NCBI GenBank assembly: GCA_937981555.1
Contig: CALJOK010000019.1
Span: forward strand, 1 to 64,000
Reading direction: 5' to 3'
DNA: 64,000 bases
DNA from: an uncultured Saprospiraceae bacterium
Lineage (GTDB): Bacteria; Bacteroidota; Bacteroidia; Chitinophagales; Saprospiraceae
The translations under genes were made by a program, and so were the position numbers. Under the pieces are notes generated by a model. It was not told where the DNA came from and ran no database searches. It saw nothing but the letters and a program-made list of their open reading frames with translations. Positions 1 through 64,000 of this stretch are shown piece after piece. Position 1 is the first letter of the stretch, and the number at the start of each line of letters is the position of its first letter.

Positions 1-481
1 ATGAATGGTTAAAGCCACATCACTATTTTAGTTCAAATTCTTTCTTTGCAAACTTGGATATTATTTTACTCAATATCGGCACTATTTTCAAGGTGAATTT
101 TAAAAAATATTTTTACCCGATTAATTAATCCTTATAACTTAAATGTTTCTTGCAAAATGAACATTGACAAATGACTGTCAATTAGTTATATAATTAAATT
201 TACATAAACTGTAAATTTAGTCCTACCTTTTTTTCTCTAAAAAAAACCGTGTGCTAGTATTTCTAAAATTAATGCTAGCCCCTTCCTACAATTTTCCTCA
301 ATTTTGTTTTGTTGAAATTAATAAAGTCAATCAGCAGAAATAACCTCAAAAAACTGAATTCCTTTATTTTTTCAAATTTATTTTTTTGACTTCAAAACGA
401 TGGATGACATGCCTCCTCCGCGATTAGGAGAGGTATGTCATTATCGTAGGTTTTTTTATTAACTCTAAAAATGAAACTCAA
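1..481. other. gene-free leading region
   Basis: I see no credible coding region on either strand here. The sequence is very AT-rich with frequent stops in all frames. Its only clear structure is a stem-loop close to the first gene, listed separately. No confident TAnnTTTG promoter was found. Confidence 0.6.
404..462 (+). promoter_or_regulatory. stem-loop plus T-tract ahead of first gene
   Basis: The arms atgacatgcctcctcc (404-419) and ggagaggtatgtcat (427-441) pair with one G-T pair and one bulged base around a 7-nt loop. A seven-T run followed by attaac comes shortly after. It looks like an intrinsic terminator, but no upstream gene lies in the window, so it may instead be a leader or attenuator of the gene at 482. 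A related layout occurs at 912-966. Confidence 0.5.
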
Positions 482-895
482 ATGAAAAACCAATTAAACT
501 TGGTTAGAAAGATCCTACCTCTAGCCGTCATTTTATTCGCTATTAGTGGAATACTAGATATAACAGATTCTAAAAAATATGATTTCAGCGGTTTTCGGTC
601 GGATACTGTAAGCAAAACAATCATCCAAATGGATAAGGATTCTCCTACCGAAAAAGTACGACCTCAATTAGGTGATTTTGTGATGAAATCTGATTGGGTA
701 ATCATAGATGATAGTAAAGAATTGAACGGTTATCAACAAACGCTTGTAGGTAAAACTAGAGTGTACGAAATGGAAAGAAGTGGAATACCCCAAGCCAAAA
801 AAATGACTTTTGCACCTCGATCCGCTAAGGACATCATATTAGATTATTTTGCCTACTTACTTGGATTTCCTGAACACCGGCTGGTGGCTGAATAG
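482..895 (+). CDS. hypothetical protein, 137 aa, N-terminal membrane segment
   Basis: I do not recognise this family. An ATG start gives a 137-residue protein with a hydrophobic segment at about residues 9-25 (KILPLAVILFAISGIL). That segment could be an uncleaved anchor or a signal peptide, as no clear cleavage site is seen. The remainder is polar with no cysteines and no motif I can name. The two neighbours downstream are large secreted beta-helix proteins with similar leader hairpins, so a shared expression pattern is possible. Coding potential is fair: length, clean start, and a terminator-like hairpin right after the stop. Confidence 0.55.
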   Translation: MKNQLNLVRKILPLAVILFAISGILDITDSKKYDFSGFRSDTVSKTIIQMDKDSPTEKVRPQLGDFVMKSDWVIIDDSKELNGYQQTLVGKTRVYEMERSGIPQAKKMTFAPRSAKDIILDYFAYLLGFPEHRLVAE

Positions 896-911
896 AAAAT
901 AGGACGAATGA

Positions 912-962
912 AATGCCCCTTCATCGAAAGGGTGAGGTATTCCTTTATCAAAGACTTTTTTT
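912..962 (+). terminator. stem-loop and T-tract between orphan gene and beta-helix gene
   Basis: An imperfect hairpin at 912-941 (aatgcccctt with aagggtgaggtatt, internal bulge) is followed by a T-tract at 956-962. It is a plausible terminator for the 482-895 gene. The right arm and tail resemble the element at 430-466. Confidence 0.45.
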
Positions 963-1050
963 ATTAACGAAATTCGATTATTGAAAACTCTCTCTAAACA
1001 GAGAAAATTTAAAATTTTATTGATTTTTAAAACTCATAACCCTCATTATT

Positions 1051-3468
1051 ATGAAAACAATATTTCTACAAATTCTTTTTTTAGTCCTAATTGCTAACAA
1101 TACAAATGCACAGATATTTGTGAACTCCTCGGCTACTGGAATTAACGACGGTACTTCTTGGCAAGATGCCTACACCACACTCCATGATGCTTTAGAAAAT
1201 TATAATGCCAATGATACGATATGGGTATCTGCTGGCACCTACTTGCCACAGATGCCTAGTGCATGGACAGGAGCAGACAAAAACACTTTTTATATTTATC
1301 AAGATGTAAAACTCTACGGTGGATTCAATGGTACTGAAACTACGCTTGACGAAAGAGATCCTGTCGCCAATGTCACCATCCTTTCTGGAGATTTGGACGG
1401 AGACGATGTTACGGATGATTTTGATAATAATCGTGCAGATAATGTTAAAAACGTAATGTACATAGATACCATGGTAACAACAGCTACCATAATAGATGGC
1501 TTTACCATCATGGGAGGTCATGCTGATGGTGACTTTAATGTTTTAATTACTAATGATGTTGGGGCAGGTATTTGGTCTTATGGTTCTCCACAAATTAGCA
1601 ATTGTCGCTTTACTCAAAACTATGCTTTAAATGCTGGTGGTGGCTTGTTTCTATTTGGCACATCATCTGTAGAAGCGATAGTGGATAATTGTGTTTTTGA
1701 AAGAAACAAATCTGGTAGTGCTGGTGGCGGTATGATAATACAATCTTCTATTCCTCTTGGTCTTGTTCAAGTGAGCAATTGTCAATTCATAGATAATATA
1801 GCAGATTATATTGGAGGAGCATTTGGAATAAGAAGTTCCTTAGTGGAAATGACTAATTGCCAATTTACTGGTAATAATAGTCAATCTGCTGGTGGAGCTA
1901 TTATGTATCTTAATATAGAAGAAGGAGACAATGAACTAACATTGATTGATTGCATCTTTGATAATAACACTTCTAATCATGGAGGAGCATTTTATCACGA
2001 TTCAAATGGATTAGGAAATGATAAATTAGTTTTTGCAAATTGCGAATTTACCAATAATCAGGCCGTTGAATCTCCAGATTATATTTACCCAGATGCTGGA
2101 GCTTTAGGATTTCAATATTCTGGAGGTAATCCTACGAATGATTCCATCATCATTTCAGATTGTACATTTCAAGGAAACTCCGCTGAAAGAGCTGGAGGGG
2201 GAATAGCCTTTTTTAATAGTTTTGGTACGGATAATTATTTTGAAGTTAACAATACCCAGTTTTTAGACAATACGAGCGATGGGTACGGTGGTGGATTCTT
2301 TTTGGGTAATTATGGAGCTAACAACCCAGGGTTTAAAATTATTGACTGCCTTTTTGAGGAGAATACTGCTTTTGGTGGTGGTGGATTAGAGGTAGAGTAC
2401 TACAATCAAAGTAGCGGGGATATCATTATTCAAAATACTGATTTCTTAAATAATACTTCAGGTAACGAAGGTGCTGGAATGAATTTTACTTTATATAATC
2501 AGGCAGGAGGCAACATACTAATAGAAGATGCCTTATTCTCTGGAAATGTTAATGATGCTACAGGAAACGCTGAGGAAGGCGCAGGTGGTTTTTCATTAAA
2601 TAATTTTGGAAGTGGTATAGCAGATATTGAGATTCTATCTTCTATTTTTGAAAATAATAGTAGTGCAGATGGTGCGGGAGCTGTCCAATTATACAAGACC
2701 GGAGCAACCTCAACGGATGTGGTTAAAATTGAAAACTGCTTATTGAATAATAACACAGGAGGCTCTTATGGTAGTGGCGTCGGTTTGTTGGGAAAAATTG
2801 ATTTGACTATAAATAGTAGCACCATCGTTGAAAATAATGCAGATGCGGTTACCATAGGATTAGGGACTTTAGAAATCCAAAATACTATTTTATTCAATCC
2901 CGGGGCCAACAATTTAGATGCTGCTGGTGAGATGGTAACCTCTCTGGGAGGAAACTTGATTGGTGATACAACGATGAATGCTTTTCTCAATAATACAGAT
3001 CAATCTGAAGCTGATCCACTTTTCGAAACGGGTACATTTTTCCTTTCTCAAAATAGTCCAGCGGTCGACGCTGGTTTTCTACCTGATGAAGTTCCTGATT
3101 TTGACTTAGCAGGAAATGATCGAGTGCAAGGAGGCTGTCTTGACATCGGTGCTTATGAAAGTGCATATGATGCAGGAGCGAGTTGTGTTACAAATGTAAA
3201 AGAAGTGTTATTGGATAATTCAGTTTTGGAAATTTCCCCGAATCCTACCTCACATGAATTACAAGTTTCTATTGATAATAAATGGCAAGGAGAACTTCGT
3301 GTTCAAATTGTGAATACATTAGGGCAAGTCGTTCGTTCTACTTTTTATGAAAAATTTGAAACCAAAGTTTTTTATAAAATGGACGTAGCTAAATTGCCGC
3401 ATGGAGCTTACCGAATATTAATATCTAATGGAAAAGAAATGGTTATTCAATCATTTGTAAAAATTTAA
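1051..3468 (+). CDS. secreted parallel beta-helix protein with T9SS sorting domain
   Basis: An 805-aa surface or secreted protein. Residues 1-20 are a signal peptide ending NNTNAQ. A parallel beta-helix region follows (about 25-640), with repeated turns of the type NCxFxxNxxxxxGGG. Next is a choice-of-anchor-Q-like segment near 660-705 (GGCLDIGAYES), then a T9SS type A C-terminal sorting domain from about 735 (ISPNPTSHELQVSI to the end). Families of this build are exported by T9SS and anchored or released outside the cell. The cargo role (adhesin or polysaccharide-binding) cannot be told from sequence. It is a close paralog of the next gene. No catalytic lyase motif is evident. Confidence 0.85.
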   Translation: MKTIFLQILFLVLIANNTNAQIFVNSSATGINDGTSWQDAYTTLHDALENYNANDTIWVSAGTYLPQMPSAWTGADKNTFYIYQDVKLYGGFNGTETTLDERDPVANVTILSGDLDGDDVTDDFDNNRADNVKNVMYIDTMVTTATIIDGFTIMGGHADGDFNVLITNDVGAGIWSYGSPQISNCRFTQNYALNAGGGLFLFGTSSVEAIVDNCVFERNKSGSAGGGMIIQSSIPLGLVQVSNCQFIDNIADYIGGAFGIRSSLVEMTNCQFTGNNSQSAGGAIMYLNIEEGDNELTLIDCIFDNNTSNHGGAFYHDSNGLGNDKLVFANCEFTNNQAVESPDYIYPDAGALGFQYSGGNPTNDSIIISDCTFQGNSAERAGGGIAFFNSFGTDNYFEVNNTQFLDNTSDGYGGGFFLGNYGANNPGFKIIDCLFEENTAFGGGGLEVEYYNQSSGDIIIQNTDFLNNTSGNEGAGMNFTLYNQAGGNILIEDALFSGNVNDATGNAEEGAGGFSLNNFGSGIADIEILSSIFENNSSADGAGAVQLYKTGATSTDVVKIENCLLNNNTGGSYGSGVGLLGKIDLTINSSTIVENNADAVTIGLGTLEIQNTILFNPGANNLDAAGEMVTSLGGNLIGDTTMNAFLNNTDQSEADPLFETGTFFLSQNSPAVDAGFLPDEVPDFDLAGNDRVQGGCLDIGAYESAYDAGASCVTNVKEVLLDNSVLEISPNPTSHELQVSIDNKWQGELRVQIVNTLGQVVRSTFYEKFETKVFYKMDVAKLPHGAYRILISNGKEMVIQSFVKI

Positions 3469-3483
3469 TAGAATGAGTTTTTT

Positions 3484-3516
3484 CGCCGTCTGGTAATTAT
3501 CACCAGATGGCGTTTT
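3484..3516 (+). terminator. intrinsic terminator after first beta-helix gene
   Basis: Arms cgccgtctggt and accagatggcg form an 11-bp stem with one G-T pair, followed directly by ttttatt. It lies 15 nt after the stop of the upstream gene. Confidence 0.8.
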
Positions 3517-3542
3517 ATTCTCCTATCAAAGTACTTTTAAAA

Positions 3543-3578
3543 AGTAGTTCCTTCCTATTATCGATGGAAGAAACTACT
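3543..3578 (+). promoter_or_regulatory. second stem-loop in leader of second beta-helix gene
   Basis: Arms agtagttccttcc and ggaagaaactact pair over 13 positions with one mismatch around a 10-nt loop. The element sits 43 nt before the ATG at 3622. No T-run follows at once, so I favour a leader structure over a terminator. Confidence 0.4.
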
Positions 3579-3621
3579 CTATTCTTACTTTTTATTTTTC
3601 ACCTTCATAAACACCATTAAA

Positions 3622-5769
3622 ATGAAATCAATTTTATTTAAAATTCTTTTTTTATGCTTAATTTATAACAATACAAATGCACAGATATTTGTCAACTCTT
3701 CTGCTTCAGGAAATAACAATGGAACATCTTGGCAAGACGCTTTTAATGATTTGAGCGAAGCCATTGACAGTAGTAATCTGAATGACGAAATCTGGGTAGC
3801 TTCAGGAACTTACCTACCCGAAAATCCTAGCCTCTGGCCAGATACGATCAAACGAACATTTTACCTTCATCAAGATATTTCTCTTTATGGAGGATTCAAT
3901 GGTACAGAAACAACACTCGATCAACGAGACCCTGTTGCCAATGTGACCATTCTCTCTGGCGATGTTAATGGAGATGATATTGTCGATGATTTTGACAGCA
4001 ACAAAGATGATAATGTCATCAATGTGATTTATGTTGATACTACTGTTTCTACGGCTGCGATAATTGATGGCTTTACCATACAAGGGGGGCATGCAGATAT
4101 TGATGATGGTGTTTGGACAAATAAGCGTGGAGGAGGAATTTTTAGTTATGGAGCAGTTCAAATCAGTAACTGTTACTTTACCCAAAATTACACCATCTGG
4201 CATGCTGGCGGACTTTATTATTTTGAAGCAGGTGCTGAAGGAGGGAAAATAGAAGATTGTATTTTCGAAAAAAATAAATGCCTCAAAAGTGGTGGAGGTA
4301 TGACGGTTGCCGAAATCTCTGGACAGGGAGTGACCGTAGAAAATTGTCAATTTCTTAGTAATGAAGCTGAAAATGGTGGTGGATTTTATAATTTTAAAGC
4401 GACAGTAACTTTAGAGGAATGTCAGTTTTTTGAGAACAAGAGCATTTTTATAGGAGGAGGAATGATAACAAGTTATAGTGAAAATGGAGATAGTCTCACC
4501 ACGACGATAAACAATTGTTCCTTTGACAGCAATACATCTGCAAATGGTGGAGGACTCTACTTTTTATCTGATAGTGGTAATGATAATGAAATAATAATTC
4601 AATCTACTAATTTTACAAACAATGAAGTATCCTCAACAGCATTAGATAGTTATGCCGAAGCTGGAGCTATTGCAATTGATTTTAACCCAGGCAACCCACA
4701 AAATTGTAATATTCAGATAATAGATTGCCTAATAGAAAACAATTCAGCCGAGTCTGAAGTGGGAGGAATTGGTATGTATAATTTTTCTGGGTTTGATAAC
4801 CACTTGGAAGTAACTAATTGTCAAATTTTTAATAATAATACGACTAATGGAACGATAGGTGGAATGTCGATTTATGAACTTGGGAATTCAACGACTTCTG
4901 CCAAAATTTCTAATACGCATTTTAAAGGAAATTCGGGCTCAGTAGTTCCTGGTTTTGTCCTTAATCATTTTATTAATTACAATACTCCAACAAGTCGAAA
5001 TGTAGAACTAATCAATTGTCTATTCTCAGAACATCATACGAATAATGTAACATCAGCAGTCATAGGAAATGCGGAAAGTGAACTTACATTGACGAATTGT
5101 ACGATAGCAAATAATGAAATGCCTTCCATTGGTAATTATTTATCAGGCAAAACTACTTTACAAAATACTATTCTACAAAGCAATGGCTACCCAAATCTTG
5201 CGCAAGGTGGTTCTTTTGTTCCTGGGGATATAGTTAGCCTTGGTGGGAATCTGATAAGTGATGATGCACTAAATGCTTCCACCAATAATGCTGACCAAAC
5301 TAATGCTGATCCACTTTTCGAAACGGGTACATTTTTACTTTCTCAAAATAGTCCCGCCATCGACGCGGGTATTTTACTTGACGATATTTCTGAATTTGAT
5401 CTTGCTGGAGATGCAAGACTTCAAGGAGGATGTTTGGATATTGGTGCATATGAAAGTTCGTATGATGCTGGTTTAGATTGCGTAACTATTACAAATGTAA
5501 AAGAATTGTTATTAGACGCTACTCTTTTGGAAATTTTTCCCAATCCAGTTACTGATCAATTACAAATTTCTATAGAAAATGAATGGCAAGGAGAATTAAG
5601 AGTTCAAATAGTTAATTCACTTGGACAACCAATACGGACTATTTCTTATGAGAAATTTGAAACAAAAAATACTTATGACTTAGATGTAAAAAACTTACCC
5701 AATGGAATCTATCGACTTTTGGTTTCTGATGGGACAGAAATGGTCGTGCAATCATTTATCAAAATATAG
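3622..5769 (+). CDS. secreted parallel beta-helix protein with T9SS sorting domain (paralog)
   Basis: A 715-aa paralog of the preceding gene. It has a signal peptide to about residue 20 (YNNTNAQ), then IFVNSSASGNNNGTSWQDAF, a run of NCxFxxN-type beta-helix turns, a GGCLDIGAYES segment near 625, and a T9SS type A sorting domain in the last ~75 residues (IFPNPVTDQLQISI). It is about 90 residues shorter than its neighbour, consistent with loss of helix turns. Parts of the DNA are almost identical to the neighbour (see findings), suggesting tandem duplication with later gene conversion. The specific ligand or substrate is unknown. Confidence 0.85.
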   Translation: MKSILFKILFLCLIYNNTNAQIFVNSSASGNNNGTSWQDAFNDLSEAIDSSNLNDEIWVASGTYLPENPSLWPDTIKRTFYLHQDISLYGGFNGTETTLDQRDPVANVTILSGDVNGDDIVDDFDSNKDDNVINVIYVDTTVSTAAIIDGFTIQGGHADIDDGVWTNKRGGGIFSYGAVQISNCYFTQNYTIWHAGGLYYFEAGAEGGKIEDCIFEKNKCLKSGGGMTVAEISGQGVTVENCQFLSNEAENGGGFYNFKATVTLEECQFFENKSIFIGGGMITSYSENGDSLTTTINNCSFDSNTSANGGGLYFLSDSGNDNEIIIQSTNFTNNEVSSTALDSYAEAGAIAIDFNPGNPQNCNIQIIDCLIENNSAESEVGGIGMYNFSGFDNHLEVTNCQIFNNNTTNGTIGGMSIYELGNSTTSAKISNTHFKGNSGSVVPGFVLNHFINYNTPTSRNVELINCLFSEHHTNNVTSAVIGNAESELTLTNCTIANNEMPSIGNYLSGKTTLQNTILQSNGYPNLAQGGSFVPGDIVSLGGNLISDDALNASTNNADQTNADPLFETGTFLLSQNSPAIDAGILLDDISEFDLAGDARLQGGCLDIGAYESSYDAGLDCVTITNVKELLLDATLLEIFPNPVTDQLQISIENEWQGELRVQIVNSLGQPIRTISYEKFETKNTYDLDVKNLPNGIYRLLVSDGTEMVVQSFIKI

Positions 5770-5780
5770 CGAGATGAAGA

Positions 5781-5813
5781 AGGGATCGGATTCCTTCAAG
5801 AAATCCGATCCCT
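5781..5813. terminator. stem-loop between convergent genes
   Basis: A perfect 12-bp stem, agggatcggatt with aatccgatccct, and a 9-nt loop. It lies between the stop of the beta-helix gene (+) and the stop of the aminotransferase (-). It lacks a good T-run on either side, so it is probably a weak bidirectional terminator or a 3'-end stabiliser. Confidence 0.6.
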
Positions 5814-5835
5814 AATCCATCTCAAAATTGAATTT

Positions 5836-7062
5836 TCAAATACTATTTATTCCAGCTTTTAAATCAACTCGTAAACTTTGATATTCTTTTAACGCCACTT
5901 CCAAACAATCCATCGCCCGATTCAAGTCATCACAATTCAAAACATAAGCAATTCGAATTTCTTGTTTCCCCAACCCTTCCGTCGCATAGAAACCTGCACC
6001 AGGCGAAAGCATCACCGTTTGATTTTCGTGCGTGAATTTTTCCAACAACCATTGGCAAAATTTATCACTATCATCAATCGGAAATTTTGCAAAAATATAA
6101 AATGCGCCACCTGGTTTATTGCAAGTGACTCCTTCCATTTTACTCAATCTTTCAAAAAGTAATTCTCTGCGAAGATCATATTCGGCAAGCGCTTCGATCA
6201 AATAATTTCCATCATTTTCCAAAATAGCTTCTGCCACAATTTGCCCGAGCATCGGAGCACACAATCTAAATTGCCCCAATTTTGTAATTGCATTGATGAG
6301 TTCTTCATTTCGAGAAATGATTGCTCCAATTCTTGCCCCACAAGCGGAATATCTTTTGGAAATGGAATCGACAACGGCAACGTTTTTTTCCAAACCGTCC
6401 AAATTCAAAACAGAGAAAAAATCCAAACCGTCATAGCAAAATTCTCGATACACTTCATCGACAAAAAGAAAGAGATTATGTTTTTTGACCAATGCACCTA
6501 GCTCTTGCAATGCTTCTTTTGAATACAAACAACCTGTCGGATTATTTGGATTGCAAATTAGAATTGCTTTGGTTTTAGGTGTAATTATTTTTTCAAAGTC
6601 AGCCGTGCTTGGCAATGCAAAACCAGTTTCGATATTTGATGTAATTGGCTTAATCGCCACATCTCCGATTTCTGCAAAACCGATATAGTTGGCATAAAAT
6701 GGTTCTGGAATAATAACTTCATCGCCTTTGTCCATGCAACTCAATACCAAAAATAAAATCGCCTCCGAAGCTCCCGTCGTTACTAATATATCTTCGGCCG
6801 AAACTTCAATATCAAATCGTTGATAATATTCCACCAGTTTTTTTCGATAGGAGAGTACTCCTTTTGAGGAACCGTATTTTAAGATTTTAATATCCATGTT
6901 TCGGATCTTATCAAAAGCCACTTGTGGTGTTTCCAAATCAGGTTGACCTATATTAAGGTGAAATACTTTTTTTCCATCTGCTTTTGCTTGATCTGAAAAA
7001 GGCGTTAATTTTCGAATCGGAGAAGAGTATGCTTGAGCGACTCTTTTTGATATTTCAGGCAT
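5836..7062 (-). CDS. pyridoxal-phosphate aminotransferase, class I (AAT_I fold)
   Basis: 408 aa, the usual length for aspartate/aromatic class I aminotransferases. Seen in sequence: NPNNPTG at 171-177 (substrate and cofactor pocket), FVDEVYREFCY near 200-210 (Asp that pairs with the pyridine nitrogen), and SISKRYSACGARIGAI with the Schiff-base lysine at about K236. It transfers an amino group between an amino acid and a 2-oxo acid in the cytosol. Exact substrate cannot be assigned, so no symbol is given. It stands alone on the minus strand and diverges from yceD-rpmF. A TAGTTTTG element (minus, 7154-7147) may be its promoter. Confidence 0.88.
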   Translation of the reverse strand: MPEISKRVAQAYSSPIRKLTPFSDQAKADGKKVFHLNIGQPDLETPQVAFDKIRNMDIKILKYGSSKGVLSYRKKLVEYYQRFDIEVSAEDILVTTGASEAILFLVLSCMDKGDEVIIPEPFYANYIGFAEIGDVAIKPITSNIETGFALPSTADFEKIITPKTKAILICNPNNPTGCLYSKEALQELGALVKKHNLFLFVDEVYREFCYDGLDFFSVLNLDGLEKNVAVVDSISKRYSACGARIGAIISRNEELINAITKLGQFRLCAPMLGQIVAEAILENDGNYLIEALAEYDLRRELLFERLSKMEGVTCNKPGGAFYIFAKFPIDDSDKFCQWLLEKFTHENQTVMLSPGAGFYATEGLGKQEIRIAYVLNCDDLNRAMDCLEVALKEYQSLRVDLKAGINSI

Positions 7063-7146
7063 AATTTATTATTTAAAAATTGGGATTTTATATTAATCGA
7101 ATGGAACTTCTGTTTTGATATTTTAGTTCTATCGTTTTTAAAAGTG

Positions 7147-7154
7147 CAAAACTA
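7147..7154 (-). promoter_or_regulatory. candidate -7 element for the aminotransferase
   Basis: Read on the minus strand this is TAGTTTTG, matching TAnnTTTG, about 85 nt upstream of the start. No matching -33 TTTG is apparent. Confidence 0.35.
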
Positions 7155-7287
7155 TAGGTTTTTGTAATGATAATAAACGGAATAAAGGAGATTTTGCTTC
7201 AAATTAGCTGATTTTCTCTTTCAATATTTAAAAGTTTTTTTTCAAAAATCAATGAAATAAATCTTTCCTATTTTTATCAAAAAAGCA

Positions 7288-7295
7288 TATCTTTG
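7288..7295 (+). promoter_or_regulatory. Bacteroidota -7 element for yceD-rpmF
   Basis: TATCTTTG, followed by CACCT, matches the Bacteroidota housekeeping -7 consensus TAnnTTTG. It lies 37 nt before the yceD start. The -33 element is not obvious. Confidence 0.6.
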
Positions 7296-7332
7296 CACCT
7301 CGAAATTTGAAACTGATATATTTTCAAGCATT

Positions 7333-7872
7333 ATGAGTCATTTAAGACAATTTACTATACCAATTCAAGGTCTTAAAATAGGGATTCACGAATATGATTT
7401 TTTGATCGGCGATGAATTCTTTACACATTTTGAAGACTCTCCGATTGAGCAAGGAACTTTTAAAGTAAAGTTCTTTATAGATATTCGAGAAGATATGTTG
7501 GTCTTGACTTTTGACCTTGATGGAAGTATCAAGACAGATTGTGATCGATGTTTGGCATCTATCAATTTACCGATAGAAAGTCAGGAAGACTTGATTATAA
7601 AGTTTGCCGAAGAGGCAGATGACGAAGTTGACATTGTATACATTGAAAGAGGAGCGGCAGAATTAAATGTTGCCACCTACCTTTATGAATATATCTGTTT
7701 GGCGATGCCAGTAGCAAATATTTATAACTGTGAGGACGAAGAGGAAAATGTATGCGATCTGAAAATGTTGGATTATTTAGATAATAAAGCAACAGAGGAA
7801 TTAGAAGAAAAAAAAGAAGATAACTCTTCCAGTTCTCCTTGGAATGAATTGAAAGATTTTAATAAAAATTAA
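7333..7872 (+). CDS. yceD: YceD/DUF177 family protein (large ribosomal RNA accumulation protein)
   Basis: 179 aa with the DUF177/YceD layout: an N-terminal beta domain, a C-x2-C pair in KTDCDRCLASINLP (about residue 77), a central acidic segment, a second Cys pair in YNCEDEEENVCDL (about residues 136-145), and a low-complexity acidic C-terminus. Family knowledge: YceD is needed for normal 23S rRNA accumulation and is very often encoded immediately upstream of rpmF, as here. The ATG at 7333 sits 37 nt after a good -7 element. Identification rests on the Cys pairs plus the rpmF neighbour. Confidence 0.85.
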   Translation: MSHLRQFTIPIQGLKIGIHEYDFLIGDEFFTHFEDSPIEQGTFKVKFFIDIREDMLVLTFDLDGSIKTDCDRCLASINLPIESQEDLIIKFAEEADDEVDIVYIERGAAELNVATYLYEYICLAMPVANIYNCEDEEENVCDLKMLDYLDNKATEELEEKKEDNSSSSPWNELKDFNKN

Positions 7873-7896
7873 TTCTTTTCTTAGACCAATTTTGTG

Positions 7897-7959
7897 GTCA
7901 GCCAAAAAGGAAAATCAAAAACAACCGAAGGGAAGTGTTGATTTTGTTTTTTGACTGAC
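7897..7959 (+). promoter_or_regulatory. large stem-loop in the yceD-rpmF spacer
   Basis: The 188-nt spacer carries a long interrupted helix: gtcag/ctgac at the base, then aaaaa/ttttt, then aaaatcaa with ttgatttt, around a loop holding ccgaaggg. It could be a processing site, an attenuator, or a binding site for autogenous control of rpmF. No T-run follows close behind, so a simple terminator seems less likely. Confidence 0.4.
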
Positions 7960-8060
7960 TTAAAGCACAATTTTTTTCTAAGAATCATTTATAACTAATA
8001 ATAAATTGTGATTTGTTTTTTGAGAAAAAAAGCAAGGAACAAAAACTAAATAAATAAATT

Positions 8061-8252
8061 ATGGCACATCCAAAGAGTCGTATCTCCAAAATGCGTAAGC
8101 GCAAAAGAAGAACTCACTTAGGCGCAGCAATGCCTACGATCGCTACTGATAAAACTACAGGCGAACCACATATTTATCACCGTGCTCATTGGGTAGATGG
8201 AAATATGTACTACAAAGGGAAACTTGTAATTCAAGCGGCAGACGAAGAGTAG
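8061..8252 (+). CDS. rpmF: 50S ribosomal protein L32
   Basis: 63 aa, the expected size for bacterial L32. The start [19 protein letters not shown] is the hallmark basic N-terminus. The following segment [11 protein letters not shown] replaces the zinc-binding Cys pairs of other L32 proteins, so this is a cysteine-free variant of the kind seen in Bacteroidota. It is a component of the large ribosomal subunit. Position directly after yceD is conserved in bacteria, and a strong terminator follows. Confidence 0.97.
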
Positions 8253-8278
8253 CATTTTGTGCACTTAATGAAAAGTTA

Positions 8279-8315
8279 CAAAGCTCCCATCCCATTTTTT
8301 TGGGGTGTGGGGCTT
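8279..8315 (+). terminator. terminator after rpmF
   Basis: aaagctcccatccca pairs with tggggtgtggggcttt (two or three imperfect pairs) around a T-rich loop, 27 nt after the rpmF stop. Confidence 0.7.
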
Positions 8316-8331
8316 TACTGTTTAAATACTA

Positions 8332-8449
8332 TTGAATATCCAATATCGAACAAAGAATATCCAATGTCCAATTTTACCCAAGAGGTTTCGGCTTTCTGAC
8401 GTGGAGATTAGATACTCGAAATTGAGTAGTTGGTTATTCAAAAAATAAA
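8332..8449 (+). repeat. dispersed intergenic repeat, copy 1
   Basis: Block 1 (8332-8373) matches the reverse complement of 31679-31720 at 40 of 42 positions. Block 2, ttggttattcaaaaaataaa (8430-8449), matches the reverse complement of 31630-31649 exactly. The two blocks keep the same order and relative orientation in both copies, so this is one composite repeat with a variable middle. It ends 7 nt before the ridA start. Confidence 0.85.
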
Positions 8450-8456
8450 AAATATC

Positions 8457-8840
8457 ATGAAAAAGATCCATAACTCAACTAACGCACCATCTCCAGTAGG
8501 ACCATATAATCATTCAACTATCCATAATGGAGTGATGTATATGAGTGGTCAAATAGCACTCGATCCTGCAACAGGTGAATTAGTGCAAGATTCTATCGAA
8601 GCGGAAACGCATCAAGTGATGAAAAACATCAAAGCGATTTTGACGGATGCAGGTTTGACTTTTGAAAATATTTTAAAGGCAAGTGTATTTGTTGCTGATA
8701 TGAATATGTACTCGCGAATCAATGCTGTTTATGCAGAATATTTTAATGAAGCAACGGCGCCTGCGAGAGAGTTAGTGGAAGTGGCAAATTTGCCAAAGTT
8801 TGTGAATATTGAAATTTCAGTAATTGTAGCTGTCGACTAG
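8457..8840 (+). CDS. ridA: RidA family reactive intermediate/imine deaminase
   Basis: 127 aa when started at the ATG at 8457 (MKKIHNSTNAPSPVGPYN), which matches family N-termini. The ORF-track start at 8430 is a TTG inside the dispersed repeat and is rejected. Motifs seen: SPVGPYN near residue 10, YMSGQIALDPATGEL, the arginine in TAPARELVEVANLP (about 100-113, substrate carboxylate binding), and VNIEISVIV at the end. It hydrolyses 2-aminoacrylate-type enamine/imine intermediates made by PLP enzymes in the cytosol. A PLP aminotransferase is encoded 1.4 kb away, but no operon link is visible. Confidence 0.93.
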   Translation: MKKIHNSTNAPSPVGPYNHSTIHNGVMYMSGQIALDPATGELVQDSIEAETHQVMKNIKAILTDAGLTFENILKASVFVADMNMYSRINAVYAEYFNEATAPARELVEVANLPKFVNIEISVIVAVD

Positions 8841-8869
8841 TTAATTGAATTAACTCAATAATTAAGATT

Positions 8870-9880
8870 ATGGAAAATAAAAAACGAATCCTTTCCTGCA
8901 TTCAGCCGACTGGTGATATGCATTTTGGTAACTACTTTGGAGCGACCAAAAACTGGGTAGACCAGCAAGAAGATTACGATTGCTTTTATGGTGTGGTGGA
9001 TTATCATGCGATGACGATGCCTTACGATCCTAAGAAATTACGAAATGCAACTTGGGAATTGATTTTTAATTTGATGGCTACAGGCGTGAAAGTGGATAAT
9101 CTTTTTATTCAATCTCTAGTGCCTGAGCATGCGGAGTTGTGTTGGATTTTTAATTGCTTCACTTCTTATGGAATGTTGCAACGGATGACTCAATTCAAAG
9201 ATAAAAGTAAGCAGAGTAAGGAAAAGGCGGACGATTTTATTTCTGCAGGATTATTGGATTACCCAGTTTTGCAAGCGGCAGATATTTTGATTTATAAAGC
9301 GGATTATGTGCCGATTGGAAAAGACCAAGTACAACATTTGGAGCTGACTAGAAATATTGCCCAACGATTTAATAATCAAATGGGGAAAGAATATTTCGTG
9401 ATGCCAGAGCCGTTGTTTACGGAAGTTCCAAAAGTACAATCGACTGCTGACCCTTCTCGAAAGATGAGCAAGAGTGCTGGTGAAAAACATTTTATCAATG
9501 TCTTTGGCGAAGAGGCTAGAATCAGAAAGCAAATTAAATCTGCAGTAACTGATACTGGTGAAGTGAAGGAAGGAGAAATGAGTGCGGGTATTCGAAATTT
9601 ATTTAGCTTGTTAAAAGCGAGTGGACGAATAGATGCACATACTTCTTTGATGGATGATTATAATTCAGGTGCTTTAAAATATTCTGATTTGAAAGAATCA
9701 GTCGCTGATGGTTTGGTGGCAATTAGTAAAGAATTTAAAGAGCGAAAAGCAGAAATCGTTTCGAATAGAAAAGAGATGAAGAATCAAATCAAACAATCTT
9801 CTTTTGAAATCAGAAAAACGGCGCAGCAAACCGTTAAAGATGTGAAAGAATTAGCAGGGTTGTCGAATGTTAGATTTTAA
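8870..9880 (+). CDS. trpS: tryptophan--tRNA ligase
   Basis: 336 aa, the normal size for bacterial TrpRS. Class I signatures: the HIGH-type motif as HFGN at residues 18-21 after QPTGDM, and KMSKS at about 198-202. The tryptophan-pocket region DYHAMTMPYDP and QAADILIYKADYVPIGKDQ are also typical. It charges tRNA-Trp in the cytosol. The gene follows ridA by 29 nt and may be co-transcribed with it. A MITE-like element begins 2 nt after the stop. Confidence 0.97.
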   Translation: MENKKRILSCIQPTGDMHFGNYFGATKNWVDQQEDYDCFYGVVDYHAMTMPYDPKKLRNATWELIFNLMATGVKVDNLFIQSLVPEHAELCWIFNCFTSYGMLQRMTQFKDKSKQSKEKADDFISAGLLDYPVLQAADILIYKADYVPIGKDQVQHLELTRNIAQRFNNQMGKEYFVMPEPLFTEVPKVQSTADPSRKMSKSAGEKHFINVFGEEARIRKQIKSAVTDTGEVKEGEMSAGIRNLFSLLKASGRIDAHTSLMDDYNSGALKYSDLKESVADGLVAISKEFKERKAEIVSNRKEMKNQIKQSSFEIRKTAQQTVKDVKELAGLSNVRF

Positions 9881-9881
9881 A

Positions 9882-10184
9882 CCCCCGACCCCTAAAGGGG
9901 AGTTTTGGGTTTCCTTTCAATTTTAGATTAGACTTTCATTCTTTTAGAGTTTAGGTTTAATTTGACTTTGTGGATTTTTTTTTATAAAAACTAAATTAAA
10001 CCAAAGATTATCTAAAAAGAGAGTTTTGGTTTTTCCTTTAAGGTTGATCTTTACTTTTGAAATATGGTATTGTTCTCACATTCAGAATAATTCCACCAAT
10101 TTAAAATTGAAAGAAAAATCTAAATCAATGAAAGTAATTCGTTAATTGAAAGGAAATCCAAAACTCCCCTTTAGGGGTCAGGGG
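9882..10184. repeat. MITE-like element with 41-bp terminal inverted repeats
   Basis: The left end (9882-9922) and right end (10144-10184) are inverted copies that match at 39 of 41 positions and share the core gacccctaaaggggagtttt. A third, partial, direct copy (gagttttggtttttccttt) lies inside at 10021-10039, along with an internal ggtttaattt/aaattaaacc inverted repeat. There is no ORF of note inside. It is bounded by the trpS stop and the start of the FAH-family gene. Confidence 0.8.
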
Positions 10185-10190
10185 CATACT

Positions 10191-10802
10191 ATGAAGATAA
10201 TTTGTATCGGTAGAAATTACAGCGACCACGCTAAGGAATTGAATAACCCAGTTCTGGCCAAACCACTCATCTTTATGAAGCCACCTTCGGCTTTGTTGGT
10301 GAAAAATAAACCAATGTACATTCCTGATTTTACAAACAATCTTCACTATGAAGCGGAGATTGTTTTGAAGGTTTGTAAAAATGGAAAATATGTTCAACCT
10401 GAATTTGCCAAAAAATATTATAAAGAAATTGCTTTTGGAATTGACTTCACCGCACGTGATTTGCAAGACCAATGTAAAGCGAAAGGTCATCCATGGGAAA
10501 TTGCGAAAGCCTTCGATAATTCAGCAGCGTTGAGTGAATTTATTTCTTTGGAAAAAGTAAATAAAGAAGAAGGAATAAAATTTCAAATGAAAAAAAATGG
10601 AGAGGTGGTACAAGATGGAAATACAAAAGATTTGATTTTTGATTTCGATTTTTTAATTACCTATGTTTCAAAATTTTTCAAACTGCAAATGGGGGACTTG
10701 ATTTACACAGGTACACCTGCTGGAGTTGGACCAGTTCAAATTGGAGATAAATTAGCGGGATTTATTGAAGGTGAAAAATTGATGGATTGCGAAATTCGGT
10801 AG
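10191..10802 (+). CDS. fumarylacetoacetate hydrolase (FAH) family protein
   Basis: 203 aa when started at the ATG at 10191 (MKIICIGRNYSDHAKEL). The track start at 10146 is a TTG in the terminal repeat of the MITE-like element and would only add repeat-derived residues. Family signatures: HYEAEIVLKV (metal-binding glutamates), FGIDFTARDLQ, KAFDNSA and GDLIYTGTPAGVGP. Members are divalent-metal C-C bond hydrolases or decarboxylases of 2-oxo acids, such as acylpyruvases; the substrate here is unknown. It likely depends on read-through across the repeat or on a promoter within it. Confidence 0.9.
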   Translation: MKIICIGRNYSDHAKELNNPVLAKPLIFMKPPSALLVKNKPMYIPDFTNNLHYEAEIVLKVCKNGKYVQPEFAKKYYKEIAFGIDFTARDLQDQCKAKGHPWEIAKAFDNSAALSEFISLEKVNKEEGIKFQMKKNGEVVQDGNTKDLIFDFDFLITYVSKFFKLQMGDLIYTGTPAGVGPVQIGDKLAGFIEGEKLMDCEIR

Positions 10803-10873
10803 GTTATTTATTTACTAATCCCCAAACTAAAGTTTTAATTTTTTTGCCTCTGTTTTTATTGAAAAAGTATTCC

Positions 10874-10881
10874 TATTTTTG
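10874..10881 (+). promoter_or_regulatory. Bacteroidota -7 element for metK
   Basis: TATTTTTG followed by CACCT matches TAnnTTTG and the same downstream context as the yceD promoter. It implies a leader of about 90 nt before metK. The -33 box is not convincing. Confidence 0.6.
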
Positions 10882-10976
10882 CACCTGATTTTGAAAAACT
10901 ACGTTTCAAAATATTGAATAAACTAAAGCCCTGTGACAGAAGGGTATTTTTATAAACCACAACTCAATTATTAATT
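10882..10976 (+). promoter_or_regulatory. structured 5' leader of metK
   Basis: The ~90-nt leader contains ttttgaaa/tttcaaaa around an aactacg loop and a second small stem ccct/aggg. I do not recognise a SAM-I, SAM-II or SAM-III core in it. It may be an unannotated regulatory leader or simply an AT-rich UTR. Confidence 0.3.
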
Positions 10977-12233
10977 ATGCCATATTTATTTACTTCTGAA
11001 TCTGTTTCTGAAGGACATCCAGACAAAGTTGCAGATCAAATTTCAGATGCTTTAGTCGATCACTTTATTGCATTTGATCCTTCGTCAAAAATTGCTTGCG
11101 AAACATTAGTTACAACTGGACAAGTTGTTTTAGCTGGTGAGGTAAAAACGAAAACTTACCTTGACGTTCAACAAATCGCAAGAGATGTAATCAAAAGAAT
11201 TGGTTACACTAAATCTGAATATATGTTCGAAGCAAACTCTTGTGGAGTTTTCTCTTCGATTCATGAACAATCTCCTGACATTAATCAAGGAGTAGAAAGA
11301 AAAAAAGCAGAAGATCAAGGTGCAGGTGACCAAGGAATGATGTTTGGTTACGCAACTTCTGAGACTGATAATTATATGCCTTTGGCTTTGGATTTATCTC
11401 ATAAGATTTTACAAGTTTTGGCTGACATCAGAAAAGGTGGAAAGCAAATGAAATACTTGCGACCTGATTCTAAATCACAAGTAACGATCGAATATTCTGA
11501 TGATAATCAACCGATTAGAATTGATTCAATTGTAGTTTCAACTCAGCATGATGATTTTGCAGCTGATGCAAAAATGTTAGCTCAGATCAAAAGTGATGTA
11601 GTTAAGATTGTGATTCCAAAAGTGAAAGCACAATGTAATGCAGGAACTAAAAAATTATTCAATAACAAAATTACTTACCACGTTAACCCAACTGGAAAAT
11701 TTGTTATCGGAGGACCACACGGAGATACTGGTTTGACTGGAAGAAAAATTATCGTAGATACTTACGGTGGAAAAGGTGCTCACGGTGGTGGTGCATTCTC
11801 TGGAAAAGATCCTTCAAAAGTGGATCGTTCAGCTGCGTATGCAACTCGACACATTGCTAAAAATTTAGTAGCAGCAGGTGTTGCTGATGAGATTTTGGTT
11901 CAAGTGTCTTATGCGATTGGTGTTGCAAAACCAACTAACATTTACGTTAACACGAATGGTTCTGCAAAAGTAGACATGTCAGATAGTAAGATTGCTGAGG
12001 TGATCGAATCAATATTTGATATGCGTCCTTACCACATCGAAAAACGATTGAAATTAAGAACGCCAATTTATTCTGAAAGTGCGGCTTATGGTCACATGGG
12101 AAGAACTCCTGAAAAGAAAAAAGTAACTTTTACTGATGGTTCTGGTAAAACTAAAACTTGGAATGTAGAAACTTTTACTTGGGAAAAATTGGACTATGTA
12201 AAGAAAGTTAAAAAAGCATTTGGCTTGAAATAA
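10977..12233 (+). CDS. metK: S-adenosylmethionine synthetase
   Basis: 418 aa. All three MetK domains are seen: N-terminal [14 protein letters not shown] (ATP site), [12 protein letters not shown] (P-loop-like hexapeptide, about 119-130), and [19 protein letters not shown] (about 271-289, phosphate and metal binding). It makes S-adenosylmethionine from ATP and methionine in the cytosol. Slightly longer than the E. coli enzyme (384 aa), as is common in Bacteroidota. It is monocistronic, with its own promoter, leader and strong terminator. Confidence 0.98.
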
Positions 12234-12265
12234 GCAATTTGTTTTTTACAATCTTATAAAAAATT

Positions 12266-12303
12266 AGGAGCTAACCATTTGATTGGTTAGCTCCTTTTTT
12301 TTG
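12266..12303 (+). terminator. terminator after metK
   Basis: A perfect 12-bp stem, aggagctaacca with tggttagctcct, a 6-nt loop and a run of nine T. An A-rich 5' flank means it could also serve the minus-strand gene that ends at 12334. Confidence 0.92.
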
Positions 12304-12333
12304 TAAAAAATGAAAATTGATGTTAGAATAATT

Positions 12334-15300
12334 TTATTTTACAATGCTTAGCTTTTTTGTAACAATACCTTCACGGGTTTGTATTTCGATAAAATAAATT
12401 CCGCTAGATAAATTTTCCGTAGAAAATTCTAAGGTGTTTTGAAGATCAGTTTTTACCGTTTTTAACTCACCAGTTGTAGAGAATATTCGAACTACCTCCA
12501 AATCAATTTTTTGCGAAGCGATAAAAAATGCCTCCTTCGCTGGATTTGGGAAAACAGAAATCAATTCATTTAATTCTAAAAAACTAAGGCTTGTCGTTTC
12601 TTCAATTGGAGCAGTTGTCGTTGTTCCTTGAACCATAATTTCTTCTTGAGAAAAATTAATCAAATGATAATTGGTAATGGTGAAATCAGCCGTCACATCG
12701 GTTGTTGTTCCTCCAAAACTATTTGACCCACTTCCATTCCACAACAAAATATCATCTTCCAAAGTAATAATTAAATCTCCAAAGAGTCCGTAACCATCCA
12801 TTTCCATTCCATCGATTCTAGTGATAGCTGCATCAATTCTTCCCGGACTTGGGAAATCAAATTGAATCGAGATCGCATCTGCGTTCACATCACCTAACCA
12901 ACAATTATCAAAGTTAATCGAAGCACTTCCAGGAACCACGACCGAACTATCATACTCAATGGAAAATCCAATTCCATACAAACCCATCACCACATTACTC
13001 ACATCTCCCAAAATAATATCCAAGGCAATTGTTTCTCCTTCGATCAAAGTATCAGGTTCGATATAAAAAGGAGTAACAACAGTCAATCCATCAGTCGGAG
13101 GAAGATCAGTAAATTGATTTAAAATATCAGGATCAGAAAAGTTATGAGTGAATCCAAAATTTTGAGTAATCGCAACCGTATCTGCTGCTTCGATAATTCC
13201 ATTTCCATCTGCGTCGATATGTTTATAATTGACATTGGAATTAGGTGTAGTTTGTGACCAATCAAAAGAAGGTTGTCCAAACCAATCGAAAGAAGCATTC
13301 TCTCGAGTCGTTCCAACGGAATCATAAGCCAAACCAATATTTAATAAATCAAAATGATTGACAACCATATTTGTATCCGTATCTCCTGGCCATACACAAT
13401 CATCATCAATAAAAACATCTACATCAGCCGAAGCGGTACAGCCAAAGTCGTCAGTTATCGTCAAACTGTAAATACCCGATTCCAATTCAGTTACATCATT
13501 AATCGTAGGATTCATAAGTGTTTCTGTAAATCCATTTGGACCAGTCCAAAGAAAAATAGTTCCCAGATTCGCATACAATTCCAAAGTGTCCCCTTCACAA
13601 AGTGGCGCATTGGAAAAATCTAATAAACCAAAATCCATATAATTTTGCACAGTAACAGTTGGTCCTTGGGCATTGAAGATAACTGTTCCACTTCCATCTG
13701 TAATGGTCAAAAAGTAAGTCGTTGTTTCAAAAGGAGAAGCAATTGGATTACTGATACTTGGATCATTTAATCCTATTGTTGGAGACCATGAATAATTATA
13801 ACCAGACATAGGAGTTTCATCAGCAAGAGGAACTATTCCGCCTACGCAAATAGTCGAGTCATTGGCAAAGTCAAAACATACATTTTGAATGATTTCATAA
13901 TCAGGAGAAACTAAAGTACAGCCATTAGAATCTGTGATAGTTAAATTATAGGTTCCTGTAGCAAGACCATTTGAAGGTAGGCCTCCATTTAACCATGAAT
14001 AATTATAGATGCCTGTTCCACCTGAAACTGTAATGTCTATATTCCCATCATTGATTCCGGTACATGAAACATTCGTAATAATTACATTAGTAATTTGAAT
14101 AGGAGATGGTTCAAAAATTTCAAAACCTTCCAATAATATACATCCATTGGCATCCTCAATTGTAACAGAATAAGTTCCAGGAGATAAACCACTTTGATCT
14201 TCAGTTATACTTCCATTCGACCAATTAAAAATATAAGGTGCGCTACCTCCCGCAATGTCAATATCAATTGCTCCATCACTATCCCCAAAACAAGAAACAT
14301 CAGTTACAATTGATTGAGTCAAAACTATCGGATTAGGAACTAAAAATGTAAACGTTTCTATATTTTGACATCCATTATTTAAATCTGTAACTGTTACTTG
14401 AAATGGGCCATCAGCTGTATCAATTTCACATGGTAATCCACCTGTACAAACTGGATTTCCCATAGCATCCAAAATTTCCACGGAACAATTCAAACAACCA
14501 GGAATCATATCAATAGTAACCAATGTACCTGGACAAACCAAGGTCGTTGCATTTATATTGATAGCAGGGATTCCTATATTCTCTGTTACGATTAATTGAT
14601 CTGATGCAGTACATCCATTACTAGTATCTGTAATTGTTAAGGTATAAATTCCTGGTTGAGAGATGATGGGATTTGATGGATCTATCACCAATCCAGAAGG
14701 TCCTATCCATTCATAAACAAAATTACTTCCAGTACTTGACCCAGAAGGATCTAGTGTAACAAATGAATTTTGGCAATCCAAGATTAAGTCTGGACCTGCT
14801 TCTGCTATAGGTGGAGTAATATTTTGAATAAGAACAATTGTAACTGAGGCTGTAGAATAGCAAAGGTTTACAATATCTGAAACAGTTAGTGTGTATGTTC
14901 CTGCGTCGTTTGCACCAAATATTAAATCATTACTGATCAAATTATTATCAGAGTCCCGCCATTCATAAATATAATCTGGACCAGTCGAGGAACCAGTTCC
15001 ATCTAAGTAGTAGGGTGAAATGCTAGAATTAGTACAAGTAATAGTATAAGTAGTTTGAGTGGTACTTACATCAGCAATTGGAATATTAGTATCGCTAGTT
15101 ACTTGTATGCTGGTACTTGAACTACAACCAGTTATTGTATTAGTTACCACTAAAGTGTACAAACCTTCTGTATCCACAATTGCATTCAAAGTGTTGCTCC
15201 CAGAAACAATATTTCCATTCATGGTAGTCCAACTATAATTAAAATTTGGCCCTGAACTTGATAATCCTCCATCAAGAGTAACTGTCGTGTTCGCACAACT

Positions 15301-15654
15301 TAGTATAGGAATGTTAACATCAATAACACAAACCGGAGCAGAATTAAGTACAATAAAATCCGTCTTGCAAAGCATATCGTCTTCTCCTGAATTATTGGTC
15401 ACAGTCAAACAAATGCTATACGTCCCCTCATCGATAAAAGTGTGAGTGGGATGTTGCTGATTAGAAGTTGCTCCATCTCCAAAATCCCAAACCCAAGATA
15501 TAATCTCTCCAACGGGAGTAGATTCATCTAAGAAATTAACTTGATGATTAGATCCACAGCCAATCGAATCAGTAGTGGTGAAGTTTGCGATAACCTGTCC
15601 ATTCAAAGCAAAACTTAAAAAGGAAAGAGTGATCAGGAGAAGTAGCTTTTTCAT
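12334..15654 (-). CDS. secreted PKD / SprB-repeat protein with dockerin-like and cohesin-like regions and T9SS sorting domain
   Basis: 1106 aa. Order: signal peptide 1-19; a PKD domain (about 22-105, ISWVWDFGDGATSNQQHPTH); several Ig/PKD-like repeats of the YTLTITDTSNGC type; SprB-type repeats (VSCFGDSDGAIDI near 450 and VSCTGINDGNIDITVSGG near 530); more PKD-like repeats; a Ca-binding dockerin-like stretch near 755-840 (PGDTDTNMVVNHFDLLNIG and DADGNGIIEAADTVAITQ); a cohesin-like beta domain (about 860-975); then a T9SS type A domain over the last ~80 residues (FPNPAKEAFFIA). It is probably a cell-surface adhesin or scaffold. SprB repeats recall gliding adhesins, but this protein is far smaller than SprB. 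Confidence 0.85.
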   Translation of the reverse strand: MKKLLLLITLSFLSFALNGQVIANFTTTDSIGCGSNHQVNFLDESTPVGEIISWVWDFGDGATSNQQHPTHTFIDEGTYSICLTVTNNSGEDDMLCKTDFIVLNSAPVCVIDVNIPILSCANTTVTLDGGLSSSGPNFNYSWTTMNGNIVSGSNTLNAIVDTEGLYTLVVTNTITGCSSSTSIQVTSDTNIPIADVSTTQTTYTITCTNSSISPYYLDGTGSSTGPDYIYEWRDSDNNLISNDLIFGANDAGTYTLTVSDIVNLCYSTASVTIVLIQNITPPIAEAGPDLILDCQNSFVTLDPSGSSTGSNFVYEWIGPSGLVIDPSNPIISQPGIYTLTITDTSNGCTASDQLIVTENIGIPAININATTLVCPGTLVTIDMIPGCLNCSVEILDAMGNPVCTGGLPCEIDTADGPFQVTVTDLNNGCQNIETFTFLVPNPIVLTQSIVTDVSCFGDSDGAIDIDIAGGSAPYIFNWSNGSITEDQSGLSPGTYSVTIEDANGCILLEGFEIFEPSPIQITNVIITNVSCTGINDGNIDITVSGGTGIYNYSWLNGGLPSNGLATGTYNLTITDSNGCTLVSPDYEIIQNVCFDFANDSTICVGGIVPLADETPMSGYNYSWSPTIGLNDPSISNPIASPFETTTYFLTITDGSGTVIFNAQGPTVTVQNYMDFGLLDFSNAPLCEGDTLELYANLGTIFLWTGPNGFTETLMNPTINDVTELESGIYSLTITDDFGCTASADVDVFIDDDCVWPGDTDTNMVVNHFDLLNIGLAYDSVGTTRENASFDWFGQPSFDWSQTTPNSNVNYKHIDADGNGIIEAADTVAITQNFGFTHNFSDPDILNQFTDLPPTDGLTVVTPFYIEPDTLIEGETIALDIILGDVSNVVMGLYGIGFSIEYDSSVVVPGSASINFDNCWLGDVNADAISIQFDFPSPGRIDAAITRIDGMEMDGYGLFGDLIITLEDDILLWNGSGSNSFGGTTTDVTADFTITNYHLINFSQEEIMVQGTTTTAPIEETTSLSFLELNELISVFPNPAKEAFFIASQKIDLEVVRIFSTTGELKTVKTDLQNTLEFSTENLSSGIYFIEIQTREGIVTKKLSIVK

Positions 15655-15896
15655 ATTCTATTTTGTTTAAAAACATAAAGATGTTCATGTTCTACATTAC
15701 AAATGTAATTCCTTCCACGGCGAATAAAAAGTACATCTTTGAGCATTTATAGATTTTAAAAAAGAAATTTTAGATTTAAAATCTATATTTTATTAGTTTT
15801 TGTAAATTTTTTATGGAAATTTATAGAAAATAGAATTTCGCTATTTACTCTTATTATTAGAAATAAAAAGAGTGTTCTTCCCCCTAATTTACTTTT

Positions 15897-17333
15897 ATGA
15901 AAAATACAAAACTAGTTACGCTGCTCAAAAAACTATCGACTACAGAGTTGCGACGCTTCCATGAATACACGATGTCACCTTTTTTTAACAAAAATAAAAA
16001 GGTGCAACACCTTGTAAATATATTAGCACAAGCGTTAGAAAATGGAACAGACTTCGATTCGGAGATTTTGGAAAAAAGGCAGGTTTTTGGAAATATATAT
16101 ATGCACCAACAATATAATGAATTACAAATCAACAATGTCATTTCCGATTTGCTACAATTATTATATGGATTTTTGGCTCAAAAGCATTTTGCGCAACAAC
16201 CACTTTTGCAAAAAAAATATGCACTCAAAGAGTTATTTCAAAAAGACGCTCCGCAACATTTTGAGAAAACGATTCGTAGATATCGGCAATTGGAAGCAAA
16301 AAAGGAAGAGCGTAGTTTTAATTATTTTTTAGAAAAAAAAGATTTCTACAGCCAGCTTGACCAATTTGTCCAAACAAAAATAAAAAGACAATTTGACGAA
16401 AACCTCCAACTCGAAAGTGACTCCCTCGACCTCAGTTATTTTATCAATAAGTTGCATATCGCTTGTAACATGATTTCTCGAAACATTGTCATTAATGCAA
16501 ATTACAAATGCGAATTCCTCGATGAGATTTTAATTTTTTGTAAAAAAAATAACCACCTCGAAAATCATCCTGCATTGCAAGTTTATTTTAAAACGATCCA
16601 AATGCTCGAAGGAGAAGGGGAGGAGTCATTCTATTTTGATTTGAAAAAATCATTAGTGGAGCACTATCGAATTTTTCCAAAAGAAGAATTATTTACCCTC
16701 TACACTTACGCTTTGAATTTTTGTATAAAAAAAATAAACAGCGGACAAGATGCTTTTTATCAAGAGATTCTCGAACTCTACAAAGTGTTGCTCGAACGAA
16801 AAATTATCTTCCTCGATGGACACCTTTCGCAATGGACTTACAAAAATATTGTGACCACAGCGATTCGTCTTAAAGAATTTGAATGGACGAAAAAGTTCAT
16901 TTACGAATACCAAAATACGCTTGTCGCTAATGAACGTAACAATGCTCTTGCATATAATTTGGCAACGCTATATCATGCGCAAGGTGATTTTCAAAACACG
17001 TTGTTTCAATTGCAGGATGTGGAATTCACCGATACGAATTACCATTTAGGCGCAAAGATTTTACAGTTGAAAAGTTATTATGAATTGAATGAAGGGGAAG
17101 CTTTTTTTGCACTCATCGAAGCATTTAAAAAATACATTTTACGCAGCAAAGATCTAAGTGATTATCGAAAAAAAGCCAATGCTAATTTTATAAAACTAGC
17201 TAAAAAGATTTTTCAGATAAAAGGAAGGAGTGGAAAAACCGCAGACAAAAAGAGGAAGAAAGTAAAAGAAGATTTAAAAACCTTAGAACCGATCGCTAAC
17301 AAAACTTGGCTGGAAATAACGGTGAATGCTTAA
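15897..17333 (+). CDS. conserved protein of unknown function (paralog of 21511-22917)
   Basis: 478 aa, no signal peptide or membrane segment, almost all predicted helical and rich in Lys, Leu, Phe and Tyr. It shares its whole plan with the 468-aa protein at 21511: an N-terminal L..L...ELR....SPFFN/R segment, YFLIQ/FLAQKH-type helices, a middle DL.YFI.KL.HAC motif (residues ~175-190 here, FLVQKLKHACTQI in the paralog), LY.YALNFCI..IN.G, and YNLATLYHAQGDF / FNLARLEYTRKNY, which looks like a TPR helix pair. I infer a TPR-like helical solenoid. Function unknown. Its 3' end lies in an intergenic repeat. Confidence 0.7.
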   Translation: MKNTKLVTLLKKLSTTELRRFHEYTMSPFFNKNKKVQHLVNILAQALENGTDFDSEILEKRQVFGNIYMHQQYNELQINNVISDLLQLLYGFLAQKHFAQQPLLQKKYALKELFQKDAPQHFEKTIRRYRQLEAKKEERSFNYFLEKKDFYSQLDQFVQTKIKRQFDENLQLESDSLDLSYFINKLHIACNMISRNIVINANYKCEFLDEILIFCKKNNHLENHPALQVYFKTIQMLEGEGEESFYFDLKKSLVEHYRIFPKEELFTLYTYALNFCIKKINSGQDAFYQEILELYKVLLERKIIFLDGHLSQWTYKNIVTTAIRLKEFEWTKKFIYEYQNTLVANERNNALAYNLATLYHAQGDFQNTLFQLQDVEFTDTNYHLGAKILQLKSYYELNEGEAFFALIEAFKKYILRSKDLSDYRKKANANFIKLAKKIFQIKGRSGKTADKKRKKVKEDLKTLEPIANKTWLEITVNA

Positions 17334-17388
17334 CGGTGAGCGGTTAACACCTCGCAAGATATTAACCATTCACAATTAACCATTCAGC
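17321..17388. repeat. palindromic intergenic repeat made of ~14-bp units
   Basis: ggtgaatgcttaacggtgag and following bases (17321-17348) are roughly inverted in ttaaccattcacaattaacc and following bases (17362-17388). Each arm holds two copies of a GTGAATGGTTAA-like unit. The left arm supplies the last codons and stop of the 15897 gene. It lies between convergent genes and could act as a terminator. Confidence 0.6.
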
Positions 17389-17389
17389 A

Positions 17390-18211
17390 TTATTTTTCTG
17401 CTTTTCGAATATAAACATCGCCGTTATAATTTTCCATAGTGATTTCTGCTCCACCGCCGTTGACCTTTCCGACGACCCATTTTCCGAGTTGGATTTTATA
17501 ACTTTGCTTGATTTCTTTCTTCTCGATTTTTTGTTTTTCCATGGTCATGTCGAAGCCGGTGTAAACATCTCCTTGCTTGTTGCTGATTTTAAAAGTCGCT
17601 TTGATATCTGCTGGAAAAGTCAAGTCCAATCCATTATTATAGTTAATAAAAGCCATCGGTTCATCTGCTTGAACTTTGTCAAAAGTGGCGGTGATTTTTC
17701 CATTGTAAGTGTCGGCAATGATAGAGCCTGAAATATGCGTAGCGGTGATCGAACCATTGTATGAAGTCAATTCCAAAGAACCAATGATGTTATCTATTTC
17801 TAGGTCGCCCTGATTATATGACTCTACTTTTAAGTCTATGGTTTTAGGAACTTCGATTTCGAGAATCAGTCCTTGGTTCCAAGAGTCTGAATTAATTTTC
17901 ACCCGATTGTCATGTTCCGAAATTTCTAAATCAATGGATGCGCTATGGAGTTTCTTTAACCCATTTTTAGTTTTTGATTTATCCTTATTTTTAGACTTTT
18001 CCATAGAAGCATATCGCACCAAAATATCTTTTCGATCTGTCCCTTTTATAGTGATTGGCCCTTTGTGGATTTCTACTTTTAAGAAACCTTTTTCGGCAGG
18101 ATTAGTAAGAGGTAATTTAATTTCTTCAAAGTCTTGTGCGAAAGTTGTTGTGGTACCTAAAAATAATAACGCTGTAGCTAATGTGATTACAAAAATATTT
18201 ATGAGTTTCAT
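17390..18211 (-). CDS. DUF4097-family secreted/periplasmic protein
   Basis: 273 aa with a signal peptide (about 1-25, TTTFAQ), then a repetitive beta-strand solenoid typical of DUF4097 (adhesin-like, putative autotransporter fold): LEVESYNQGDLEIDNIIGSLELTSYNGSITATHI and a closing TMENYNGDVYIRKAE. It lacks a T9SS sorting domain, so it is likely periplasmic or membrane-associated. It is the last gene in an apparent four-gene minus-strand unit (sigma factor, HEAT protein, two DUF4097). Family members often sit beside sigma/anti-sigma or cell-envelope stress genes. Biochemical role unknown. Confidence 0.75.
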   Translation of the reverse strand: MKLINIFVITLATALLFLGTTTTFAQDFEEIKLPLTNPAEKGFLKVEIHKGPITIKGTDRKDILVRYASMEKSKNKDKSKTKNGLKKLHSASIDLEISEHDNRVKINSDSWNQGLILEIEVPKTIDLKVESYNQGDLEIDNIIGSLELTSYNGSITATHISGSIIADTYNGKITATFDKVQADEPMAFINYNNGLDLTFPADIKATFKISNKQGDVYTGFDMTMEKQKIEKKEIKQSYKIQLGKWVVGKVNGGGAEITMENYNGDVYIRKAEK

Positions 18212-18270
18212 TTCTTATGATTTTAAATTTAATTATTTGATTGTCAGTTGATTATATAGATTGTTATTTA

Positions 18271-19149
18271 TTATAATTCTTTGACGTAAACATTGCCGTT
18301 GAAGGTTTCAAAGTCTAACAATACATTTCCGCTTCCGACTTTCATGTTAGATTTTCCACCAATTTTATATTTGACTCCTTTTCCTTTTGCCTTTTTTTGA
18401 ACTAAGGTTGGCATCATTTCGATCTTGTCAATATTGGTGAAAAATTCTCCATTGAATGACTCAAAAGTAAGTTTGGCAGAAAGTCCTTTTTTGAAGTAAG
18501 CATTGATGTCGCCATTCAAAGAATAGTATTTGGAATCCTTTCCAGGATTTTTGGAATATTTAATGTCGACGTCTCCGTTGATGGTATGTGCATGAGTTTT
18601 TCCAGCAATCTTTTTAAGTGCAATATTCCCATTAATATTATTAGCCTTGACTTCTCCTGATACATTTTTGACTAAAATATCTCCATCATTGACTGTCGAA
18701 ATATCGATGTTTAAGTCGTAAGGAATTTTGACAATTATATCAAAATTAAAGTGTACTCCGCTGCCCCAGTTACAATTGTTTTTCCACGTTCGCCATCGCC
18801 AAGAATCGTCATCGGACTTTTCATATCGAACATCAGAGCAAGGAGTTTTGGTGTAAATTATCATTCCATCATCTTCTTGATAAATACCTAATTCTACTTC
18901 TTTTTTTCCTAGTTCCAATTTGGCTTGCGTTTTACCTGAGATCGTTTTTTTAACTTCTAACAAAATCTTATTACCGCTGTAACCTTCGACTGAAATGTTG
19001 CCATTGACATTATTGATCGTCAATAAATTTTTGGAATTGACTTTAGAAAACTGCAACTCCTTTTTGATAATTTCAGTATGCTCTTGAGCAAAAATTGAAA
19101 AGCTGCATAACGCTAAGGCTAATATAAATACCAGATGTAAATTCTTCAT
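18271..19149 (-). CDS. DUF4097-family secreted/periplasmic protein
   Basis: 292 aa: signal peptide (about 1-21, SIFAQ), then DUF4097-like strands with the recurring NGNI/NGDI pattern (INNVNGNISVEGY, VSTVNDGDILVKNV, THTINGDVDIKY, SLNGDINAYF, ETFNGNVYVKEL). A loop has a DDSWRWRTWKNNCNWG insertion rich in Trp. It is paralogous to the downstream neighbour and lies 59 nt away from the HEAT-repeat gene. Most likely an envelope protein under the control of the adjacent ECF sigma factor; that control is inference from gene order. Confidence 0.75.
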   Translation of the reverse strand: MKNLHLVFILALALCSFSIFAQEHTEIIKKELQFSKVNSKNLLTINNVNGNISVEGYSGNKILLEVKKTISGKTQAKLELGKKEVELGIYQEDDGMIIYTKTPCSDVRYEKSDDDSWRWRTWKNNCNWGSGVHFNFDIIVKIPYDLNIDISTVNDGDILVKNVSGEVKANNINGNIALKKIAGKTHAHTINGDVDIKYSKNPGKDSKYYSLNGDINAYFKKGLSAKLTFESFNGEFFTNIDKIEMMPTLVQKKAKGKGVKYKIGGKSNMKVGSGNVLLDFETFNGNVYVKEL

Positions 19150-19208
19150 GTTTTGATTTTTTTAGTAAAAAAATGAGTGAACTAAAATTTCTGCTGCAGC
19201 ATGAAAAA

Positions 19209-20003
19209 TTATAAAAGCACTTTTATCTTTTCTTCCAATTGACTTCTAACTTCAGTTGGAATATCTTTTTTCTTCATTAAGCTTTTGAACTCTTCGACTG
19301 ATTTTTTGTCTTGTAAAAAAACCATGAGTTCTGCCAAAGTCAATTGCACCATCGGTGAATCTTGATATTGAATTGCGTCGATCAATCCTTTTCGCACTTT
19401 TGGATTTTGGGAAAAATCTGCCAAGGCTTCAATAGCGGCCAAACGCACATTTACATTTTCGTCATTGTTCAAAGTTCGCAATAATGCTTCGACAACTGGA
19501 CCACTTACATCGGTCATTTCATTACTGATTTTGACAGCTTTTAATCTGTCTCGAGAAGACTCTTTTTCTAAGAGAGCCATCATCATCGTCTCTTGTGTTT
19601 TTTGTAATTGAGCAGCAAGTGTATCAAATTTTTCAGTAGACTCTGATTTGAAAAAACTACCTAACAATAAACCTACAAGCAAAGTCATCATTCCAAATCC
19701 CCAATTTACTTTTGCAAAGTTTTGAGGGAAAAGTGAATTCCACCAATTTGTTTTTGAAGTGGAAATATTTGCTATTGCACTTTTTTCTTTTTCTAAATTT
19801 TGATAAAAAACCGTTTGCATTTCCCTCGTTGGGATTTCAGTTTTTTCTAAAATTAAATTATTGTGAATCACATTTAAGTCTTTCAATTCCTCCAATTCGA
19901 TCCATCCATTTTCCAAATAAGTTTCTAATAATTCATTGTCAGAATCGGTTAAACTTTCCTCTTGAAATTTTTGAATTAATATTTTAGCCGTTTCTTTATT
20001 CAT
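19209..20003 (-). CDS. membrane-anchored HEAT-repeat protein, candidate anti-sigma factor
   Basis: 264 aa. The N-terminal ~95 residues are cytosolic and resemble the short helical anti-sigma zone (QKFQEESLTDSDNELLETYL). One transmembrane segment (about 102-119, FGMMTLLVGLLLGSFF) follows. The C-terminal ~130 residues have HEAT-type repeats (VVEALLRTLNNDENVNVRLA, RKGLIDAIQYQDSPMVQLTL). Its start overlaps the sigma-factor stop by 4 nt (ATGA), strong evidence of translational coupling. I infer it restrains the sigma factor; no ZAS-type His/Cys motif is present. Confidence 0.75.
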   Translation of the reverse strand: MNKETAKILIQKFQEESLTDSDNELLETYLENGWIELEELKDLNVIHNNLILEKTEIPTREMQTVFYQNLEKEKSAIANISTSKTNWWNSLFPQNFAKVNWGFGMMTLLVGLLLGSFFKSESTEKFDTLAAQLQKTQETMMMALLEKESSRDRLKAVKISNEMTDVSGPVVEALLRTLNNDENVNVRLAAIEALADFSQNPKVRKGLIDAIQYQDSPMVQLTLAELMVFLQDKKSVEEFKSLMKKKDIPTEVRSQLEEKIKVLL

Positions 20004-20557
20004 CTCGGATTATTTTTTTCTAGTTGAAAATATTGTGTTCGCAGTCCTTTCAATGCTCGGAATACTCTTACTTTTACCGCGCCTTCGGAGCAGTTAAGCA
20101 CCTGACCAATTTCTTTATAATTTAATCCTTCGAGTTTGCTCATGACGATGATTTCTCTTTTTTCTTCATCAAGGTTTTTGAGGGCAACTCGTAGTTTTAA
20201 AATTTCTTCTTTCTCTTCTCCCAAATTCAAATCCATGCTAGCAGTAAACTTAAATGCTTGGGTTTCAATATTTTCCGTTCGAGTGCGTTTTTGTTTTTTG
20301 AAAAAATCCATATTCACATTCCTTGCAATTCGGAACATCCAAGTTTTAAATTCTCCTTCATTTTCATTGAATTGAATTCGATATTTTAAGATGCGGAGAA
20401 AAACTGTTTGCACTAAATCTTGACATTCCGCTCGCTGGTGATAGTTTTGAAAAAATCGATACAGCAAACGATGATAGCGTTCGAAGAGTAACCCGAGTTG
20501 GTCGAGATTGCCTTCTTTGACTTTGCACATTAATGTATTGTCGGAAAAAGAATTCAA
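20000..20557 (-). CDS. ECF-family RNA polymerase sigma factor
   Basis: 185 aa. Region 2: LGLLFERYHRLLYRFFQNYH, ECQDLVQTVFLRILKY and FKTWMFRIARNVNMDFFKK (DNA melting and -10 recognition). Region 4: LDEEKREIIVMSKLEGLNYKEIGQVLNCSEGAVKVRVFRALKGL (helix-turn-helix). The start is a TTG at 20557. The conserved LMCKVKEGN segment begins at residue 9, so the in-frame ATG at residue 10 would cut into the domain, and no upstream ATG exists in frame. It is the first gene of the unit and is probably autoregulated, as is usual for ECF factors. Confidence 0.92.
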   Translation of the reverse strand: MNSFSDNTLMCKVKEGNLDQLGLLFERYHRLLYRFFQNYHQRAECQDLVQTVFLRILKYRIQFNENEGEFKTWMFRIARNVNMDFFKKQKRTRTENIETQAFKFTASMDLNLGEEKEEILKLRVALKNLDEEKREIIVMSKLEGLNYKEIGQVLNCSEGAVKVRVFRALKGLRTQYFQLEKNNPR

Positions 20558-20655
20558 GTTTTGTTGGTCTTTAAAAATGCTTATGTAAAATTGTTTTCAG
20601 AGAGGATAACTTTTGGTTTATTGGATGGTTACAAGTTACGGAGATTTTTTTTTGA

Positions 20656-20750
20656 TTCTAGTCACAGACGAACACAGACTTAACTGACTCTCTCACAATT
20701 TAACACCAATTGGGAAAGTCAGTTAAGTCTGTGTTCGTCTGTGACTAGAA
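20656..20750. repeat. 34-bp perfect inverted repeat (hairpin element)
   Basis: The arm at 20656-20689 (ttctagtcacagacgaacac...) is repeated exactly in inverse at 20717-20750 around a 27-nt loop. It is flanked by a T-run on the left and an A-run on the right. It has no coding content. Such length and perfection suggest a recently mobilised or selected palindromic element, lying upstream of the sigma-factor gene. Confidence 0.9.
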
Positions 20751-20756
20751 CTAAAA

Positions 20757-20785
20757 AAACCTTGTAGAAAAATTCCACAAGGTTT
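20757..20785 (-). terminator. terminator for the small T9SS cargo gene
   Basis: Minus-strand stem aaaccttgtggaa/ttctacaaggttt (one G-T pair) with a 3-nt loop, followed on that strand by a T-run. It lies 25 nt past the stop at 20810. Confidence 0.8.
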
Positions 20786-20809
20786 CAAGTCATCTATTTT
20801 CGAGAAAAT

Positions 20810-21340
20810 TTAATTCACCAACATTTTTCCAGAATTAATTGCACTTCCATTTTCAGAAATTTTATAAAAATAAATTCCAGAAGTTAAAGCATTTCGTTTT
20901 AGTTCAAATTTTTCACCGCTAAATTTTTGTTGCCAAGCCAATTTTCCTAGTTGATTAAATAATTTTATTTCTCCATTTACTATGGCAGTTCTTAATTTTA
21001 ATGTGGTGAAATCTCTAAAATTATTTTGCTGAGACAACAACTTATTTTCTTCTTTATTTGGACGTTGAGTTAGGATAGACAAAAAATTAGATTCGGTCCA
21101 TTCCTCCAATTCAATTTCCTCTAAGTCTTGATAATTCGCAATCGAAGTTTCATCATTAATTAGAAGAATGGCATCTTCAAATACCGAACAATTGGCGAGT
21201 TGAGGAATCTCATCGTTTAAAATATCCCCATCGGGTTTTTCATTATTGAGATTAAAATCTTGGTTCCAAAAATGATTTCCAAATATTAATGGAGTAAATG
21301 CCAATAGAATAAAAGAAGTAGAAATTATTATTTTTTTCAT
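20810..21340 (-). CDS. small secreted protein with T9SS sorting domain
   Basis: 176 aa if started at the ATG at 21340 (MKKIIISTSFILLAFTPLIFG, a signal peptide). The track start at 21415 is a TTG that adds an unlikely Cys/Lys-rich leader. The middle is short and acidic with no known domain. The last ~70 residues resemble a T9SS type A domain (NGEIKLFNQLGKLAWQQKFS to GIYFYKISENGSAINSGKMLV), although the usual PNP motif is missing. So the mature part is only about 80 residues. Function unknown. Confidence 0.65.
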   Translation of the reverse strand: MKKIIISTSFILLAFTPLIFGNHFWNQDFNLNNEKPDGDILNDEIPQLANCSVFEDAILLINDETSIANYQDLEEIELEEWTESNFLSILTQRPNKEENKLLSQQNNFRDFTTLKLRTAIVNGEIKLFNQLGKLAWQQKFSGEKFELKRNALTSGIYFYKISENGSAINSGKMLVN

Positions 21341-21422
21341 TGTTATTATTTTTTTGAATTGATGTATTAATGAGAACAAATATTTACTTTTTTTATCAAG
21401 TTTACAATGACACAATATTTGA

Positions 21423-21502
21423 TTTGTGGAAATAAAATGATTAACATTGGAGGGTAAATTATTTTATTTAGTGATTTTTAATACATTTTTGTGGAAATAA
21501 AA
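21423..21502. repeat. 15-bp direct repeat in the divergent intergenic region
   Basis: tttgtggaaataaaa occurs at 21423-21437 and again at 21488-21502, 65 bp apart, in the space between the divergent genes at 21340(-) and 21511(+). It may be a protein-binding site or a duplicated promoter segment. Confidence 0.6.
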
Positions 21503-21510
21503 AGTGCATA

Positions 21511-22917
21511 ATGAAACAAGCTGAAAACTATAAACTCTACGAAACCATTCAAACCTTGGACAAAAAAGAAATCCGTCAGATCAAACGGGTTTTACAATCT
21601 CCTTTTTTTGTTTTGAGAAATGATGTGAGCAACTTGTTTGAGGTCTTGGTAAAATACCATTTAAAGGGTAAAGCATTTCCCAAAAAGGAAGTGATTTTTC
21701 AAAAGTCATTTCCCCGAAAGGAATATGATTATGCATTTCTTAGGGGAACGATGAGCGATTTGTTCGAGCTGATCGAAGAATATTTTTTAATTCAAAAAAG
21801 ACGAAATGGGAAACTCAAAACGCGGCATCTTTTAGCTGAAATTTATAGAGAAAGAAAACTATCAAAAGCATATCAAGCTGTGGTGAAAAAGACGGCGATG
21901 ATTATGGAGAATCAACCTTTGCGGAATGAATTTTATTATCAGCAATTGTTAGATTTTCAATTGGAGGAAATGACTTTTAAAGTAAAAAATCAACGAACTA
22001 AAGACTTTAATTTAGGTGGAATCTCCGAGACGATTGACATTGTTTTTTTAGTGCAAAAACTAAAACATGCTTGTACTCAAATTACACATCAACAAGTTTT
22101 TAAAACAGAATATGACTTTGGTTTATTGACTCATTTATTGCCAATTATTGAAAAGGAAAAATATTTAAAGATACCTGCAATTGCGATTTATTATTATTGC
22201 TATCGGTTTTTGACGGAGGAAAACAGGTCGATGTTTTTTGAAAAATTTAAAACGATACTTTTTCAAAACAAAGAATCATTTGATATTTTGGAAATGAGAG
22301 AATTGTATTTGTTTGCCATTAATTTTTGTATTCGAAGATTGAATCAGGGAGACAAAAAATTTAGCAATGAGATTTTAGATTTGTACAAAGATGGATTGGA
22401 GGCGAATTATTTTTTGGAAAATGGAATGCTATCGAGATTCACCTTTAATAATATTGTTGCCGCTGGAATTTTTACGGAAGAGTTTGATTGGTTGGAAAAT
22501 TTTATCGAAACCTATTCTGAGAAGTTGGAAAATGAATATCGAGATTCGACGGTCAATTTTAATTTAGCTCGCTTGGAATATACGCGGAAAAATTATGGGA
22601 AAGCGATGTTGCATTTGCAAAAGGTTGAGTCCAAAGATTTGGTCAATAATTTAATTTCGAAAACGCTGCTGATGAGAATTTACTATGAGTTGGAAGAGTA
22701 TGATTCTTTGTTTTCGCATTTGGATAGTTTTCAGATTTTTATTCGTCGGCGAGAGGTGAGTGATTTTCATCGAAAGAATTATATGAATGCGATTCGGTTG
22801 GTGAAGAAGTTGGTGTCGTTGCCAGAGTTGGATAAAGAGGCTAGGGAGGCTTTGCGAGAGGAGATTGAATCGGAAGAGGTTTTGACGGAGCGAGAATGGT
22901 TGTTGGGGAAAATTTGA
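21511..22917 (+). CDS. conserved protein of unknown function (paralog of 15897-17333)
   Basis: 468 aa, soluble and highly helical, no signal peptide. It aligns along its whole length with the 478-aa protein at 15897 (e.g. RQIKRVLQSPFFVLRNDVSNLF; DIVFLVQKLKHACTQITHQ; LYLFAINFCIRRLNQGDKKF; VNFNLARLEYTRKNYGKAML). The 330-400 region looks like TPR helices. The two paralogs bracket the sigma/HEAT/DUF4097 unit, both on the plus strand. Function unknown; a regulatory or scaffold protein is one option. The stop codon lies within a convergent terminator. Confidence 0.7.
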   Translation: MKQAENYKLYETIQTLDKKEIRQIKRVLQSPFFVLRNDVSNLFEVLVKYHLKGKAFPKKEVIFQKSFPRKEYDYAFLRGTMSDLFELIEEYFLIQKRRNGKLKTRHLLAEIYRERKLSKAYQAVVKKTAMIMENQPLRNEFYYQQLLDFQLEEMTFKVKNQRTKDFNLGGISETIDIVFLVQKLKHACTQITHQQVFKTEYDFGLLTHLLPIIEKEKYLKIPAIAIYYYCYRFLTEENRSMFFEKFKTILFQNKESFDILEMRELYLFAINFCIRRLNQGDKKFSNEILDLYKDGLEANYFLENGMLSRFTFNNIVAAGIFTEEFDWLENFIETYSEKLENEYRDSTVNFNLARLEYTRKNYGKAMLHLQKVESKDLVNNLISKTLLMRIYYELEEYDSLFSHLDSFQIFIRRREVSDFHRKNYMNAIRLVKKLVSLPELDKEAREALREEIESEEVLTEREWLLGKI

Positions 22918-22969
22918 TTTTTTCTGCCGCAGATTTATCATAATAATCTGCGGCAGAAAAAATCAAATT
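22911..22969. terminator. bidirectional terminator overlapping two stop codons
   Basis: A perfect 25-bp inverted repeat (22911-22935 with 22945-22969; core ctgccgcagatt) and a 9-nt loop. Its arms contain T/A runs suitable for termination in both directions, and it overlaps the final codons of both converging genes. Confidence 0.92.
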
Positions 22970-23712
22970 TTGACAATTCGTTTGACAATGGATATTTTAC
23001 GATAAGTTATTCTTAAAAAATAAAGGCCATGAGCCAAAGAAGTAATATCGGTTCGATAATTATGTTGAAGGTTGCTATTGATGGAAGTTATCTTTTGACC
23101 AGTCGCATTAAAAAGTTCGAGTGATATTTCTGCTGGATTTAAAATAGAAAAGTTCACGTTTAAAAAATCGTAAGTCGGATTTGGAAAAATGTGAATAAAC
23201 TTATCTAGCTTTTCTGGATCTCTATCAAATAAAGTTAGATCAGAACATGTGCCTATATTATTTTTAAAATCATCATAGTTTTTGGTTGAAATTTCGGGTT
23301 CGATATTTCCAATTATTTTATCTCCTTCAATGGTTAAAAAGTTATTTTGGCAAGCTCCAAAATGAAAATATGGATAATGAGATAAAGTATCAATCATTTC
23401 CAATTCCGAAAAAGTGACGACAAGTTTTTCTCCAATATCAAATCTATCAAAATTTACATCACAAGTAGTTCCATAGTTGCGGATAGTCAATTGATCGTAA
23501 GAAATATTTCCTTGAAGAGATACTAAAACGTTTACATCCATAAAAGTTTCATAGGGAGGCGTACCGTATTTTTCAAGGACTTCGACTTCCATGACATTTG
23601 CATCGGAATTAATTCCTTCGCAAAAAGATAAAATATTTGCGCAGGAACATGCTGTCAAAGTTGTGCTTTGGCATAAGATGAATAATGTGAAAAGGAGGAG
23701 GAGATGTTTCAT
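22963..23712 (-). CDS. secreted Cys-containing protein with T9SS sorting domain
   Basis: 249 aa from the ATG at 23712 (MKHLLLLFTLFILCQSTTLT, signal peptide); the track start at 23730 is TTG. The mature N-terminus begins ACSCANILSFCEGI, followed by a beta-rich ~110-aa domain with more cysteines (TTCDVNFDRFDIGEKLVVTF, FGACQNNF). The pattern CxC...FC then strands recalls netrin/TIMP-like (NTR) domains, but this is only a resemblance. The last ~75 residues are a T9SS type A domain (IFPNPTYDFLNVNFSIL). It is a tandem paralog of the next gene. Confidence 0.75.
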   Translation of the reverse strand: MKHLLLLFTLFILCQSTTLTACSCANILSFCEGINSDANVMEVEVLEKYGTPPYETFMDVNVLVSLQGNISYDQLTIRNYGTTCDVNFDRFDIGEKLVVTFSELEMIDTLSHYPYFHFGACQNNFLTIEGDKIIGNIEPEISTKNYDDFKNNIGTCSDLTLFDRDPEKLDKFIHIFPNPTYDFLNVNFSILNPAEISLELFNATGQKITSINSNLQHNYRTDITSLAHGLYFLRITYRKISIVKRIVKI

Positions 23713-23760
23713 GCTGTTTATTTTTTTCAAATTAACTTCTTCTCAAAAAAAAATGAATAT

Positions 23761-24516
23761 TTAAATCTTAACTAGCCTCTTTACAATTGATTCATCTTTA
23801 TATTGAATTTTTATGAAGTAAATTCCTTTCGGTAAATCACTCAAGGGTAATTTGTAATTGTATTGTTGGAGATTTTGAAGAGAAGTAATTTTTTGACCTT
23901 GTGCTGAAAATATTTCTAGCGATACTTTTGAAGTAGGTAGGTCTCCAAAATCAATAGTTACATTTTCAGAAAAAGGATTGGGTGAAATATCAATTGAGTT
24001 TTCTAGTAATTCGAGGTCTTCATTTGACACCATCATATCAATGCAATCAGTAAGTTGATTTTTAAATTCAGCATAATTTTGCTCATCTAGGTTAGGAGTT
24101 ATGTGACCAGATAATGTTGAGTTAGATAATTTTAGAAAGTTGGTGTGGCAAGAGAAGAATTCTATTGCAGGAAAATTTTCAAGAGTACTAATACTGGCTC
24201 CGGTTTGATAGAAATTAATTAATAATGTATCTCCAATATTCATATTAGTAAGAGGATCGTGGCAATATAAACCAGAAAATGATACGACTGTAAGGGTGTC
24301 GATATTGATTCCAGTTTTCAAAGTTTCTATAACTCTAACATCTATGTGTTCAAAATTATCTACATCGTATCTATCAAAAATTTCAACTTCTACAACAGTA
24401 TAATTTTCATTTACTGTTTCGCAAAAAGATAAGTTTCCGCCACAGGTGCAAGCGAGAATTGGAGTATTTTGTAACAATGTAATTACAAAAACAAAAAAGA
24501 TGGATAAGTTTTTCAT
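23761..24516 (-). CDS. secreted Cys-containing protein with T9SS sorting domain (paralog)
   Basis: 251 aa: signal peptide (about 1-22), then ACTCGGNLSFCETVNENYTV, a beta-rich domain with YCHDPLTNMNIGDTLLINF and FFSCHTNFLKL, and a T9SS type A domain (ISPNPFSENVTIDFGDLP to IKIQYKDESIVKRLVKI). Same plan and cysteine positions as its neighbour 48 nt downstream. Likely a duplicated pair of small disulfide-stabilised secreted proteins. Ligand unknown; NTR-like binding or protease inhibition is speculative. Confidence 0.75.
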   Translation of the reverse strand: MKNLSIFFVFVITLLQNTPILACTCGGNLSFCETVNENYTVVEVEIFDRYDVDNFEHIDVRVIETLKTGINIDTLTVVSFSGLYCHDPLTNMNIGDTLLINFYQTGASISTLENFPAIEFFSCHTNFLKLSNSTLSGHITPNLDEQNYAEFKNQLTDCIDMMVSNEDLELLENSIDISPNPFSENVTIDFGDLPTSKVSLEIFSAQGQKITSLQNLQQYNYKLPLSDLPKGIYFIKIQYKDESIVKRLVKI

Positions 24517-24545
24517 TTTGAAATAGTTTTAGTTAAAAAAAAATA

Positions 24546-24620
24546 GCCTGACAAATATTTACCTAATTTAAGAAAATTTTACTGAAATATTTTTTATTAT
24601 ATTAGAACTATTCGTCAGGC
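24546..24620 (-). terminator. possible terminator after the cytosolic S9 peptidase
   Basis: On the minus strand gcctgac (24620-24614) pairs with gtcaggc (24552-24546) across a long AT-rich loop and is followed by a run of T. The short stem and long loop make this tentative. Confidence 0.4.
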
Positions 24621-24655
24621 GACATTTTTATGAAAAACTAATTTCTAAGCAGAAC

Positions 24656-26569
24656 TTATAAATACCTTCCCAAAAATCCAATCATCGCATTATATACTTC
24701 AAAGCGATTTTCTTCATTATGAAATCCATGCCCTTCGTCATATTTGACCATATAAGGAACATCAATATTTCGACCTCGGAGTGATCGAACAATTTGATCG
24801 CTCTCGTCAATATTCACTCTTGGATCATTTGCTCCTTGAATCACAAAAAGTGGTGTCGTGATTTTATCGACATGCAACGCAGGCGAAGCAGCAGTCATAT
24901 GTTCTTGATCTTTTTCAGGATGTCCAACCATTTCATGCATCATGTCAAGGTAAGGTTTCCAGTATGGTGGAATCGTGAGAAGGAAAGTAAATAGATTAGA
25001 AACACCAACATAATCAATTGCACAAGCATATAAATCAGGAGTAAAAGTTACTCCAGCCAGGGTAGCGTAACCTCCGTAACTTCCTCCATAGATAGCAACT
25101 TTTTTAGGATCAGCAATTTCTTTTTGAATCAACCAATTCACACCATCTGTGATATCGTCTTGCATGGTTTTCCCCCATTGCTTAAAACTTTTTTCCCAAA
25201 AGTCACGACCATAACCTGTACTACCTCTGTAGTTCATTTGCAAAACAGCATAGCCACGACTCGCCAATAATTGCACCTCAGGATTATAGCCCCAACTATC
25301 TCTAACCCAAGGGCCACCATGTGGATTGATGACCACAGGAAGATTTTTTGCTTCCACATTTTTAGGCAAGGTCAAGTAAGCATTGATTGTCAAACCATCT
25401 CGAGTTTGATAAACGACTGGCGACATTTCCGCCATATCATTTTCATCAATCCATGGACTGACGTTAGTTATTTTTTCTAAATGTTTGGTCTCCGCATCAA
25501 AGAAATAATAAGCGCCCAATGAACGATCTGAATATGTGCGAATGATCATTTTGTCTTCTGCTCTATTTTTACTGCCAACTGAGATTTCGTAATCGCCCAA
25601 TTTTGATTCTAAAAATTCACGAGCTGTTTTTGTTTTTTCATCGAGGAAATGATACTGCGTTTTGGCAGTTGTATAAGAAACTGCGGTGAGTACTTTTCGA
25701 GTGCGAGAATAACCCAAGCTAGTCACATCGACAGACTCATGTGAAAAAATTGGTTCGCCAACTTCTTTGCAAGTTGCCATGTCAAATTTGATGACCACAC
25801 TTTTATCTCGATCCAAATTAGACGCCACATAAACTTCACTTCCATTATCAAAATCAAAAAACAAAGGAGAAACTGATACTCGAAAGTCAGTCGTAATCAC
25901 TTCTCGAAAATCTTCTTCTTCGTTATCTCGATAAAGAATTGTGGTATTCGTTCCAATTACTTTTGTCGCAATTCTGAGTTTTCCTTCATGGTCTGTCATC
26001 CAACCATCGAGCGGATTTGTCGGGTCAATATTATCTGCCAATCGATTTAATTCACCGGTATCAACATTCAATCGGTATGGTTCGAAAAGTTGAGGATTTC
26101 GATTATTCAATCCGATGATAATATGATCGTCATCTTCTTTTAAGTCATCTATAACGGAAATTCTAATATTTTCAAAAGGAGTGAGGTCTTTTGGATTTTC
26201 TCCATTCTTGTCCACCGCTAGCAACGTGAAATTTTCATCACCACCATTGTCTTTGATGAAAATAATTCGGTTGCTATTGACCCAACCAAAACCACCGATG
26301 TCTCGACTAGTTTCAGATGTGATTCGAGTAGCTTCCGTCTCTCCGATTTTTTGCACATAAATATTTTTACGTCGTTCGTACGGACTCATAAATGCGAAGT
26401 GCGTACCATCGGGTGACAACTGATAATTCGATTTCTCAGGAGTTCGGAAAAAGTCTTCGACGGAATATTTGTGCTCGCCTTGATTAGCGTCTATGAGTTG
26501 TTGCAATTCTTCAGGCGTGGAAGGTAAAGTTGTATCGCCAGGAAGTTCTACGGTTTTTAATTCATCCAT
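24656..26569 (-). CDS. S9 family serine peptidase (acylaminoacyl/dipeptidyl-peptidase-like), cytosolic
   Basis: 637 aa from the ATG at 26569; the track start at 26578 is TTG. N-terminal beta-propeller (about 30-370), then an alpha/beta-hydrolase domain with the complete triad: Ser in GGSYGGYAT (~497), Asp in GANDPRVNID (~582) and His in DEGHGF (~614). Members cleave short peptides, releasing acylated residues or dipeptides. No signal peptide, so it should act in the cytosol, unlike the second S9 enzyme in the window (43580). Substrate range unknown. Confidence 0.9.
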   Translation of the reverse strand: MDELKTVELPGDTTLPSTPEELQQLIDANQGEHKYSVEDFFRTPEKSNYQLSPDGTHFAFMSPYERRKNIYVQKIGETEATRITSETSRDIGGFGWVNSNRIIFIKDNGGDENFTLLAVDKNGENPKDLTPFENIRISVIDDLKEDDDHIIIGLNNRNPQLFEPYRLNVDTGELNRLADNIDPTNPLDGWMTDHEGKLRIATKVIGTNTTILYRDNEEEDFREVITTDFRVSVSPLFFDFDNGSEVYVASNLDRDKSVVIKFDMATCKEVGEPIFSHESVDVTSLGYSRTRKVLTAVSYTTAKTQYHFLDEKTKTAREFLESKLGDYEISVGSKNRAEDKMIIRTYSDRSLGAYYFFDAETKHLEKITNVSPWIDENDMAEMSPVVYQTRDGLTINAYLTLPKNVEAKNLPVVINPHGGPWVRDSWGYNPEVQLLASRGYAVLQMNYRGSTGYGRDFWEKSFKQWGKTMQDDITDGVNWLIQKEIADPKKVAIYGGSYGGYATLAGVTFTPDLYACAIDYVGVSNLFTFLLTIPPYWKPYLDMMHEMVGHPEKDQEHMTAASPALHVDKITTPLFVIQGANDPRVNIDESDQIVRSLRGRNIDVPYMVKYDEGHGFHNEENRFEVYNAMIGFLGRYL

Positions 26570-26625
26570 TTTTAACAATTGTTTTATTGTAGCAAGACTT
26601 TCTGAAGTCCTGTTTGAAATTTTTA

Positions 26626-26633
26626 CAAAAATA
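26626..26633 (-). promoter_or_regulatory. candidate -7 element for the cytosolic S9 peptidase
   Basis: Minus-strand TATTTTTG, 57 nt upstream of the ATG at 26569. The -33 box is not seen. Confidence 0.45.
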
Positions 26634-26687
26634 AAATAATGGATGGAATAAGTGGTGGAATTGAAAAATTAAAATGTAAGGTGTGGG

Positions 26688-27302
26688 TTAATTGTGTTGT
26701 TGGATCCCTTGGCGAATGAGTTGAGCTACTTTGTCAAAGTCTTCGATGTTTTCTAAAGTTGGTTGATGTTGTTTCACAATTTCTTTAGTATCGAGAATTG
26801 TAAAAGAGTCAAAGGGAATTGATTCAGGATTTTTCATGGCTAAAAAAATAGTACCGCGCTTGTTTTTATTTTCGACGACAACGCAATCATTGATTTCAGA
26901 AAAAGGGATTTCGTAAAATTTGACTTTTCTTGATTGGGTGGATTTGAATAGGACTTTTTTATTGGTGATAGCGTATTTTGTAGGGCTATTTTTTAATCGA
27001 TTATAAAAAAAAGCAAAGAGGAGTATTAACAATCCTAAGCCCCAAAAAGCACCTTCATCAAGAAAAGGAGAGAGTATGAAAAACACAAGAGCTAAAAACA
27101 TAGCTCCAACTATTTCAAATAAGATATTCGAAATAATGCTCATAAGTATTGATTGCTCTTTCTTAGGTTTTGTATCATTGTTTATAGGGATAATGCTGTA
27201 GCCTGGTTTTTTAGCGGAAGCTTGCCAAAGAATCTTTTCTCCTTTTTCCAAAAAGTCGGAAAAGGAATCACGCGTAAGTTCATCTAGGATTTGATTTTTC
27301 AT
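26688..27302 (-). CDS. PH-like (bPH/DUF304-type) membrane protein, array member 5
   Basis: 204 aa. N-terminus MKNQILDELTRDSFSDFLEKGEKILWQ, two closely spaced membrane segments (about 55-95), then a PH-like beta domain with AITNKKVLFKSTQSRKVKFYEIPFSEIN and NKRGTIFLAMKNPESIPF. Last of five tandem paralogs. Its start overlaps the stop of the preceding gene by 4 nt (ATGA), so the two are coupled. Bacterial PH-domain membrane proteins of this kind are widespread, but specific functions are rarely known. Closest in the array to member 4 (shared EIPFSxxNxCxVEE). Confidence 0.75.
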   Translation of the reverse strand: MKNQILDELTRDSFSDFLEKGEKILWQASAKKPGYSIIPINNDTKPKKEQSILMSIISNILFEIVGAMFLALVFFILSPFLDEGAFWGLGLLILLFAFFYNRLKNSPTKYAITNKKVLFKSTQSRKVKFYEIPFSEINDCVVVENKNKRGTIFLAMKNPESIPFDSFTILDTKEIVKQHQPTLENIEDFDKVAQLIRQGIQQHN

Positions 27303-27901
27303 GATGATAAATTTGATTCTCTAATTCCTTCCCTAATCAATTTTGCCACAGCTTGAGGTTTTTCGATATTTTCTAAAGTTGGTTGATGTCGTTTTTCGAT
27401 TTCGTTATTATCTCTGATTGTAAATGTTTCGAATGTGATTTTATCTGGATTTTTAAAAGCTAAAAAAATAGTTCCACGACCAGATTTTTTTTCTTCGACG
27501 ATACAATTGTTGAGTTGGGAAAAAGGGACTTCGAAGATCTCTCTATTTTTAGAGTGATTGGACTTTATTAATATACGTTTGGTTGAGACCGCAAATTCAG
27601 CGACATCATTTTTATAGTGTTGTTTGTAAAAAATATTTAGAAGAAGAAGTGCTGCAATGACCAAAAAGGAAGCTCTCGAGGAAGCCAACGCCTCATAAAA
27701 AACAATATAAATACCTAAAAGAATTGCAGCTAAAATAATAATTAAGATTTCGTTTCTATTGAAATCAAATCGATTTCTTTTGACAGGTACAACTGCATAT
27801 TTTGGTTCAATAGCTGAGTCTTCCCAAACGATAGTTTCTCCCTTTTCCAAAAAGTCAGAAAAGGAATCACGAAACGGTGTGTCAAGGATGAGTTTTTTCA
27901 T
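27299..27901 (-). CDS. PH-like (bPH/DUF304-type) membrane protein, array member 4
   Basis: 200 aa: MKKLILDTPFRDSFSDFLEKGETIVWE, a hydrophobic hairpin (about 53-88, two segments), then AVSTKRILIKSNHSKNREIFEVPFSQLNNCIVEEK and GRGTIFLAFKNPDKITFETFTI. It overlaps both neighbours by 4 nt. Conserved array signatures are W-[ED]-x-S/G near residue 26, a (T/S)xxR(I/V)(I/L) strand and GTIxL. Probably inner-membrane with a cytosolic PH-like domain; partner unknown. Confidence 0.75.
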   Translation of the reverse strand: MKKLILDTPFRDSFSDFLEKGETIVWEDSAIEPKYAVVPVKRNRFDFNRNEILIIILAAILLGIYIVFYEALASSRASFLVIAALLLLNIFYKQHYKNDVAEFAVSTKRILIKSNHSKNREIFEVPFSQLNNCIVEEKKSGRGTIFLAFKNPDKITFETFTIRDNNEIEKRHQPTLENIEKPQAVAKLIREGIRESNLSS

Positions 27902-28440
27902 TTTAATAAATTTGATTTATGCATTCCTATTTCGATATATTCTGCTACTTCTTCCACATTCTCAATCATCTCTAAACTCACGTGAGGTCGTTCAGCATTG
28001 TTTTGTAAATGATAAGTTCTAAATGGTTTTATTTTTCCATTTTTCATTTGAAGTAAAATGGTTCCATTCTTTTTGACTTCATCTGTGATTAGAATTTTTT
28101 TAATTTCATCAAGATAAATAGTGTGGAAGTGTTTTTTTCCTTTTTTCCAAAGTTGAAAAATAATTCGTTTATCGGTGATCAGGTAGCGGATTCTCTTACT
28201 TTGAAATAATCCCCAAAGAGCAACACCACCGCCGAATAAAGGATAGATGATTGGACTAAAATCCATCTTTCGAAAATAGACATTCAGAAAACAAAGGATG
28301 ATGGCTATTCCACCTATAATAATACTCAGTTTAGTGTAAGTCGTAATCGTAGGGCTGCCATCCCAAACTACTTTTTCGTTAGGTTCGAGTTGACTGCGTA
28401 ATTGATCGTTAAATATGTCGTCGAGGATTTCGTTTTTCAT
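27898..28440 (-). CDS. PH-like (bPH/DUF304-type) membrane protein, array member 3
   Basis: 180 aa from the ATG at 28440 (MKNEILDDIFNDQLRSQLEPNEKVVWDGSP). The track start at 28509 is a TTG deep in the upstream gene and is rejected because the shorter form matches its paralogs exactly at the N-terminus. Two membrane segments (about 40-80), then YLITDKRIIFQLWKKGKKHFHTIYLDEIK and NGTILLQMKNGK. Ten bases separate it from member 2. Confidence 0.78.
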   Translation of the reverse strand: MKNEILDDIFNDQLRSQLEPNEKVVWDGSPTITTYTKLSIIIGGIAIILCFLNVYFRKMDFSPIIYPLFGGGVALWGLFQSKRIRYLITDKRIIFQLWKKGKKHFHTIYLDEIKKILITDEVKKNGTILLQMKNGKIKPFRTYHLQNNAERPHVSLEMIENVEEVAEYIEIGMHKSNLLK

Positions 28441-28450
28441 AACAATATAT

Positions 28451-28987
28451 TTACAATTTTCCTTCAATAGCTTGTTGTATATAATTTCCAACGTCCTCCA
28501 CATTTTCAATCAGTTCTAACGTTGGGTTTTTGCGAGAAACATTCTTTTTGAGATCGATTGTTTTTATGTCAGTTTTGAATGTTTTTTTTAAGGTTAAAGT
28601 AATGGTGCCATTTTTATTTCTTCCTTCTTCATAGATTACGTCTTCAATTTGATGGAGAGGGAGAGAGTGAATTTGAGTTTTTCTCTTATTTGGTAATTGG
28701 AAAATTACTCTAGCGTTAGTCACTAAATACCTTGTTTTTTTTTGGCGAAAAAAAAGTCGGAATACCGAAAAAACTAAAGCAACAATGATGATTGCTGTCA
28801 ACCAATGGTGATTTCCTAAAATAGAATTTATGAGATTAACACCTATAAAAAGAAACAGGAAGCCAGCCGTTACTAATCGATTATAATTATTGAACTGCGG
28901 TTTTCCTTCCCAGATGACGACTTCGCCTTCTTCGAGTTGGTCGCGTAAGTTGTCGTTAAATATTTCGTCGAGGATTTCATTTTTCAT
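28451..28987 (-). CDS. PH-like (bPH/DUF304-type) membrane protein, array member 2
   Basis: 178 aa: MKNEILDEIFNDNLRDQLEEGEVVIWEGKP, two membrane segments (LVTAGFLFLFIGVNLINSIL and LTAIIIVALVFSVFRLFF), then YLVTNARVIFQLPNKRKTQIHSLPLHQIEDV and NGTITLTLKK. Very similar to members 1 and 3, including nearly identical DNA at the 5' end (aacgaaatcctcgacgaaat-type sequence), indicating recent duplication. Confidence 0.78.
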   Translation of the reverse strand: MKNEILDEIFNDNLRDQLEEGEVVIWEGKPQFNNYNRLVTAGFLFLFIGVNLINSILGNHHWLTAIIIVALVFSVFRLFFRQKKTRYLVTNARVIFQLPNKRKTQIHSLPLHQIEDVIYEEGRNKNGTITLTLKKTFKTDIKTIDLKKNVSRKNPTLELIENVEDVGNYIQQAIEGKL

Positions 28988-28997
28988 AACAATGTAT

Positions 28998-29540
28998 TTA
29001 CAGTTCTTTTTGTATGCCTTTTTGGATATATTTTTTCACATCCTTTGAATGATTAATCATGTCTAGTGTTGGGCGAATATTTTTTCCGGAATTTTTCAAT
29101 ACGAGCGAAGTTGGAGATGATTTTCGAATGTTTAAATAAATAGTTCCATTATCATTGCCCCATCTATTTGGATGCATACTTACATAGGTGATATCTTCAA
29201 AGGGTATTGATTGAAATTGAATCTGGTGATTATGTTTGATTTGAAAAACAATTCTTTGATTAGTAATGAAATAAAGATCTTGTTTCTTAAAATGAAACTT
29301 TATGAACTTGCCATTCTCTAGAGAATAAATTAAATAACATGAAACAACCATAATTAATGGAATTATACTTCCATGTTTCATCAAGAAAAAATTATATAGA
29401 GCATAAAGTAAAAATAAGCAAAGGAAAACGAAAACGAAATTTCCATTATAAGGTTTTCCTTCCCAAATAATAATTTCGCCTTCTACTAGTTGATCGCGTA
29501 GTTTATCTTTGAATATATCGTCAAGAATTTCGTTTTTCAT
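28998..29540 (-). CDS. PH-like (bPH/DUF304-type) membrane protein, array member 1
   Basis: 180 aa, first gene of the five-gene unit: MKNEILDDIFKDKLRDQLVEGEIIIWEGKP, membrane segments (FVFVFLCLFLLYALYNFFLM and IIPLIMVVSCYLIYSL), then YFITNQRIVFQIKHNHQIQFQSIPFEDITYV and NGTIYLNIRKSSPT. It diverges from the S24 repressor gene at 29862. The shared 320-bp intergenic region carries TTGTTTTAAA motifs in both orientations, which hints that the repressor controls this array (inference). Confidence 0.78.
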   Translation of the reverse strand: MKNEILDDIFKDKLRDQLVEGEIIIWEGKPYNGNFVFVFLCLFLLYALYNFFLMKHGSIIPLIMVVSCYLIYSLENGKFIKFHFKKQDLYFITNQRIVFQIKHNHQIQFQSIPFEDITYVSMHPNRWGNDNGTIYLNIRKSSPTSLVLKNSGKNIRPTLDMINHSKDVKKYIQKGIQKEL

Positions 29541-29604
29541 AAATACCTTGTTTAAAAAGTCATATAAAAGATGCTATAATCTTTTTAATATGGGAAAAAA
29601 ACTC

Positions 29605-29843
29605 TTTAAAACAAGAGGGGAATTCGACGAATGGAAATGAACTTGAATTTTTGAGAAATAGGAACTAATATTTTTTTATTTTTTTTTTGAAAAAAGTGAA
29701 ATCGCTCAATCCCTTGCTACCACTCGCTTCCGTAATCTTTTTAGAAAAAAATTGTTTTAAAACAAAAGAGTTTGAGGTCAAACGATTTGTTTTTTGCAAG
29801 AAATTGTTTTAAATTGCAGTCGAAACACTATTTTTGTTTTAAA
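29605..29843. promoter_or_regulatory. candidate operators: four TTGTTTTAAA copies
   Basis: ttgttttaaa is found at 29752-29761 (within the 14-bp perfect palindrome ttgttttaaaacaa, 29752-29765), 29804-29813 and 29834-29843 on the plus strand, and inverted at 29605-29614 (tttaaaacaa). Plus-strand copies are 52 and 30 bp apart, close to 5 and 3 helical turns. They surround the promoter of the S24 repressor and lie upstream of the PH array. AT-rich context lowers specificity. Confidence 0.5.
29804..29836 (+). promoter_or_regulatory. promoter of the first S24 repressor gene
   Basis: -7 element TATTTTTG at 29829-29836 with a TTG at 29804-29806 (22-nt spacer). It lies 25 nt before the ATG at 29862 and inside the track ORF extension, supporting the shorter start. 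Confidence 0.65.
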
Positions 29844-29861
29844 AACTCAATATTTATAAAG

Positions 29862-30605
29862 ATGATACGAGAAGACAGAATACAACTCAATAACCGATTT
29901 ATCGAAGTTTTTAAACTACTCCAAGAGCGTGGCGAAATCGTACTTAACGATCGTGGCGGTAAAGGAATGGGAGATTTCGCTAAAAAGATTTTAGGGAAAA
30001 GAGCTTATGGACATATTATCCGAGCTTATTTAAATACAGATGATAAACGAGTAATCGATTATCATCAAGCTCGTGCCATCTGTCGAGAGTATGGAGTGAA
30101 TGAAAGTTATCTAATTGATGGAGAGGGGACTCCTTTTGGATTTGATTTGCCTAAAGCAAATAAACAAAGTAATGTTTCACCTAGTAGAGGGAATATCCTT
30201 TTTACTACGGTTCAAGCATTTGCAGGTTCAGGTGCAGGAATGGAAAGCGCAAGTCCTTCAAGTGATGAGGATAATGAGTTTTTTGCTATTCCAGGCATGA
30301 GTGGGAATGGTTTGGTGGCTTTTTCTATTGAAGGGAATAGTATGGAGCCAGTCATTAATGATGGAGATATTATTATATGTAGAGAAATTCAAAGTCTTCA
30401 TGAAATAAAAGATAATGAAATCTATGCTGTAAAAAGCAATGGTTCGCTTTGGGTAAAATATGTAAAACGTATTTTTAATACTCGCGGAAGAATTGTTGGG
30501 TTGAAATTAATTTCGGCAAATAGTTTGGAGTTCGATCCATTCGAAGAAGAAGTGAATGAATATACAAGATTATATAAAGTGGAGAGTAGAATTAGTTCGT
30601 TGTAA
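29862..30605 (+). CDS. LexA/CI-like S24 family repressor with N-terminal HTH
   Basis: 247 aa from the ATG at 29862. The TTG start at 29772 lies upstream of the promoter and is rejected. The N-terminal ~90 residues form an XRE-like helix-turn-helix (GDFAKKILGKRAYGHIIRAY, HQARAICREYGVNESYLIDGEG). The C-terminal S24 peptidase domain has the nucleophile Ser in EGNSMEPVINDGDIIIC and the general-base Lys in NEIYAVKSNGSLWVKYVKR. An Ala-Gly pair in VQAFAGSGAG sits where LexA/UmuD relatives self-cleave. It probably represses its own promoter and is inactivated by cleavage (inference). Confidence 0.85.
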   Translation: MIREDRIQLNNRFIEVFKLLQERGEIVLNDRGGKGMGDFAKKILGKRAYGHIIRAYLNTDDKRVIDYHQARAICREYGVNESYLIDGEGTPFGFDLPKANKQSNVSPSRGNILFTTVQAFAGSGAGMESASPSSDEDNEFFAIPGMSGNGLVAFSIEGNSMEPVINDGDIIICREIQSLHEIKDNEIYAVKSNGSLWVKYVKRIFNTRGRIVGLKLISANSLEFDPFEEEVNEYTRLYKVESRISSL

Positions 30606-30751
30606 AATAAACCTTTATGCTTAAAGGGAAACCTTTTTTAATTTATGCTTTCGGCAAATTAGAAAAGTTAAACTAAGCTTGCTTACCATTACTGTTTTAA
30701 TGTGAACAAGTTATAATTAAAATTTAAGAGAAAATTACAGATAAATTCTTT

Positions 30752-30787
30752 ACAAAAGATCCAAACAAATTTGTTTGGATCTTTTGT
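30752..30787 (+). terminator. 36-nt perfect palindrome, terminator of the first S24 gene
   Basis: acaaaagatccaaacaaa and its exact inverse form an 18-bp dyad, followed by a T-rich stretch. It overlaps the -33 box of the next gene (30783-30786), so it may couple termination or repressor binding to the next promoter. Confidence 0.75.
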
Positions 30788-30813
30788 TTTTACAACAATT
30801 TGTTTTATTTTTG
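30783..30813 (+). promoter_or_regulatory. promoter of the second S24 repressor gene
   Basis: TTTG at 30783-30786, a 19-nt spacer and TATTTTTG at 30806-30813: the best full Bacteroidota promoter in the window. It is 26 nt before the ATG at 30839, which it fixes as the start. Confidence 0.8.
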
Positions 30814-30838
30814 TCATACAACAGAAACGAAACGATCT

Positions 30839-31561
30839 ATGGAAAAAGTGAATCGGCAAGAACTAAATAGACGATTTAAGGAAGTGTATCAGCAGTTGGT
30901 ACAACGGAAATGTATCGTTAAAAATGACCGATCAAAAAGCCAAATGGCTTTTGCAATTAGACTAGGAACAAAGGGACATATTATCAATGCGTACCTAGAA
31001 GATAAACGAAAAATCACTTACGAACAGGTAAAAAATCTCTGCACTCACTATTCGGTGAATGAAGCATTTATGTTTCAAGGTATTGGAGATCCATTTGTAA
31101 AAACAAAATTACCTGATCCGGAACAAAGACTAGCTATGGCTTTAGGGATTAATTTTTCCCCCAACATCTTGTTTACCAATGTGGAAGCATTTGCGAGTAA
31201 TACAGTTGGAGTGGATTTACTGGAAGAAAATGAATGGTTTCGCATTCCCGGGGTGAAAGGGGAACTCGTTGCTTTCAATATTAATGGAAATAGCATGATG
31301 CCAAATATTGCTTCAGGTGATATGGTGATTTGTTCCCCATTGGGAAGTACCGTAGAAATGATTGATAATGAAGTTTATGCAGTTGTTACCAATCAATCTG
31401 TTTGGGTAAAACGAGTGCAACGATGTTATGATCGACATAATGGATGGACGCATTTGAAATTGATTTCAGATAATCATGAAGAGTATGATCCATTTATTAT
31501 CGAAATCGGAGAGGTGAGAAGATTGCTAAAAGTAAAAAGAAGATTAACAGGACTGATGTAA
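30839..31561 (+). CDS. LexA/CI-like S24 family repressor, paralog
   Basis: 240 aa from the ATG at 30839 (MEKVNRQELNRRFKEVYQQL). XRE-like HTH (SQMAFAIRLGTKGHIINAYL, YEQVKNLCTHYSVNEAFMFQG), then an S24 domain with Ser in INGNSMMPNIASGDMVIC and Lys in NEVYAVVTNQSVWVKRVQR. It is a paralog of the gene at 29862, but the Ala-Gly cleavage site is replaced by Ala-Ser (EAFASNTVG), so self-cleavage may be lost or shifted. It probably acts as a DNA-binding regulator; its targets are unknown. Confidence 0.82.
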   Translation: MEKVNRQELNRRFKEVYQQLVQRKCIVKNDRSKSQMAFAIRLGTKGHIINAYLEDKRKITYEQVKNLCTHYSVNEAFMFQGIGDPFVKTKLPDPEQRLAMALGINFSPNILFTNVEAFASNTVGVDLLEENEWFRIPGVKGELVAFNINGNSMMPNIASGDMVICSPLGSTVEMIDNEVYAVVTNQSVWVKRVQRCYDRHNGWTHLKLISDNHEEYDPFIIEIGEVRRLLKVKRRLTGLM

Positions 31562-31597
31562 AAGTCCTATAAGATATCCTGCTGTTTTTTTGAAATG

Positions 31598-31634
31598 AAC
31601 TCCTGTGCTAAATGTAGTGCGGGAGTTTTTTTAT
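31598..31634 (+). terminator. terminator after the second S24 gene
   Basis: aactcc-tgc paired with gc-gggagtt around an aaatgta loop, followed by seven T. Confidence 0.75.
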
Positions 31635-31720
31635 TTTTTGAATAACCAATAACCAATAACCAACTTTTGATATTACTCAATTGGACATTGGATATTCCTT
31701 GTCCGATATTGGATATTCAA
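31630..31720 (-). repeat. dispersed intergenic repeat, copy 2
   Basis: Inverse copy of the element at 8332-8449: block 2 at 31630-31649, block 1 at 31679-31720. Block 2 here is extended by tandem aataacc units (three copies, 31641-31661). It starts 2 nt beyond the stop of the rlmB-like gene. Confidence 0.85.
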
Positions 31721-31722
31721 AA

Positions 31723-32463
31723 CTAGCCTCGTTGCCGCATCACCTCATATAAAATAATCCCAGTCGCAACAGAAACATTAAATGAATCAGTCGTTCCGAC
31801 CTGAGGAATGATAAATTGATTTTCTATTCGTTTTAATAATTCTCGGCTAACTCCTTTTCCTTCTGAGCCCATCACTATGGCAGTTGGTTCGGTAAAATCT
31901 GTTTCGTAAACCATTTTTTTTGCACCCAAATTACTAGCGAAAGGAGTGATCCCTGACATTTCCAACATATCCAATGCACCATCTAAGCTTTGCTCTCGAC
32001 ATATTGGAAGCCTAGTCAAAGCACCTGCAGATGATTTGATTGCTTCATCATTAATTTGAGCAGAACCTTTTTTAGGAATAACGATGGCATGAACGCCACT
32101 AATCTCAGCAGACCGAGCAATGGCTCCAATGTTTCGAATATCAGTAATTCCATCTAATATTAAAATCAAAGGAATTTCAGATTTTTCATAAATCATCGGA
32201 AGTAAATCCTCCAATTTATAATAAGGAATCAATGAAATCAATCCAATCACACCTTGGTGGTTTCCAGAAGTCATCCGATTAAGTTTCTCCTTAGGGACAA
32301 CTTGGACAGGGATATTGTATTGCTTCGTCAAGTGGCGAAGTTCTTTTTCGAATTCTCCACGAGTACCTTGCTGGAGAAAAATTTTATCAAAATTAGTTCC
32401 TGTTTGGATGGCATCCACGATGGGATGTTTGCCAATAATGGTTGATTTCTTTTTGAGTTGCAT
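31723..32463 (-). CDS. rlmB: TrmH/SpoU-family rRNA 2'-O-methyltransferase (RlmB type)
   Basis: 246 aa. N-terminal RNA-binding substrate domain (STIIGKHPIVDAIQTG, about 7-80), then the SPOUT knot: motif 1 DGITDIRNIGAIARSAE, motif 2 TAIVMGSEGKGVS and motif 3 IPQVGTTDSFNVSVATGIILYE. This order matches RlmB, which methylates a guanosine of the 23S rRNA peptidyl-transferase region with SAM. Alternative: another TrmH-family 2'-O-methyltransferase. It is monocistronic with a dispersed repeat at the 3' end. Confidence 0.85.
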   Translation of the reverse strand: MQLKKKSTIIGKHPIVDAIQTGTNFDKIFLQQGTRGEFEKELRHLTKQYNIPVQVVPKEKLNRMTSGNHQGVIGLISLIPYYKLEDLLPMIYEKSEIPLILILDGITDIRNIGAIARSAEISGVHAIVIPKKGSAQINDEAIKSSAGALTRLPICREQSLDGALDMLEMSGITPFASNLGAKKMVYETDFTEPTAIVMGSEGKGVSRELLKRIENQFIIPQVGTTDSFNVSVATGIILYEVMRQRG

Positions 32464-32701
32464 AGGATGGCAAGGTCGTTATTTTTTTCAAAAAAGAAAT
32501 CAAATCAAAATCAAAAAATGAATCAAAATGGAAAGGAATGTTTTTTTAAAAGAAAAACGGAAGACAAATGGATTTTAAACTTAGATTTTTTTTTAATAAT
32601 TGTCGCACAGCAAGCGAGTAAAAAGCTTTTGAATAAATTAAAAGTTATTATTTTTTATATTTTTACCTAATATTCATTATTCCTAATTAAAAAAAAAATT
32701 C

Positions 32702-35700
32702 ATGATGAGAATTTACTTTACAAAAAGCAAAAATTTAAGTGTGATGATGCTTTTGATGTTTTTAAGCATCAACGCATGGTCGCAACTTCAAAATCCAGTT
32801 GAAACTGCGATTCGACATTTGCAAGAAAATAAAAACCAATGGAATCTTACTGAGGCAGATATTGCCGATTTGGTCGTTACAGACAATTATGTAAGTACGC
32901 CATCAGGTGCGAGTATGGTTTATTTAATGCAAAGATATCAAGGAATTAAAGTTTACAATGCCATTTATAATGTAGGTATTTCCAAAGAAGGAGAAGTGGT
33001 TCATGCTGCAAGCAGAATCATTCCTAATATTGTAAATAAAGTAGGTGCATCAACTTCGCCTTCCTTGACTCCAGAAGCAGCTATTGCTTCAGCATTGAGC
33101 CACTTGAATGTAGAAATGAATGATGTATTAGTGCAAAAAGAAAGAAAAAATGACCAAGAATTTGTATTTGAAAAAGGAGTGTATTCAAATTCTAATATCA
33201 AAGTAAATCTTCAGTTTTTTCCAATAAATGAAAATGAAGTGAAGTTAGCTTGGGAAGTGATAATTGACATGGTTTCTAATGCAGATTATTGGGCTATAAA
33301 AGTAGATGCAGCAACGGGAAATATTTTAGGAAAACATAACTATACGACTTACTGTACGTTTGCTCCTGATGCTTATCATAATCATGATGCAGCTTGTCGA
33401 AGTTTGGATAATATGAAGATTGTTACTTCTGCTAAAAAAACAACTGCAGCACCTCCAGTATTATTAGGAGGAAGTTATGCTGTATTTGCAGACCAAACAA
33501 CTGATGGAAATCTTCATACTCACGAAAGTCCAAGTCATGGAGATAGAAATTTATTAACAGGAATAGAAAATTTAACAGCATCCCCTTATGGATGGCATGA
33601 TACCAATGGACAGAATGGGCCAGAGTTTACGATTACTAGAGGTAATAATGTTCATGCTTATTTGGACATTAATGGAACAAATATTTCTGCAAATGATGAA
33701 CCAGATGGAGGAGCTGAATTATTATTTGACTTTCCTATGGATCTTAATGATGAACCTAATACTTATCAAGATGCATCAGTAGTCAATGGATTTTTTATGT
33801 CGAATGTAATGCATGATTTTTCATATGTATATGGTTTTGATGAAGCTGCAGGTAATTTCCAAGTCAATAATTATGGAAATGGCGGAATTGGAAATGATCA
33901 TGTAAACATGGACGTTGATGATGGAAGTGGAACAAACAATGCAAATATGGCAACTCCACCAGATAATAATGTTGCAGCTAATGGTGCACCTGCAAATCCA
34001 AGAATGCAAATGTTCCTTTGGCAACCACCAGGAGGTTTGTTAACAGTTAATGAACCTGCAATTGTCGCAGGAATTTATGAGGTGAGTCACCCAGGTGATT
34101 GGAGTGGAGCAATAACAACAACTCCATTAACTGGAGAAGTGGCATTAGGGCAGGATGCAACCTTGAGTCCGAATATGGGATGTGAAAGTTTCATAAATGG
34201 GGCTGATGTAATTGGAAAAATTGCATTGGTAGATCGTGGGTTATGTAATTTTAGTTTAAAAGCATTAAATGCACAGAGCGCTGGAGCAATTGGAGTTATC
34301 ATCTGTAATTATGAAGATGGAGTAGAAGGTATGGGAGCAGGAAATTTTGCAGCGGATGTAACTATTCCAGCTGTTATGTTGGGAAAAAGTGATTGTGATG
34401 CAATTCGTGTGTTTATTGGAAATGGATTGAATATAAGCTTTGTAGAACCAACTAACTCAGGGCCGGCACTTTTATCAGGAGGATTGGATAATGGAATTAT
34501 TGCTCACGAATATGGTCATGGTATCTCTAATCGATTGATCGGAGGAGGAAATAATGTTGGATGTCTTAGCAATGGAGAACAGATGGGAGAAGGCATTAGT
34601 GATTTCTTTTCATTAGTAACTACCGTTAAGCCAGGTGATACAGGAGAAATGTCAAAAGGAATTGGAACATATGTTCAAAGAGAAGAAACTGATGGAGGTG
34701 GAATTAGACGATATCCTTATTCAACAGATATGGCTTTAAATCCATTAACGTATAAAGATATTGCTGGACAACCTTCTTCACACGGACTTGGAGAAGTTTG
34801 GACATTATGCCTATGGGAAATGTATTGGTCATTAGTTGATGAATATGGATTTGACGAAGATTTATTTGAAGGAGCAGGAGGTAATAATATTGCAGTAACA
34901 TTGGCAGTAGAAGGAATGAAGTTGACATCTTGTAATCCAGGTTTTACGGATGGAAGGGATGGTGTTTTAGCAGCGGATCAAATATTATACAATGGAGCTA
35001 ACCAATGTCTAATTTGGAAAGCATTTGCGAAAAGAGGAGTAGGATTAAACGCAGATCAAGTATCTGCATTTGATGCTAATGATGGAATTGAGGATTTTGA
35101 ACGACCAATCGAATGTTTAGATGAAATTCGAATTGAAAAAATGGTCAATGAATTAATTAATCCAGGTGAAGATATTGATGTAGTAATTGATATTAAAAAT
35201 TACAAGAAATCTGTTTCAACTAATGTAACGGTAACGGATGAAATTCCGAATGGAGCAACGGTGCTTCCTTCTTCAATTGTTGGACCAGGAACAGTAAGTG
35301 GAAATACGATCACATTTACCATCGGTGAAATGCAAATAGATGAAGTTACTCAAGTGAGTTATACATTGGAAACTGATCCTAGTATCAAATCAATCGCATT
35401 TTTTAATGATGACCAAGAAGGTGATCCAGATGATAATTGGGATATTGAATTCTTAGAGGGAACTTCCGTTTTTGATGTACGAGATGATTCCTTAGCATTT
35501 AGTGGACAAACGGCTTGGTTTGTACAAAATGTTGGAACAGAGAATGACCAGACTTTATTTACTGTAAATTCGATAGAAATTACAGGAACTCAGCCAGTAT
35601 TAAGATTCTACCATTGGTATGATACAGAAGGAGGAGTAGATGGTGGATTCATAGAGGTGTCTAAAGATGGAGGAGCTGCTTGGGAGCAAGTTGGAGATGC

Positions 35701-36307
35701 GATGTTTAGACATGAATATTCAAGAGATTTAGATTATCAAACTTTAGCAATTCCTTTTCTTTCTGTCTTCTCAGGTAAAAGTAGTGGAGATGGTGAAGAC
35801 TTTGTAGCAACATATGTTGATATGAGTGAATACATAGGAGATGATATTATCTTCCGTTTCCGATTTGCTTCAGATGAAAATACAAGTGGAAAAGGTTGGT
35901 TTATTGATGATGTAACATTGATGGATATGAAGAACTATCAAGGTGTGGCATGTTTAACTACAGATGAAGGAGAGAATAAATGCACTAGTGTTGAAGAGAG
36001 AGGAACTGCTGTAAATCCAGGAGGAACAGTATCTAACAAAAATTTATTCAAAACAAATATGGAAGTAAATGTTTTCCCTAATCCGGCGCAAAACATTTTA
36101 AATATCCAAGTATTGAATGATAAATCTGCAGATGCTTCTGTTCGTATCCTTACTATTGATGGTAAAGAAATGATGGATAAATCATTCCGAGTAGTAGATG
36201 GTTTGCAAACGATGAGTGTAAACGTAGCAGGACTTCCTGCAGGAATGTACTTTGTAAAAGTAAGTACGGACGAAGGAATAGTAGTAGAAAAAGTAATGAT
36301 TAAATAA
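32702..36307 (+). CDS. secreted M36 (fungalysin-like) metallopeptidase with PA, repeat and T9SS domains
   Basis: 1201 aa. Signal peptide (about 1-27, INAWSQ); FTP/PepSY-like propeptide (about 30-210); M36 catalytic domain with HEYGH at 602-606 and the third zinc ligand in GEGISDFF (about E630); a PA domain inserted around 430-580 (CNFSLKALNAQSAGAIGVII); a DUF11-like repeat (about 815-890, VTDEIPNGATVLPSSIV); a jelly-roll/MAM-like region (920-1080); and a T9SS type A domain at the C-terminus (VFPNPAQNILNIQV). It is a zinc endopeptidase exported for extracellular protein degradation. Confidence 0.93.
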   Translation: MMRIYFTKSKNLSVMMLLMFLSINAWSQLQNPVETAIRHLQENKNQWNLTEADIADLVVTDNYVSTPSGASMVYLMQRYQGIKVYNAIYNVGISKEGEVVHAASRIIPNIVNKVGASTSPSLTPEAAIASALSHLNVEMNDVLVQKERKNDQEFVFEKGVYSNSNIKVNLQFFPINENEVKLAWEVIIDMVSNADYWAIKVDAATGNILGKHNYTTYCTFAPDAYHNHDAACRSLDNMKIVTSAKKTTAAPPVLLGGSYAVFADQTTDGNLHTHESPSHGDRNLLTGIENLTASPYGWHDTNGQNGPEFTITRGNNVHAYLDINGTNISANDEPDGGAELLFDFPMDLNDEPNTYQDASVVNGFFMSNVMHDFSYVYGFDEAAGNFQVNNYGNGGIGNDHVNMDVDDGSGTNNANMATPPDNNVAANGAPANPRMQMFLWQPPGGLLTVNEPAIVAGIYEVSHPGDWSGAITTTPLTGEVALGQDATLSPNMGCESFINGADVIGKIALVDRGLCNFSLKALNAQSAGAIGVIICNYEDGVEGMGAGNFAADVTIPAVMLGKSDCDAIRVFIGNGLNISFVEPTNSGPALLSGGLDNGIIAHEYGHGISNRLIGGGNNVGCLSNGEQMGEGISDFFSLVTTVKPGDTGEMSKGIGTYVQREETDGGGIRRYPYSTDMALNPLTYKDIAGQPSSHGLGEVWTLCLWEMYWSLVDEYGFDEDLFEGAGGNNIAVTLAVEGMKLTSCNPGFTDGRDGVLAADQILYNGANQCLIWKAFAKRGVGLNADQVSAFDANDGIEDFERPIECLDEIRIEKMVNELINPGEDIDVVIDIKNYKKSVSTNVTVTDEIPNGATVLPSSIVGPGTVSGNTITFTIGEMQIDEVTQVSYTLETDPSIKSIAFFNDDQEGDPDDNWDIEFLEGTSVFDVRDDSLAFSGQTAWFVQNVGTENDQTLFTVNSIEITGTQPVLRFYHWYDTEGGVDGGFIEVSKDGGAAWEQVGDAMFRHEYSRDLDYQTLAIPFLSVFSGKSSGDGEDFVATYVDMSEYIGDDIIFRFRFASDENTSGKGWFIDDVTLMDMKNYQGVACLTTDEGENKCTSVEERGTAVNPGGTVSNKNLFKTNMEVNVFPNPAQNILNIQVLNDKSADASVRILTIDGKEMMDKSFRVVDGLQTMSVNVAGLPAGMYFVKVSTDEGIVVEKVMIK

Positions 36308-36359
36308 TCAAAACTTATCTCGAATTGTTTTTTGAGGAAAAATAATTCGCTGAAATATT

Positions 36360-36394
36360 AAAGGTGGATGACGTAAGTTGTCCACCTTTTTTTG
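36360..36394. terminator. terminator after the M36 peptidase gene
   Basis: aaaggtgga/tccaccttt, 9-bp stem with a 12-nt loop, followed by seven T. It could also serve the convergent fdhD gene. Confidence 0.85.
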
Positions 36395-36428
36395 TTTTTA
36401 ATAAAAATGTAATTGTATTGTTATTTTT

Positions 36429-37274
36429 TTAAAAAACAACTCGTTGAGCATGTGAATAAATATTAAACTTATCATTTTTCACAAAACCTAAAACCGTCAT
36501 CCCAAACTCTTCTGCCAATTGAACTGCCAAACTACTCGGCGCTCCCACCGCAGCTAAGATTGGAATCCCTCCCATCATAGATTTTTGCACCAGTTCAAAA
36601 CTTACTCGACCACTTACCATGATTAAAAAATTATTCATGGGAAAAAGACCAGCCGAGAGTGCTGCACCAATCAATTTGTCGACCGCATTGTGTCGCCCAA
36701 CATCTTCACGTAGCAAATGTAATTTCCCTTCATTATCAAATAATGCAGCAGCATGAAGTCCACCCGTTTTTTCAAAAACAGTTTGACGAGCTTTTAATAA
36801 ATTTGGGAAAAAATGAATTTTGGAAATTTGAAAAGGAGGGGAGTCTGCTGGAAGCACAGGAAAGTTATTCATTTTGACAGCTTCAATACTTGATTTCCCA
36901 CAAACACCACAACTCGAAGAAGTATAAAAATGCCGTTCTAATTTTTTCAAATCAACTTCTACCTCAAAATCTAAAACGACTAGAATCGCATTGATATTTA
37001 CTTTCCCATCTTCGTCCAAATTTGGGCCGACACTTTTAATCTGTTCATAGCCTGCAATAATTCCTTCGGTAAATAAAAAACCAATCGCCAAGTCCGCATC
37101 ATGCTGAGGTGTTCGCATCGTAACCGAAATACTTTTGCGAATTCGATTGTCCTTTGCACCAAATTCAATTTGAATTTCGAGCGGTTCTTCTACAGCCAAA
37201 CTATCAGAGACGAAATCAAATTTCCCATCTGAGAATTTTTTAATTGTGAGACTTTGAGTTCGCCGATTGGGCAT
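36429..37274 (-). CDS. fdhD: formate dehydrogenase accessory sulfurtransferase FdhD
   Basis: 281 aa, typical FdhD length. The sulfur-transfer loop is SSSCGVCGKSS, with Cys at about 122 and 125. Other hallmarks are PQHDADLAIGFLFTEGII, GGLHAAALFDNEGKLHLLREDVGRHNAVDKLIG and GRVSFELVQKSMMGGIPILAAVGAPSSLAV. It passes sulfur from a cysteine desulfurase to the molybdenum cofactor of formate dehydrogenase. No formate dehydrogenase gene lies in the window, so its client must be elsewhere. Six bases separate it from the upstream GH3-like gene, suggesting co-transcription. Confidence 0.95.
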   Translation of the reverse strand: MPNRRTQSLTIKKFSDGKFDFVSDSLAVEEPLEIQIEFGAKDNRIRKSISVTMRTPQHDADLAIGFLFTEGIIAGYEQIKSVGPNLDEDGKVNINAILVVLDFEVEVDLKKLERHFYTSSSCGVCGKSSIEAVKMNNFPVLPADSPPFQISKIHFFPNLLKARQTVFEKTGGLHAAALFDNEGKLHLLREDVGRHNAVDKLIGAALSAGLFPMNNFLIMVSGRVSFELVQKSMMGGIPILAAVGAPSSLAVQLAEEFGMTVLGFVKNDKFNIYSHAQRVVF

Positions 37275-37280
37275 AAGATT

Positions 37281-38783
37281 TTATTTTAAAATAAACTGTT
37301 GAAGTAAATCTGCAATTTTTCGATCGTTCGAAAGCCGAGGAACTTTATTTTGACCGCCTAGTTTTCCTTGCGATTTCATATAGTTTCTGAAACTATCTCG
37401 TTGCATTATTCTAATCTTCAATGGCTGCAAAACTTTCCCACTAATCAAATCTTCGTAGTAAATATTTTGCTGAATCATTGCTTTGTCGATTTCAGCAGAA
37501 AATGTAGATATATTGTTAGGAACTTCATCGAATTCGATAAACCATTCATGATAAGGCAATCCTCCTTCTGTTGGATTCACTTGTGGCGCAACCGTGAATT
37601 CAACAATTCGCACGCCTTGTTTGTTCGCTACACTTATCAAAGCCTCTTCAACTTCCTTCCCAATCACATGTTCTCCAAAAGCAGAAATGAAATGTTTGAT
37701 TCTTCCAGAGACAATTATTCGATAAGGATCTTTGGAAACAAACTGAACCGTATCGCCAATATTATATCCCCAGAGTCCAGCATTGGTATTTAAAATAATC
37801 GCATAGTTGACACCGAGTTCGACATCCTTCAAAGACAATCGAGTTGGGTTGTCATTATGAATTTCTCCCGCAGGAACGAATTCAAAGAAAATCCCAGAAT
37901 CCACATTCAACAATAATCCTTCATGTGGTTGTGCATCTTGAAAAGCAATAAAACCTTCCGACGCAGGATAGGTTTCCACGCTATCAATTTTTTTTCCAAC
38001 CAACTCTTCCAGCTTCGAGCGATAAGGTTCGAAATTCACCCCACCATAAACGAAGGTGTTGTAATTTGGAAATAAATCTTTAATGTATTTTTTGCCACTC
38101 ACTTCCAGCAATCGTTCAAAGTACATTTGCACCCAAGGTGGAATTCCACTAATCATTCGCATGTCTTGTCCCAATGTTTCCGCTACGATCTTTTCTAATT
38201 TTTCTTCCCACTCTTCGATACAATTGGTCGAGTAGGAGGGCAATTGATCTCGCTTTAACCAACTAGGAACCATGTGGTTAACAATGCCTGAGAGTCGCCC
38301 AGTTTTGATGCCGCTAATTTCAGTTAACTCAGGACTGCCCGAAAGGAAGATCATTTTTCCATCTAGAAATTCTCCTTTGCCCGTTTTTGCATAATAATTA
38401 AAAAGGGCATTTCGAGCAGTTCCAAAATGATTAGGAATACTTTCTTTGGTGAGTGGAATATATTTTACGCCTGAAGTAGTACCTGATGTTTTGGCAAAAT
38501 ATTTAGGAATGCCTTTCCAGAGTACATCTGATTTTCCTGCTTTGATTTGCTCGATATAACTTTTCAGTCCTTCGTAATCTCGAATTGGAACTTGTGCTTT
38601 GAAGGCCTCGTAAGAATTTATATTTTCAAAACCATGATCCTTTCCAAAAGAAGTGTGCTTGGCACCCTGAATCAAATTTTGAAAAACTTTGTCTTGAGCA
38701 GCCACCGCTTCCTTTGACCATTTTTGAATATCACGTGCAATTTTTTTTGCAAAAGGCTTAACTAGAAATGATTTGTAACCCAT
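37281..38783 (-). CDS. GH3-family (acyl-adenylate-forming, auxin-conjugase-like) protein
   Basis: 500 aa from the ATG at 38783 (MGYKSFLVKPFAKKIA); the TTG at 38810 lies on a -7 promoter element and is rejected. GH3 signatures: FAKTSGTTSGVKYIPLT (P-loop-like ATP motif, about 107-123), VYGGVNFEPYRSKLE, YPASEGFIAFQD, WGYNIGDTVQFVS and GRIKHFISAFGEHV. Plant GH3 enzymes adenylate carboxylic acids and join them to amino acids; substrates of the bacterial members are unknown. It is cytosolic and appears to be the first gene of a unit with fdhD, with no obvious functional link. Confidence 0.88.
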   Translation of the reverse strand: MGYKSFLVKPFAKKIARDIQKWSKEAVAAQDKVFQNLIQGAKHTSFGKDHGFENINSYEAFKAQVPIRDYEGLKSYIEQIKAGKSDVLWKGIPKYFAKTSGTTSGVKYIPLTKESIPNHFGTARNALFNYYAKTGKGEFLDGKMIFLSGSPELTEISGIKTGRLSGIVNHMVPSWLKRDQLPSYSTNCIEEWEEKLEKIVAETLGQDMRMISGIPPWVQMYFERLLEVSGKKYIKDLFPNYNTFVYGGVNFEPYRSKLEELVGKKIDSVETYPASEGFIAFQDAQPHEGLLLNVDSGIFFEFVPAGEIHNDNPTRLSLKDVELGVNYAIILNTNAGLWGYNIGDTVQFVSKDPYRIIVSGRIKHFISAFGEHVIGKEVEEALISVANKQGVRIVEFTVAPQVNPTEGGLPYHEWFIEFDEVPNNISTFSAEIDKAMIQQNIYYEDLISGKVLQPLKIRIMQRDSFRNYMKSQGKLGGQNKVPRLSNDRKIADLLQQFILK

Positions 38784-38807
38784 CGAAGTACGTTTATTTT
38801 TTTTTTG

Positions 38808-38815
38808 CAAAAATA
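38808..38815 (-). promoter_or_regulatory. -7 element for the GH3-like gene
   Basis: Minus-strand TATTTTTG, 24 nt upstream of the ATG at 38783. It overlaps the ORF-track TTG start. Confidence 0.6.
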
Positions 38816-38854
38816 GAAAATAGTTCTGTAAAAAGACTCGAAGAGTTGTATAAC

Positions 38855-38890
38855 AAAAAAACCCATCTTGAATGTCAAGATGGGTTTTTT
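38855..38890. terminator. terminator of the lolA-like gene
   Basis: aaaaaacccatcttg/caagatgggtttttt, a near-perfect 15-bp stem with a 5-nt loop and T-runs on both strands, just beyond the stop at 38909. Confidence 0.9.
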
Positions 38891-38908
38891 CGTATAAAAA
38901 ATGATTAT

Positions 38909-39586
38909 TTAAAATCTCAGATCTTCTATGTGTACACCAGGGAATTTCTTTTCATTAAAAATAAAATCGGCTGCCGTATATTTTTTATTCGCTTTAAAAT
39001 CTTGAATTGCTAAAGTAAACCTCGAACCATCTTTTGAGAAAACTTTGATTCGTTTTACCACAGAAGTTTTCTTTTCAATAGTCATTCTGATTTTTGAATA
39101 TTCAGAATCTGATTCCAATGGCTTAAATTCAATTTGTAAAAGAGGTACTCCTTTTTCAACAATGGCATTAGTCAAGGCATATAAATATTTTCCTTTTTTA
39201 TAAAAATTATAAAAGTCTTGTGGCGCCATCATCTCATCATCACCTTCTTCTGGTGGATCATTGAGCTGGACTTCCTTATTTTGTTTATTGTGTACCCAAA
39301 AGTTTTTACCATCACAAATCATGGAATAAGAACTTAAATCCACATTGTATTTTTTACCTTGTTGCTTTAATGTTCCAGTTTGCTTATCGACAGGTTCTTC
39401 AGGGATTTCAATTTCTAAAGAAAAGGTAGCTTCGATACTTTTATAAGCCTCATACTTTTTACTCACTTTATCGAGCACTCTTTGCGCTTCTGGATCTACA
39501 TCTTGCACTTTCGTAAAGTCCTTTTTTTGAGCAAAACTAGTTGCCAAAAAGAAGGTACTCATCATTATTGCCATTATATATTTCAT
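38909..39586 (-). CDS. LolA-like outer-membrane lipoprotein carrier protein
   Basis: 225 aa from the ATG at 39586 (MKYIMAIMMSTFFLATSFAQ, cleavable signal). Then a LolA/LolB-type open beta-barrel: AQRVLDKVSKKYEAYKSIEATFSLEI, GTLKQQGKKYNVDLSSYSMICDGKNFWVHNKQNKEVQL, and the late DGSRFTLAIQDFKANKKYTAADFIFN. It would shuttle lipoproteins across the periplasm. The family is divergent in Bacteroidota, so I give no symbol; a lipoprotein-sorting relative is the main alternative. Confidence 0.82.
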   Translation of the reverse strand: MKYIMAIMMSTFFLATSFAQKKDFTKVQDVDPEAQRVLDKVSKKYEAYKSIEATFSLEIEIPEEPVDKQTGTLKQQGKKYNVDLSSYSMICDGKNFWVHNKQNKEVQLNDPPEEGDDEMMAPQDFYNFYKKGKYLYALTNAIVEKGVPLLQIEFKPLESDSEYSKIRMTIEKKTSVVKRIKVFSKDGSRFTLAIQDFKANKKYTAADFIFNEKKFPGVHIEDLRF

Positions 39587-39757
39587 ATCAATCATGTTTT
39601 CTTTTTTCTAAAAATAAAATTCTCGTTTGGGTATAAATGCTAATTCGTCCTTATGACGTAAAATTAATGCAATAATAACGCTTTTAGCAAGTCATAGTTT
39701 ATTAAAGTGAAGTTAAAGTTTCGTTATTCCAAAACGCTCATTTTGAAAAAGGTATTC

Positions 39758-40081
39758 CTAGAAGAGACGAAGAAACATTAAAACTAAAACAATAATGGTA
39801 GGCAAAACAAATATCCCCACAATCACAGAAATTAATAATTTTAGGAAAAAAGGAAATTTCGTTTTTCTCAAAAAGAAATAAATCAACCAAAAGCATCCCA
39901 TAAAAATCAGCGCATAAATTGTTACAAAGATCCACTCAAAAGGATTAGTTAAACCTTTAAAGTGATAATTCCCCTCATCGATATAATAAAGAAAAAAGGA
40001 AATAAAATAGCCTATCAAAATAAAAGCAAAAGTGGCAGATTTGTTTGGCGATAATAAATGAGAGTTAGTTGAATGATCCAT
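39758..40081 (-). CDS. small membrane protein of unknown function
   Basis: 107 aa with three hydrophobic segments (about 16-32 FAFILIGYFISFFLYYI, 48-68 WIFVTIYALIFMGCFWLIYFF, 78-105 LKLLISVIVGIFVLPTIIVLVLMFL). No recognised family. ATG start, stand-alone on the minus strand between the lolA-like gene and the DUF4956 operon. The overlapping 65-aa ORF in another frame is rejected because this frame gives a coherent membrane protein. Confidence 0.6.
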   Translation of the reverse strand: MDHSTNSHLLSPNKSATFAFILIGYFISFFLYYIDEGNYHFKGLTNPFEWIFVTIYALIFMGCFWLIYFFLRKTKFPFFLKLLISVIVGIFVLPTIIVLVLMFLRLF

Positions 40082-40391
40082 GTTTTTTTCTTTAGAGGTA
40101 GGTCTTTTGAATGTTATCCTGTCTTTATTTTATGTTAAGTTGTTGTAAGATTTTCAAAAAAGTATTTCGATTTTTTGATTCTTCATTGAAATGAAATTTA
40201 TACTTAGAAATGCTAACTACTTAGCAACCAATTAAAAAAAATGTATATCAAGTAGGGGGAAGGGGCTCATTTTGTATCTTGTAGATGTAAATTACATTTT
40301 AATAAAAGGTAACATTAATATTAAATCACAGATAAAGGAATTGTATATTTGACATTTAAAAATAACAAATCCAAATTAAAAAATAGACTTG
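40082..40391. other. divergent intergenic region upstream of the DUF4956 operon
   Basis: A 310-nt gene-free region. The only supported element is a -7-like TATATTTG at 40344-40351 (+), 41 nt before the ATG at 40392. No strong hairpin was seen. Confidence 0.5.
40344..40351 (+). promoter_or_regulatory. candidate -7 element for the DUF4956 operon
   Basis: TATATTTG matches TAnnTTTG. No clear -33 box. Confidence 0.45.
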
Positions 40392-41084
40392 ATGGTTGAT
40401 TTTTTTAGCATTCAGAACAGTACCGAAAATCCAACTTTACTGCTCATTATTTATACCGTTTTATTTTCCTTCTTGCTATCCTCTTTGATTGCGTTTACCT
40501 ATGAAAAAACTTCGCGGGACGTAGCCACTCCAATTTATTTTATTCAAGCAATGGTGTTGTTGTCAATTGTTACGGCAACGGTGATGCAAGCGATAGGTGA
40601 TAGTGTGGCGCGAGGATTAGGAATGTTAGGAGCTTTGGCGGTGATTCGATTTAGAACGACTTTGCGAAATCCGAGAAACATTGTTTTTATGTTTTCTTCT
40701 TTGGCGGTTGGAATTGCTTGCGGCGTTTACGCATTTGTTATAGCAATAGTCGGAACCGTTGGATTTTGTATTACAGCTTTCGCTTTGAGATTAACTCCTT
40801 TTAGTCAAGAAAATAATTTGGTGGGTACGTTACGATTTGAGATGCCAGAAGATGCTGCTAGGTTAAAAGAAATAAGAAAGATTTTAAAAAAATATTCTGA
40901 ACGATTTGCACTGAAACGATATAAAACTTATAGTAATCCTGAAAAAGAAAGTCTGATCGAATACGAGTATAGATTGAAATTAAAAAAAGAGGATGAAGGA
41001 CTTCATTTGGCAAAAATTCTTCGACAAATTCCAGAAGTGAGTTCCGTTCGTTTAGCTTTTGACGATGCTGCGGAAATCATTTAA
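40392..41084 (+). CDS. DUF4956 membrane protein
   Basis: 230 aa from the ATG at 40392; the track start at 40389 is TTG. At least three membrane segments (about 15-35, 50-68, 90-130), including the hallmark GLGMLGALAVIRFRTTLRNPRNIVFMFSSLAVGIACG. A cytosolic C-terminal domain (about 140-230) resembles a ferredoxin-like regulatory fold. Known DUF4956 proteins sit next to VTC/CYTH or CotH genes in many bacteria, and their function is unproven. Here the gene leads an operon with an adaptor and an outer-membrane channel protein. Confidence 0.85.
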   Translation: MVDFFSIQNSTENPTLLLIIYTVLFSFLLSSLIAFTYEKTSRDVATPIYFIQAMVLLSIVTATVMQAIGDSVARGLGMLGALAVIRFRTTLRNPRNIVFMFSSLAVGIACGVYAFVIAIVGTVGFCITAFALRLTPFSQENNLVGTLRFEMPEDAARLKEIRKILKKYSERFALKRYKTYSNPEKESLIEYEYRLKLKKEDEGLHLAKILRQIPEVSSVRLAFDDAAEII

Positions 41085-41104
41085 ACTGATATTAATTACG
41101 GAAA

Positions 41105-42184
41105 ATGAAAAAATTTAATTTAGTATATCTGCTGTTTTTTTTAGTCATTGGTTTGATTTGGCAAATCAATACACGATATGGAAAACATACGGTGATGTTT
41201 TACGGATTTGCAGAAACGAAGGAAACAGAAATTAATTTGGATCATCCTGTAGAGGTTAATCGACTGTTGGTGACGCCTGGTCAAAAAGTAAAAAAAGGAG
41301 AATTATTGGCAGAAGTAACTCACTCTACTTTTGGTTTGAAATTGAATAATATTTCTCACTCGATGGATGAGTTGCGATTGGAAGAAAGTATTTGGAAAGC
41401 AGATATTCGTTCTTCCATCAGTAGATTAGAAGCTCAAAAAGTAGCTAAGGAAAGTGAATTGAATTCTCAAATCCGACAATTGGAAACGGAGATAGAAGTG
41501 AATCGCTCGTTGCTCGAAGGATTAAAAAGTATTGATGTTACTGAAGCAACAGTAGATCCAAGAAAAACAAAAATTGCTAGTTTAAAAGAAGAACTTGAAT
41601 TGGTGGTAAAACCTTTGGAAGTACAAATCGCTAGACTGAACGAAGAATTGAATTCTCCCAATAGTCCAAAACGAATTCAAATTAGAAAATTAAAGGAAGA
41701 CCAAAAATTCTATACCGAGGAAAAAGATGGTCTCTCCATCTATGCTCCGAAGGATGGATTGATTGGAAATATTTATTGCAAGGAAAAAGAAAATATATCC
41801 TCCTTCAATACTTTAATTTCTTTTTATGAAGAAAATCCAACGATGGTGAAAGGTTATGTTCATGAAAATTTAATTCTTGAGGTAGCGGTAGGAGATACGT
41901 TGGAAGCAATTTCTACTCAGCATCCTGAGCATAAGTGCCAAGGAGTGATTACTGGTTTAGGTTCTCGAATTGTTGAAATTCCAGATCGTCTTAGAAAGAA
42001 TCCAGACTTAAAAACTTATGGACGGGAAGTATTAATTTCAATTCCTCCAAGTAACTTTTTTTTACAAAAAGAAAAAGTGATTTTAAATTTGTTGAAAGCA
42101 ACGTCACGACCTGCTAGTATCTTTGATTCCATCTTGGATTCGAGTGAGGAGAAAACCAATAAAGTAATTACAGGAAAAGGATGA
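41105..42184 (+). CDS. HlyD-like periplasmic adaptor protein
   Basis: 359 aa: one N-terminal membrane anchor (about 5-21), a lipoyl half-motif VNRLLVTPGQKVKKGELLAEV (about 52-72), a long coiled-coil hairpin (about 80-210, EKESELNSQIRQLETEIEVN type), a second lipoyl half LSIYAPKDGLIGNI, and a beta-barrel end. This is the membrane-fusion layout of type I secretion and efflux systems. It lies 20 nt after the DUF4956 gene and overlaps the TolC-like gene by 4 nt. The partner transporter is missing from the operon. Confidence 0.85.
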   Translation: MKKFNLVYLLFFLVIGLIWQINTRYGKHTVMFYGFAETKETEINLDHPVEVNRLLVTPGQKVKKGELLAEVTHSTFGLKLNNISHSMDELRLEESIWKADIRSSISRLEAQKVAKESELNSQIRQLETEIEVNRSLLEGLKSIDVTEATVDPRKTKIASLKEELELVVKPLEVQIARLNEELNSPNSPKRIQIRKLKEDQKFYTEEKDGLSIYAPKDGLIGNIYCKEKENISSFNTLISFYEENPTMVKGYVHENLILEVAVGDTLEAISTQHPEHKCQGVITGLGSRIVEIPDRLRKNPDLKTYGREVLISIPPSNFFLQKEKVILNLLKATSRPASIFDSILDSSEEKTNKVITGKG

Positions 42185-43503
42185 TGAGAAAAATTGAATA
42201 TCGAATATTGAACGCTGGCGCGAAGGAATTGCGGATAGAGAAGTTTTTACAATGGAAAATCCGGATACTTTTTAGTGTTGTTTTTCTTTTTGTAAATGTA
42301 GTGTTATTAAATGCACAGAATACACTTTCCTCTTCTGAGATTTTAGCTTCGGCTAAACAACAATATGTTTTGGGACTTCAACAACAGCGAGTTGATTTTT
42401 TAAAAAACTCCGCTCATAAATTACCACTAGTTGATGAAATGGAATTCAGGACGGAGACGAATGATTTCTTATTGAGAGAGCAACAATATGTACTTCGAGG
42501 TAGATTTCACACCAAAGCGCAGCAACGAGCGCATGCAGATTTTCAACAAGCAAAAATAGAATTAAACACGATCGACGAGCAACTCTTGATGCAAGATTTG
42601 TTGCGAGATAGATATGATGCAATTGTTAAGGTTTCTTATTTTGAAAAATTACTTGTTGCGAAAAAAGAACAAAAAATTTTGCTAGAAGATCGAATGACGG
42701 TTTTGAAAAAAAGTGTCAATCTACCTAAGTTTAATATTTTGGATTTGATTGATGCAGAAGATGATTTGCATCTAGCAGATCGTGATATTTTAAGATTAAA
42801 AAATGCCTTGAATTTAGCGCAGCAAAAAATATTTCGATATTCTAATGAGCGAGGATATTTAAAAACAGATGACTTGCAGTTGATTGATATGGAACAACTT
42901 ATGGAAGTTGCCCGATCACTTTCATCAGAACCTTCAACAGCACATGCTACTTTAGTGAAAAGGAATTTGAATATAAATCTAGCGGCGAAAGAGCAAGCAA
43001 TTCGAAGGACACAAGAAGAAAATACGATTGATTATTTTCAAGCTCAAATAGGAGGGACAGACGATAGGGGATTTCGACAAAATTTCTCTTTGGGAATGGG
43101 AATTACGATTCCCGTTCGAAATCGACAACAAAAAAATATCGATGAATTAGAATTTGAAAAAATAGACGAAGGACTGAAATATGAGGAGCTTAAAATTAAA
43201 CTCAAAGAACGCATGACTCAAATTCGATTGGAGATGGAAACGCAATTTGAATTATATCAATTGCTCAATCAACAATTGGAAAATAGCCAAGCGGATGAAG
43301 TCCTCGAACAATATCAAAAAGTCGCTGGTGCATCACCCATCGCGATGTTAAAATTAAAAGGAAGTCAATTCAAAAAAGAGTTGGAACAATTTAGAATTCA
43401 GCAAGATATTTATTTGTTGTATGTGGAATTGTTGGATGCTTCGGGGAAGATGATGGAGTTGCCGTTGCGGAATTATTTGATGGGGAGTTTGGAGGCGTTT
43501 TAA
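42181..43503 (+). CDS. TolC-like outer-membrane efflux protein (OEP)
   Basis: 440 aa. A hydrophobic stretch at about 29-45 ending LLNAQ is the signal peptide; it follows an odd 28-residue N-terminal extension whose DNA is part of a dispersed repeat. The mature part is helical coiled-coil of the OEP type (LDLIDAEDDLHLADRDILRLKNALNLAQQK; LGMGITIPVRNRQQKNIDELEFEK). It probably forms a trimeric outer-membrane channel docked to the adjacent adaptor. The start ATG overlaps the adaptor stop (ATGA). Confidence 0.8.
   Translation: MMRKIEYRILNAGAKELRIEKFLQWKIRILFSVVFLFVNVVLLNAQNTLSSSEILASAKQQYVLGLQQQRVDFLKNSAHKLPLVDEMEFRTETNDFLLREQQYVLRGRFHTKAQQRAHADFQQAKIELNTIDEQLLMQDLLRDRYDAIVKVSYFEKLLVAKKEQKILLEDRMTVLKKSVNLPKFNILDLIDAEDDLHLADRDILRLKNALNLAQQKIFRYSNERGYLKTDDLQLIDMEQLMEVARSLSSEPSTAHATLVKRNLNINLAAKEQAIRRTQEENTIDYFQAQIGGTDDRGFRQNFSLGMGITIPVRNRQQKNIDELEFEKIDEGLKYEELKIKLKERMTQIRLEMETQFELYQLLNQQLENSQADEVLEQYQKVAGASPIAMLKLKGSQFKKELEQFRIQQDIYLLYVELLDASGKMMELPLRNYLMGSLEAF
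42193..42213 (+). repeat. fragment of the dispersed repeat inside a coding start
   Basis: attgaatatcgaatattgaa(c) matches 19 of 21 positions of block 1 at 8331-8351. It forms codons 5-11 of the TolC-like gene. Confidence 0.55.
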
Positions 43504-43520
43504 ATTAGATTTTTTTTGAC

Positions 43521-43570
43521 AAAAAGAAAGCCCTTCTATATTTTTTAAAATCTAGAAGGGCTTTCTTTTT
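43521..43570. terminator. bidirectional terminator between convergent genes
   Basis: A perfect 17-bp inverted repeat (aaaaagaaagcccttct, 43521-43537, with its complement at 43554-43570), flanked by A/T runs, between the TolC-like (+) and S9 peptidase (-) genes. Confidence 0.92.
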
Positions 43571-43579
43571 AAAAATAAA

Positions 43580-45493
43580 CTATCCCTTAATTTTCTTTTT
43601 TAAATATTTATCTAAAAATATAAGAGCTTTACTATAACCTTCAATCTGATTTTCCTTTTTCACAAAGCCATGTCCTTCATCCTCAAAAAGTACATATTCC
43701 ACCGGAATATTATTCTTTTTGATAGCAGCGACCATCTCATCTGATTCTACTTGAAGTACTCTTGGATCAGTTGCTCCCTGCAAAACCATAACTGGATTTT
43801 TAACTTTATCGCCATGGAAAACTGGAGAAATATCATAAAGTCGAGTACTATCTGCAGTATTCGGATCACCCATTTCTAAGTAGAGCGCCTCTCTAAATGA
43901 TTCCCACCAAGGTGGAATATTTTTTAAAGTACGCAACCAGTTAGTTACTCCAAAAAGATTCACCCCAACTTCAAATTCTTCAGGCGTGTGAGTCATCGCT
44001 CGCATCGTCATAAATCCTCCATAAGATCCTCCGATGATACCAATTTTTTCACCATCTATATAAGGTTGCTGAGCTAACCATCTTTTTCCTTCGATGCAAT
44101 CTTGCAAATCTTTTTCACCATGATTTTGGTCATCCATTTTGAAAAAAGTTTTTCCATAACCGCTACTCCCTCGATTGTTGACGGCTAAAACTGCATAGCC
44201 ATGATTGACTAAATATTGAATAAACGAAGAGTAATTAGCACGCGACTGACCACCTGGTCCACCATGAACCCAAACTAAAGCAGGGACTTTATTTTCTTTG
44301 GTCGCACCTTTTGGTTTATAATAAATCGCTGGAATCTGCACGTCATCAAAAGATTTATATCGAACGATTTCCGCTTCCACTAGATCATTAGGATTAATTT
44401 CAGCGTTGAGTGTTTTGGTCAACTGTTTATGATTTTTAGTTCCAAAGTCATAGAGGTAAAGATTGTTAGTAGATTTAGAACTTCCTGCTGAGAAGATCAT
44501 TTTATCCTCACTTCTAGAAATTCTAACGGAAGAAACATCTCCATTTGGAATATCAGGGAATGATATATTCTGATCAGTTGAAGTGTCTAATATTTTGACC
44601 ACAGTTTTGCCATCTTGATTAATTCCCACGACTCTGTATTTTCCTTTTTTTGAAAAATAAGCATAGGAAATATCCCAATCTTCTTCCATGACTTTTTCTC
44701 TTTTGGCAGTTTCAATATCGTATCTCATTAAGTATTGAAATTCACTTCCATCATTGGTCAGATAATAAAAGGACTTGCTATCCACACTAAAATCAGCAGA
44801 ACTATTTCCAGATAAGTTTTCATTTATTTTTATTTTTTTATTGGTTTTAGTGTTCAATAAAAACAAATCGACATCATTGGTATTAATTACTTTTGTTACA
44901 GCGATGTATTGTTTGTCATTTGACATTCCATTGAAATCAAACCCTTCCGTATTTTCATAAAGGAGTTTTGAATCAAAATTTTCAGCGTCCATTTCATAAA
45001 CATCCATGTATTTTTTATCCCTTTTATTAGAACCATAAAAGAAACTTTTTAAATCGTCACTCCATCCATAAAACCCAGCTTTGGCTCCTTCGTCTGGAGT
45101 CAATTCTTTAGTTGAACCATCTTCATTTTGGAGGAAAATATGATCAATCTCATCGCCTCCATTATCAGCGGTATAGATCATTCGATTATCATTCGGAAAA
45201 AGAGAAGACGCCCAAACAGATTCATCTTTTGATTCAGTTATTGGTTTGCGTTCACCTGATTCTAAATTAATTAGATAGGCATTATAAATTCCAGATTCAT
45301 TACTTCCCACCAGAATTTCTTTTTCATCATGAGAAAAAGACCTAGCGTAAATATTAGTGTTACTTAAAAACTGTTCAATGGAATATTGTTGATGAGTGGT
45401 GGCAACTGGATCTGAAGAATCATTTTTAGTTTCAGATTGTTTGCACGTAAAAAATAAGAAAGAAAAGGATAAAAAAAATAATAGATTTTTCAT
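43580..45493 (-). CDS. S9 family serine peptidase, predicted lipoprotein
   Basis: 637 aa. Signal peptide with lipobox-like end (FLFFTC, Cys about 17), so probably lipid-anchored in the envelope. Beta-propeller (about 35-370), then a hydrolase domain with Ser in GGSYGGFMT (~490), Asp in GATDPRV (~576) and His in DEGHGF (~608). It is a prolyl-oligopeptidase-type peptidase for peptides reaching the periplasm or surface. Same architecture as the cytosolic S9 enzyme at 24656, giving the cell one enzyme in each compartment. Confidence 0.92.
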   Translation of the reverse strand: MKNLLFFLSFSFLFFTCKQSETKNDSSDPVATTHQQYSIEQFLSNTNIYARSFSHDEKEILVGSNESGIYNAYLINLESGERKPITESKDESVWASSLFPNDNRMIYTADNGGDEIDHIFLQNEDGSTKELTPDEGAKAGFYGWSDDLKSFFYGSNKRDKKYMDVYEMDAENFDSKLLYENTEGFDFNGMSNDKQYIAVTKVINTNDVDLFLLNTKTNKKIKINENLSGNSSADFSVDSKSFYYLTNDGSEFQYLMRYDIETAKREKVMEEDWDISYAYFSKKGKYRVVGINQDGKTVVKILDTSTDQNISFPDIPNGDVSSVRISRSEDKMIFSAGSSKSTNNLYLYDFGTKNHKQLTKTLNAEINPNDLVEAEIVRYKSFDDVQIPAIYYKPKGATKENKVPALVWVHGGPGGQSRANYSSFIQYLVNHGYAVLAVNNRGSSGYGKTFFKMDDQNHGEKDLQDCIEGKRWLAQQPYIDGEKIGIIGGSYGGFMTMRAMTHTPEEFEVGVNLFGVTNWLRTLKNIPPWWESFREALYLEMGDPNTADSTRLYDISPVFHGDKVKNPVMVLQGATDPRVLQVESDEMVAAIKKNNIPVEYVLFEDEGHGFVKKENQIEGYSKALIFLDKYLKKKIKG

Positions 45494-45576
45494 TGATGGA
45501 GGTTTTGATTAAAAAATAATTTGGAGTATAGATTCTCTAAAAGTAGTAAAATATCTTTGAACCTAATGACAAATAA

Positions 45577-45613
45577 AAAACTCGATCGATGCATTTTGCC
45601 TCGATCGAGTTTT
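45577..45613. terminator. hairpin between the S9 and ftsK genes
   Basis: aaaactcgatcga/tcgatcgagtttt, a perfect 13-bp stem with an 11-nt loop and T/A runs. It is upstream of the S9 gene (-) and downstream of ftsK (-), so it probably backs up ftsK termination. Confidence 0.75.
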
Positions 45614-45643
45614 ATTTTAACCTTAAAAATAGGCATAAAAAAA

Positions 45644-45672
45644 ACCCAGCAAATCAATGATTTACCGGGTTG
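45644..45672 (-). terminator. terminator of ftsK
   Basis: On the minus strand aacccggtaaatca pairs with tgatttgctgggtt (two mismatches), followed by eight T. It is 32 nt past the ftsK stop. A separate perfect hairpin, cttcgtaat/attacgaag (45676-45696), lies between it and the stop codon. Confidence 0.8.
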
Positions 45673-45703
45673 TGGCTTCGTAATATTATTACGAAGTTGC
45701 CTC

Positions 45704-48247
45704 CTATTTCCTAGTTCTAATATCTTCCAAATACCGTTCCAATTCTATCTCGTCATATATTAAAACTTCTCTGGCTTTACTTCCTACACTTGGTCCCACA
45801 ATCCCTAAAGCCTCCAATTGGTCCATAATTCGACCAGCTCGATTATATCCTAATTTTAGTCTTCTTTGTATCATTGAAGTGGAGCCATGTTGATTTGACA
45901 CAATCAATCTGGCAGCATCTTCGAAGTTATCATCTAAGTCTTTAGTATTGACTGCACCTGGTTTCGAACTGTCATCATCGTCTCCATGAAATTCAGGTAA
46001 GAAAAATGGTTCTACATAGCCTCTTTGTGAACTAATAAAATCAATTACTTTTTCCACCTCAGGCGTATCCACAAATGCACATTGCAATCGAACTAAATCA
46101 CTTCCATACGATAACAACATATCTCCACGACCAATCAATCGATCTGCACCACCTGTATCCAAAATAGTTCTTGAATCTACTCTTGCCGTTACTTTAAAGG
46201 CAATTCGTGCAGGGAAATTCGCTTTGATTACCCCCGTAATAATATTTACAGAAGGTCGCTGAGTTGCAATAATTAAGTGAATCCCAACCGCCCGTGACAA
46301 TTGTGCTAAACGTCCAATCGGCAGCTCTACTTCTTTTCCCGCAGTCATAATTAAATCGGCAAACTCATCCACCACCAAAATAATGAAAGGCATAAATTTA
46401 TGTCCTTTATTCGGATTCAATCTACGCGAAATAAATTTTTCATTATACTCTCGAATATTTCTCGCATGTGCTTTTTTCAATAAATCATATCGAGTGTCCA
46501 TCTCAATCATCAAGGAGTTCAAAGTATGAACTACTTTGGTTACATCGGTAACAATCGGTTCATCCAATCCTGGTAAGTAAGCCAAGAAATGATTTTCAAT
46601 TTTACTGTATGGAAAAAGCTCTACTTTCTTCGGATCAATCAAAACAAGTTTAACTTGAGATGGATGTTTCTTATAAAGTATTGACATCAAAATAACATTA
46701 ATACCAACAGACTTACCTTGACCCGTTGCACCTGCAATCAAAAGGTGAGGCATCTTCGCTAAGTCGGCAACGAATACTTCATTCTGAATTGTTTTCCCCA
46801 ATGCAATTGGCAAGTCCATTTTGGCTCGCTTATATTTATCTGATTGCAATAATTCTTTGAGCGAAACGATTTGTGTTTTCTTATTGGCTACCTCAATACC
46901 AATTGTTCCTTTTCCTGGAATCGGAGCAATAATCCGAATCCCCATAGCAGAAAGACTCAAGGCAATATCATCTTCCAAGTTTTTAATTTTGGAAATCCGA
47001 ACACCTGGCGCAGGGACAATTTCATAAAGCGTAACGGTTGGACCGATAGTCGCTTTTATTTTTACAATCTCGATTTTGTAGTTCAACAAAGTCTCGATAA
47101 TCTGATCTTTATTTTGTTCTAACTCTTGACGATCTATTTCAAAATTATCAGCATTATAATCTTCTAACAATGAAGTTATGGGATGCTCGTAGTGAGATAA
47201 ATCTAAGGTTGGATCGTAAGGTTCGGTATGCAACTTATTATCCGTTTGGATTTCCAAAGTGGTTTCTGCATAGTCCGAAGTCAAAGTAGTTGCAGATTCA
47301 CTTGTTGTTGGTTCATCTTCGCTAGGAACGAATGGAGTAGGAGCAGAGATTTCCATTTCTGCTTCACCTGAACGAAGCGTCTGAGGTTTCTCTCTTTTCT
47401 TTTTTTCCAACTCAAGAGCGAGTTGACCTTTTTTTACTTCTGGAGTTTTGTCGGCAGGAGCCGCACTTCCAGTTTCACCAGTTGATATTTCAAGGTCAGT
47501 AGAAACGTCTGCAGATTTATCAGTTGCACTTGAACTTCTAGGAAGTAATCCACCGGAGGTAGAAGTTTCTCTTTTGGAAGCAACTCGTGGGCGACGTGTT
47601 TTCTTTTTCCCCAAAAAATTACCGCTAAACAAATCTTCAAAAAAGAAGCGAATATCTGAAATTACTTTTTCAAAAGTTAACTCATTAAAGTTTGGATTAT
47701 TGGCCCAGATAAAAGCGGTGAAACCGGTGAATACAAGTAACGCAATTAATCCAACCGTTCCGATAAATTTCAATAACCAAGTCGTCGTCGCTTTTCCAAA
47801 AGCTCCACCATAAGGAAAGCTAGAAGATTGAAAAATGAAGTGAGATAGAATTGATAGAAACAACAGCAAGATGAATCCATTCCAGAACATCGATACATTT
47901 TCACTAAATGGTCTTTCTCGAATAGTGTTGAGTCCTAATTTTCCAAAAACAAAAACAAATATAAATGCAGGCAAACCAAAGCCCCAGTAAAAAAACATAT
48001 TAGAAACAATTGCACCTAATCGACCTAGCCAATTTGCCGCACCAATTTCTCCTTCATAGAGAAAACCCCACGAGTGTTCTAGGACTAAAGATTGATCAGT
48101 TTGCCAAGTAAACAAATAGGAAGTAAATGCAATAAAAAGATATAAAGCAATGAATATAGAGAACAGGCCGAGTAGCTTGTAAATTCGTTCGTCCTTAAAT
48201 TTTGGAAAAGAAATATTTAGTTGTCCCTTACTTTTTTTTCTGGCCAT
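45704..48247 (-). CDS. ftsK: DNA translocase FtsK/SpoIIIE
   Basis: 847 aa. Four N-terminal membrane segments (about 25-175), a low-complexity linker (about 215-320), then the motor: Walker A GATGQGKSVG (about 506), Walker B IILVVDEFADLIM, the ATQRPSVNIITGVIKANFP motif, and the winged-helix gamma domain for KOPS-like binding (GSTSMIQRRLKLGYNRAGRIMDQLE, last ~65 residues). It pumps DNA to clear the septum and promote dimer resolution at division. The linker is much shorter than in E. coli FtsK, as usual for the ~800-aa forms. Confidence 0.97.
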   Translation of the reverse strand: MARKKSKGQLNISFPKFKDERIYKLLGLFSIFIALYLFIAFTSYLFTWQTDQSLVLEHSWGFLYEGEIGAANWLGRLGAIVSNMFFYWGFGLPAFIFVFVFGKLGLNTIRERPFSENVSMFWNGFILLLFLSILSHFIFQSSSFPYGGAFGKATTTWLLKFIGTVGLIALLVFTGFTAFIWANNPNFNELTFEKVISDIRFFFEDLFSGNFLGKKKTRRPRVASKRETSTSGGLLPRSSSATDKSADVSTDLEISTGETGSAAPADKTPEVKKGQLALELEKKKREKPQTLRSGEAEMEISAPTPFVPSEDEPTTSESATTLTSDYAETTLEIQTDNKLHTEPYDPTLDLSHYEHPITSLLEDYNADNFEIDRQELEQNKDQIIETLLNYKIEIVKIKATIGPTVTLYEIVPAPGVRISKIKNLEDDIALSLSAMGIRIIAPIPGKGTIGIEVANKKTQIVSLKELLQSDKYKRAKMDLPIALGKTIQNEVFVADLAKMPHLLIAGATGQGKSVGINVILMSILYKKHPSQVKLVLIDPKKVELFPYSKIENHFLAYLPGLDEPIVTDVTKVVHTLNSLMIEMDTRYDLLKKAHARNIREYNEKFISRRLNPNKGHKFMPFIILVVDEFADLIMTAGKEVELPIGRLAQLSRAVGIHLIIATQRPSVNIITGVIKANFPARIAFKVTARVDSRTILDTGGADRLIGRGDMLLSYGSDLVRLQCAFVDTPEVEKVIDFISSQRGYVEPFFLPEFHGDDDDSSKPGAVNTKDLDDNFEDAARLIVSNQHGSTSMIQRRLKLGYNRAGRIMDQLEALGIVGPSVGSKAREVLIYDEIELERYLEDIRTRK

Positions 48248-48314
48248 TATATATGTAATATTAGTGTTTCCCTTTTTTATTAATTTGTAGTTGACCTCAG
48301 ATTCTTACAGTTTG

Positions 48315-48322
48315 CAAAAATA
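48315..48322 (-). promoter_or_regulatory. candidate -7 element for ftsK
   Basis: Minus-strand TATTTTTG, 68 nt upstream of the ftsK ATG. Confidence 0.5.
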
Positions 48323-48411
48323 TGGATAAAAATGTGGAATACCGAATGAAAAGGAATGGATTATCGACGATTTAGTTGAAGGTTTTAGACGAACTTATTT
48401 ATTTCTTTTTT

Positions 48412-48419
48412 TACTTTTG
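48412..48419 (+). promoter_or_regulatory. candidate -7 element for the YkoF-like gene
   Basis: TACTTTTG matches TAnnTTTG, 19 nt before the ATG at 48439. It lies inside the longer track ORF, supporting the shorter start. Confidence 0.5.
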
Positions 48420-48438
48420 GAAAAATAGAAAACGACTT

Positions 48439-48696
48439 ATGAAATTATCAGTTGAAATAAGCATGTATCCTTTGGATAAAAACTTTGGAGAGCACATTTT
48501 AAATTTTATCAAAAGAATAAAATCTCATCCGAATATTTCATCCAGAACAAACAGTATGAGCACTCAGGTTTTTGGAGAATATGATGTGGTGATGTCGGTT
48601 TTGCAAAAAGAGATGAAACCAATTTTTGCAGATGAAATCAAAACGGTGATGGTGATGAAGTTTATTAACGCAGATTTAGATTATAACTTTGAATAA
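48439..48696 (+). CDS. YkoF-like thiamine/HMP-binding-type small protein
   Basis: 85 aa from the ATG at 48439 (MKLSVEISMYPLDKNFGEHI); the TTG at 48376 is upstream of the promoter. The compact alpha/beta layout with SVEISMYPL, an internal SSRTNSMSTQVFGEYDVVM and a final VMVMKFINADL fits the YkoF/thiamine-binding (MTH1187-like) ferredoxin fold. Family members bind thiamine or hydroxymethylpyrimidine. Its stop overlaps the ATG of the next gene (TAATG), so the two are probably co-translated. Confidence 0.65.
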   Translation: MKLSVEISMYPLDKNFGEHILNFIKRIKSHPNISSRTNSMSTQVFGEYDVVMSVLQKEMKPIFADEIKTVMVMKFINADLDYNFE

Positions 48697-49247
48697 TGAA
48701 AATACTAAATATCGTTTTTGGAATTCTTTTCTTGGGGACAATGTATTATGTGGTTTATTTAGGAAATCTTGAGATTGTTTTGGCAGAAAAAACGAATCCT
48801 GCATTTAATTATTTGACTTTTGAAATGGCGCCAGATCGAGATTTCTCCAAAGCACTTTTTACTTCGATTCATGAAAATGGAATGACGGCAACTGCTCAAG
48901 AAACCTTGGATGAAGATGTTTGGTTTATTCTTTTTTATGTGAGTTCAACAGTCTTGGGCTGGATTCTTTTGTTGAAGAAATTTAATGTGAATAAAAATTG
49001 GTTGTTTATTTTGATAGCGATTTTAGGAGTAGCTGCTGGGATTTGTGATACAATTGAAAATGGACACTTAGCCAGTTTGTTGACTGATTGGGAAGGTGCA
49101 GCGAGTAACGGTTCTGTAGAAAAGGCATCCTTGTTTGCTAAAATAAAATTTGCGATAATTACTCCTTTAGCTTTGGGAGGATTGTTGGGGTGGATTTATT
49201 TTTTCGGAAAAAAGGGAATTGGATTTTTTAAGAAACAGAAAGTATAA
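48696..49247 (+). CDS. membrane protein of unknown function, 183 aa
   Basis: Four hydrophobic segments: about 4-22, 75-91 (VWFILFYVSSTVLGWILLL), 100-115 (WLFILIAILGVAAGICD) and 152-170. The loop between the first two is long (about 50 residues) and would be extracytoplasmic or cytosolic depending on topology. I do not recognise the family. It is coupled by a 1-nt overlap to the YkoF-like gene, which may hint at a small-molecule carrier or transport link, but this is only inference. Confidence 0.65.
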   Translation: MKILNIVFGILFLGTMYYVVYLGNLEIVLAEKTNPAFNYLTFEMAPDRDFSKALFTSIHENGMTATAQETLDEDVWFILFYVSSTVLGWILLLKKFNVNKNWLFILIAILGVAAGICDTIENGHLASLLTDWEGAASNGSVEKASLFAKIKFAIITPLALGGLLGWIYFFGKKGIGFFKKQKV

Positions 49248-49255
49248 CAATGTAT

Positions 49256-50161
49256 TTACGGGTTTCTCATTTCCCATAAGATTCCCTCTTTCATCGCATA
49301 AGCAGAAACTAATATTTTTTTGATATCTACTTTTTTGAGAATAAAATCAATAAGGATTAAAGCCACTACGATCATGTCTGCACGAGTGAGCGGAATGCTT
49401 TCTTCAGCACGCCGTTCGTCCATATTCATCTTTAATATTTTTTGATAAATTGGATGAAAATTTTCCACGTTAATAGTTGCACTTAATGTTGTTTTTTGAG
49501 CGTTGGGGAGTACTTTTTCCAGAACATCAAAAGTGCCTGATGCACCGATCAGGCAAGTAGTTTTATGATTTTTTAAAACGTCAAAAAGTGGTTTTAAAAT
49601 TTGTTCGAGATGGTTATGGAGTGAATCAATTTCCTGTATCGAAATCGGTTCTTCTTGATGAAAATTATTGTACAAAACTGCTACTCCAATTGGAAAACTC
49701 TCCGCCCAAAAAACTTCATTTTTATCAGCGATGATAAATTCCACACTTCCTCCGCCGATGTCCATAATCAATCCTTTCTCATTACCTAATTCGACAGCTT
49801 GAGTGACTCCAAGGTGAATCAATCTAGCTTCTTCAGATCCTGAAATTAATTGAATAGAAAAACCACTTTCTGTTTTGGCATCGATGATAAATTCTTTGCC
49901 ATTGCTAGCGGTGCGAAGTGCTGCAGTTCCAAAAGCCTTAATGTTTTTGACTTGATGATCGAGAAGGATTTTTTGAAAATGGGAAAGTGCCTGAAGTCCA
50001 CGGAGGTATGCTTTTTCTCCAACTTTTCCAATCCCATCTTCCGCAAGTTTTACAAAAATTCGTTCTCGAAAAAGTTCAATCGTTTCTCCTTCTTCATTGG
50101 TCTCTACGATGAGTAAATGAAAAGTATTCGTCCCTAAATCAATAACACCATATCGGTTCAT
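49256..50161 (-). CDS. Ppx/GppA family phosphatase
   Basis: 301 aa, the short form without the C-terminal HD-like domain. Actin-like ATPase fold: RYGVIDLGTNTFHLLIVE (phosphate 1 loop), FGTAALRTASNGKEFI, GLIMDIGGGSVEFIIADK (phosphate 2), FPIGVAVLYNNF and CLIGASGTFDVLE. Members hydrolyse polyphosphate and/or pppGpp in the cytosol. Which activity applies cannot be told here, so no symbol is given. It leads a short minus-strand run with 17 nt between it and the upstream lipoprotein gene. Confidence 0.9.
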   Translation of the reverse strand: MNRYGVIDLGTNTFHLLIVETNEEGETIELFRERIFVKLAEDGIGKVGEKAYLRGLQALSHFQKILLDHQVKNIKAFGTAALRTASNGKEFIIDAKTESGFSIQLISGSEEARLIHLGVTQAVELGNEKGLIMDIGGGSVEFIIADKNEVFWAESFPIGVAVLYNNFHQEEPISIQEIDSLHNHLEQILKPLFDVLKNHKTTCLIGASGTFDVLEKVLPNAQKTTLSATINVENFHPIYQKILKMNMDERRAEESIPLTRADMIVVALILIDFILKKVDIKKILVSAYAMKEGILWEMRNP

Positions 50162-50178
50162 AGAGAATTTTTAAAGCG

Positions 50179-50694
50179 TTATTGTTGAGGAGCTTGTTGG
50201 AGTTGCGCCAATAAACCGTTAAAAAACTGAACACCAGAAGGTGTCATGAAGTTAGCATATTTGGGTTGGTTGTTTTCCAAAAAAACAAAGTAGTTACATC
50301 CTTTAGAATAATAAATTAAACCTTCCAATGCGACGTTTCCATCTTTATAATAAATCATACGACCAAACGGAGGACAGTTGGCATCGACCAATGCAACCTC
50401 CTGAGCAATTTGACCAAGCGAATGACGTAAATCATTAGGTTCTTGACGACTAATGGTGAAGGGTAAATTATCAAAACTATAATCTACATAATCACATTTG
50501 TCATATAATGCTTTGATCGTTTCAAAAGGAATGCTAGGGTACAAAGCTTTGCCATTGGATTTCATTTTTGTTTCTACTGCGGGAGGTTGAGAAGTCGTTT
50601 CTGTATGCGTTTTTGGAGCAGTAGGTTTTTCTGTATTGTTACAAGAAAAAGCAAAAAGTGCGAAGCATAAAATAGTGAAAGATCGAAGTATCAT
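50179..50694 (-). CDS. lipoprotein of unknown function
   Basis: 171 aa. Type II signal ending LFAFSC (Cys at about 18), a Thr/Pro-rich spacer (about 20-45), and a ~120-aa folded domain with FETIKALYDKCDYVDYSFDNLPFTISRQEPNDLRHSLGQI and CPPFGRMIYYKDGNVALEGLIYYSKGCNYFVFLENNQPKYANFM. It has three further cysteines. I do not recognise the family. It sits between a Ppx/GppA gene and a beta-barrel gene and is probably in the same transcript. Confidence 0.75.
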   Translation of the reverse strand: MILRSFTILCFALFAFSCNNTEKPTAPKTHTETTSQPPAVETKMKSNGKALYPSIPFETIKALYDKCDYVDYSFDNLPFTISRQEPNDLRHSLGQIAQEVALVDANCPPFGRMIYYKDGNVALEGLIYYSKGCNYFVFLENNQPKYANFMTPSGVQFFNGLLAQLQQAPQQ

Positions 50695-50722
50695 GTTTTT
50701 ATAATTATTGTTTTTGAAAAAA

Positions 50723-51343
50723 TTAAAACATATAAATAGCTCTAAAAGTTAAAGTTCTGCCTGCGAGAGACTGCGCTTGTTTTTCTTTCCTTACATCCAA
50801 AGCGGCATAAGAATATTGAGCATTAATTCCAATATGTGGATTGATGAAATAAGTTGCACCAATAATTAAGTCGATGGAGGTTTTATTAAAATTTTGAAGA
50901 TCAGAAACATCTTGCCCCAAGACATCGATTACTTTGAAGTTGACCAATTGCCCAACAGAAACTCCACCAGTAAAATGTAATCTATAATATGTGTCTTCAT
51001 CATCTTCGTCTAACCAATCTAAAAATGAAATCATGATTGGGACTTCTGCATAGTTCAATCGATAACTGTCAAATGGAGCAGAGCGAGGATCGTCTTTACC
51101 TTTGTTACTTCCTTTCTGACTAAATAAGATATCAATATTCCATTTCCATCGTTCGCTGGTTTGGACGGCGACTCGACCACCAACATTTAGACCGATTTGG
51201 TTGAAGCCAGCCAGATTATCTCCATTTAGTTGTGATAGATTAACTCCTCCGATCAATCCTGCTTCAAAAGTTTGCGCAAGACTATTTTTTGAAAAAATAA
51301 AAACACAAAAAGTAAGTGCCATTATTTTGATAAAATTCAACAT
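50723..51343 (-). CDS. outer-membrane beta-barrel protein (PorT/OmpA-like barrel)
   Basis: 206 aa. Signal peptide (about 1-23, NSLAQ), then an eight-strand type barrel: FEAGLIGGVNLSQLNGDNLAGFNQIGLNVGGRVAVQ, WKWNIDILFSQKGS, LNYAEVPIMISFLDW, YYRLHFTGGVSVGQLV, SIDLIIGATYFINPHIGINAQYSYAALDV and a final RTLTFRAIYMF ending in an aromatic residue. Matches the outer-membrane protein beta-barrel (OMP_b-brl_2) type common in Bacteroidota. Role unknown; PorT of T9SS is a relative of this class, but the match is not specific. Confidence 0.82.
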   Translation of the reverse strand: MLNFIKIMALTFCVFIFSKNSLAQTFEAGLIGGVNLSQLNGDNLAGFNQIGLNVGGRVAVQTSERWKWNIDILFSQKGSNKGKDDPRSAPFDSYRLNYAEVPIMISFLDWLDEDDEDTYYRLHFTGGVSVGQLVNFKVIDVLGQDVSDLQNFNKTSIDLIIGATYFINPHIGINAQYSYAALDVRKEKQAQSLAGRTLTFRAIYMF

Positions 51344-51458
51344 ATTTTATTTTTTGCTGTAAAACTATAAAATGTCCAATTTAAAACGAGTATTTTAATT
51401 TTACATTTTAAAATTGTTTTATCTTTAGACTTTAAATAGAAATTAATTAAAAGTAAAT

Positions 51459-51836
51459 ATGTTTAAATATACAAAAACTACCTTGCAGAAAATAGAAACT
51501 ATTTTTGAAGAGTTGGATTATAAAGTGAGGTACGAAAGAGGCAGTTTTAAGTCAGGTTATTGTTTGGTAGAAAATAGAAATATTGCTGTGGTCAATAAGT
51601 TTTTTGATATTGAAGGGCGGATTAATGTTCTATTGGAAATTCTTACTGATTTCGAAGCGATAGATGAAACTGGTTTCACCGAAAAGACATTAGAGTTTTA
51701 TAAAAAAATAATGAAGACGCTGGATAAAAAAGAGAAAGAGGAAAATAAAGAGGAAGTGAAGGAAGAAGTTAAAGCAGAGGCATCGGAAGAAGAAGTTGCA
51801 GAGACAAAAAAAGAAGAGACTACTGAATCGGAATAA
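51459..51836 (+). CDS. conserved small protein with acidic tail
   Basis: 125 aa. The first ~85 residues look folded (IETIFEELDYKVRYERGSFKSGYCLVENRNIAVVNKFFDIEGRI), while the last ~40 are almost only Glu, Lys, Ala, Val and Thr and should be disordered or coiled-coil. No signal peptide; cytosolic. Similar short proteins ahead of an MBL-fold gene seem familiar from Bacteroidota, but I know no function. The MBL gene starts 53 nt downstream, suggesting co-transcription. Confidence 0.7.
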   Translation: MFKYTKTTLQKIETIFEELDYKVRYERGSFKSGYCLVENRNIAVVNKFFDIEGRINVLLEILTDFEAIDETGFTEKTLEFYKKIMKTLDKKEKEENKEEVKEEVKAEASEEEVAETKKEETTESE

Positions 51837-51889
51837 TCAAGATTAAAAATAAATTTCAAAATTATTTTTGAAGTTAAAATATTCTCACC

Positions 51890-52660
51890 ATAAAATTAAA
51901 AATCACCATTCTCGGAACAGGAACCTCTCAAGGAGTTCCAATTATCGGATGCGATTGTCAAGTTTGCCAATCAAAAGATCCGAAAGATAATAGGTTACGG
52001 GTATCTATTTTAATTCAAGCAGAAGGTAAAAATATAGTCATTGATGCAGGGCCAGATTTCCGACAACAAATGTTGAGAGCGGGGGTTCGTCATTTGGATG
52101 CAGTTATTTTGACACATGAACACAATGATCATATGATAGGTGTAGATGATGTTCGACCATTTAATTTTAAGCAAAAAGAAGAGATTCCTGTTTATGCTAC
52201 AGAACGGGTTCAAAAAGATTTGCGATTACGATTTGAATATGTTTTTTCGGAAAAAAAATATCCAGGAGCTCCCTCATTAGGTTTACGTACGATTTCAAAA
52301 GATGAATCATTTGAAATAAAAGGATTGAAATTTACTCCAATAGAAGTAATACATGGGAATTTGCCAGTATTAGGATTTCGGATTGAAGATTTTACGTACA
52401 TAACAGATGCGAGGACAATAGCCCCTGAGGAGATGGCAAAAATAGAGGGAAGTAAAATATTGATACTCAATGCGTTACATTATTATGAGCATTATTCACA
52501 TTTGAATGTTCCTCAAGCATTGGATGTGATTGAAAAATTGAAACCAGAGCAGGCATTTTTGACTCATGTAAGTCATCACATGGGATTAGCTGCTGAAATA
52601 AATAAAATATTACCGACTAATGTTAAATTAGCATACGATCAGCAATTGATAGAACTGTAA
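51890..52660 (+). CDS. MBL-fold metallo-hydrolase (PhnP/RNase Z-like) with non-ATG start
   Basis: The track shows only 52070-52660 (196 aa), but the frame stays open back to 51878 and encodes the missing family N-terminus: KLKITILGTGTSQGVPIIGC, then DCQVCQS and VIDAGPDFRQQM. With the start at 51890 (ATA at the expected Met position) the protein is 256 aa, a full-length MBL hydrolase. Metal ligands: THEHNDH (HxHxDH), later HGNLPVLGFRI, TDA and a C-terminal THVSHHMG. No ATG or GTG is available upstream before the TAA at 51875. Members act as phosphodiesterases or lipoyl/octanoyl-linked hydrolases; substrate unknown. Confidence 0.75.
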   Translation: MKLKITILGTGTSQGVPIIGCDCQVCQSKDPKDNRLRVSILIQAEGKNIVIDAGPDFRQQMLRAGVRHLDAVILTHEHNDHMIGVDDVRPFNFKQKEEIPVYATERVQKDLRLRFEYVFSEKKYPGAPSLGLRTISKDESFEIKGLKFTPIEVIHGNLPVLGFRIEDFTYITDARTIAPEEMAKIEGSKILILNALHYYEHYSHLNVPQALDVIEKLKPEQAFLTHVSHHMGLAAEINKILPTNVKLAYDQQLIEL

Positions 52661-53062
52661 AAAATAAAACAAATTTTATGTGTTGAATTACCACCTTATT
52701 GCATAAAATAAACGTTGTTTTAATAAGAAAGGATCGATTTAATTAATATTTGGATAATAATAATGTGTAAAGTCTAGAAAACTAAAGTATTACGAATGAA
52801 AAATGATAACAATGGTTCGGATTTTGTAATATAAAAATATTAGATTTTATCGATAGATATAATTTTTGGATTTTTAAACAAAAAGACCAAAAGACGTTTA
52901 TAATAAAAGTATAAAGTGTTATTTGTCGTAAAAAGTCTTAATTATCTTTTACTGGAAAATAAAATACCCAAAAAAGACACTTATATTTATGACAAGAGTT
53001 ATTTCCAAAAATAATTAAAAACTAAATAATTGGTTTTTAGTTAGAATTCAAAAACTCCGACT
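52661..53062. other. 402-nt gene-free region upstream of the T9SS locus
   Basis: Very AT-rich with no ORF, no strong hairpin and no exact TAnnTTTG match with good spacing. It presumably holds the promoter of the sprF-like gene. Confidence 0.5.
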
Positions 53063-54031
53063 ATGAAGAATTTTTTTACATTTCTTATTTTATGCATTGG
53101 GTTTTCAGTTCAAAGTCAACAGGCTGGTCAATATTCCATGTATATGTTGAATAAGTATCAAAATAATTCAGCCTACGCAGGTTTAGATAATTCATTAAGT
53201 ATTACAGGTGTATTTCGAAGCCAATGGGTCGGATTAAATGGAAATCCAGTTATGCAAAATATCAATGCACATATGCCGGTGTATTTTATAAAAGGAGGAG
53301 TGGGACTAAATGTGAATAATATAGAACTTGGTGCAGAGCAAAATACTTCGATGACACTTTCTTATGCATATCATAAGCCTGTTGGAAATATAGGAATACT
53401 TTCGATAGGAGCAGGAGGGGGATTTTATCAAAAAACGTTGGATGGAAGTATTTTAAGAACACCAGAAGGAGATTATGATGAAAATAATCCGATCAACCAT
53501 AATGATCTAATTTTATCAGAAGGAAGAGAAACGGGATTAGTGCCAATATTTAATGCGGGTGTATTTTTTCAAACAGAAAAATTTGAAATAGGAGCATCAG
53601 CTATAAATTTGATAGAACCACAAATTAATTTGAATACAAACGTTAATTTTCAATTGAAAAGGCATTATTTTTTAACAATGGCATACAATTGGGATATTAA
53701 CAATTCTTTTAGTTTGCAGCCATCAATTATGATGAAGTCAGATTTAATCGAAACCCAATTAGAAATTTCAACAATAATTAAATACAATGACAATATATTT
53801 GGAGGACTAGCGTTTAGAGGATATAGCGAATCTACAATTGACGCAACAGCATTTTTGGTTGGCATTAAATTGAGTGAGAAAATTACCCTAGCCTACTCCT
53901 ACGACCTAACATTGTCCTCCTACAATTCGGTAAGCAACGGATCCCATGAAATTTTAATCAATTATAATTTGAATAAAATAATTGGAGCCGGAGTGCCTCC
54001 CCGAATTATTCACAATCCAAGATTTTTATAA
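53063..54031 (+). CDS. PorP/SprF family type IX secretion membrane protein
   Basis: 322 aa. Signal peptide (about 1-19, SVQSQ), then the PorP/SprF opening QAGQYSMYMLNKYQNNSAYAGLDNSLSITGVFRSQWVGLNGNPVMQ, a 14-strand-type barrel (VGLNVNNIELGAEQNTSMTLSYAYH; AFLVGIKLSEKITLAYSYDLTLSSY) and a C-terminal PRIIHNPRFL. These outer-membrane barrels are needed for export or anchoring of T9SS adhesins. It stands directly upstream of gldKLMN, the usual order, and before a separate promoter. Confidence 0.9.
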   Translation: MKNFFTFLILCIGFSVQSQQAGQYSMYMLNKYQNNSAYAGLDNSLSITGVFRSQWVGLNGNPVMQNINAHMPVYFIKGGVGLNVNNIELGAEQNTSMTLSYAYHKPVGNIGILSIGAGGGFYQKTLDGSILRTPEGDYDENNPINHNDLILSEGRETGLVPIFNAGVFFQTEKFEIGASAINLIEPQINLNTNVNFQLKRHYFLTMAYNWDINNSFSLQPSIMMKSDLIETQLEISTIIKYNDNIFGGLAFRGYSESTIDATAFLVGIKLSEKITLAYSYDLTLSSYNSVSNGSHEILINYNLNKIIGAGVPPRIIHNPRFL

Positions 54032-54170
54032 ATTTTATTATTTATACGTTTTATTTTTAAAAATAATCAACGTATTTATTTAGTCTGAATCAAAATTATC
54101 AACAGCAAAGTTAAATTAGGAGAGAAAAATTCTTTTTCGAAAAATTCTCCGTTTTTTGTTTGGCTATTTA

Positions 54171-54178
54171 TATCTTTG
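54171..54178 (+). promoter_or_regulatory. candidate -7 element for gldK
   Basis: TATCTTTG, 115 nt ahead of the gldK ATG. Just upstream (54119-54158) an imperfect ggaga...tctcc hairpin with a T-run may terminate the sprF-like transcript. Confidence 0.5.
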
Positions 54179-54292
54179 CTAGCTATTAAGCAAAAATCAG
54201 AATATAAATTTTTGTTTTAGCTTTTAAACAGACTATATTTACGTTCATTTTTTTAAGCTTTACTTAATCTGAAGGAAAACTCGGGTGTTAAA

Positions 54293-55531
54293 ATGAAAAA
54301 ATTATCAAAAACAGTACTGGTATTATTAACGCTTAGTATCATCGCAAGTTCTTGCGGAACAAAGCAAAATGGTCAATTAATTGGTGTATCTGATAGACCC
54401 TCATGGAGTGGAATCAATCCTTATGGAATGGTTTATATACCCTCTGGAACGCTACACATTGGTCCAAGTGATCAAGATGTAAGTCAGACCTACATTCAAA
54501 GACCTAAATCTATTTCTATCCAAGGCTTTTATATGGATGACACCGAAATCACTAATAATGAGTGGCGTCAGTTTGTATATTGGGTTCGTGATTCATTGGC
54601 TCATACCGCTTTAGGTAATGTGATGGATGATGAGGAAACTGGTGATGAAAAAATTGATTGGGAAATGGAAATCGATTGGGAATCAGAAGAATTAGAAGAT
54701 CTCTATTACTCTGGTGATGACCGATTTGCAGGTAGAAAGGAATTGGATACGCGGAATTTCGTATATAATTACGAATGGTATAATTGGCAAGCTGCAGCTC
54801 ACAATAAAGACCTAGACGCAAAAAGAGGAGATTTTATATTGAGAGATGAGGCCAATATCTATCCTGATACATTAGTATGGGTGAGAGATTTCGCATACTC
54901 ATATAATGAACCTTTTACTCGTAACTATTTTTGGCATCCAGCCTTTGATGATTATCCAGTAGTGGGAATTGATTGGAAGATGGCAAATGCTTTTTGTTAC
55001 TGGAGAACTAAACTTTGGAGTATCTCTGATGAAGTTAATTCTGAAGATTTCAGATTACCTACTGAGCATGAGTGGGAATATGCAGCACGTGGAGGTCACG
55101 AGCATGCACCTTATCCATGGGGTGGTTATTATGTAAGAAATGCTAAAGGTTGTCTTTTAGCTAACTTCAAACCAGGAAGAGGAAATTATCCAGAAGATGG
55201 AGGTTTTTATACCGTAAAAGCTGATGCTTACTTTCCTAATGATTATGGATTATATAATATGGCAGGTAATGTATCTGAGTGGACTTCGTCTGCTTTTCAT
55301 GAGAACTCCTATTCATTTATCCATGATTTGAATCCTGATTTTAGATATGATGCAACAGATGAAGATCCAGAAGCTCAAAAGAGAAAAGTAATCAGAGGTG
55401 GATCTTGGAAAGATATTGCATTCTTCATGCAAACAGGAACACGTCATTGGGAATTCCAAGATACTACTAAATCTTACATTGGATTTAGATGTGCATTGAC
55501 ATTCTTAGGTCGTTCAATCAATGACTTTTAG
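54293..55531 (+). CDS. gldK: T9SS core lipoprotein GldK
   Basis: 412 aa. Lipoprotein signal ending IASSCGTK (Cys at about 21). The rest is a formylglycine-generating-enzyme-like (SUMF1) domain: YGMVYIPSGTLHIGPSDQDV, IQGFYMDDTEITNNEWRQFVYW, FDDYPVVGIDWKMANAFCYWRTKLW, FRLPTEHEWEYAARGG, GLYNMAGNVSEWTSSAF, VIRGGSWKD and IGFRCALTF. In GldK/PorK this domain is structural, forming the periplasmic ring with GldN under the outer membrane. First gene of the gldKLMN locus. Confidence 0.96.
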   Translation: MKKLSKTVLVLLTLSIIASSCGTKQNGQLIGVSDRPSWSGINPYGMVYIPSGTLHIGPSDQDVSQTYIQRPKSISIQGFYMDDTEITNNEWRQFVYWVRDSLAHTALGNVMDDEETGDEKIDWEMEIDWESEELEDLYYSGDDRFAGRKELDTRNFVYNYEWYNWQAAAHNKDLDAKRGDFILRDEANIYPDTLVWVRDFAYSYNEPFTRNYFWHPAFDDYPVVGIDWKMANAFCYWRTKLWSISDEVNSEDFRLPTEHEWEYAARGGHEHAPYPWGGYYVRNAKGCLLANFKPGRGNYPEDGGFYTVKADAYFPNDYGLYNMAGNVSEWTSSAFHENSYSFIHDLNPDFRYDATDEDPEAQKRKVIRGGSWKDIAFFMQTGTRHWEFQDTTKSYIGFRCALTFLGRSINDF

Positions 55532-55542
55532 TGAAAAATATA

Positions 55543-55593
55543 AAAACATTAAGGAGCAGTGATTAATTAAAATAACTGCTCCTTAAATGTTTT
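55543..55593 (+). terminator. strong hairpin between gldK and gldL
   Basis: aaaacattaaggagcagt pairs with actgctccttaaatgtttt (one bulged base) and is followed by tataaatt. It looks like a terminator or attenuator separating gldK from gldLMN, which would set different expression levels. Confidence 0.75.
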
Positions 55594-55752
55594 ATAAATT
55601 AATCTTAATTGAACCGAATCCTACCTATTATCTTTACGTTAAATTAAATTGTTACTTTTTATAAGTTTAGCATTATGCTAAAGGGTTATCCTATTATAAA
55701 GTAGCAAACCCAATTATTGAAATAAATTACTAACCTACTTAAAAAGATTAAA

Positions 55753-56340
55753 ATGAGTTTTTTAAAGTCAAAAACGTTCAAGTACATTAAAAATTTAATT
55801 ATTGGACTTGGAGCATCTGTAGTATTATTAGGAGCATTATTTAAGTTGGAAAGCTGGGAATATGCGAGTGAAATGTTGATCGCTGGATTATGTATTGAGG
55901 CATTTATCTTTGCTTTTTTAGGAATTATTGGACCTGAAAAAGATTACTACTGGGAAAAATTATACCCAGGATTAGCTGATTATGATTCAAAAATTTCTCC
56001 ATTAATGGCTGGACCAGTTAACGAAGCTACTCCTGGATTAAACGGAGAGGTTGTTGAACATCAATTAGGTGGAATGTTAAATGAATTACAAGGAATGTCA
56101 AAATCTCTTGGTTCATTAAAAGCATTGCAAGAAGTTGATTTTTCAGGAACTGGTGAGCAAATGAAAACAATGAGTAATTTCTATACAAGAATGAATGAAG
56201 CAATGGCTGATCTTTCTGATTCATTAGAGGACACTAAAGCATACAAACAACAATTAACTGCTTTGAATCAAAACCTTGGTTCTCTTAATTCAGTTTATGG
56301 AAATGTATTGACTGCTATGTCAGGCATTAGTAATAAATAA
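55753..56340 (+). CDS. gldL: T9SS motor protein GldL
   Basis: 195 aa. Two N-terminal membrane helices (about 15-31 IIGLGASVVLLGALFKL and 42-58 LIAGLCIEAFIFAFLGI), with the charged residues known to matter for proton coupling (E34-type in the first helix region, E48-type near CIEAF), then a cytosolic helical tail (about 90-195) with MLNELQGMSKSLGSLKALQEVDFSGTGEQM. GldL and GldM form the inner-membrane proton-driven motor. The tail length is similar to or a little shorter than in Flavobacterium. Confidence 0.95.
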   Translation: MSFLKSKTFKYIKNLIIGLGASVVLLGALFKLESWEYASEMLIAGLCIEAFIFAFLGIIGPEKDYYWEKLYPGLADYDSKISPLMAGPVNEATPGLNGEVVEHQLGGMLNELQGMSKSLGSLKALQEVDFSGTGEQMKTMSNFYTRMNEAMADLSDSLEDTKAYKQQLTALNQNLGSLNSVYGNVLTAMSGISNK

Positions 56341-56386
56341 TTAAGAAGTATTTAAACCTTATTGTTCAATTTAAAAATCAAAAGAT

Positions 56387-58036
56387 ATGTCAATACCTAA
56401 GGAACCCCGGCAGCTGATGATTAACTTGATGTACTTAGTACTGACAGCATTATTAGCGTTGAATGTATCAGCCGAGGTAATGAATGCTTTTTTCGATTTA
56501 GACGAAAGTTTACAGACTTCAAATAGCTTAACTAAGCAAGGAGTCGAATCAACTAAAGAAGGAATTCAACCAACATTAGAAAAGAAACCTTTATTACAAG
56601 TTCCTCTTAATTCAGGAATAGATGCTGTAAGTGAAGAAGTGAGTAGTTTTATCGCATTTATTGAAGATATTAAAGTTCAGTTGATAGATGGAACTGGAGA
56701 TAAGAATGGTGTAATTGATGCGGCTGATCATATCAAAAATGATATGAAAAATAAGCCTAAAGGGAAAAAGAATAAAGATATTACCACTAGAGTATTAGTT
56801 AAAGGTGATATAAAAACTGGAACAGAACCTCAAGGACCAATTATCGTTCAAAAAGTATCAGATCTTAAAGCTAAATTAATTGAGATCTATACTAAGACGA
56901 TTAAAAATGAGGATGTAATGAAAGAAGGTAAGTTGGATCAGAAAGAAGTAGATGAAAGAATTCAAAGCCTTATTGCTAGTATTCCTCTTTCAATTGAATC
57001 AGAAGAAGAAATCAAAGCTAAGTCAAAATCTGGAAAAGCAAAATCCTGGTCTGAATACAAATTCGGACATATGCCTTTAGCTGCTGTTTTGCCTACTTTG
57101 ACGAAATTACAAACTGATGCTCAAAACTCAGAAGCTACTATCGTTAATAAATTAGCAGAACTAGTTGGAGGTAGAGAAATCAAGTTGAATAAATTTTTCC
57201 CAGTAATTAATGCCAAAAAAGGGTATGTAATTAAAGGTGAAAAATTTGAAGCAACTGTTCAAATTGGAGCTTACTCTTCTGAATTCGGAAAGAACTCTTC
57301 TATCTCAATTAACGGAAAATCAATTCCTTTAGTAGATGGTGTTGGTCAATATTCTGTAACGGCTAATTCAACAGGTAAACAAAAGTTAAAACTTGTTTCC
57401 AATGTAACGAATCCAATTACAGGAGAAAAATATCCAGCTACTGGTGAATTTGAATATGAAGTAGGAGTTCGTTCTGCTACTGTTTCTGCAGACAAAATGA
57501 ATGTATTTTACATAGGAGTAGATAATCCTGTTTCTGTTACTGTTGCAGGTGCTTCAAGTAATGATATTAAGGCTAGTTGTTCTGGTTGTAATATTAAAGG
57601 AAGTAAAGGTAAATACACAGTTACTGCTTCTCGACCTGGGGATGCAACTATTAATGTATCTGGTGGTGGGTTACCTAATACTCCATTTAAATTCCGTGTA
57701 AAACGTATTCCTGATCCTACTGCAAAGCTTTCTGGAAATGTTGGTGGATCAATCGGTAACGGTGAATTCAAGGCACAAGGTGGTGTAGCTGCAATATTAG
57801 ATGGTTTTGATTTTGATGCAAAATGTCAAATTCAAGGTTTTATAGTTACTCGTCAAGCAAAACGAGCAGATCCAGTTGATATCAATAACAGAGGAGCTCG
57901 TTATTCTTCGGAAGCCAAAAATTTGGTAAACAAGGCTAAACCAGGTGACGTTTATTACTTTGATAATGTAAAAGCTAAATGTCCAGGTGACCCTGCAGGT
58001 CGAAAAATTAACTCAATGGTCTTTAAAATCAAATAA
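56387..58036 (+). CDS. gldM: T9SS motor protein GldM
   Basis: 549 aa. Opening IPKEPRQLMINLMYLVLTALLALNVSAEVMNAFFDLDESL with one membrane helix at about 13-33, then the four periplasmic domains D1-D4 (a helical D1 to about 225; Ig-like D2-D4, with GGREIKLNKFFPVINAKKGYVIKGEKFEATVQIGAYSSEFGK and VSADKMNVFYIGVDNPVSVTVAGAS). The dimer spans the periplasm to the GldKN ring and transmits motor rotation. It follows gldL by 46 nt. Confidence 0.96.
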   Translation: MSIPKEPRQLMINLMYLVLTALLALNVSAEVMNAFFDLDESLQTSNSLTKQGVESTKEGIQPTLEKKPLLQVPLNSGIDAVSEEVSSFIAFIEDIKVQLIDGTGDKNGVIDAADHIKNDMKNKPKGKKNKDITTRVLVKGDIKTGTEPQGPIIVQKVSDLKAKLIEIYTKTIKNEDVMKEGKLDQKEVDERIQSLIASIPLSIESEEEIKAKSKSGKAKSWSEYKFGHMPLAAVLPTLTKLQTDAQNSEATIVNKLAELVGGREIKLNKFFPVINAKKGYVIKGEKFEATVQIGAYSSEFGKNSSISINGKSIPLVDGVGQYSVTANSTGKQKLKLVSNVTNPITGEKYPATGEFEYEVGVRSATVSADKMNVFYIGVDNPVSVTVAGASSNDIKASCSGCNIKGSKGKYTVTASRPGDATINVSGGGLPNTPFKFRVKRIPDPTAKLSGNVGGSIGNGEFKAQGGVAAILDGFDFDAKCQIQGFIVTRQAKRADPVDINNRGARYSSEAKNLVNKAKPGDVYYFDNVKAKCPGDPAGRKINSMVFKIK

Positions 58037-58041
58037 AGATC

Positions 58042-58099
58042 TCAAAACTTCGTTTGAAATTTAGAAGTTTTGAAACCTCAAGATCTCTAAATTTCAAAC
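58042..58099 (+). promoter_or_regulatory. mutually exclusive hairpins between gldM and gldN
   Basis: Stem A: tcaaaacttc (58042-58051) with gaagttttga (58064-58073). Stem B: gtttgaaatttaga (58052-58065) with tctaaatttcaaac (58086-58099), 14 bp perfect. A and B share bases 58064-58065 and nest across each other, so both cannot form fully. Confidence 0.5.
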
Positions 58100-58143
58100 T
58101 TAGAAATAATTAGTATTAAGAAAATTACATAAATCATTAAGTC

Positions 58144-59010
58144 ATGAAGATTTCGTTTAAAATTTTTAGTTTATGCCTTTTAGGATTGTTGATCTTTTCA
58201 AATCCAGCAATGGCACAAGACCCTAATCCTGTAAATACAGAGGCAGAAACTACAGAGGATTTACCATTAGATGACATCGTTGAAAAAAGATTAGTTGATG
58301 ATCGTATGGTTTTACCATATGCTCCAATCCGAGAAGCTGATGTTTTTTGGGAAAAAAGAATTTGGAGAGTAATTGATATTCGGGAAAAAATGAATTTACC
58401 ATTTGCATTTCCTGAAAAACCTTTCTTTACAATTTTGATGGAGGCAGCCGTTAATGGTGAAATTGCAGCTTATAATGTCAATGAATATGACAAATTTGAA
58501 ATGAGATTGCAAGCTGACGAAATTGCTTCTATGGGAAGTAACATTGATACAGTAATTACTTTCGATCCTGAAACTTACGAAGAGCAAGTTCAGATCGTTA
58601 GAAATGACTTGAATCCTGAGGATGTTAAACAATTCCGATTGAAAGAAGTGTGGTTCTTTGATGAGAACACTTCAACTTTGCAAGTTAGAATCTTAGGAAT
58701 TGCACCACTTATTGATGTAAAAGATGACAATGGTAACTATCGTTTTACCAAGCCTATGTTCTGGATTTATTATCCTGATTGTAGAGAGTTGTTTGCACGT
58801 CATAAAGTTTTCAATCCTGGAAATGATGGTGACTTAGGTACTTGGGAAGACCTTTTCGAAAGAAGATTTTTCTCTAGTTACATTTACAAAGAATCGAATG
58901 TTTATAACAGACGTATTCAAGATTACCTTCAAGGTGTAGATATCTTATTGGAAGCTGATAAGATCAAACAAGAAATCTTCAACTACGAACATGATTTATG
59001 GTCATATTAA
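58144..59010 (+). CDS. gldN: T9SS ring protein GldN
   Basis: 288 aa. Signal peptide (about 1-25, NPAMAQ), then the GldN/PorN core: DDRMVLPYAPIREADVFWEKRIWRVIDIREKMNLPFAFPEKPFF, YNVNEYDKFEMRLQADEI, FRLKEVWFFDENTSTLQVRILGIAPL, PMFWIYYPDCRELFARHKVFNPGNDGD and WEDLFERRFFSSYIYKESN. It binds GldK to build the outer-membrane-associated ring. Only one copy is seen (no GldO-type duplicate). Last gene of the locus, closed by a strong terminator. Confidence 0.96.
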   Translation: MKISFKIFSLCLLGLLIFSNPAMAQDPNPVNTEAETTEDLPLDDIVEKRLVDDRMVLPYAPIREADVFWEKRIWRVIDIREKMNLPFAFPEKPFFTILMEAAVNGEIAAYNVNEYDKFEMRLQADEIASMGSNIDTVITFDPETYEEQVQIVRNDLNPEDVKQFRLKEVWFFDENTSTLQVRILGIAPLIDVKDDNGNYRFTKPMFWIYYPDCRELFARHKVFNPGNDGDLGTWEDLFERRFFSSYIYKESNVYNRRIQDYLQGVDILLEADKIKQEIFNYEHDLWSY

Positions 59011-59030
59011 TTTAATATGATAAAGAATAC

Positions 59031-59064
59031 AAAAGCCCATTTCGATTTTTCGAAATGGGCTTTT
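59031..59064 (+). terminator. terminator of the T9SS locus
   Basis: aaaagcccatttcga/tcgaaatgggctttt, a perfect 15-bp stem with a 4-nt loop and a T-run. Confidence 0.93.
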
Positions 59065-59112
59065 TCATTTTAATTACATCTTGATTATAAAAACAAAAAC
59101 CATATCCTTTCG

Positions 59113-59120
59113 TATTTTTG
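59113..59120 (+). promoter_or_regulatory. -7 element for the methyltransferase gene
   Basis: TATTTTTG, 19 nt before the ATG at 59140. No clear -33 box. Confidence 0.6.
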
Positions 59121-59139
59121 CTATAGATAAAATAATGAT

Positions 59140-59937
59140 ATGCAAGTAAGACATAAAGACAGACAGGTTTATTTTAAAGAGCAGATATTTACAACTAATA
59201 AATATGTGATTCCTTTTTTGGAAAAACACATGCCTGTAGATTCAAATACAAAAATCTTAGAAATTGGATGTGGGGAAGGTGGAAATTTAGAGCCCTTCTT
59301 AGACTTAGGTTGCCAAGTAGTTGGAGTAGACTTAAGTGAAGGTAAAATCAAAAAAGGAAAAGCATACTACGAAACTCATGAAAAGAAGGATAATATTCAA
59401 TTTCTTTTCAAGGACATTTATGAAGTAGGAGTGGATGAAATTGGGACTTTTGACTTAATAATTATGAGAGATGTCATCGAGCATATCCATGATCAAGAAA
59501 AATTCATGGGTTATCTCAAAAAATTTGTGTCTAAAAGTGGAAAAATATTTTTTGGGTTTCCTCCTTGGCAAATGCCTTTTGGAGGGCATCAACAAATTTG
59601 TCAAAATAAAATAGCTTCCACACTTCCTTATTATCATCTGCTTCCTCGACCACTTTATACAGGAATGTTAAAAATGTTTGGAGAGCCAGCTAATCGAATT
59701 GAGGCACTTCTCGAAATAAAAGATACTGGAATAAGTATTGAGCGTTTTGAAAGAATCCTAAGGAAAGAAAATTACAAAGTGGATGAAAAAATGCCATTTT
59801 TAATTAATCCTAATTATGAGGCAAAATTTAATTTAACTCCGAGAAAGCAGTTTTCATTAATCTCAGCCATTCCATATTTTAGAAATTTTTTAACGACATG
59901 TTGCTATTATTTAATTTCGATTCCTGAAAGCAAGTAA
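59140..59937 (+). CDS. class I SAM-dependent methyltransferase
   Basis: 265 aa. Rossmann SAM site: motif I KILEIGCGEGGNLEPF (about 39-54), VVGVDLSEGKIKKGK (acidic motif II), IQFLFKDIYEV, and motif IV FDLIIMRDVIEHI (about 105-117). The C-terminal half has GKIFFGFPPWQMPFGGHQQI and a tail with many Arg/Lys. Related enzymes methylate small molecules, quinones or glycans; the substrate is not evident. Its neighbours (ABC exporter, glycosyltransferases) allow a surface-glycan role, as inference only. Confidence 0.88.
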   Translation: MQVRHKDRQVYFKEQIFTTNKYVIPFLEKHMPVDSNTKILEIGCGEGGNLEPFLDLGCQVVGVDLSEGKIKKGKAYYETHEKKDNIQFLFKDIYEVGVDEIGTFDLIIMRDVIEHIHDQEKFMGYLKKFVSKSGKIFFGFPPWQMPFGGHQQICQNKIASTLPYYHLLPRPLYTGMLKMFGEPANRIEALLEIKDTGISIERFERILRKENYKVDEKMPFLINPNYEAKFNLTPRKQFSLISAIPYFRNFLTTCCYYLISIPESK

Positions 59938-59953
59938 CTGTAATTGGAAATAA

Positions 59954-60008
59954 AAATAATGTAAAAGAGGTATTAATACATTGTATTAATACCTCTTTTA
60001 CATTATTT
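59954..60008. terminator. 25-bp hairpin terminator after the methyltransferase gene
   Basis: aaataatgtaaaagaggtat and following bases (59954-59978) are inverted exactly at 59984-60008 around a 5-nt loop. It likely separates the methyltransferase and ABC transporter transcripts. Confidence 0.85.
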
Positions 60009-60081
60009 GAAATCTTTTTTTGGGTAAATTTGTTTACCCATGTTGAGTACTTGCTCAATGCATTATTGAATAAATAGAAAT

Positions 60082-61902
60082 ATGACCAAAAAGAAAAATA
60101 AAAACGCACTTAAAACCCAATTTTCAGCTCTTAAGAATCTACCTGAATTTTTCAAACTTGTTTGGGAAACCAATAAGTCAATGACTATTGGAAATATATT
60201 ATTACGAGTAGTCAAGGCTTCTATTCCTCTACTTATTTTATATGTTGGAAAAGAGATCATTGATGAGATTATTAGATTAGTTGATGTAACAGATAAAGAC
60301 TGGTCTTACCTTTGGATGTTGATTGGAATTGAGCTAGGATTAGCAATTTTTTCAGATTTGATCAATCGTGTAATTATATTGTTAGATAGTTTGTTGGGAG
60401 ATTTATTTTCCAACAAAACTTCCGTCCAATTAATAAAACATGCGGCAACACTCGATTTATATCAATTTGAAAACCCAGATTTTTATGACAAATTAGAGCG
60501 TGCTCGAAGACAAACTACAGGACGAACTGTTTTGATGACTCAAGTTTTAGCTCAATTTCAGGATGTGATTACTATTGTCTTTTTAGGAATTGGGTTGATC
60601 ACATTTAATCCTTGGTTGATTTTAATTTTGTTTGTGGCGGTTTTACCATCGTTTTTGGGAGAGACACACTTTAATCAACGAACGTATTCACTCACTCGAA
60701 GTTTTACACCAGAAAGAAGAGAATTAGATTATTTGAGATATATCGGAGCAAGTGATGAGACTGCCAAAGAAGTTAAGATTTTTAGTCTTGCTGATTTTTT
60801 AGCGGAGCGATTTAAAGAACTTTCAGATAAATATTATTTCGCAAATCGAAAGATTGTAGTAAAAAGAGCCCTTTGGGGAAGCGCACTTTCATCCATCGGA
60901 ACGATCTCATATTATGGCGCATATATTTTTATTATTTCCCAAACTGTAAGTGGTTTAATCACGATCGGAACACTTACTTTTTTAGCAGGATCTTTCGAGC
61001 GAATGCGAAATATGTTGCAATCTATCATGACTCGTTTTTCCAAAATTGCGGAAGGTTCATTGTACTTGCAAGACATGTTTGATTTTTTTGCTATCCAACC
61101 TACTATCGTTTCTGGAGAAAAGAACTTAATGATTCCTCAGCCAATTCAAGAAGGATTTACTTTCGAAAATGTAGGATTCAAATATCCGAATAGTGAAGTG
61201 TGGGCAATTCGTAATTTAAATTTTCATTTACAAAAAGGAGAAAAATTAGCTTTAGTAGGAGAGAACGGAGCGGGGAAAACAACCTTGGTGAAACTCCTTG
61301 CTCGATTATACAAACCAACAGAAGGAAGAATTTTATTAGATGGGAAAGATTTGGATTCATATAATTTAGGAGATCTCCGGCAAAATATTGGAATCATTTT
61401 CCAAGACTATATTCGCTTCCAAATGAAGGCATCCGAGAATATTGCTATTGGAAATATTGAAAACCGAATTGAATTAGATATAATAAAAGATGCCGCGAAG
61501 AAAAGTTTAGCAGATACGGTGATCAATAATCTACCTGGAGAATACGATCAAGTTTTGGGGAAAAGATTTGCTGAAGGGGTGGAACTCTCAGGTGGGCAAT
61601 GGCAAAAAATTGCTTTGGGAAGGGCATACATGAGAGATGCTCAATTATTGATTTTGGATGAACCGACTTCTGCCTTGGACGCCAGAGCAGAACATGAAGT
61701 TTTTCTTCGATTCGCAGATTTGATTGCAGGGAAAAGTGCGGTATTAATTTCGCATCGTTTCTCAACGGTCAGGATGGCTGATCGAATTTTATTTTTGGAA
61801 AATGGACAAATGAAAGAATTGGGAAGTCATGAAGAACTTGTGGCGCAAGATGGAAAATATGCAGAGCTATTCCACTTACAAGCACAAGGTTATTTGGATT
61901 GA
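60082..61902 (+). CDS. ABC transporter, fused permease-ATPase (exporter type)
   Basis: 606 aa. N-terminal transmembrane domain with about six helices (35-320), then a nucleotide-binding domain: Walker A GENGAGKTTLVK (about 393-404), Q-loop IIFQDYIRF, signature LSGGQWQKIALGRAYMRDA (about 502-520), Walker B LLILDEPTSALDARAE and H-loop LISHRFSTVRMAD. It acts as a homodimer or half-transporter exporting lipids, peptides or glycan precursors. Its last 13 nt overlap the convergent glycosyltransferase gene. Confidence 0.93.
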   Translation: MTKKKNKNALKTQFSALKNLPEFFKLVWETNKSMTIGNILLRVVKASIPLLILYVGKEIIDEIIRLVDVTDKDWSYLWMLIGIELGLAIFSDLINRVIILLDSLLGDLFSNKTSVQLIKHAATLDLYQFENPDFYDKLERARRQTTGRTVLMTQVLAQFQDVITIVFLGIGLITFNPWLILILFVAVLPSFLGETHFNQRTYSLTRSFTPERRELDYLRYIGASDETAKEVKIFSLADFLAERFKELSDKYYFANRKIVVKRALWGSALSSIGTISYYGAYIFIISQTVSGLITIGTLTFLAGSFERMRNMLQSIMTRFSKIAEGSLYLQDMFDFFAIQPTIVSGEKNLMIPQPIQEGFTFENVGFKYPNSEVWAIRNLNFHLQKGEKLALVGENGAGKTTLVKLLARLYKPTEGRILLDGKDLDSYNLGDLRQNIGIIFQDYIRFQMKASENIAIGNIENRIELDIIKDAAKKSLADTVINNLPGEYDQVLGKRFAEGVELSGGQWQKIALGRAYMRDAQLLILDEPTSALDARAEHEVFLRFADLIAGKSAVLISHRFSTVRMADRILFLENGQMKELGSHEELVAQDGKYAELFHLQAQGYLD

Positions 61903-63338
61903 TTTTTCAAAGAAGAAGGTGAATATGTTTTGGTCAGTTCGTAGATTAAAAATGAGAAGACCAAAACATATTCAGTTCCCACCATCCACAAGTTTTCGAA
62001 ATACGCTCCGTAGCTATAATTAATATAAGTCAAAAATATCAAACCTGACCAAAGTATCGGAAATCGAAATCGAGTGAATAGACATAATACAATTGGTAAA
62101 CTCACATACCAAGGATGTACAATTGTTGCAAAGGCGAGATACAAACAAATGGCAAATAACATTTTCCCAAAAACATTTTTCCAATTAAATTTCTTTTCAA
62201 AAAAAGTTATTGCCATAATTCCTAACAATACAATTACGGCGAGTGCAGGCCCTGCACTTTGAATCCAATTATATCCTACCACTTGATAACCTACCCAACG
62301 AATGGCAAAATAAATACTCGCATTGAATTCGAATTTTTGGAAATATAAATCTAAACTTGCTCCAAAGTTATTGAGAAATGCGCCACTCAAAAGTGGAGCA
62401 AATAACAATACAATTACAATTCCTACAATTGCGAAATATTGAATACTTTTTTTCCAACCTAATCTTTTGATCAAAAAAGGAAGAAACATCAAAGGCAATA
62501 ATTTGGAAGCGATAGATAGTGCAATTGAGATAGCAGAAAGGATTAGATATTTAGGCGGTAACTTCCAGTTACCTCCTAAATTATTTCCCTCTTTGGGATC
62601 AGTTTTTTTTGTAAAAAAATTAGGAGGTAACTGCAAGTTACCGCCTAATTCACTCACATTATTTTTCACCAAAAAAAATAGAGCAGCAAGGAGGAAACAA
62701 ATCATCGCTGCTTCAAAATGTAGATTCCCACACAACTCTATAATTATCAATGGATTAAGTGCGTAAAGTAAAATATTTTTCGCAGGTAATTGAAAGTGAT
62801 CGAGTAACTTTTTTATAAAAAATAAAGAACCGATTTCGCAGAGAAAAAGAAAAATTTTCATCGTGACCGCACTTCCAATAATACTATTTGGAAATAGCCA
62901 ACATGCGAATGCAAAAACGCCTTGAGCGACAGGAGGATAAATGGTAAAGTATTCAGGGGAGTTTAATTTATGGAAAAGAGTTTTGTTGATTCCTGGTACG
63001 GAGATATTATTTTCTATATAATAACTCGGCAAAAAATCAAAAGGGTTATGACCATTGATAAGCAAACGGCCATCCCAAATAAATCGGTAAACATCATCCG
63101 AAAGATTGGGCAATGTGAACAAAAGTATAAATCGTAACAATATACTTACACCAATGAAAAAAGTAATTGTACTTTTTTCATTGACGTATTTAAAAATTAA
63201 AATGTAGAGAAAAAAGAAGATTCCGAACTGAGAAATGATTGGAACAAAATCAGCTTGTTGGACGAAAAAACCAAGACCAACGGTCAAAGCAATTAATGGA
63301 ATTGCCAATAAACGAAAGTCTATTGTTTTTTCTTTCAT
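61890..63338 (-). CDS. multi-pass membrane glycosyltransferase, GT-C/GT87-like
   Basis: 482 aa with about ten to twelve membrane segments. An early luminal motif, LSDDVYRFIWDGRLLINGHNPFDFLP (about 79-104), places acidic residues where GT-C enzymes bind lipid-phosphate sugars; GNLHFEAAMICFLLAALFF and ALSIASKLLPLMFLPFLIKRL fit the GT87/mannosyltransferase pattern. A hydrophilic insertion (about 225-260, ELGGNLQLPPN and NLGGNWKLPPK) is encoded by an inverted REP-like repeat pair. The stop is 1 nt from the start side of the GT2 gene region upstream, suggesting coupled expression with it. Confidence 0.8.
   Translation of the reverse strand: MKEKTIDFRLLAIPLIALTVGLGFFVQQADFVPIISQFGIFFFLYILIFKYVNEKSTITFFIGVSILLRFILLFTLPNLSDDVYRFIWDGRLLINGHNPFDFLPSYYIENNISVPGINKTLFHKLNSPEYFTIYPPVAQGVFAFACWLFPNSIIGSAVTMKIFLFLCEIGSLFFIKKLLDHFQLPAKNILLYALNPLIIIELCGNLHFEAAMICFLLAALFFLVKNNVSELGGNLQLPPNFFTKKTDPKEGNNLGGNWKLPPKYLILSAISIALSIASKLLPLMFLPFLIKRLGWKKSIQYFAIVGIVIVLLFAPLLSGAFLNNFGASLDLYFQKFEFNASIYFAIRWVGYQVVGYNWIQSAGPALAVIVLLGIMAITFFEKKFNWKNVFGKMLFAICLYLAFATIVHPWYVSLPIVLCLFTRFRFPILWSGLIFLTYINYSYGAYFENLWMVGTEYVLVFSFLIYELTKTYSPSSLKNQSK
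62551..62648. repeat. in-frame pair of 29-bp REP-like palindromes within a CDS
   Basis: ttaggcggtaacttccagtt(acctcctaa) at 62551-62579 and its inverted copy at 62620-62648 match at 28 of 29 positions. Each unit is itself a near-palindrome. Together they could fold as a 98-nt hairpin. On the coding (minus) strand they read LGGNLQLPPN and LGGNWKLPPK. Confidence 0.85.
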
Positions 63339-63339
63339 C

Positions 63340-64000
63340 CTATTTTAAACTTACCGCTCGAACAGAATAAAAGAAAATCCCACCAAAACCAAACATCAAC
63401 AACAAATGGAAAAGCATAAATGAATTATCTTCTAAATAAAATCCACCAATCAATCCGCCTAAAAAATAAATTGAAAGTAAACCTTCAAAAATTGTAGACA
63501 TCGGTAATTTTTTGGATAAATATTTATGCGACTTCAAAGAATCTTTAATGTCAACGATATTGAATTTTGGTGTACGAATAAAAGGAGACTGTTTACCAAT
63601 GTATCCTTGAATGACCGCAATTGTATTGTGCAAAGAAAGTCCCATCGACAAGGCTAGAAAAACAGGAAAGAGAAAAACGAATTTTAAAAACATTTTCCCA
63701 TAAGATTCTTTATTCAATTCTGCTTGAACATTGGCGACATAATAAACGGCAATTACAGAAACTGTCCCGATTAAAAAGATCGCAAATGGAGTAGTACTAA
63801 AACCTAAAAATTCCATTGCAAAAAGCATCGGCACACTAAAAACTCCAGCAATGAAAACGAAAAGAAAAACACCACTATTCATCAAATGACCGGTGGCGTG
63901 CATTTTTTGCTTAAAACCTAAATTTGATCTCCAAATGGTTGGCAATAATTTTCGAGCATTTTCAGCACCTCCTTTCATCCATCGAAATTGTTGAGATTTC
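63340..64000 (-). CDS. glycosyltransferase family 2 synthase, C-terminal part (runs off the window)
   Basis: The track starts this at 63978 (212 aa), but the frame is open to the window edge and reads SQQFRWMKGGAENARKLLP, containing the QxxRW motif of processive GT2 enzymes (cellulose/hyaluronan-synthase type), usually followed by membrane helices. About four to five membrane segments follow (e.g. SGVFLFVFIAGVFSVPMLFAM, MFLKFVFLFPVFLALSMGL), with IGKQSPFIRTPKF between. The N-terminal catalytic domain with the D,D residues lies beyond 64000. It probably makes a beta-linked polysaccharide or transfers a lipid-linked sugar. Confidence 0.85.
   Translation of the reverse strand, partial: KSQQFRWMKGGAENARKLLPTIWRSNLGFKQKMHATGHLMNSGVFLFVFIAGVFSVPMLFAMEFLGFSTTPFAIFLIGTVSVIAVYYVANVQAELNKESYGKMFLKFVFLFPVFLALSMGLSLHNTIAVIQGYIGKQSPFIRTPKFNIVDIKDSLKSHKYLSKKLPMSTIFEGLLSIYFLGGLIGGFYLEDNSFMLFHLLLMFGFGGIFFYSVRAVSLK

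Follow-up and report, generated by a model that had tools for sequence, protein, structure and literature searches.

A DUF4956 operon with adaptor and TolC-like channel genes and no pump gene, and the linkage of its relatives to CotH kinases and polyphosphate enzymes

The analyzed window, a stretch of 64,000 nucleotides from an uncultured Saprospiraceae bacterium (source genome G000), contains a three-gene operon that encodes a DUF4956 membrane protein, a periplasmic adaptor and a TolC-like outer-membrane factor (OMF). The following features were identified.

40392-41084, plus strand: DUF4956 gene (ORF with ATG at 40392, 230 aa)
40596-40670, plus strand: conserved re-entrant segment of DUF4956, residues 69-93, GDSxARGLGxLGALAIIRFRT (alignment and model)
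41105-42184, plus strand: periplasmic adaptor gene (ORF, 359 aa)
41942-42079, plus strand: basic C-terminal motif of the adaptor, residues 280-325, GLGSRIVEIPxRLRKxPxxKTYGREV...FLQKEKV (strongly conserved in an alignment of 67 sequences)
42181-43503, plus strand: TolC-like OMF gene (ORF, 440 aa)
43521-43570, no strand assigned: strong, long hairpin terminator, A/T-flanked on both sides (-26.7 kcal/mol, z = -7.9)

A TTG start listed at 40389 lies one codon 5' of the DUF4956 ATG. The adaptor and OMF genes overlap by 4 bp, whereas a gap of 20 bp separates DUF4956 from the adaptor gene, so that the coupled starts reported in a preliminary description of this locus hold for the second junction and not for the first. 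The terminator sits between the operon and a convergent S9 peptidase gene. All neighbors of the operon are on the opposite strand, namely a LolA-like gene and a small membrane-like ORF upstream and the S9 peptidase gene downstream. The LolA-like gene (38909-39595), divergent from the triad, is retained next to it within the genus (L073-L075).

The DUF4956 protein matches the Pfam family PF16316 with 47.1 bits (cut-off 30.6), and the same family is matched by all 75 of its relatives. In the AlphaFold2 model (pLDDT 82), four long transmembrane (TM) helices and the re-entrant segment are followed by a C-terminal domain with the order beta-alpha-beta-beta-alpha-beta, which is ACT/ferredoxin-like. 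Two arginines of the re-entrant segment, R86 and R88, are invariant across 75 aligned sequences. A Foldseek search with the C-terminal domain retrieved ACT/ferredoxin-like structures exclusively, including the C-domain of MgtC (7qa5), all of them with E>1e-3. An hhalign comparison of the DUF4956 profile with MgtC proteins reached 97.2% across 188 columns; the unrelated control gave 0.1% and a single YhiD sequence 2.1%. The window protein itself remains below the Pfam MgtC cut-off (14.6 versus 31.4 bits), and 18 of the 75 relatives reach this model at E<0.01. Judging from these comparisons, DUF4956 is a remote homolog of MgtC across both the TM and the ACT-like domains and is no known transporter; nor do we know of any established transporter activity of MgtC itself. 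Potassium-channel and other PDB sequence matches of DUF4956 were weak and were regarded as chance.

The adaptor scores under the Pfam cut-offs, with the RND_mfp, EmrA and HlyD models matching at 7e-9 to 2e-7, and a Foldseek comparison of its structural model with the PDB identified EmrA and MacA (E about 1e-14). It consists of an N-terminal TM segment (residues 6-25), a lipoyl domain, a long alpha-hairpin (76-139/152-208) and a beta-barrel. The OMF of the window is recognized by the Pfam OEP model (29.1 bits versus a cut-off of 22; 1e-6), a single-sequence match that just 16 of the 62 members of its family share. Since TolC was not among the matches of this family in the PDB sequence search, its profile was compared with ordinary TolC-family proteins (97.8% over 392 columns, hhalign), and by this measure the OMF represents a divergent TolC-like subfamily. 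Thus, of the parts of a tripartite exporter, the window contains an adaptor with its lipoyl, hairpin and barrel domains and a TolC-family channel. In Neolewinella agarilytica (L128:7797-9048) the OMF is encoded in two overlapping frames, which reflects either a genuine disruption or a sequencing error.

The third part, a transporter or pump gene, is absent from the operon, as the preliminary description had stated, and from its vicinity, and a survey of the homologous loci extends this observation. For about 116 loci, a few of which were counted twice, the genes up to three positions away from the triad were scanned by hydropathy and ABC motifs; these 548 genes included neither an RND-like gene nor a recurrent permease. 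In a Pfam scan of 145 triad neighbors, RND, ABC and MFS families were absent from the 25 commonest families displayed. The MacB-like ATPases found in four loci (L044, L098, L103 and L105) lie beyond an opposite-strand gene. A pump gene that is merely displaced in the window was rejected on the grounds that no pump recurs in these loci. It could be supposed that the operon belongs to an ordinary tripartite pump with its transporter encoded elsewhere and DUF4956 as an accessory, as the closeness of the adaptor fold to EmrA and MacA would allow; moreover, the source genome has many other TolC-family genes (26 OEP matches), and therefore other pumps probably exist in it. Both surveys and the separate position of the MacB-like ATPases speak against this explanation, which we consider very improbable.

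The triad is complete in 73 of 80 public loci. Most of the incomplete ones are located at contig ends, and one (L142) is a solitary DUF4956 gene inside a contig. Retention of the three genes in these loci and the presence of a second full triad in the source genome argue that their association is not due to chance. Together with the ORFs, the Pfam matches and the closing terminator, they bear out the DUF4956/adaptor/outer-membrane channel operon of the preliminary description. Triads were found in Saprospiraceae, Lewinellaceae, Flavobacteriaceae and Desulfobacterota, as well as in a Balneolaceae-like group (inferred placement). In the latter (L240-L247) the triad is part of a conserved operon with genes that by eye resemble YihY, YceI and short-chain dehydrogenases. 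Some taxon labels may be binning errors, such as Thermoanaerobaculia for L113, a label that is suspect because the locus falls among Saprospiraceae in the DUF4956 tree. Genes 3' of the triad in L109:9029-10153 and L114:3273-4385 resemble, by clustering, the L113 gene assigned by Pfam to Endonuclease I.

The source genome possesses four DUF4956 genes, which belong to two full triads and two CotH-adjacent copies, one with and one without a VTC gene. The DUF4956 of the second triad (contig 91, L035:6495-9555) groups with copies linked to PPK1 (L119 and L128). Divergent from this triad lies a gene for a 3200-aa protein (L035:10004-19606) in which, as judged by eye, numerous repeats look cupredoxin-like and the ends PKD-like.

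CotH is a Fam20C-like ATP-binding kinase (PMC12189002). Its gene is found at most two genes from the triad in 33 of the 80 loci and accounts for 40 of 270 near genes, as compared with 1 of 205 farther genes. The CotH HMM was rebuilt after Pfam annotation, the first version having missed the T9SS-type CotH; in all eight CotH neighbors from Bacteroidota that were scanned with Pfam, a lamin-tail domain is accompanied by a T9SS sorting tail. Genes for VTC polyphosphate polymerases, in these bacteria separate genes for proteins of about 210-290 aa, adjoin the triad in Desulfobacterota and a few Bacteroidota. In particular, CotH, DUF4956, adaptor, OMF and VTC occur together in Desulfonema magnum and other Desulfobacterota, in varying order (L230, L235 and L236), while in L237 the contig edge is reached before any CotH (L235, L236 and L237 duplicate L151, L140 and L146, respectively). 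A second architecture, adaptor-VTC-DUF4956, is present in about 20 loci and in many Bacteroidota (L056, L057, L059, L060, L062, L250-L257 and L264-L268); its adaptor is different but homologous, divergent, and mostly escapes Pfam. Finally, PPK1 lies 3' of the triad in L119 (Pfam), and a PPK1-like gene is near the triad in L128.

None of CotH, VTC and PPK1 is encoded beside the operon in the window; CotH and VTC are present elsewhere in the source genome and beside homologous triads. The DUF4956 of the window nevertheless shares ancestry with the proteins of the DUF4956-CotH-VTC module, belonging to the same Pfam family and the same tree (midpoint root). In this tree, for which only a midpoint root is available, the VTC-linked DUF4956 forms branch outside the VTC-less triads, a pattern consistent with loss of VTC in the latter. 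The idea that a window-type triad always requires VTC was rejected, as genomes G006 and G019 have the triad and no VTC. PPK1 encoded in trans is not discriminating, being present in 24 of 26 good genomes of the family. The source genome and its relatives have an expanded set of CotH genes, up to 22 per genome.

A further possibility is that DUF4956 is an MgtC-like regulator or sensor of CotH or polymer metabolism, with ACT as the ligand domain, and that the adaptor and channel export, together with DUF4956, a small unrelated metabolite. The ACT-like fold of the C-terminal domain fits such a role, MgtC is reported in work cited by PMC12345266 to bind and regulate other membrane proteins, and neither CotH nor VTC was found at the Balneolaceae-like loci L240-L247. 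However, almost every locus retains adaptor and OMF genes adjoining DUF4956, and the CotH/VTC linkage recurs across distant lineages; we regard this interpretation as unlikely.

The predicted location of CotH correlates with the presence of the adaptor. Beside adaptor/OMF genes, 38 of 48 CotH proteins have a T9SS tail and 8 of 48 are lipoprotein-like, whereas at loci without the adaptor only 1 of 25 has a T9SS tail and 23 of 25 have an N-terminal hydrophobic segment, which suggests an inner-membrane anchor. The contrast is significant (Fisher p 2e-10), although p overstates independence since the loci share ancestry and include duplicates, and it is mainly one between two DUF4956 clades. T9SS tails were called with a home-made HMM checked against Pfam for eight CotH proteins, lipoproteins by pattern and anchors by hydropathy. 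The source genome encodes in trans T9SS-tailed CotH proteins (L322 and L323) and a lipoprotein-like one (L328), the latter resembling by eye the CotH beside triads in L093 and L248. As T9SS-tailed CotH and other T9SS-tailed proteins often neighbor the triad, the assembly might supply CotH with an exported acceptor molecule or help T9SS cargo to mature in another way, rather than deliver a phosphoryl donor. This appears highly improbable, as the VTC and PPK1 links indicate phosphate polymers and the CotH proteins of Desulfobacterota have no T9SS tails.

The above analysis leads us to propose that the operon is a pump-free form of the DUF4956-CotH-VTC module, one that spans the envelope and exports a phosphate polymer or a phosphoryl donor, a reading to which we give a probability of roughly 45%. 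The MgtC-like inner-membrane DUF4956, the EmrA-like adaptor and the TolC-like channel would form one assembly. In the cytoplasm, a VTC-domain polymerase or PPK1 would produce the cargo, either a polymer of the polyphosphate type or a different phosphoryl donor; DUF4956 would gate it, the ACT domain acting as a regulator and the invariant arginine pair as an anion path, and the adaptor and channel would take it to the surface of the cell for use or modification by secreted CotH kinases. The energy for transport could come from polymer synthesis, by analogy with the yeast VTC complex, and a separate pump would therefore be unnecessary. DUF4956 would then be the common inner-membrane part, to which adaptor and OMF are added where CotH acts outside. 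The linkage with VTC and PPK1 is the reason for suggesting polyphosphate or a related phosphoryl donor as the cargo; our guess is that such a cargo is better supported than the metabolite or lipid export considered initially. Since CotH, VTC and PPK1 are not adjacent in the window, the role of this copy is argued from its relatives: it may act likewise, with its partners encoded at other loci.

The preliminary description had put forward DUF4956 as the inner-membrane component, or a gating subunit, of an unrecognized export system. The pump-free orthologous operons agree with this suggestion, and DUF4956 is favored as the inner-membrane member because it is the common part, whether or not a locus has the adaptor and channel genes, but the homology to MgtC and the links to CotH, VTC and PPK1 had not been foreseen. 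In its boldest form, the proposal amounts to a novel type of exporter: polyphosphate or another phosphoryl donor would pass an MgtC-like inner-membrane gate, the adaptor and the TolC-like channel to reach secreted CotH kinases, which would use it to phosphorylate surface proteins. In this form we consider the proposal rather unlikely.

It is the pump that defines tripartite exporters, and a widespread pump-free version would widen the class and give DUF4956 a role. By our own reasoning, it is not evident which donor a bacterial kinase could draw on once secreted; phosphoryl-donor export, if true, would explain how kinases outside the bacterium get phosphate. The link of the triad to CotH and polyphosphate enzymes would make testable both the function of VTC-CotH-DUF4956 in bacteria and the phosphate source of extracellular kinases. 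In the searchable full-text literature, DUF4956 is mentioned by just three papers, and we found none that brings together polyphosphate, CotH, HlyD and the outer membrane; literature searches for bacterial VTC or CotH with adaptors likewise returned nothing. The linkage of the triad to kinases and polyphosphate enzymes in related bacteria hints at a phosphate polymer or phosphate donor leaving the cell by a route not described before.

The closest known relatives are the CotH-polyphosphate polymerase-DUF4956 genes of Gram-positive pel clusters, in which DUF4956 likewise has an MgtC-like TM domain and an ACT domain (PMC7112168, PMC12345266) and is accompanied by CotH and, in some lineages, VTC, as in relatives of the window triad. 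However, those genes belong to a Pel polysaccharide cluster and have no adaptor or outer-membrane channel, whereas the window triad has no adjacent CotH or VTC. By analogy, the triad could be an accessory to exopolysaccharide secretion: the cotH-PPP-DUF4956 genes adjoin pel genes (PMC7112168), Streptococcus intermedius mutated in SIR_1592 (DUF4956) or SIR_1594 (CotH) aggregates less and has altered levels of Pel (PMC12345266), and the adaptor-free locus L037 lies, as seen by eye, among exopolysaccharide-like genes. Yet no polysaccharide synthase recurs next to the triad, and this alternative to phosphate polymer or donor export seems decidedly improbable.

The EmrAB-TolC and MacAB-TolC systems have in common with the window operon the adaptor fold and the TolC-family channel, but contain an MFS or ABC pump in place of which the operon has a 230-aa DUF4956/MgtC-like partner. 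With the MgtC/SapB proteins (e.g., YhiD), DUF4956 shares the profile match over 188 columns and the order of TM domain and ACT-like C-domain; it differs from them in its score under the Pfam MgtC cut-off, its distinct core GDSxARGLGxLGALAIIRFRT and its tie to adaptor and OMF. Finally, the polymerase domain of the eukaryotic VTC polymerase/translocase (PMC10657179) is also found in related operons, though not in that of the window, and it is by analogy with this complex that we propose a translocation coupled to synthesis.
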